A stretch of 22,648 bases of DNA, from IMG/VR virus record IMGVR_UViG_3300035703_000424, positions 1-22,648 of that record; one strand, given 5' to 3'. The translations under genes were made by a program, and so were the position numbers. Under the pieces are notes generated by a model. The model ran no database searches. It was not told the origin of the DNA and saw nothing but the letters and a program-made list of their open reading frames with translations. Positions 1-22,648 of this stretch are shown in pieces. Origin of the DNA: a virus. Every line of letters starts with the position of its first letter. The stretch's first letter is position 1.

Positions 1-1
1 G

Positions 2-520
2 CTGACTCCCGGAACTGCCACATACAATCTGCCTGTAGACACGGTGGACTTGCTTGAGCATGTCATCCGCACTGGCACTGGGCAGAACCAAACTGACATC
101 GATATCACTCGAATCTCAGTTAGCACATTTGCCTCCATTCCTAACAAGACGGCTCAAGGCCGTCCGATTCAAGTTTGGATTGATCGTAAGTCGGGACAAA
201 CGAATGCCGCTAGTGTCGTGCAATATCCGACGTTTACGGTGTGGCCAGTCCCTGACAACAGTCAGACCTATACGTTTGTGTACTGGCGACTACGCCGTAT
301 GCTCGATGCCGGCACTGGCGTTACGAATCAGGATATCCCATTCCGATTCCTGCCCTGTTTAGTGGCAGGGCTTGCTTACTTCATGTCAGTGAAGATTGCG
401 CCAGATCGGATGGTAGCCTTGAAAGCTATGTACGATGAAAGCTGGGAGCTAGCCGCTGGAGAGGATCGAGAGAAGGCGGCAGTTCGCTTTGTGCCTCGGC
501 AGCAGTTCCTGACGGGCTGA
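2..520 (+). CDS. Adaptor-like head-tail connector protein, 5' truncated
   Basis: The reading frame is open from the window edge, so only the last 172 residues are seen; a GTG at 44 is internal and probably not the true start. The segment has a beta-rich front half with a T-x-x-Y-x-LP-x-D type opening. It then has a Pro-Val-Pro-Asp-Asn turn followed by TYTFVYW, and ends in two amphipathic helices (FLPCLVAGLAYFMSVK and the MYDESWELAAGEDRE region). This layout matches the small adaptor proteins that sit between portal and tail in short-tailed phages. The protein encoded at 909-1565 has the same order of elements and looks like a distant paralogue. The zinc-ribbon gene follows after three bases. 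Family assignment is by pattern only, and T7 gp11-like tail tube protein A is an alternative label. Confidence 0.62.
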   Translation: MTPGTATYNLPVDTVDLLEHVIRTGTGQNQTDIDITRISVSTFASIPNKTAQGRPIQVWIDRKSGQTNAASVVQYPTFTVWPVPDNSQTYTFVYWRLRRMLDAGTGVTNQDIPFRFLPCLVAGLAYFMSVKIAPDRMVALKAMYDESWELAAGEDREKAAVRFVPRQQFLTG

Positions 521-523
521 TAG

Positions 524-901
524 ATGCCGACTCCTTTTGCTTCTGGCAAGCATTCGATTGCCGAATGCGATCGCTGCGGGTTTCAGTACAAACTCAGCGA
601 GTTAAAGGAACTTGTCATCAAGACTCAGAATGTCAACATTCTGGTTTGCGATGAGTGCTGGGAGCCTGATCAGCCGCAGCTATCTTTGGGAATGTATCCC
701 GTCGAAGACCCGCAGGCAGTTAGAAATCCGCGTCCTGATACGAGCTATTACAATGTCGGCGCTAATGGCGCTGGTGGTAGCCGAATGATTCAGTGGGGAT
801 GGAACCCTGTCGGCGGCGCTAGAGCATGGGATAATGGCCTGACGCCTAATGACTTAGTGGCTGCTGGGGCGGTTGGCTCAGTTGCCATATCCACGAATTG
901 A
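524..901 (+). CDS. Small zinc-ribbon phage protein (125 aa)
   Basis: The N-terminal half carries two Cys-x-x-Cys pairs, C15/C18 and C42/C45, spaced as in a zinc ribbon. The rest is Gly, Asn and Trp rich with no recognisable enzyme motif (for example the MIQWGWNPVGG stretch). The gene lies between two adaptor-like connector genes, three bases after the first. Its stop at 899-901 is just upstream of the next ATG at 909, so it is probably co-translated with them. Small proteins of this kind are common in the structural blocks of environmental phages, where they are usually left unnamed. A structural zinc-stabilised role at the connector is inferred from position; nucleic-acid binding is the other possibility. 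There is only a weak ribosome binding site. Confidence 0.7.
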   Translation: MPTPFASGKHSIAECDRCGFQYKLSELKELVIKTQNVNILVCDECWEPDQPQLSLGMYPVEDPQAVRNPRPDTSYYNVGANGAGGSRMIQWGWNPVGGARAWDNGLTPNDLVAAGAVGSVAISTN

Positions 902-908
902 GAGTGAT

Positions 909-1565
909 ATGAACTACAGTCAATTAAGCCAAGCCATACAAGACTACTGCCAAACGAACGAAACTTCGTTTGTTGCGAATATCCCGACATTCGTTCAGCA
1001 GGCTGAGAAGCGAATCTATAATACGGTTCAGTTTCCGTCTCTGAGAAAAAACGTGACGGGTTCTACGACGTCGGGAAATAAGTATCTGGCGTGTCCGGAT
1101 GATTTTCTTGCGCCGTATTCGTTGGCGGTGATTTTGCCTGATGGCAGTTATGAGTTCCTTTTGAATAAGGACGTCAATTTCATTCGAGAGTCTTATCCGA
1201 CTCCGACTTCAACAGGTACGCCTGCTTACTATGCGTTATTTGGTCCGCGATCTGATAACGCAACTGAACTGACATTCATCCTTGGGCCAACGCCTAACAA
1301 TGTCTATCAGATGGAGTTGCACTACTTCTTCTATCCGCAGTCCATTGTTACTGCCGGAACAAGCTGGCTTGGTGATAATTTCGATACGGTTCTTTTGTAC
1401 GGCTCCTTGGTCGAGGCTTACACCTACTTAAAGGGTGATGCCGACATGATGACCCAGTACGAGAATAAGTACAAAGAGGCAGTGCTGCTTGCCAAGAGAC
1501 TTGGCGATGGCATGGAGCGTCAAGATGCATATCGTTCGGGTCAAGCGAGAGTACCAGTAGGATGA
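909..1565 (+). CDS. Adaptor-like head-tail connector / virion protein (218 aa)
   Basis: I chose the ATG at 909, preceded by GAGAG at 900-904, over an in-frame TTG at 873 that would extend into the previous gene. The N-terminus (MNYSQLSQAIQDYC) is helical and leads to the FVQQAEKRIYNTVQFPSLRK segment, typical of phage adaptor proteins that insert into the portal ring. A beta-rich core follows, with an LGPTPNNVYQMELHYFFYP hairpin. The protein ends in a long helical tail (FDTVLLYGSLVEAYTYL, then an MMTQYENKYKEAV segment). The same plan is visible in the truncated gene at the left edge. Its TGA overlaps the next ATG in an ATGA arrangement, so translation is likely coupled. The role as head-tail adaptor or structural connector is recalled from family patterns. 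Confidence 0.68.
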   Translation: MNYSQLSQAIQDYCQTNETSFVANIPTFVQQAEKRIYNTVQFPSLRKNVTGSTTSGNKYLACPDDFLAPYSLAVILPDGSYEFLLNKDVNFIRESYPTPTSTGTPAYYALFGPRSDNATELTFILGPTPNNVYQMELHYFFYPQSIVTAGTSWLGDNFDTVLLYGSLVEAYTYLKGDADMMTQYENKYKEAVLLAKRLGDGMERQDAYRSGQARVPVG

Positions 1566-1852
1566 GTGGATTTAACGGTGGAATGCAGATCGGCCCGGTG
1601 AACGTCTACACGACTACTAACCGTGGATTTACGCCAGAAGAGATTGCTGAAAGAGCTTTGGACAAAATCATTTATGTTGGAGACCAAAGCCACCCAGCCA
1701 TCCTTGATCAGGCAAAGGCTTATAAGGAACACATCAGGTTAGTGCTTATCAAGTACTTGAAGGAAGCCCAAGAAAGCAAGCAAACGACGATCTGTGCGCA
1801 GCTTTCTCAGTTAGGGCGTAGTGATTTAGCAAAGATCATAGGAGAACTCTAA
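1562..1852 (+). CDS. Small helical phage protein of unknown function (96 aa)
   Basis: The start overlaps the previous stop (ATGA) and the stop overlaps the next start (TAATG), so the gene sits in a tightly coupled run. The first 25 residues are Gly, Asn and Thr rich and probably extended. From GFTPEEIAERALDKI onward the protein is predicted to be helical, with an acidic/basic amphipathic pattern through the EHIRLVLIKYLKEAQ segment. There is no signal peptide and no membrane segment. I do not recognise an enzyme family. Its place between the connector gene and a virion protein suggests a minor virion or assembly role, but nothing in the sequence proves it. Confidence 0.72.
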   Translation: MSGFNGGMQIGPVNVYTTTNRGFTPEEIAERALDKIIYVGDQSHPAILDQAKAYKEHIRLVLIKYLKEAQESKQTTICAQLSQLGRSDLAKIIGEL

Positions 1853-2301
1853 TGGCTATTACTCAAGCAATGGTGACGAGCTTTAAGGTGGAAATCCTTA
1901 ATGGCGTCCATGCTTTCGGAACATCGGTTACTCGCGGTTCGACCGCAGCTGATACGTTTAAGATTGCTCTTTATACGTCTTCCGCGTCTTTAGATGCATC
2001 ATCCACGGCTTATTCCGCCACTAACGAAGTTAGCGGAACCGGCTATTCGGCTGGCGGCAACACGCTGACAGTTTCGCAAGTTCCGACTTCAACGGGAACG
2101 ACGGCGTTTTTGGATTTTGCCGACACCACTTGGTCAAATGCGACCATTACTGCCAACGGCGCTTTGATCTACAACAGCACCCAAAGCAACAAGGCAGTAG
2201 CGGTATTAGCGTTTGGTGGCGACAAGACGTCTACGGCTGGTGACTTCACGATCCAGTTCCCGACGGCTGATGCCAATAACGCAATCATCCGAATCGCCTA
2301 A
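1852..2301 (+). CDS. Beta-rich virion structural protein (149 aa)
   Basis: A strong ribosome binding site, AGGAGA at 1840-1845, lies six bases before the ATG, which also overlaps the previous stop. A short helical start (MAITQAMVTSFKVEIL) is followed by Thr, Ser, Ala and Gly rich alternating strands. Typical pieces are FKIALYTSSASLD, a YSAGGNTLTVSQV strand pair, and the ending FTIQFPTADANNAIIRIA. This pattern is widespread among uncultured tailed-phage structural proteins that sit just before fibre genes. It is cysteine free and lacks a signal sequence. A tail or capsid surface decoration role is inferred; the exact location in the particle cannot be told from sequence. Confidence 0.72.
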   Translation: MAITQAMVTSFKVEILNGVHAFGTSVTRGSTAADTFKIALYTSSASLDASSTAYSATNEVSGTGYSAGGNTLTVSQVPTSTGTTAFLDFADTTWSNATITANGALIYNSTQSNKAVAVLAFGGDKTSTAGDFTIQFPTADANNAIIRIA

Positions 2302-2314
2302 GTAGGCGGCGTCC

Positions 2315-2959
2315 GTGGCTGACGCTACCGTATCTTTTGAAGGTTGGGGCGCTTCCGGCGTAGGCTGGGGCGATCAAGGGTGGGGCGTAGCCTCTGGGTC
2401 TACGATTCAAGCCACTGGATTTGTAGGAACTGTAGGAGTTAATGGAACCGCCGTTAGCGGGGTTTCGGGCGAGGCAGTCCTCGCTGCCGTTGGTGAGGAA
2501 ATCATCACCGGAACAGCGAATGTTTATCCCGCCGGGGTTCAAGTCTCTGGGTTTGTTGGAACGGTTTCCGTCATTGGCGTCAATATTATTGACGTCACAG
2601 GATTGTCAGCGACAACTTCTGAGGGGACTGTTGTTGCCGTTGCCAGCGCGACTGCGGCTGTTACTGGGAATTTCATTACCGGCCAAGTCGGTTCTGTATC
2701 TGTAACAGGCACATCAAACGTAGAGGTCATTGGCGGCCCAGAGCTATTCCCGGCGATTGGCAATGTATCTATTGCCTTTGGCATCAAGGTTCCAGTAACC
2801 GGGAATCAAGCAACTGGAGCTGTTGGGGTCGTAACAGCCAGAGCAAAGGCGAAAGTCAATGTCAATGGCGTTCAAGGCCAAGGCGTTGTTGGCTACTACA
2901 TATCATGGGGCTTGGTTGACACTACCCAGAATCCAAACTGGGTCAATATATCAACCTAA
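2315..2959 (+). CDS. Gly/Val repeat virion protein, fibre- or decoration-like (214 aa)
   Basis: Translation most likely starts at the GTG at 2315, 13 bases after the previous stop; no ATG is suitably placed. The N-terminus is a Trp-Gly rich patch (GWGASGVGWGDQGWG). From about residue 33 the protein consists of imperfect units of about 22 residues built on V-x-G-x-x-x-x-G-x-V-G-x-V-x-V, for example VTGNFITGQVGSVSVTGTSN and VTGNQATGAVGVV. At least five units are recognisable up to residue 195. The pattern suits a stacked beta structure on the particle surface. Repeats of this type are recalled from environmental phages, usually unnamed. A similar Trp-Gly patch occurs inside the 609-residue protein encoded downstream at 8713. 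Confidence 0.7.
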   Translation: MADATVSFEGWGASGVGWGDQGWGVASGSTIQATGFVGTVGVNGTAVSGVSGEAVLAAVGEEIITGTANVYPAGVQVSGFVGTVSVIGVNIIDVTGLSATTSEGTVVAVASATAAVTGNFITGQVGSVSVTGTSNVEVIGGPELFPAIGNVSIAFGIKVPVTGNQATGAVGVVTARAKAKVNVNGVQGQGVVGYYISWGLVDTTQNPNWVNIST

Positions 2960-2983
2960 TCACCTAATCTGAAATTGCTGCGT

Positions 2984-2988
2984 AGGGG
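2984..2988 (+). promoter_or_regulatory. Ribosome binding site of the tail fibre gene
   Basis: AGGGG lies seven bases before the ATG at 2996, in the longest gap of the window (2960-2995). That gap holds no clear promoter or terminator hairpin. Confidence 0.6.
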
Positions 2989-2995
2989 TAATTGA

Positions 2996-4225
2996 ATGGC
3001 AACTTATAGCAACCTTGGTATCAAACTGATTGCCACAGGTGATGAAAGCGGAACTTGGGGTTCAACCACCAATAACAACTTCTCGGACATTATCGATGAG
3101 GCCGTCTCTGGCGTTCTCACCTATAACATTTCGAGCGATTCCAATTTCACGTTAACGCTGACAGATGGCGTCTCTAGCGATGCTCGTCACGCGGTCATCA
3201 AGTTTACTTCCACGACGCTTAGCGCGACCCGAACCTGTACGTTTGCCCCTGACGATTTGCAGAAGGTTTGGATTGTTGTTAACGCGACGACTGGCGGGCA
3301 GTCTCTTACATTCAAGCAGGGTTCTGCTGGCTCTACGGTCACTGTGGCTAATGGCCAAAGCGCCATTATCTATTCCGATGGAGCAGGCTCTGTTAACGGA
3401 GCTGTTTCAAAGGTTCTTGATAGCTTCGCAGCGACAGCCATCAGCGTTGGGTCGTTAACTGCCTCAACTCCGATTGGCGTTGCTTCTGGCGGAACGGGTC
3501 AAAGCAGTTTTTCAGACGGCGAGTTGCTTATTGGCAACAGTACTGGCAATACGCTATCTAAGGCAACCTTAACGGCTGGCTCCGGAATTAGCATTACTAA
3601 TGGCTCCGGCACGATCACGATTACGGCCTCCGGGTCATACGGAGATGTGGCTGGCCCAGCGTCCTCGACAGACAATGCGATTGCCAGATTTGATGGAACA
3701 ACTGGCAAGGTTATCCAAAACAGCCTTGTTACTGTAGATGACTCTGGAAATGTCGGCGCGGTCGGCTTGACGCTGACTAACGCCTTGTCGGTTGCTAATG
3801 GCGGAACTGGCTCCAACACCCTGACGCTGAATAACGTCCTTTTGGGTAATGGAACTTCCGCCTTGCAGATGGTGGCTCCCGGTACGTCGGGAAATGTCCT
3901 GACGTCGAATGGAACCACTTGGACTAGTGCGCCTGCTGGCGGTGGCTTGCCGGAATTAAACGTCGTTAGCGGCACTAGCCAAACTGCAGTTAAGTCTAAT
4001 CAATACGTGCTGACCAATGCGGCAGCAACCACCCTGACGCTGCCGTCGTCCCCGACCGCTGGAGATGTGGTGTGGGTGACGGTCGCTAATGGTAGAGTTG
4101 ATAATGTTGTAGCCCGAAATGGACAGAAAATTCAAAGCATTTCTGAGGATATGATTTTGGATGCGGCTTACGCTGCTGTTCAGCTTCGTTACGTCAACTC
4201 AACTATTGGATGGTCGTTTACTTAA
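2996..4225 (+). CDS. Tail fibre protein (409 aa)
   Basis: The protein opens with MATYSNLGIKLIATGDESG then TWG, the recurrent start of phage fibre proteins that attach to the tail by this end. The body is Gly, Thr, Ser and Asn rich, with two related fibre-shaft modules. One is near residue 159 (GVASGGTGQSSFSDGELLIG) and the other near residue 265 (SVANGGTGSNTLTLNNVLLG). A SASTDNAIARFDGTTGKV-like segment (residues ASSTDNAIARFDG) lies between them. The C-terminal 90 residues (LPELNVVSGTSQTAV onward) form a compact beta domain ending in GWSFT. Such modules form trimeric shafts in known fibres. The glycosyltransferase gene begins one base after the stop. The fibre probably contacts the host surface or links the propeller protein to the tail. 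Confidence 0.88.
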   Translation: MATYSNLGIKLIATGDESGTWGSTTNNNFSDIIDEAVSGVLTYNISSDSNFTLTLTDGVSSDARHAVIKFTSTTLSATRTCTFAPDDLQKVWIVVNATTGGQSLTFKQGSAGSTVTVANGQSAIIYSDGAGSVNGAVSKVLDSFAATAISVGSLTASTPIGVASGGTGQSSFSDGELLIGNSTGNTLSKATLTAGSGISITNGSGTITITASGSYGDVAGPASSTDNAIARFDGTTGKVIQNSLVTVDDSGNVGAVGLTLTNALSVANGGTGSNTLTLNNVLLGNGTSALQMVAPGTSGNVLTSNGTTWTSAPAGGGLPELNVVSGTSQTAVKSNQYVLTNAAATTLTLPSSPTAGDVVWVTVANGRVDNVVARNGQKIQSISEDMILDAAYAAVQLRYVNSTIGWSFT

Positions 4226-4226
4226 T

Positions 4227-4910
4227 ATGCAAAAAGTCCTGATTGCCACCCCCGCATACGAGGGAAAAGTCCACGCCCATTACGCCACTGCATTGGTGGA
4301 TACGGCAATGGCGTTAGCCGTAAACGGATATAAACCTGATATTCGTCTAGCTTGCGGCGGCTCCCTCCTAGTGCATGATCGTAATCGCATCCTTACGGAA
4401 TTTATGGACAGCGATGCGGATTACCTACTTTGTCTTGATTCTGACCTGGGCTGGAATCCCGCAGCCGTCTTGCGGCTGCTCAAAGCAGATAAAGAGTTTT
4501 CCGGCGGATGTTATCCAGCGAGAGTCGGCGGCGGCTTTCATTTTCGACCGATTTTTAACGACAACGGCAGCATCGTACAGGACAAGGAAACTGGCTTGTT
4601 AAAAATGGGCTACATACCGGCTGGTTTCATGCTGCTCAAGCGCAGTGCAATCGAAAAGATGCAGCGGCACTTCTCCCACACTTACTACAAGCCAAAAGAC
4701 TCTCGTAACCCAGACAAAGGCGGATATATGCTGTTTGCCTTAGAGGTTTACGAAGGTGAGTTCTGGGGAGAAGACTACGTTTTTTGTCGAAGAGCCGGAG
4801 AAGCCGGCGTTGATATTTGGGTCGATCCGATGATCGAGTTTAACCACGCAGGCATTCAAGGCCGTCTGATTGACGCATTGACTACTAATCCAGAAGAGGC
4901 AGCGAAATGA
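4227..4910 (+). CDS. Glycosyltransferase, GT-A fold (227 aa)
   Basis: I chose the ATG at 4227, one base after the fibre stop, because an earlier in-frame ATG at 4161 lies inside the fibre gene and adds 22 unrelated residues. The protein begins KVLIATPAYEGKVH, the first strand of a nucleotide-sugar binding fold. A conserved VHDRNRILTEFM segment leads to D71-S72-D73 in YLLCLDSDLGW, the metal-binding DxD motif. The motif GYIPAGFMLLKRSA (128-141) and then FWGEDYVFCRR (E182, D183) supply the acceptor side and likely catalytic base, with N206-H207 as a possible metal ligand. It resembles family 2 type and Anp1-like transferases found in phage tail regions. It should transfer a sugar from a nucleotide donor; the acceptor is unknown. 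It overlaps the propeller gene by four bases. Confidence 0.85.
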   Translation: MQKVLIATPAYEGKVHAHYATALVDTAMALAVNGYKPDIRLACGGSLLVHDRNRILTEFMDSDADYLLCLDSDLGWNPAAVLRLLKADKEFSGGCYPARVGGGFHFRPIFNDNGSIVQDKETGLLKMGYIPAGFMLLKRSAIEKMQRHFSHTYYKPKDSRNPDKGGYMLFALEVYEGEFWGEDYVFCRRAGEAGVDIWVDPMIEFNHAGIQGRLIDALTTNPEEAAK

Positions 4911-7117
4911 GTACTCTGACTCAGTTTTTTCCAAAGTCGTCGGAATCGCCTGTTGGCGAAATCCGGGTTGTTGTTGGCGGCCTTTATAACGCACAGCCGG
5001 TAATTACTGCGGCAGACGGCAGCGTGTGGCTCCGAGCGAATGGTCTGTATCCAATTGCGGACTATCCAGAGGCAGCCAAGGTTTGTTATGGCGCTGGCGG
5101 TGAATACACCTTTAGTCCTCTGGACAATGTTGTTTCAAACGAACCTCGCGTGTGTGCTTATGGAAGTAACAAGGTACTTATTGGAGCAACTTGGGGTGAC
5201 TCCGGTCGTTCTACAACGAACGGAGTAAACTACCTTGAAAACTTTGCCATTAACGCCAACTCCGGCAATTTGATCAGCGCGGCGTTTGGTTCGGGCCGCT
5301 TTATTGTTGGTGGAGATTCCAATAGCGGACAGGTAGCTACTTCAACAAACTTAATCACTTGGACAAATGCGGCGTTATTTGGCTCTATATATTCAATAAA
5401 CGCAGTTGCTGCTGGCGGTGGATTTTTTGTTGCGGCTACAAGTAGTGGACTTTCAACCGGCCAAAATTTTGCCCGCTCAACCAATGGTACAACTTGGTCA
5501 ACCGTAACCGGAACCATGTACAACGGGCCGATCAAAATAGCATACGGTCAAGGAAAGTTTGTTGGGTTTAATCAGTACGGTCGCGTAGAAACATCAACTG
5601 ACGGTCTTACATGGTCAGGCCCTGATGTGTTGAATGGGAATAGCGGCGATAGATATTGCAATCAATTTGCATACGCTAATGGAACTTATGTTGGCGTTGG
5701 ATACAACAATATCTCTCCGCAAGGACTGATCCTTTCTTCTACGGATGGAGAATACTGGAGCAACAGATCGTCATCGGCGAATCTAAACATTTACTACAAC
5801 ACCGTTACGTATGGTGCTGGAGTTTGGGTTGCCGGTGCAAATAGTGGTGGCTGGATTGCCAAGTCAACGGATGCTGTTACTTGGACAACTCAAACCGTTG
5901 GCGCAAGTTTTCAAATACTCTCGGCTGTTTACACGGACAAGTTTATTGTTGCAGGAGCAAGTGGAAACATTCGCACCTCCACTGACGGTACGACTTGGAC
6001 CGCAAGAACAAGCGGAGTAGGCGTATCGATAAACGCGCTTGCGGTCAGGCCATCTGACAATCGAATTGTTGGTGTAGGCGCAAATGGCGCAGTCATCTAC
6101 TCAACCGATGGCATTACTTGGACATTGGCAACTAGCGCGTATCCCAGCCAAGACATGAATAGCATCGCATACGGCAATGGCGTGTGGGTTGCTACTGGCA
6201 TCAGAACCAGAGTGATGAAGTCTACTGACGGCGTGACGTGGGCTGTTTGTGCGCCGATTACAGATGCAACTCAGTTACCGGATAGCACTCCCTTCGTGGC
6301 GTTCAACAGCGGAAACAATTTATTTGGCGCGCATTTTATTGACAGTCCGGGCGGCATTCAGATTTACACATCTACTAACGGTGAGTCGTGGATTACGCGA
6401 ACAGATGAATCCGGGGTTAACTTCCCGTCATCTGGGCAAGGTCGTTTGTTTGGCTGGAGTGCCGTTAACGGTAAGTTTATTGGCATCAATGATTGGGGCT
6501 TTTCTGGCGGTATTTATCAAACCGCAGATGGCTCAGTTTGGAATCACTTACCCTATTCCACAAACGGAACTCAGTACAAAAACATTGCTTACGGAAATAA
6601 TCAGTGGGTAGTTGTTGGTACGTATGGAAACATCTATACGTCAACCGATGCTAGAAGCTGGGTTAATAGGCCAAGCCCTCAGTCGGCAAACTTCCTGAAT
6701 ATGGATATTGAAAGTGTTGCGTATAACGAAAACAGCGGGGTTTTTGTGTACGCTGGAACCCGTACATTGGGCATGTCAACAGACGGAATTACTTGGGAGC
6801 CTTTGCCGCAGCAGCTTGGAAACTTAAACTCTAGCAGTAGTTACTCTACCTATAACTGGGTTTGCTCTGGTCTTGGGAAATCGTTTTATGCAGTTGGGTA
6901 TCGCTACCCAACTGCGTCAGCAATCCCAAATATGGCTTATACGCCAGACCCGACTATTGCGTACGCAGATTATTTTGATGCGTCGCAGTACTTTTACGTT
7001 CCAGCAATCTCGCAAAGCACTTACACGGTTGGAACGACCAGCACTGGCACACAGGTTAATGGAAATTTCCTTACGACGTACAATACAGAAGGCGTCGCTT
7101 ACATGAAGGGGAAGTAA
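4907..7117 (+). CDS. Beta-propeller tail protein, putative receptor binder (736 aa)
   Basis: The ATG overlaps the glycosyltransferase stop (ATGA) and has AAGAGG at 4894-4899. The first 80 residues look like a virion-anchoring module with a Pro-Val-Gly, Asp-Gly-Ser layout (ITAADGSVWLRANGLYP). Residues about 95 to 635 hold about 13 blade-like units ending in S-T-x-G-x-x-W, for example TSTDGLTWSG, SSTDGEYWSN and KSTDGVTWAV, each preceded by a Gly-rich YGNGVWVA or similar strand. This is the pattern of sialidase-type and Ycf48-like propellers. The last 50 residues end in NTEGVAYMKGK, like the tip of phage collar and fibre proteins. No catalytic residues of a sialidase are evident, so binding to host glycans is more likely than cleavage. 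Confidence 0.8.
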   Translation: MSTLTQFFPKSSESPVGEIRVVVGGLYNAQPVITAADGSVWLRANGLYPIADYPEAAKVCYGAGGEYTFSPLDNVVSNEPRVCAYGSNKVLIGATWGDSGRSTTNGVNYLENFAINANSGNLISAAFGSGRFIVGGDSNSGQVATSTNLITWTNAALFGSIYSINAVAAGGGFFVAATSSGLSTGQNFARSTNGTTWSTVTGTMYNGPIKIAYGQGKFVGFNQYGRVETSTDGLTWSGPDVLNGNSGDRYCNQFAYANGTYVGVGYNNISPQGLILSSTDGEYWSNRSSSANLNIYYNTVTYGAGVWVAGANSGGWIAKSTDAVTWTTQTVGASFQILSAVYTDKFIVAGASGNIRTSTDGTTWTARTSGVGVSINALAVRPSDNRIVGVGANGAVIYSTDGITWTLATSAYPSQDMNSIAYGNGVWVATGIRTRVMKSTDGVTWAVCAPITDATQLPDSTPFVAFNSGNNLFGAHFIDSPGGIQIYTSTNGESWITRTDESGVNFPSSGQGRLFGWSAVNGKFIGINDWGFSGGIYQTADGSVWNHLPYSTNGTQYKNIAYGNNQWVVVGTYGNIYTSTDARSWVNRPSPQSANFLNMDIESVAYNENSGVFVYAGTRTLGMSTDGITWEPLPQQLGNLNSSSSYSTYNWVCSGLGKSFYAVGYRYPTASAIPNMAYTPDPTIAYADYFDASQYFYVPAISQSTYTVGTTSTGTQVNGNFLTTYNTEGVAYMKGK
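5206..6801 (+). repeat. About 13 tandem beta-propeller units inside the tail protein
   Basis: Units ending in Ser-Thr-Asp/Asn-Gly-x-x-Trp recur every 115-150 bases, near 5206, 5336, 5473, 5590, 5734, 5861, 5975, 6100, 6219, 6368, 6520, 6638 and 6775. The units have diverged at the DNA level, so this is an old protein repeat and not a recent duplication. Confidence 0.75.
6890..6915. repeat. Perfect 11-bp inverted repeat with 4-base loop
   Basis: GCAGTTGGGTA at 6890-6900 and TACCCAACTGC at 6905-6915 are exact reverse complements around TCGC. One U-G wobble and one A-T pair can extend the stem. It lies inside the propeller gene, just after the repeated region. No T-run follows, so it does not look like an intrinsic terminator. 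Confidence 0.7.
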
Positions 7118-7118
7118 C

Positions 7119-7565
7119 ATGCTTTTTTATAAAATCCTGCCTAACTCTTACTTGGGCGACACGATTGGCCATCCGACTGGTCATGGCATTCCTCTTGGCT
7201 ATACGTCAAAGGTTCCACCTGTTGCTGGTGAGGGTGAGTATGTCAGGTGGCATGGACGCGGTTGGGAGTTAACGTCAGAGCCACCTCCGGTCACGCAACC
7301 ACCAAAGCCAGAGCCTAGGTTTATCACTAAAGTTGCGTTCCGATTTCGGCTGACTGATGCCGAGTACGTTGGAATCCTCACTGCTGCCAAAACAGATGTT
7401 GAGGTTCAGGCTTGGGTTGAGACGTTTAACATGGTTAGCGTCGTCAACCTTGTCGATCAACGCACTGTTGATGGCGTTCAAAAGCTCGTTGACAAGGGAT
7501 TGCTGACTCAGGCCCGTGGTGACGAGGTTCTTACGGCAGAAGTGCAGGCGTCGGAGAGGCCGTAA
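7119..7565 (+). CDS. Conserved phage protein after the tail fibre block (148 aa)
   Basis: AAGGGG at 7106-7111 lies seven bases before the ATG. The first 60 residues are Gly, Pro and aromatic rich (NSYLGDTIGHPTGHGIPLG) and then pass through a Pro-rich linker (EPPPVTQPPKPEP). The C-terminal half, from ITKVAFRFRLTDAEYVGIL, is a compact alpha/beta domain with a QAWVETFNMVSVVNLVD segment and a helical end. I recall this C-terminal domain from phage genes that follow tail fibres, where it is unnamed. Its place between the receptor binder and the lysis cassette suggests a fibre accessory or assembly role, but no catalytic motif is visible. There is no signal peptide or membrane segment. Confidence 0.7.
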   Translation: MLFYKILPNSYLGDTIGHPTGHGIPLGYTSKVPPVAGEGEYVRWHGRGWELTSEPPPVTQPPKPEPRFITKVAFRFRLTDAEYVGILTAAKTDVEVQAWVETFNMVSVVNLVDQRTVDGVQKLVDKGLLTQARGDEVLTAEVQASERP

Positions 7566-7787
7566 ATGGATATGCAAGTCCTATTCAACATTGTAGTTGG
7601 AGTGGCTGCGTTTTTTGGCGGATGGTCTCTTAACCAGATCACTCGCAGCATTGAGCGGCTGGACAAGGATGTCCGCAACATGCCTTTGACGTATGTAACG
7701 CAATCTCACTACCAACGTGATATCGATGACATCAAGTCGATGTTAGGTAAGATTTTTGACAGGTTGGATGAGAAAGTAGACAAATGA
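7566..7787 (+). CDS. Small one-TM lysis-cassette protein (73 aa)
   Basis: GGAGAGG at 7553-7559 gives a clear ribosome binding site, and the ATG directly follows the previous stop. Residues 5-21 form one hydrophobic segment (VLFNIVVGVAAFFGGW). The remaining 50 residues are polar and helical with alternating Asp, Lys and Arg, including the YQRDIDDIKSMLGKIFDRLD segment, which could form a coiled coil. The gene directly precedes and overlaps the holin-like gene (ATGA). This layout fits a small membrane lysis protein such as a holin partner, antiholin, or a haemolysin XhlA-like or inner-spanin-like protein. Sequence alone does not separate these, and no lipobox protein is seen nearby. Confidence 0.65.
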   Translation: MDMQVLFNIVVGVAAFFGGWSLNQITRSIERLDKDVRNMPLTYVTQSHYQRDIDDIKSMLGKIFDRLDEKVDK

Positions 7788-8251
7788 TGGAAACCCTTCT
7801 CGGCGGCGTTTTTGGGGGTTTGCTTCGGCTTGCCCCAGAGGCGCTTAAGTTCTTTGACCAAAAGAATGAACGCAAGCATGAGCTTGCCATGCTGCAAGCC
7901 GAGATGGAGTTTGCCAAGGTGCGTGGTGAGATTGCCATGCGCCAGACTGAAGCGCAGATGACGATGGCTGAGGTGGACGCCATTAGTGAGGCGTTCAAAG
8001 AGCAGTCTGCTACGGCTCAAGCGGCAGGCAAAGTGGTCGCCGCAATCTCCGCTTTGGTTCGCCCGTTTGTAACGTACTTGTTTGTACTCGCTTACGCTGC
8101 CGTCAAGGTAGCTGCGTTCCTGATTGCCCTAGAGCAGAACGGGGATTGGAAGCAAGTCCTAACGTCCATGTGGGGCGTAGACGATATGGCAGTACTCAAT
8201 ATGATCCTGTCGTTCTGGTTTGTCGGCAGAGTTTATGAGCGAACTCGGTAA
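7784..8251 (+). CDS. Holin-like protein, resembling the GTA 3-TM holin family (155 aa)
   Basis: The ATG at 7784 overlaps the previous stop; a second ATG at 7787 is equally possible. The N-terminus (LLGGVFGGLLRLAPEALKFF) is amphipathic and is followed by a long charged helix (residues 25-80, rich in Glu, Gln, Lys and Met). Two hydrophobic segments follow at about 95-116 (FVTYLFVLAYAAVKVAAFLI) and 134-149 (DMAVLNMILSFWFVG), separated by a GDWKQVL turn. The R93-P94 before the first, and the final F-W-F-V-G-R, match the family named for gene-transfer-agent release holins. It would open the inner membrane for the lysozyme encoded next, whose start lies inside this gene's last 17 bases. Confidence 0.75.
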   Translation: MMETLLGGVFGGLLRLAPEALKFFDQKNERKHELAMLQAEMEFAKVRGEIAMRQTEAQMTMAEVDAISEAFKEQSATAQAAGKVVAAISALVRPFVTYLFVLAYAAVKVAAFLIALEQNGDWKQVLTSMWGVDDMAVLNMILSFWFVGRVYERTR

Positions 8252-8690
8252 GGCTGTTGGAATAGCCGCCGAGCTTTGCCGACACTTCGAGGGCTTTAGA
8301 AGCAAGCCATATATCTGCCCTGCCGGATATCCAACCATCGGCTACGGAACAGTCTGGAAGCCTGATGGCACGCGGGTCACGATGGAAGATGCCCCCATCT
8401 CCAAAGCTATAGCAGAGGAGTGGTTGGTTGGTGAACTGCGGAACAATTACTTGGCTGGAGTTCTCAAGGCTTCTCCTGCGCTAATAGCGTATCCAGAAGC
8501 TCTTGGAGCGATGGCTGACTTTGCCTACAACCTTGGCGTGGCAAGATACCGCTCTAGCACATTGCGGCGTAAGATTAACGCTGGCGATTGGGATGGAGCC
8601 AAGATTCAGTTAATGAGGTGGACTAAGGCTGGCGGCAGAGAACTGCCCGGCCTAGTTCGCAGGCGAAAGGCTGAAGCAGTCTTTCTTTAA
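8235..8690 (+). CDS. Endolysin, glycoside hydrolase 24 type lysozyme (151 aa)
   Basis: I chose the ATG at 8235, which overlaps the holin gene by 17 bases; an in-frame TTG at 8220 would add only five residues. The catalytic region reads FEGFRSKPYICPAGYPTIGY. It carries E19, C28 and T34 in the E-8-C-5-T spacing known for phage lysozymes, where the middle residue is Asp or Cys. Further family features are DFAYNLGVARYRSSTLRRKI and the closing LPGLVRRRKAEA. The enzyme should cut the glycan backbone of peptidoglycan. No secretion signal or N-terminal anchor stands out, so export through the holin is the likely route. The length is typical for a T4/P22-like lysozyme without an extra binding domain. 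Confidence 0.92.
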   Translation: MSELGKAVGIAAELCRHFEGFRSKPYICPAGYPTIGYGTVWKPDGTRVTMEDAPISKAIAEEWLVGELRNNYLAGVLKASPALIAYPEALGAMADFAYNLGVARYRSSTLRRKINAGDWDGAKIQLMRWTKAGGRELPGLVRRRKAEAVFL

Positions 8691-8703
8691 CACCAGTTTA
8701 GTT

Positions 8704-8709
8704 GGAGGA
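8704..8709 (+). promoter_or_regulatory. Strong ribosome binding site before the 609-residue virion gene
   Basis: GGAGGA lies three bases before the ATG at 8713, in the 22-base gap after the endolysin. It is the closest match to the full Shine-Dalgarno consensus in the window, and marks the restart of virion protein synthesis after the lysis cassette. Confidence 0.65.
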
Positions 8710-8712
8710 TAG

Positions 8713-10542
8713 ATGGCCTTAACGAAGCCGAAATTTCAGCCTGGTGTGAACAAGGAAGGCACTGAGTACACCGCTGATGGCTCATGGTTCGATTCGGATA
8801 AGATTCGATTTCGGCAAGGCAGGCCAGAAAAGATAGGCGGCTGGCAGAAGTATTTGCCAAACTCATTTCTTGGAACTTGCCGATCCATATTTGACTGGGC
8901 CACTAATGGGTTTACGGATTACGTAGGCTTTGGAACTACGTACAAGTTTTACGTTAATCAGGGCAGCGCGTATTACGACATAACCCCGATACGAAAAACC
9001 GTAAGCCCGATGGTAAACAACCCGTTTACCAGTGGAGCAGCTGGCTCAACTTTAGTTACGGTGTCTGATAACAACCACGGGTGCGTTATCAACGACTTTG
9101 TGACTTTTAGTGGAGCCGTTGGATTCGACGGCATACCCGCTGGCGATCTGAATAAAGAGCATCAGGTTATTCAAGTTGTTAACCCAAACTCTTACGTTAT
9201 TCAGGTTGCAACGGGCTGCTCGGCAGGCTCCATATCAGGAGGCGGTGCAGCCGTAACTGCCGCCTATCAGATTAACGTCGGCCTTGATATTTATGTCTCC
9301 AGCACTGGATGGGGCGTAGGCTCGTTTGGCTCTGGCGGGTGGGGATCATCCAGTCCAATCACTGCCTCGTCTCAGTTGCGGTTGTGGTCTCAGGATAACT
9401 ACGGAAACGATCTGATATTCAATGTCAGAGGCGGCGGCGTTTATTACTGGGACGAAAGCGCAGGAACTAACACCAGAGGGGTTGACCTCTCTTCTGTATC
9501 CGGGGCATCCGACGCGCCAGTTGCAGCAACGCAAATTATGGTTAGTGAGAACGCTGGCCAAGTATTGGCGTTTGGATGCAATCCAATAGGCAGCACTTCA
9601 ATTGACCCCCTGCTGGTTCGCTGGTCCAAATCTGATAGCCCGGTGGTGTGGACTCCAACATCGACAAATGATGCCGGCGGACAACTCTTAAGCGCAGGCT
9701 CCTACATTGTTGCAGCCCAGAAAACGAAACAGGAAGTTTTGATTTTTACCGATGCTGGCATTTACAGCATGAGGTATGTCGGCTCTCCATTTGTGTATTC
9801 GTTTTCGCTTGTTTCGGACAGCTATACTTCGCTATCGCCGGGGGCAGTTTCCGAAGCAAATGGCGTTGTCTACTTCATGGATCAAGGCGGCTTTTACTTG
9901 TACAACGGAGCCGTACAGACTATGGATTGCACGGTATTGGCTTATGTGTTTTCAGACATAAACATAAACCAAGCCTATAAGATATTCTCGGCCACAAACT
10001 CCAGCTTCTCTGAAGTTACTTGGTACTACCCGTCCTCAGACTCGACAGAGGTCAATCGGTATGTAACCTATAACTACAAGGAAAACCTCTGGTACATCGG
10101 AACGATGGAGCGGACTGCCTACTACGAGTCCAACATCAAGAACTTCCCGATCGCTGCTGGCAAATCCGGTGGCAACAATTACCTGTATAGACACGAAATT
10201 GGCTATGATGCTGATGGAAGCCCGCTTACGGCTTACATTGAATCGGGCAGTTTGGAACTCGACCCGGGTCAGAGGTTTATGTTTATGTCGCGGATTATCC
10301 CCGACTTTAAGTTCAGAGGAACTACCAGTACGAATATGGTAAGCCTGATCATTAAGGGCAAGGACTACCCGCTGCAAAACCTCAATACGAAATCGACCTC
10401 TACGGTAGGCTCTTCGACTGACCAAGTTTTCGTTAGAAACAGGATGCGTCAGGCCGCTATTAGAGTTGAAAGTACTGGCCTTGGGTACGGATGGCGATTA
10501 GGCGATCTGCGTTTTGACATCAGATCGGATGGTCAACGGTAA
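8713..10542 (+). CDS. Large virion protein, putative tail nozzle / DNA-stabilising protein (609 aa)
   Basis: The protein opens ALTKPKFQPGVNKEGTEY and continues WFDSDKIRFRQGRPEKIGGW, a start I recall from conserved structural proteins of environmental short-tailed phages. The body is almost all beta strand: a Trp-Gly patch near residues 200-216 (STGWGVGSFGSGGWGSSS), then repeated strand pairs with YYWD, FTDAGIYSMRYVG and GVVYFMDQGGFYLYNG. This suits a propeller or ring-shaped tail protein. P22 gp10-like packaged-DNA stabilisation proteins and T7 gp12-like nozzles have this size and character, and either label is inference. The C-terminal part (LGYGWRLGDLRFDIRSD) is a typical closing strand set. 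Its TAA overlaps the next ATG. Confidence 0.68.
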   Translation: MALTKPKFQPGVNKEGTEYTADGSWFDSDKIRFRQGRPEKIGGWQKYLPNSFLGTCRSIFDWATNGFTDYVGFGTTYKFYVNQGSAYYDITPIRKTVSPMVNNPFTSGAAGSTLVTVSDNNHGCVINDFVTFSGAVGFDGIPAGDLNKEHQVIQVVNPNSYVIQVATGCSAGSISGGGAAVTAAYQINVGLDIYVSSTGWGVGSFGSGGWGSSSPITASSQLRLWSQDNYGNDLIFNVRGGGVYYWDESAGTNTRGVDLSSVSGASDAPVAATQIMVSENAGQVLAFGCNPIGSTSIDPLLVRWSKSDSPVVWTPTSTNDAGGQLLSAGSYIVAAQKTKQEVLIFTDAGIYSMRYVGSPFVYSFSLVSDSYTSLSPGAVSEANGVVYFMDQGGFYLYNGAVQTMDCTVLAYVFSDININQAYKIFSATNSSFSEVTWYYPSSDSTEVNRYVTYNYKENLWYIGTMERTAYYESNIKNFPIAAGKSGGNNYLYRHEIGYDADGSPLTAYIESGSLELDPGQRFMFMSRIIPDFKFRGTTSTNMVSLIIKGKDYPLQNLNTKSTSTVGSSTDQVFVRNRMRQAAIRVESTGLGYGWRLGDLRFDIRSDGQR

Positions 10543-10790
10543 TGGCTGGCCGCATACCGCTTACGCTTCCAGTTGCCACCGCGCTTTATGACCCATTCAA
10601 TGAGTCGTTGACGCGAAGAACTCTGGAGCTTGAAATACAGGAGCTTCGCTCTGAGGTTTACAGAGCCAAGACCCAAGGTGACAGCGTAGGCAGCCTTGCC
10701 ATGAAGCGTTTCCAGTTCTTGCCGCTCTATCCCTCTCAGCAGCAAACGAACAATGTCAGTGCTTGGCTTGGCGGCTGGGGGAGCTGCTAA
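10542..10790 (+). CDS. Small phage protein with a helical core (82 aa)
   Basis: The start overlaps the stop of the nozzle-like gene and the stop overlaps the next start, both as TAATG, which indicates coupled translation. Residues 20-45 (NESLTRRTLELEIQELRSEV) form an amphipathic helix with possible coiled-coil spacing. The C-terminus is aromatic and Gly/Trp rich (SAWLGGWGSC), like the Trp-Gly patches of neighbouring virion proteins. No signal peptide, membrane segment or enzyme motif is present. I do not recognise a named family. A minor virion or assembly role is suggested only by its place between two structural genes. Confidence 0.68.
   Translation: MAGRIPLTLPVATALYDPFNESLTRRTLELEIQELRSEVYRAKTQGDSVGSLAMKRFQFLPLYPSQQQTNNVSAWLGGWGSC
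10777..10783 (+). promoter_or_regulatory. Ribosome binding site that decides the 10790 start
   Basis: GGGGGAG lies six bases before the ATG at 10790. It favours this start over the in-frame ATG at 10763, which lies inside the previous gene. Confidence 0.6.
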
Positions 10791-11125
10791 TGGCCTTCCA
10801 GAACATTACAGGCCTTAAGCTCGGGCAGGCAGCCATCACTACGTCATATACGACGCTGTATACGGTTCCTGCATCCACAAGGGCCTACGTCAAGGACATG
10901 GATATCTGCAACACGACAGGCTCTCCTATTGGCGTCTACGTGTCTCTAGTGCCTTCGGCTGGGACAGCCAGTGCCAGCAACGCCATCCTCTACAACGCCT
11001 CACTGCCTGCCTACAGCACGCTGCAGTGGTGCGGGATGCAGATACTCAATGCTGGCGATACGATCCAAGTGAAGGCGTCAGCTACCGGATGCACGATATC
11101 GGCTAGCGGCGGAGAAGCCCTGTGA
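10790..11125 (+). CDS. Beta-rich virion protein, first of a paralogous pair (111 aa)
   Basis: The ATG at 10790 overlaps the previous stop. The protein reads as a small beta sandwich: KLGQAAITTSYTTLYTVPA, then DICNTTGSPIGVYV, then a TLQWCGMQILNAGDTIQV pair and KASATG. The protein encoded at 12344 has exactly the same length and shares LGQA, LY-x-VPA, CNT-x-x-SP, TL, GM-x-LN-x-x-D and V-x-ASAT in the same order, so the two are paralogues. They flank the 406-residue gene. Such modules resemble small decoration or fibre-head subunits, but no specific family is claimed. The stop overlaps the following GTG. Confidence 0.78.
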   Translation: MAFQNITGLKLGQAAITTSYTTLYTVPASTRAYVKDMDICNTTGSPIGVYVSLVPSAGTASASNAILYNASLPAYSTLQWCGMQILNAGDTIQVKASATGCTISASGGEAL

Positions 11126-12342
11126 TTTCGGTATATCCAAAAGGCAGTCAAGAAGTTTTCTACGGCGGCACGACGCTAGATGCGTTTGGCCGATTAAGGA
11201 CTTCTAGTCCTTATACGCTGTTTGACAGCCAGAACCGATACGCTAAAGACCCGCAGTTCTCAGAATCCACATCGGGTTCTGGAACAGTCACGTTCCTCTC
11301 TAATGAGTCAGCCGTCAAAATGGAAGTGACGTCGGCATCTGGGGACGAGGTTGTTAGGCAGACAAAGCGAGTCTTTCCGTATCAGCCGGGCAAGTCTTTG
11401 TTGATTCTAGCCACCTTCACGATGGCGGCTGGTGAAGCCAACTTGCGCCAAAGGGTCGGGTACTTCAATACAAACAACGGCGTCTTCTTCCAGCAGAAAG
11501 ACGATGTTCTCTCTTTCGTTGTCAGAACCTATACGAGCGGCACTGTAAGCGATGCAAGGATTGTCAATCAATCCAGTTGGAACGGGGACAAGCTGGATGG
11601 CACTGGTCCTAGTGGCGTCACTCTGGATGAAACCAAGACGCAAATCCTATTTATGGATTTTGAATGGCTTGGCGTTGGCTCGGTTCGATGCGGTTTCGTC
11701 ATCGATGGCAAATACATTGTGGCTCACACATTTAACAATGCCAACTCGCTGACAGAAGTCTATATGCAGACAGCGATACTGCCGCTTCGTTACGAAATAA
11801 CGAACACTGGCGCTATATCGGGAACCAAGAGCATGAAGCAAATATGCTCTTCTGTTGCAAGCGAGGGCGGTTACGAGCAACGCTCTCAATTAACATGGGC
11901 TAGAGAGACAACTGCCACCACAGGAATCGGGACTTCTTTTTACCCGCTGGTTTCCATTCAGCTCAAGTCCACCAACCTCGGCGCTGTTGTCATCCCGAAC
12001 GGCTACTCATTTATGCCGACTTCAGCCTCAGACTATTTCGAAGTGGCGTTAATTAAAAACCCGACATTGACTGGGGCTTCATTTAGCAGTCTCTCTACGA
12101 ACGTAGAGTTCGACACTGCCGCCACATCAATGGCTGGCGGAGATATTGTAAAGCTGGATTACACCTCTTCTGGAGTGTTGTCATCAACGCCATTCAACGA
12201 AATCTCCTCATACAACTTCGATCTCCAACTTGGTGTAACCCTAGCAAACGTCAGCGACATATACACGCTGGCAGTTAGGCTTATCACTGGAACAGGGGAT
12301 GGAATCGGCGCAATGTCTTACTGGGATTTAACAGACCCTTAA
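11122..12342 (+). CDS. Virion structural protein (406 aa)
   Basis: Translation starts at the GTG at 11122, which overlaps the previous stop (GTGA) and has GGAGAA at 11111-11116. The N-terminus carries a conserved DAFGRLRTSSPYTLFDS motif, which I recall from structural proteins of environmental phages. A beta-rich core follows (SLLILATFTMAAGEANLRQ, VGYFNTNNGVFFQQ, WLGVGSVRCGFVIDGKYIVA), looking like a lectin-type jelly-roll sandwich. The C-terminal part ends GIGAMSYWDLTDP. No catalytic motif is evident. Together with the two 111-residue paralogues on either side it may form one surface or tail-tip assembly. An intragenic dyad at 11195-11213 lies near its start. Confidence 0.75.
   Translation: MISVYPKGSQEVFYGGTTLDAFGRLRTSSPYTLFDSQNRYAKDPQFSESTSGSGTVTFLSNESAVKMEVTSASGDEVVRQTKRVFPYQPGKSLLILATFTMAAGEANLRQRVGYFNTNNGVFFQQKDDVLSFVVRTYTSGTVSDARIVNQSSWNGDKLDGTGPSGVTLDETKTQILFMDFEWLGVGSVRCGFVIDGKYIVAHTFNNANSLTEVYMQTAILPLRYEITNTGAISGTKSMKQICSSVASEGGYEQRSQLTWARETTATTGIGTSFYPLVSIQLKSTNLGAVVIPNGYSFMPTSASDYFEVALIKNPTLTGASFSSLSTNVEFDTAATSMAGGDIVKLDYTSSGVLSSTPFNEISSYNFDLQLGVTLANVSDIYTLAVRLITGTGDGIGAMSYWDLTDP
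11195..11213. repeat. 8-bp inverted repeat, first copy of a shared dyad
   Basis: TAAGGACT and AGTCCTTA flank TCT. The inner 7-bp arms are the same as those of the dyad at 18514-18530. It lies 73 bases into the 406-residue gene, with no T-run after it. Confidence 0.55.
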
Positions 12343-12343
12343 T

Positions 12344-12679
12344 ATGGCAGACTCAATCAAAGTACTTGGTCAGGCTTCTCCCGCCGCCACGACATCAGCA
12401 GACCTGTATGTTGTGCCTGCTGAAGCGCAGGCCACTATCAGCAGCATTACGGTTTGCAACACTGGCTCTTCGCCAGTCACGATCCGCATTTCTGTGGCAG
12501 TGGCTAATGCTGCCGACAGCACAAAGCAATACATCTACTACGACTATGTGATCGGCGCGAAAGATACGCTGCTGGTCGTCATCGGAATGACCCTGAACGA
12601 GACTGACAGGGTTCGGGTTTATGCCAGCGCAACGAATGTGGCTTTCAACATATTCGGCGTTGAAACTTCGAGAGAGTAA
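12344..12679 (+). CDS. Beta-rich virion protein, second of a paralogous pair (111 aa)
   Basis: The ATG comes one base after the previous stop. The sequence runs KVLGQASPAATTSADLYVVP, then ITVCNTGSSPVTIRISV, then YIYYDYVIGAKDTLLVV, and GMTLNETDRVRVYASAT. All the landmarks of the protein encoded at 10790 recur in the same order and the length is identical, so this is a diverged paralogue. The Cys of the CNT motif is retained, but the Trp-Cys of the first copy (QWCGM) is replaced here by VVIGM. Its role is presumably a small surface or fibre-head subunit. The stop is five bases before the next gene, whose binding site GAGAGAG overlaps this gene's end. Confidence 0.78.
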   Translation: MADSIKVLGQASPAATTSADLYVVPAEAQATISSITVCNTGSSPVTIRISVAVANAADSTKQYIYYDYVIGAKDTLLVVIGMTLNETDRVRVYASATNVAFNIFGVETSRE

Positions 12680-12684
12680 TCAAG

Positions 12685-15600
12685 ATGCCCAACCAGACGA
12701 TGCAAGGACTTGCCGGGATATTGGCTGAGCAGGGTCGCTATGGCGACACCATGCTGATGCACGTCGCTCCGAGCGAAGTGAAATACCTTGCCGACTTGGG
12801 CGGCATTACTGAAAACCCGATGACGGGGTTGCCGGAGGCATTTAAGTTTAGAGATGTGCTTCCATTCATAGGCTCTGCTTTCCTTGGGCCGGCCTTCAAA
12901 GCAGTGGGATTCTCCCCCGGCGTATCTAGTTTCTTAGCATCGACTGCCTCAACTATGATCGGTGGTGGCAGCCTTGAGAAAGGCATTATGTCTGGCCTTG
13001 TGAGTTCATCGCTTGGCAGACTGGGCCGTAATCTTGCCGCCACGGCTCCAGATGCGGCAGTGGATGCTGCAACTGGGCAGCCTATCGCGGATACTGGCTA
13101 CAAGTTCGGCATCTTCAAGAAGCCAGAGACAGGCACGTTCGGTTCACGATATTCAGAGGCTTTCCAATCGCCTGAGTTCAATCCTATTGAGATGGCGAAG
13201 GTGGCCACTGAAGGCGGCCTCGACAATTTCATGGAGCAACTCCAGAAGCCGGGAGTGCTGTTGCCATTGACAACGGGCCTTGGAGAACTTGCTCGTATCA
13301 ATGCCGAAGAAGATTACATCCGGCAGTACCAGAATTTCTTGACGAGCCAAGCGCAGCGCCGCAAGCAGTTGCAGACTAAATATCCGCAGATCATCCCAAG
13401 TTCAAACCCGTACTACAGACCGGGAATGGCGCGAGGCGGCACTGTGCAGCGTAAGTACGACGGATTCTCATTTGACTCCATCGGATTCGATGAATACGGT
13501 CGAGATGCAATTCTGCCGGAATATGCTATGCCGGTTGGCGTTGGCGGGTTAACTCCGATCGACGAATACGCCGCCCCGAGTGAAGAGTGGTTCTTGTGGT
13601 CAGACGGCACATATAACCGCTTGCCAGAAGGAACCGGCATCCGAACTCCGTACGATCAACTGCCTGACACATATAAGGCGGTCGATGTCCGTGGACAGCA
13701 GCCAGAAGCGGGGCCAGGAGTTCCGCTTGCTGGCGATGATGGCAGTGTTCCGGTTCGCGCAACAACGCCGCTGCCGGAAGAGCTTATCTATAACGCCACT
13801 GTTCCTGAAGTGATGCCAGTGCGTTATGAAGTTGATGAAATAATTGAGCGGCCCCCGCCGGCATCGCCACAAGAAATTGGCCAATCTCAAGAGCTTAATG
13901 TTCCGCAAGTTCTGCCTTCTCCCAGAAGAGATGAGCCTGTCGGCATATTGACGCCGGTTCCTGAAGAGCCGATCTACACTCCCCCTGTGACGCCGGCTGA
14001 TTCTCAGCCTGCTCCGGTGGATGTTAGTAACTTCTTTGTTGCCGGGGCTGATGTCCCGCAAAGCACTGGCTTTAACGAGCAGGCTCTATACGAATTAGGC
14101 GCATTGCTTAGCCAGCCAAAAACAGGCGGTCAGGTTGATGTAGCCAGAAACTTTGCTATCGGGCCGATCTCGGTTGACCCCAATGTTTCTGCAACGGTGT
14201 ACAAGCCGATTGGTCAGCCGACAGTGGAAGAGCCGCCGCAACAAACACTGGCTGATTACGGCCTCACTCAGGCCGAGGCAGATGCTATCGCTGCCAATAT
14301 GAAGCCGCTCTACTCTGACGTAGACACTGCCGCGATGGAAGCCAACTTCTTAGCTGGGCTATCCCCAGAGGAGTTGAAGGGCGTCGAGCAGATGAATGAA
14401 TACAGCAGCTTCCTGAAGAATCGCTTTGACGATATTCGTCAGGCTCTCGCTGCCAAAGATTTCGATAAGGCATTCAAGCTTGCCATCTCTGGCGACGAGC
14501 AATACATAGAGAAGTTCAACCCCGGCGAAATGACGCAGGGCATCTTCACTGCCAATATGATGAGAACTTCAGACATCTCCCAGATGGCTGGGCCGATGAC
14601 TGAAGATGATATTCGCGCCTATTACGAAGCAATGCCTGTCGATAAGGTGATCCCGCTTCTGTACCCCGGCGCGAAAGTGGGCGACTACATCTACACGATA
14701 GACAAGAACGCGGCGATGCAAAAAGACATTGCTGCTCTCAAGGCTTCGGGTGGCGTTGGATATCCCACGGCAGCTGATCAGGTTGGCATGAAGTCAACCA
14801 AGCAGAACCTAACTATCCCGCTGATCACAGTGGCGCTGGCATTTGCTGGTGTGCCATTTGCGCTTGGCGATGCAGTGGCTTCTAGCTCGATTGGTGCGAA
14901 GCTTGGCCTTGCAGGATTAAACAAGGCGGCCACTACGGCGCTTGGCTCTGCCATCATTGGGGCATCTGGCTCCGCCTTGCAGGGCGGCAGCTTCGAGGAT
15001 GCATTGAAGGCCGGCTTGATTGCTGGTGGTCTTAGCTTTATTGCTGAGACTGCATTGGGCGGAATCAAAGATGCCTACAACAACTGGGCATTGGACAATC
15101 TGCCACTCGGTGAGCAAGTCAACAATACACTCGTCACTGTCGCTGATCCCAACACGGTGATCGTGTCGGCAGTAAATCAAGCCAACAGCATTGCTCAAGC
15201 AACGACGCAGGCGGCAGCACAAGTTGCTGCTCAGCAGACAACGCAGCCTGAAGTGAAGGTGACGACTGGCAGAGATGCGATGCAGCCGTCTGCTCCTGTA
15301 ACAACTATTGTCACTCCTCCAGCTGAACCTCTTGTTCAAACCCCACTTGACCAAGTAACAGTAAGAACTGGGCCTGAGACAGCTCAACAGCCGAACGCGC
15401 CTGTAGTTGTTACCCCGCCGCCTGCTCCAGAGCAGCCTGTGGTGCAGACTCCGCTTGACCAAGTAACGGTGAGAACTGGTCCGGAAACAGCGCAGCAGCC
15501 CAATGCTCCTGTTGTTGTCCCGCCGCCAGCGCCTCCGCCTGATGTTGTTCAGCCGCCGCTTGATCAAGTGACGGTGAGAACAGGTCCTGACAAGGGCGAA

Positions 15601-16983
15601 GTGAATGCTCCCGTTAATCTGCCGCCAGCCGCAATCGAACAGCCGGTCATCCAGACTCCGCTGGATCAAGTCACTGTTACGACAGGGCCTGATAAGGCAG
15701 AGGTGAATGCGCCTGTTGTTCAGCCGCCTCCGACTCCTGTTGAGTTGGCAGCCCCTGTTGAGCAAGTCACTGTTACGACACCGCAGACGCCGCCTCAGAA
15801 GCCGGACGTGCCGGTTGTCGTGCCACCGCCTGCTCCTCCGCCGGTTATTCAAACACCGTTGGATCAGGTGACTGTGACCACGAGTCCGGATAAGTCTGAC
15901 GTTAATTTACCGACGCCGACACTGCCGCCACCGACTGCTGTTGAGTTGGCGGCCCCAGTGGAGCAAGTGACGGTAACGACTAACCCAAGAACAAATGGTG
16001 AGTTGAACGTCCCGACACCGACTGTGCCGACCACAACGCCGTTTACGCCGCCAACTGCCCCAACTCCGATCAACACTCCAGATTTGCTGGATACGTTGAA
16101 GGATAAAACGAAGGATATTTTGACGGATGCTGCGGTTGCTCAGTTGCTCGGTGCGCTGGCCGGTGGTGGTGGCGGAACCGGAACAAGCTCGACTGGTGGT
16201 GGCGGAGGGTATACCGGCACTGGTGGAACGGGAACTATTCCGGAAGGATTTGGCCGCAAGTACGTTGGCGCACCGTTTGATTATCGCCATGGGTTCTTGC
16301 CTGAGTGGATGTTCTTCTCGAACTTGAATCCGCCAGCGTCAATTGACACCACTCAACCCGGAACGACTGGTGGCGGCACTACCGGAGGCGGTGGTGGCGG
16401 CGGTCGAACCGGCGGCACGGATGATGGCACGACTCAGCAAAAGGCCATTGGTGGCGCCATCAAGTCGTACTCACCTCGTGGCTACTTGGAGATGATCCAA
16501 GGCTACAGTGAGGGCGGTGAGATAGAAGAAGCCATGATGAAAGAGTCTGGCGCTCCGATGACAGACGGCAGTCGCCAACTAATCCCGCTGACGCAGGCTG
16601 CCATCTTGGGGCAGCTTCCAGAAGGTCAGACCGATGATGTCATTCAGAAGTTCATCGATCTGCATGGCAACCGCGCCTTCCGCAAACTCCGTGAAGAAAC
16701 TCTAGAGTCTGTTGCCAACGGCAGCCGCAAGGAAGGAATGGTGGAAGGCCACACTGGCGGCATGGACGATATGGTGGATGGCGTCATTGGCAGCAGCGAA
16801 CGAGTCGCTGTATCGCCGGGCGAGTTCATCATTCCTGCCGATGTGGTCAGCATGCTCGGAGATGGGAATAGTGACTCGGGAAGGCATAAACTTGAGCAGA
16901 TGATGTCCCGGGTTCGTAAGGATAAAACTGGGTCAACCAAGCAGGCGCGACCCATTAACTCAGCCAAAGTCTTGCCTGCTTGA
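12685..16983 (+). CDS. Giant virion-associated protein with Pro-rich repeat linker (1432 aa)
   Basis: GAGAGAG at 12670-12676 lies eight bases before the ATG. Residues 20-55 hold the conserved start TMLMHVAPSEVKYLADLGG with NPMTGLPEAF. A hydrophobic, Gly/Ala rich stretch follows (about 57-115), and a second lies at about 709-795. Residues about 247-260 read MARGGTVQRKYDGF. Residues 853-1132 are an eight-unit Pro-rich repeat, then come two Gly runs (about 1155-1185 and 1220-1250). The C-terminus (from about 1266) is conserved: GGMDDMVDGVIGSSERVAVS, PGEFIIPADVVSMLGDG and KLEQMMSRVR. I recall this last block from environmental phage internal or tail proteins. Hydrophobic helices in a huge late protein suggest a DNA-ejection or tape-measure-like role, which is inference. 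Confidence 0.75.
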   Translation: MPNQTMQGLAGILAEQGRYGDTMLMHVAPSEVKYLADLGGITENPMTGLPEAFKFRDVLPFIGSAFLGPAFKAVGFSPGVSSFLASTASTMIGGGSLEKGIMSGLVSSSLGRLGRNLAATAPDAAVDAATGQPIADTGYKFGIFKKPETGTFGSRYSEAFQSPEFNPIEMAKVATEGGLDNFMEQLQKPGVLLPLTTGLGELARINAEEDYIRQYQNFLTSQAQRRKQLQTKYPQIIPSSNPYYRPGMARGGTVQRKYDGFSFDSIGFDEYGRDAILPEYAMPVGVGGLTPIDEYAAPSEEWFLWSDGTYNRLPEGTGIRTPYDQLPDTYKAVDVRGQQPEAGPGVPLAGDDGSVPVRATTPLPEELIYNATVPEVMPVRYEVDEIIERPPPASPQEIGQSQELNVPQVLPSPRRDEPVGILTPVPEEPIYTPPVTPADSQPAPVDVSNFFVAGADVPQSTGFNEQALYELGALLSQPKTGGQVDVARNFAIGPISVDPNVSATVYKPIGQPTVEEPPQQTLADYGLTQAEADAIAANMKPLYSDVDTAAMEANFLAGLSPEELKGVEQMNEYSSFLKNRFDDIRQALAAKDFDKAFKLAISGDEQYIEKFNPGEMTQGIFTANMMRTSDISQMAGPMTEDDIRAYYEAMPVDKVIPLLYPGAKVGDYIYTIDKNAAMQKDIAALKASGGVGYPTAADQVGMKSTKQNLTIPLITVALAFAGVPFALGDAVASSSIGAKLGLAGLNKAATTALGSAIIGASGSALQGGSFEDALKAGLIAGGLSFIAETALGGIKDAYNNWALDNLPLGEQVNNTLVTVADPNTVIVSAVNQANSIAQATTQAAAQVAAQQTTQPEVKVTTGRDAMQPSAPVTTIVTPPAEPLVQTPLDQVTVRTGPETAQQPNAPVVVTPPPAPEQPVVQTPLDQVTVRTGPETAQQPNAPVVVPPPAPPPDVVQPPLDQVTVRTGPDKGEVNAPVNLPPAAIEQPVIQTPLDQVTVTTGPDKAEVNAPVVQPPPTPVELAAPVEQVTVTTPQTPPQKPDVPVVVPPPAPPPVIQTPLDQVTVTTSPDKSDVNLPTPTLPPPTAVELAAPVEQVTVTTNPRTNGELNVPTPTVPTTTPFTPPTAPTPINTPDLLDTLKDKTKDILTDAAVAQLLGALAGGGGGTGTSSTGGGGGYTGTGGTGTIPEGFGRKYVGAPFDYRHGFLPEWMFFSNLNPPASIDTTQPGTTGGGTTGGGGGGGRTGGTDDGTTQQKAIGGAIKSYSPRGYLEMIQGYSEGGEIEEAMMKESGAPMTDGSRQLIPLTQAAILGQLPEGQTDDVIQKFIDLHGNRAFRKLREETLESVANGSRKEGMVEGHTGGMDDMVDGVIGSSERVAVSPGEFIIPADVVSMLGDGNSDSGRHKLEQMMSRVRKDKTGSTKQARPINSAKVLPA
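15241..16080 (+). repeat. Eight Pro-rich repeats of 32-36 codons
   Basis: Units begin near 15241, 15340, 15448, 15553, 15655, 15751, 15853 and 15952. Each carries PLDQVTVRTGP or APVEQVTVTT followed by a Pro-rich spacer (for example NAPVVVPPPAPPP). Units 2 and 3 are nearly identical at their starts, while the first and last are degenerate. It is in frame within the 1432-residue protein and probably forms a long extended linker. Confidence 0.85.
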
Positions 16984-16985
16984 TT

Positions 16986-16992
16986 AGAGGGA
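16986..16992 (+). promoter_or_regulatory. Ribosome binding site of the 496-residue ejection-type gene
   Basis: AGAGGGA lies six bases before the ATG at 16999, in the 15-base gap after the giant gene. Confidence 0.6.
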
Positions 16993-16998
16993 ATATCC

Positions 16999-18489
16999 AT
17001 GGCAGAAACAGCACCCACTAGCACTACGGTTTACCAACAGGCACTGCCTGAGTACGCCGCCCCTTATTTCGAGCGTCTGCTTCAAAGAGCAGAGACGGAA
17101 AGCCTGCAGGGCTATCAGCCCTATACAGGCGCAAGACTTGCTGACTTCACAGCGGGAGAAAGGGCGGCACAGGCTGGCATTGGAGCATTAACTCGACCAG
17201 ATCAAATTGCTGCTGCGACTGGCGTTGCTGCCAGAGCAGCGCAAGCAGGCCCAAGTGCTTTTGAGTACGCCCAAGGATATACCCCGGGATCATTCACGGC
17301 TGGGTACACGCCATCAGATGTCGCCTCCACCTACACTGCCGGACAGCTAGGCAGTCTCTACACTGCAGGCGCTTACGCCCCTCAGTATCAAGCCAGAGAC
17401 TTCACCTCGGGATACACGGCAGGAACCTTTACTCCCGGCTATCAGGCTGGCCAGTTAGGTATTGCAACCCAGTTCACTCCGGCTGCTGCAGCTGCGTACA
17501 TGACGCCGTATCAAGAGGCTGTCACTAGCGCCGCTGTTCGAGAGTTGGAGAAGGGGGCCGAGAGAGCAAGGACCGGAATCAGTCAGGCAGCCGCTCAAGC
17601 GGGTGGTCGCGGTGGATATCGTGAAGCCCTTGAGCGTTCTGAGTTGCAACGCAATGTGCTGGAGCAAGTGGGCGATGTCACTGCCAAGGGCCGTGCCGCC
17701 GCTTATGAGCAAGCACTGCAACAGTTTGAACGTGATCGTCAGGCGCAGATGCAAGGCTTCCAGCTTCAAGAGTCTGCCCGTCAGCAGCAAGCACAGCTTA
17801 ACTTCTCTGCCCAGCAAGCTGGTGAGCAGGCAAGACAGCGTGCAGCAGAACTGGGTCTCACCGCCCAGCAGCAGGCTGAAGCGGCAAGGCAGGCTGCGGA
17901 AGAATTCCGCTTGCGTGGATTTCAGGCCACTGAAGGTGCGAGGCAGGCTCAGTCCCAAATTGGGATATCGGGCTTCCAAGCGCAGGAAGGCGCACGGCAG
18001 ACGGCAGCCCAACTAGGCCTTTCCGCACAGCAATTTAATCAGCAACAAAGACAGGCTGCTGCTGAGTTGGCGGCTCGTCAGGAGGCTGCCCGTGAGGCAG
18101 CCCGTCAACAACAGTACCAGTTTGGACTGGCCGGCTTGCAGCAGGATTTGGCGGGACGTCAGCAGCAGCTGGCGGCAGCGCAGACGCTTGGCAATTTGGG
18201 ACAAACCCAGCAGGCCCTAGACGTTGAGCGGTTCGGACAGCAAGAGGCAGTGGGTCAGCGTCAACGCGCATTGAACCAAGCCTCGCTCGATGTCGGCTAC
18301 CAAGACTTCCTGAACCAGCTGGGCTACACGCAGGGGCAGTTGGGCTTCTACTCCAACATCCTTCGCGGTGTTCCGGTTCAGCCGCAGCAAACGGTTTCGA
18401 CATTCCAGCAGCAGCCGAGCCTGTTCCAGTCCACGCTAGGAGCGGGGCTGTCTGGGCTTGGGCTTTACAACGCACTTCGAGGGGGCTAA
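16999..18489 (+). CDS. Putative DNA-ejection / internal virion protein with two repeat arrays (496 aa)
   Basis: The N-terminus (residues 12-60) is helical: YQQALPEYAAPYFERLLQRA then GARLADFTAGERAAQAGIG. Residues 94-156 are seven nine-residue Tyr-Thr-Ala-Gly type repeats. Next comes a conserved block, AYMTPYQEAV (165-174) followed by AQAGGRGGYREALERSELQR. I recall such a block from phage proteins described as DNA-transfer or injection proteins, where it reads YMNPYQ and GAFGGSR. Residues 253-390 are a helical Gln/Ala rich array with Arg-Gln at exactly 18-residue spacing. The C-terminus (YQDFLNQLGYTQGQLGFYSN and GLGLYNALRGG) is helical then Gly rich. The composition and long helix suit a protein packed in the capsid and ejected with DNA. 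This role is inferred from pattern, and no enzyme motif is seen. Confidence 0.75.
   Translation: MAETAPTSTTVYQQALPEYAAPYFERLLQRAETESLQGYQPYTGARLADFTAGERAAQAGIGALTRPDQIAAATGVAARAAQAGPSAFEYAQGYTPGSFTAGYTPSDVASTYTAGQLGSLYTAGAYAPQYQARDFTSGYTAGTFTPGYQAGQLGIATQFTPAAAAAYMTPYQEAVTSAAVRELEKGAERARTGISQAAAQAGGRGGYREALERSELQRNVLEQVGDVTAKGRAAAYEQALQQFERDRQAQMQGFQLQESARQQQAQLNFSAQQAGEQARQRAAELGLTAQQQAEAARQAAEEFRLRGFQATEGARQAQSQIGISGFQAQEGARQTAAQLGLSAQQFNQQQRQAAAELAARQEAAREAARQQQYQFGLAGLQQDLAGRQQQLAAAQTLGNLGQTQQALDVERFGQQEAVGQRQRALNQASLDVGYQDFLNQLGYTQGQLGFYSNILRGVPVQPQQTVSTFQQQPSLFQSTLGAGLSGLGLYNALRGG
17278..17466 (+). repeat. Seven nonapeptide (27-base) repeats
   Basis: Tyr codons fall at residues 94, 103, 112, 121, 130, 139 and 148, exactly nine apart. 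Units read YTPGSFTAG, YTPSDVAST, YTAGQLGSL, YTAGAYAPQ, YQARDFTSG, YTAGTFTPG and YQAGQLGIA. Confidence 0.85.
17755..18174 (+). repeat. Eight exact 18-residue (54-base) helical repeats
   Basis: Arg-Gln occurs at residues 261, 279, 297, 315, 333, 351, 369 and 387, always 18 apart. The surrounding pattern is E-G-A-R-Q-x-x-x-Q-L-G-L-S-A-Q-Q. The Arg codons are CGT, AGA, AGG, AGG, CGG, AGA, CGT and CGT. Confidence 0.9.
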
Positions 18490-18492
18490 TCG

Positions 18493-19917
18493 ATGAGCCT
18501 GATTGACCAACAGAAGGACTTGGAGTCCTTTAGCGACCAGTCCTTATTGCAAGAAGCCCAACAGCCGATGCGGGGCTACCCCCCGTACCTCGTCATGGCT
18601 GAGATTCAACGCCGCCAGCAGGATCGCCAGCGGGTTGAGCGGCAGATGGCAGCCCAGCAGGAGGCAGCTCCCCCGGTCGCTCAGCAGCAGGCAGCCGCCT
18701 TTGCAGGACAGATGATGCGGGATCAGGCTATGGCCGCTCCTCAAGGCATTTCAGCCGCTATGCCGCCTCAGGCTGGCATGGGGATGGGTCAGCCTATGGA
18801 AGCTCCTATGGCTCCTCCGGAGGCCGCTGGAATCATGGGCGGCATGCCGGTTCAAGGCATGGCTGGAGGCGGGGAAGTGAAGCGGATGCAGACTGGAACA
18901 GATGTTCCAAATGATCCGCTCTATCGTTTCGGAACTTTCCTATCCAATCTCCCCTCTGCCGCTAGGCGGATGCGATCCCCTGCCGGTTTGATGCGAGAGA
19001 TCGCAGCGGCAGAAGCCGCTGGCAGAGACACTTCCGCTCTACGGGCAGAGTTAGCCGCTCTCCAAGGGCAGGCTGTCCCTGCTATCGGGGAGACTCCAGT
19101 GGCTACGCCGTCTTCGGCTCCCGCCATCACATCCGTTGCCGCTGCCCCTCGTATCCCGGGCATTGCGAATATCGTTAGCGGACAGGTCGATATGATTCGG
19201 GGAGTGCCAGTAGCGGGAGACACTGTGGCGACTCCGGCCGCTACCCCTGTCGCCCCGCAGGATGGGGTTCGCCCAACCGTAGCCAGACGCCCCGGCATCG
19301 AGGCTCTGCAGGAAGTGGCTGTCACTGGCAAACGCGCTGATGAATTCACTCCGGAGATGCTGGAGCGTTACTACCGCTATCAGCCGAACAAGGAAGAGTT
19401 CGAGAAGATGCGGCAGGCTGAATTGCTGGCCGGCCTCGGCGAAGTGATTGGTACTGCCACTCAACGCGGGGATATTGCACGCGGCTTGTCGGCGTTGACT
19501 CGTCAACAGCAGGCAGCCAATCGCGAGTTCCGCCGTGAGCAGCGCGACTTTGAGATGGGCTTGATGGGAATCAAAGAGCGTCAACGTGCAGAGCAACGGG
19601 CTGACGCTCGTGAGCTTGCAGCCATCGCTCGTGATCAGGCTCGGTTCGACACCGAGGTTCGCCTCAAACTCACTGAAATCGACATGCGTCGTCAAGCTCT
19701 GCGCGAAGAGGCTGCTGCCAGAGTGGCGGCAGCCAAGAACGATGCTGAGCGTTTGGCGATTGCGCGGCAAGCGCAGGAAAACGACGATAGCTTGTTGGCT
19801 GCTAGAGAGGACTTGCTCAAGGCGCAGTCGGAGTACTACCGAGGCAAGGGAACATCGACGCTTCCCTTGATGGGACAGGGCTTCGCCTCTGCTTCTGACT
19901 TAGAATCTGCGCTGTAA
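18493..19917 (+). CDS. Coiled-coil internal virion-type protein (474 aa)
   Basis: GAGGGGG at 18479-18485 lies seven bases before the ATG. The first 60 residues hold a conserved MRGYPPYLVMAEIQRRQQDR segment, in which a helix begins after a short GYPPYL turn; I recall this start from environmental phage structural genes. Residues 60-120 are Gln, Pro, Met and Ala rich and low in complexity. GMAGGGEVKRMQTGTD (about 121-136) resembles the MARGGTVQRKY segment of the 1432-residue protein. Residues 265-440 form a long charged helix (QQQAANREFRREQRDFEMG and the EEAAARVAAAKNDAERL segment), likely a coiled coil. The last residues are Ser/Leu rich. Position between the 496-residue protein and the large open-ended gene suggests a shared injection or internal-core complex. 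No enzyme motif is visible. Confidence 0.75.
   Translation: MSLIDQQKDLESFSDQSLLQEAQQPMRGYPPYLVMAEIQRRQQDRQRVERQMAAQQEAAPPVAQQQAAAFAGQMMRDQAMAAPQGISAAMPPQAGMGMGQPMEAPMAPPEAAGIMGGMPVQGMAGGGEVKRMQTGTDVPNDPLYRFGTFLSNLPSAARRMRSPAGLMREIAAAEAAGRDTSALRAELAALQGQAVPAIGETPVATPSSAPAITSVAAAPRIPGIANIVSGQVDMIRGVPVAGDTVATPAATPVAPQDGVRPTVARRPGIEALQEVAVTGKRADEFTPEMLERYYRYQPNKEEFEKMRQAELLAGLGEVIGTATQRGDIARGLSALTRQQQAANREFRREQRDFEMGLMGIKERQRAEQRADARELAAIARDQARFDTEVRLKLTEIDMRRQALREEAAARVAAAKNDAERLAIARQAQENDDSLLAAREDLLKAQSEYYRGKGTSTLPLMGQGFASASDLESAL
18514..18530. repeat. 7-bp inverted repeat, second copy of a shared dyad
   Basis: AAGGACT and AGTCCTT flank TGG, 21 bases into the 474-residue gene. The arms equal the inner arms of the dyad at 11195-11213, but the reading frame relative to the motif differs. 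Confidence 0.55.
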
Positions 19918-19942
19918 TCACACTCGATAATTGGGGTTCTGA

Positions 19943-22648
19943 ATGGCCACATTAGTGCCTGCCAATAAAAGATCATTTCGACTGCCTGATGGCAGCACGT
20001 TGGATCTCCCTGAGCAACTCACCGAGGAAGATCGGTATCGCCTCAGATTGGATTTGGCGCAGCGGTTCCCAGATGAATACGGCTCCCTGCTTGATCCCTA
20101 TCAAACATTAGGCGGTGGGGCAGCAGAGTTCTTCAAGGGAATCCCGCGTGGCTTTGCAAGCTCCCTGATTGGAGCAGCGCAGGGCGTTGCTGGCGCTGTC
20201 ACTCCGGGTATCGACACGGAGTTTGAAACCAACCTTGCTGCCGCACAGAAGTACTTAGAAGACGAAAGCATCCTCGCTCCAGAGGAGCCGTATAAGGATT
20301 TCTTAGCTTCGAAGTTAGGCGCAGGCTTAGGTTCTGTTGCCACATACGCCATGCCGGGCGGCATTGCTAAAGCTCTTGGAGCCTCCGCCACTGGCGTAGC
20401 CGCAAGATCGGCAGGCGTTGGATTGGCAGTGGCTGGTGGTGCGGGTGAGCAAGCGCAGCGCATCCAGCAAGAGCGTGAGCTTGGCAAAGAAATTACTGCC
20501 GGGCAGGAGATCGCTGGACTCATTGGTGGTGCGGGTATCGGCGCCACTGAAATGCTGCCGATCAATCGGCTCTTCAGCAAGGTGACGCCGGAGACGGGTT
20601 CTGCACTGCTGAACATCTTCTCTCGCTTAGATAAGCGCAGCCCACTTGCTGGCTCTGTGTCTGATGACATCATGCGCCTGACGAAAGGCGCAGTCACACA
20701 AGGCGCAGCGGAAGGCTTGCAGGAAGGCTTGGCGGGTATCGGCCAGAACATCGTGAGCAATGTGGCTTACGACGCCGACATCGAGATCGGTGAGTCCTTC
20801 ATGGACGATCTGATGGTGGGTGGCGGTGTCGGTGCGATTGCGGATGTGATCGTCGATGCAATGGGTGGCCGCCGCACAGTGGCCAACAAGCTCTATCGAG
20901 ACAAGGAAGAGAAGCTCCGCCGTCAGCGTATTGACCGCTTCACGGCAGCGCAAGCAGAAGAGCTTCGCAAGCAGCGTGAAGAAGATGCGGCCAAGCGTGG
21001 GCAGCCAGCCCCCAGCGTATTGATGCTGCCGCCGCCTAGCGCCATTCCTGCTGCCCCTACTAACGAGGGCATCTACACGGTATCGCTAGCTGGCAATCCA
21101 GATCGCTTCACTCGCGTCACGGTATTCTCATCGCCTGACGGCAAGGGCGGCGTTTCGACGATGGCCTATAGCCCGGAAGGCGATGGCTATTACGACATCA
21201 CTGGCGAACTCGCCGCTGGCCGAAGCGTAGAGGATGCCGTTGCCATAGCAGCAGCTGGCGATCTTGGCATTGCCAAACCCTCCAAGGAAGTGGCAGAGGG
21301 TGTGGCGTTTGGCGCTGTACGCAAGGCTCTGAGCGTCTCCAAGGATGGAAACATCCCGGCTATTGAGCCGGCCAGAATCCTCTCTGCCATTCAAGGCGGA
21401 CGTATCGCAACGCCGAATGAAGATAGCTTCATCAAAGTGCAGTCGTTAGGCGATGGTACATTCGGCCTTGTCGATGTCATGACTGCATCACCCGTGACGG
21501 ACAAGCAGTACGCCTCCGTCAACGATGCGTTTGTGGACTTGGCTGAAATCAACAACCAGAACGCTGCCATCTCGGCAGCCAATGTGCTGCGCTTTACTGG
21601 CCTGATCGATAACAATCCTGCTTATCGTCTGGCAGCATCACTGCGATCACCGAAGAACCGACTGGTTCAGAAGTCGGTTATCTCCGCTTTCCTGCCAAAG
21701 GAAAAGCGAGTCGGCATGAAGGACTTCTACTCGCCAGAGGAAGCCAAGAAGTTACTTGGCCCGAAGGACTTCGACGAGATGATGCAAAGCTTTGCTCAGA
21801 TCACTGAGCAGAACGATTTGCTGAACAAGTACATCAAGCGAGAAGTGCTGGTTGATCCGAACTTCGCTAACAAGCGAACCATCACGGCATCTGCCCTGAC
21901 GAAACTTGGTAACGACAAGAACCTCAAGATCGACGTCAAGGATAAGGCGTTCAAAGACTACGCCAAGTACTGGACGGGGACTGAGAACTGGGGCGATATG
22001 TCTAACGGGCAACGCACCTACTTGATGACGCGCATTGCCAACACTCCCGCTATGCCGGAGACGATCAAGTTCCCGAATTTGTTCCGCCGGCAGTACAGCC
22101 GATCCCAGTTTGAATCAGTGCTGGGTGTACTTGGCACTGCCAAAGATGGCAAGACTCCGAGCCTTTCTGTCAAAGACATTCAGGCAGCCACGGGACTTTC
22201 GGATGCTGCCTCGAAGCAGCTGTACAGCGATCTGCTCTTTAGCGGCAGAGTCAAGCCAGTCGTGCCTGGGAAAATCCAACTGATCCGATCAGAGCAGGAT
22301 TACATTGCTGATCGTAAGGCTAAGGCAGCGGGACTGCTGCAGAACGAAACCGTAGAGCAGGCTGCCGCCAGAATGAGGGCGTCTGGCTTTACGGAAGATT
22401 CCGTCAAGCGTGTCGAGCAGCAGGCGAAGCAGGCAGTCACTGACCCGAAGACTCCCACTGCGGAAGTGAAGCAGGAAGCGGAGAAGCGAGAAGAGGCTGC
22501 CGTTGCGCAAGGCGCTGACCCGCAAGTTGAGCGTGTTGCCACGAACTTTGACAAGATTCTGGCTGACGCTCTGAATCGTTACGGCATTGCCAAGTTTGTT
22601 AAGTACTCGCTGAACAAGGGCGAGGCTAAAACTCGCAAGCTGCCCTCT
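19943..22648 (+). CDS. Very large injected / polyvalent-like phage protein, 3' truncated (at least 902 aa)
   Basis: The frame is open from the ATG at 19943 (GGGG at 19933-19936) to the window edge with no stop, giving 902 codons. After a short start (MATLVPANKRSFRLPDGSTL) come six Gly/Ala rich, hydrophobic helices: about 63-90 (FFKGIPRGFASSLIGAAQGV), 124-145, 156-173, 187-206, 249-273 and 291-310. A strongly charged helix follows at about 311-355 (KEEKLRRQRIDRFTAAQAEE). The part from about 375 is soluble and alpha/beta. A winged-helix-like stretch (SLSVKDIQAATGLSDAASKQ) lies near 740-776, and the part seen ends in a charged helical linker. N-terminal hydrophobic blocks before a multi-domain body are known from large polyvalent phage proteins that enter the host with DNA. 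That label is inference, and catalytic domains may lie beyond the edge. Confidence 0.8.
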   Translation, partial: MATLVPANKRSFRLPDGSTLDLPEQLTEEDRYRLRLDLAQRFPDEYGSLLDPYQTLGGGAAEFFKGIPRGFASSLIGAAQGVAGAVTPGIDTEFETNLAAAQKYLEDESILAPEEPYKDFLASKLGAGLGSVATYAMPGGIAKALGASATGVAARSAGVGLAVAGGAGEQAQRIQQERELGKEITAGQEIAGLIGGAGIGATEMLPINRLFSKVTPETGSALLNIFSRLDKRSPLAGSVSDDIMRLTKGAVTQGAAEGLQEGLAGIGQNIVSNVAYDADIEIGESFMDDLMVGGGVGAIADVIVDAMGGRRTVANKLYRDKEEKLRRQRIDRFTAAQAEELRKQREEDAAKRGQPAPSVLMLPPPSAIPAAPTNEGIYTVSLAGNPDRFTRVTVFSSPDGKGGVSTMAYSPEGDGYYDITGELAAGRSVEDAVAIAAAGDLGIAKPSKEVAEGVAFGAVRKALSVSKDGNIPAIEPARILSAIQGGRIATPNEDSFIKVQSLGDGTFGLVDVMTASPVTDKQYASVNDAFVDLAEINNQNAAISAANVLRFTGLIDNNPAYRLAASLRSPKNRLVQKSVISAFLPKEKRVGMKDFYSPEEAKKLLGPKDFDEMMQSFAQITEQNDLLNKYIKREVLVDPNFANKRTITASALTKLGNDKNLKIDVKDKAFKDYAKYWTGTENWGDMSNGQRTYLMTRIANTPAMPETIKFPNLFRRQYSRSQFESVLGVLGTAKDGKTPSLSVKDIQAATGLSDAASKQLYSDLLFSGRVKPVVPGKIQLIRSEQDYIADRKAKAAGLLQNETVEQAAARMRASGFTEDSVKRVEQQAKQAVTDPKTPTAEVKQEAEKREEAAVAQGADPQVERVATNFDKILADALNRYGIAKFVKYSLNKGEAKTRKLPS

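Follow-up and report, generated by a model that had tools for sequence, protein, structure and literature searches.

The tape measure proteins of siphophages are known to contain 11- and 18-residue repeats (PMC5099701), and 18 residues, composed of 7 + 7 + 4 (14 + 4), is a known non-heptad coiled-coil period that results in a near-straight helix (PMC9369452); because of these precedents, an 18-residue feature alone is not new. Ejection proteins of the gp14 type vary little in length, between 181 and 240 amino acids (PMC8954989). Here we describe a virion protein of a short-tailed phage in which a rod of 18-residue units is accompanied by a second array, of 9-residue units, whose length is coupled to that of the rod.

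The stretch of DNA analysed (the window) comprises 22,648 nucleotides, and its structural genes include two SU10-adaptor-like ORFs, a putative holin/endolysin-like region (named from sequence alone), a 609-aa nozzle-type protein, a 1432-aa protein and then the 496-aa protein under study; this set is the structural module of a short-tailed phage. The genes needed for the argument are:

8713..10542, + strand: nozzle/stabilisation-type tail protein, 609 aa (phrog_3287)
16999..18489, + strand: virion protein of the PHROG_4287 "DNA ejection protein" family, 496 aa (ORF; profile match)
18493..19917, + strand: next gene, 474 aa, in the place of P22 gene 20 (placed by gene order only; no family match)
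19943..22648, + strand: third gene, more than 902 aa, leaving the window, in the place of P22 gene 16 (weak match to the N-terminal part of a virion RNA polymerase)

The two adaptor-like ORFs (positions 2-520 and 873-1565) both match PF24175, the SU10 adaptor family, and are probable paralogues. The 1432-aa ORF contains Pro-rich repeats of approximately 25-30 residues at 15450-16080 (PLDQVTVRTGPE...NAPV), and its C-terminus (16700-16983, SPGEFIIPADVVSMLGDGN...) is similar to the ends of MinM2_22, DSL_48115 and gp82 of Pelagibacter phage HTVC027P, the genes of which also sit directly upstream of the gene for a PHROG_4287 protein.

The PHROG_4287 profile matches the 496-aa protein with E=1.1e-7, over its conserved N- and C-terminal parts, and also the minimal member MM2_23 of Synechococcus phage MinM2 (E=2e-19); the label holds across the relatives, minimal members included, in agreement with the ejection-type designation that the protein had received in the preliminary description. 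The PHROG_4287 gene occupies the same place in MinM2 and in phage DSL-LC04, and the small-medium-large order of the window (496, 474 and more than 902 aa) is found in both phages and in other relatives, the homologues of the third gene having 2,150-2,787 aa. Relatives of the HTVC023P type have been classed as Podoviridae (PMC9599517). From the family label and the gene order we infer that the 496-aa protein is most likely one of the three ejection proteins of a short-tailed phage.

Pfam searches assigned the protein to no family, and tblastn against annotated phages gave zero matches at E<=1e-5. No HMM match to the P22 gp7 family (PF25688) was obtained, although P22 gp7 itself does match, and hhalign against P22 gp7 gave a probability under 1%, the two belonging to separate families (phrog_598/PF25688 for gp7); homology to P22 gp7 was dropped, since there is no sequence signal. 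A sequence search of solved structures returned none, and a PDB fold search with the model nothing below E=0.001. Among the best matches of a BFVD fold search there were only uncharacterised phage proteins, which are probably relatives of the 496-aa protein. In one clade (L021, L022, L023, L026, L028, L032 and L034), a PHROG_4287-like and an apparent gp20-like protein seem to be encoded by one fused ORF of 661-1016 aa, and neither repeat array was present in those that were read. The "tail tape measure protein" of DSL-LC04 (L213:16132-18411) has several near-identical repeats of approximately 17 residues (GGPSYAGMDLSSAQGTL).

The 496-aa protein is composed of the following parts:

16999..17277, + strand: conserved N-terminal domain, residues 1-93, PEYAAPYF anchor at residue 17 (invariant alignment columns)
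17278..17466, + strand: second array, seven Tyr nonapeptides, residues 94-156, Tyr every 9 residues (repeat count; lags 9/18/27 in relatives)
17323..17403, + strand: three nonapeptides (27 aa) missing in the 85%-identical relatives L002 and L003 (gap edges within repeats uncertain)
17479..17598, + strand: predicted helix 1, residues 161-200, YMTPY anchor at residue 167 (AF2 model)
17602..17622, + strand: GGRGGYR motif, residues 202-208, where helix 1 is proposed to turn into the rod (near-invariant; break between AF2 helices at 200-206)
17755..18186, + strand: rod, eight 18-residue helical units, residues 253-396, with the Arg-Gln (RQ) ladder (repeat and phase analysis)
17776..17937, + strand: three 18-residue units (54 aa) missing in L002 and L003, coupled to the 27-aa difference (comparison with relatives)
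18295..18318, + strand: GYQDFLNQ anchor, residues 433-440, opening the conserved C-terminal domain (alignments)
18421..18486, + strand: Gly-rich, hydrophobic C-terminus (LGAGLSGLGLYNALRGG), kept in relatives

The preliminary description had reported eight RQ pairs at an exact 18-residue step, with mixed Arg codons. We recovered both: the pairs start at residues 261, 279, 297, 315, 333, 351, 369 and 387, and their Arg codons are, in order, CGT, AGA, AGG, AGG, CGG, AGA, CGT and CGT. Three other RQ pairs lie off the ladder (residues 247, 360 and 421). The span in which the ladder was noted, 17755-18174, corresponds to residues 253-392, and the lags of highest identity in the region are 54, 18 and 36. 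When the region was shuffled 5,000 times, the longest RQ chain at any step from 2 to 40 had four members, against eight at step 18 in the protein, which rules out chance or low complexity as origin of the step. Recent DNA duplication was also rejected: the 18-residue units have diverged, because any two of them have only 14-33 of 54 nucleotides in common, yet three units differ from close relatives. The differing codons had been taken as a sign against recent duplication; the divergence of the units stands, but the codons do not show the number of units to be old, given that relatives with 85% identity are without three of them.

In the 18-residue phase table, basic residues concentrate at one phase (59-79% Arg/Lys), and to that extent the Arg face proposed earlier was well founded. 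The same proposal had this stripe, on a straight helix, contacting DNA or the acidic residues of partner helices. However, Glu or Asp occupies, in 65-71% of the units, the phase three residues before the basic one, and in the window six of the eight ladder arginines have a Glu at i-3. Such an arrangement is typical of salt bridges formed within one helix, which are therefore likelier here than an exposed stripe; an Arg contact to DNA or to acidic helices is thus a doubtful reading, which moreover leaves the nonapeptides described below unexplained. The phase table also shows two seams on the rod helix, one Ala-rich and one Leu/Phe, consistent with two partners of this helix, and the 18-residue period with a hydrophobic seam is that of an 18-residue coiled coil.

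The main feature of the protein is a second array, coupled to the first, that the preliminary description missed. Tyrosines are found at residues 94, 103, 112, 121, 130, 139 and 148, at an exact 9-residue step, and a Tyr chain of seven at step 9 was absent from 5,000 shuffles. When relatives were pooled, the N-terminal array presented periods of 9, 18 and, strongest, 27 residues, and the rod periods of 18, 36 and, strongest, 54, without 9 or 27; the 27 of the strand and the 54 of the rod therefore indicate a three-unit super-period in both arrays. Three very long relatives (L267, L136 and L140; 1029-1193 aa) have about 30 nonapeptides each, a few of which have fused into stretches of 18 residues that lack the expected Tyr but keep to a multiple of nine.

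Scans of viral contigs yielded several hundred related loci, and the measured set consisted of 79 distinct proteins with all four anchors (PEYxxPYF, YMxPY, GGxGGYR and GYQDFLNQ), the rod length being the distance from GGxGGYR to GYQDF. Rods range from 91 to 688 residues among relatives, and total lengths from 287 to 1193 aa. The rod lengths fall on ladders of step 18 (for example 145, 163, 181, 199, 217, 235, 253 and 271), with a further ladder at 238, 256, 274, 292 and 310, then 364, 418, 472, 526, 580 and 688. Nearly all of the offsets between ladders (4, 7, 11 or 15 residues) are within 60 degrees of alpha-helical phase, with the exception of L017, which is 8 residues (80 degrees) off the ladder. 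Homologues with indels that break the step had been named as the test of the ladder, and in fact the rods keep 18, the few offsets mostly holding the helix phase; the earlier suggestion of a register under selection is strengthened by these family-wide ladders, beyond what one sequence shows. The spacing between the arrays, from YMxPY to GGxGGYR, is 35 residues in 77 of 77 tabulated members.

Across the 79 distinct relatives, the length of the N-terminal region follows that of the rod with a slope of 0.511 (r=0.996), i.e., 9 residues of strand are gained or lost per 18 of rod. Independent contrasts, on a tree built from conserved blocks only, gave a slope of 0.497 (r=0.997), and 52 of the 53 non-trivial contrasts had the same sign. 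Comparing proteins with conserved flanks and a C-terminal block identical at 75% or more of its positions, we found an exact 2:1 relation in 264 of the 308 pairs with different rods, 288 being within 2 residues, and one array altered alone in only 6 of 376 pairs; these pairs are related and not independent, a kinship effect that the contrasts and the disjoint pairs below reduce and do not remove. The alignments of several sister pairs contain two internal gaps and no more, of 9 and 18 residues (L066/L056, L106/L082), 18 and 36 (L074/L046), 27 and 54 (L138/L137) or 54 and 108 (L134/L131, L144/L140), and in those pairs the protein segment that separates the arrays is 96-100% identical. Relative to L002 and L003, the 496-aa protein is longer by 27 residues in the strand and 54 in the rod.

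The ratio is maintained in one clade whose units are not 9 and 18. The five members of the L037 clade have other unit sizes (14/29), with strand lags of 14/28/42 and rod lags of 29/58, and keep the 1:2 ratio (slope 0.487). In the clade of Roseobacter phage CRP-901, N-terminal units of 12 residues accompany rod units of 18 (slope 0.70); the arrays are coupled here too, but a strand extended throughout cannot account for this clade, where part of it must be helical. Exceptions to the 2:1 rule are found in the N-terminal regions of L015 (+15), L099 (about +20) and L060 (+4), without a matching rod change. Neither array is present in the minimal members MM2_23 (MinM2), WJZ48114 (DSL-LC04) and HTVC027P gp83.

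This coupling bears on two other explanations. The rod could be an ordinary 18-residue coiled coil, as in the tape measure proteins of TP901-1 and p2, which have aromatic-marked 18-residue repeats (PMC5099701), its period being a recognised non-heptad one (PMC9369452), and the N-terminal repeat could be unrelated low complexity. Unrelated arrays would not hold a 2:1 relation through 53 contrasts, so that this explanation is already contradicted and extremely improbable. It could also be that a DNA mechanism, and not selection on each protein, is at work, with whole alleles carrying both arrays swapped between phages; phage genes do recombine, and coupled alleles could spread in this way. Nevertheless, exchange spreads existing combinations and cannot make a continuous 2:1 ladder of about 40 of them, the two repeats are unlike in sequence and in unit size, and the block between them is near-identical, all of which makes allele exchange a very unlikely origin.

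A different possibility is an indirect coupling, in which each array is fitted to some external length, for instance that of a partner filament or conduit, and the two do not touch. Either array alone could act as a ruler, the size of siphophage tape measure proteins fixes tail length (PMC5099701), and the length of the downstream gp20-like gene correlates weakly with the rod (r=0.49). On the other hand, the length of the upstream gene shows no relation to the rod, and almost all relatives have a nozzle of 609-626 aa, with rods that range from 102 to 688 residues; a scaling of the rod with either was not seen. An outside length also leaves unexplained the match of indel sites and the turn offset that follow, and we consider it distinctly unlikely.

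If the two arrays run alongside each other, every unit gained in one has to be matched at the equivalent place in the other. Gap positions inside repeats are approximate; with them, the indel site in the rod, counted forward from YMxPY, equals 1.91 times the site in the strand, counted backward, plus about 64-67 residues (r=0.94-0.96 in 126 clean pairs, 42 unique events). With disjoint pairs only (18), the antiparallel fit has r=0.95. The spread about the antiparallel line is 20 residues, and the minimum in 5,000 random gap placements was 50. Fits to the parallel order gave r between -0.03 and 0.15, and this order was rejected (at most 0.15, against 0.94 for the antiparallel one). The observed offset is near that expected from a turn at GGRGGYR (about 67). 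In one class, the mutual information between units is highest at the antiparallel register expected from these fits; the parallel order scores high too, owing to conservation of the units close to the ends, so this test was not used as proof. The sequences by themselves show both repeats, the fixed relation between their copy numbers and the antiparallel match between their indel sites.

These observations lead us to propose, as the probable architecture of this ejection-type virion protein, a long hairpin in which the Tyr strand lies antiparallel along the helical rod of 18-residue units. The chain would comprise, in order, the N-terminal domain, the extended Tyr nonapeptides, helix 1, the GGRGGYR turn, the rod and the C-terminal domain. 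Helix 1 (about 161-200) would lead outward, and the rod, returning after the turn at 202-208, would reach the height of the first residues of helix 1 at about residue 248 and from there follow the extended chain in antiparallel direction up to the C-terminal domain. In an alpha helix, 18 residues are five turns of 3.6 residues and rise 27 A. Nine residues would cover the same 27 A at about 3.0 A per residue, a rise close to that of an extended or polyproline-like chain, and this common 27 A unit would account for the 2:1 ratio and the matched array lengths. The rod would then evolve in whole 27 A steps, with the strand adjusted to match.

The hairpin rests on the geometry of the indels and not on AF2, because the models are of low confidence and show the nonapeptides as disordered (pLDDT about 30-40). 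With 67 sequences, AF2 gave a mean pLDDT of 61 and a pTM of 0.31, and with 13 sequences a pLDDT of 52. Long helices were predicted at low confidence at residues 206-284, 289-331 and 346-455, with breaks at 200-206, 285-288 and 332-345, which at this confidence speaks neither for nor against the one continuous helix that the preliminary description had set as a test; the 67-sequence model showed no strand-helix contact. Direct contact in a hairpin is thus a deduction from the indels, and it could be made in a domain-swapped form, with each strand of an oligomer packed on the rod of an adjacent subunit under the same length rule. Known phage ejection proteins do form ring or tube oligomers (PMC8954989, PMC10925440), and the rod helix has a second hydrophobic seam besides the Ala-rich one; the offset, nevertheless, fits an intramolecular hairpin without extra assumptions, which makes the swap an unlikely, if reasonable, variant.

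After ejection, several copies of the hairpin may line a DNA conduit through the cell envelope. That the rod lines or extends such a conduit, or that a slim hairpin suits passage through the portal, are guesses. The longest rod, with 688 residues, would measure about 103 nm if straight. An ordinary capsid for a genome of this size has 60 nm; therefore, the longest rods would bend, form only after ejection, or belong to a protein located outside the capsid.

The maintenance of the 2:1 ratio through dozens of gains and losses constitutes a natural experiment, in which indels alone map register, direction and turn. If confirmed, a strand-on-helix fibre would join the known fibrous folds and offer a modular ruler for protein design. 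It also raises the question of which length these phages change, and why over an about sevenfold range at the same tail nozzle. Within the open-access literature searched, we found no earlier account of a single protein with two arrays whose lengths and unit order are tied together. We give about even chances to this being a new fibrous architecture of aquatic-phage virion proteins, with a strand stapled antiparallel on a single alpha-helical rod at a common 27 A repeat and a quantised, evolvable rod length between about 15 and 100 nm, the coupling occurring also as 14/29 and 12/18 in other clades.

As regards described systems, the PHROG_4287 family description makes no mention of coupled arrays, and the minimal members are without both. 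The protein resembles P22 gp7 and T7 gp14 in being encoded by the first of three genes, followed by a medium and a large one (for T7, PMC8954989), and in its Gly-rich hydrophobic C-terminus; it differs in length, the family spanning 287-1193 aa instead of being near 200 aa. The ejection proteins gp72 and gp73 of Pseudomonas phage DEV form a DNA tube through the envelope (PMC10925440), a functional analogy only, as no sequence or fold match to them was found for the 496-aa protein. Coiled coils with an 18-residue period involve helix-helix packing, and a matched 9-residue strand is not predicted there (PMC9369452). The tape measure proteins of TP901-1 and p2 are similar in having 18-residue helical repeats and a length that varies by whole repeats (PMC5099701). 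As to a role in setting the length of a long tail tube, the window encodes adaptor and nozzle-type proteins of short-tailed phages, and the nozzle is of constant length; what sets the present protein apart from those of TP901-1 and p2 is this short-tail context together with a second, extended array locked to the rod in copy number.
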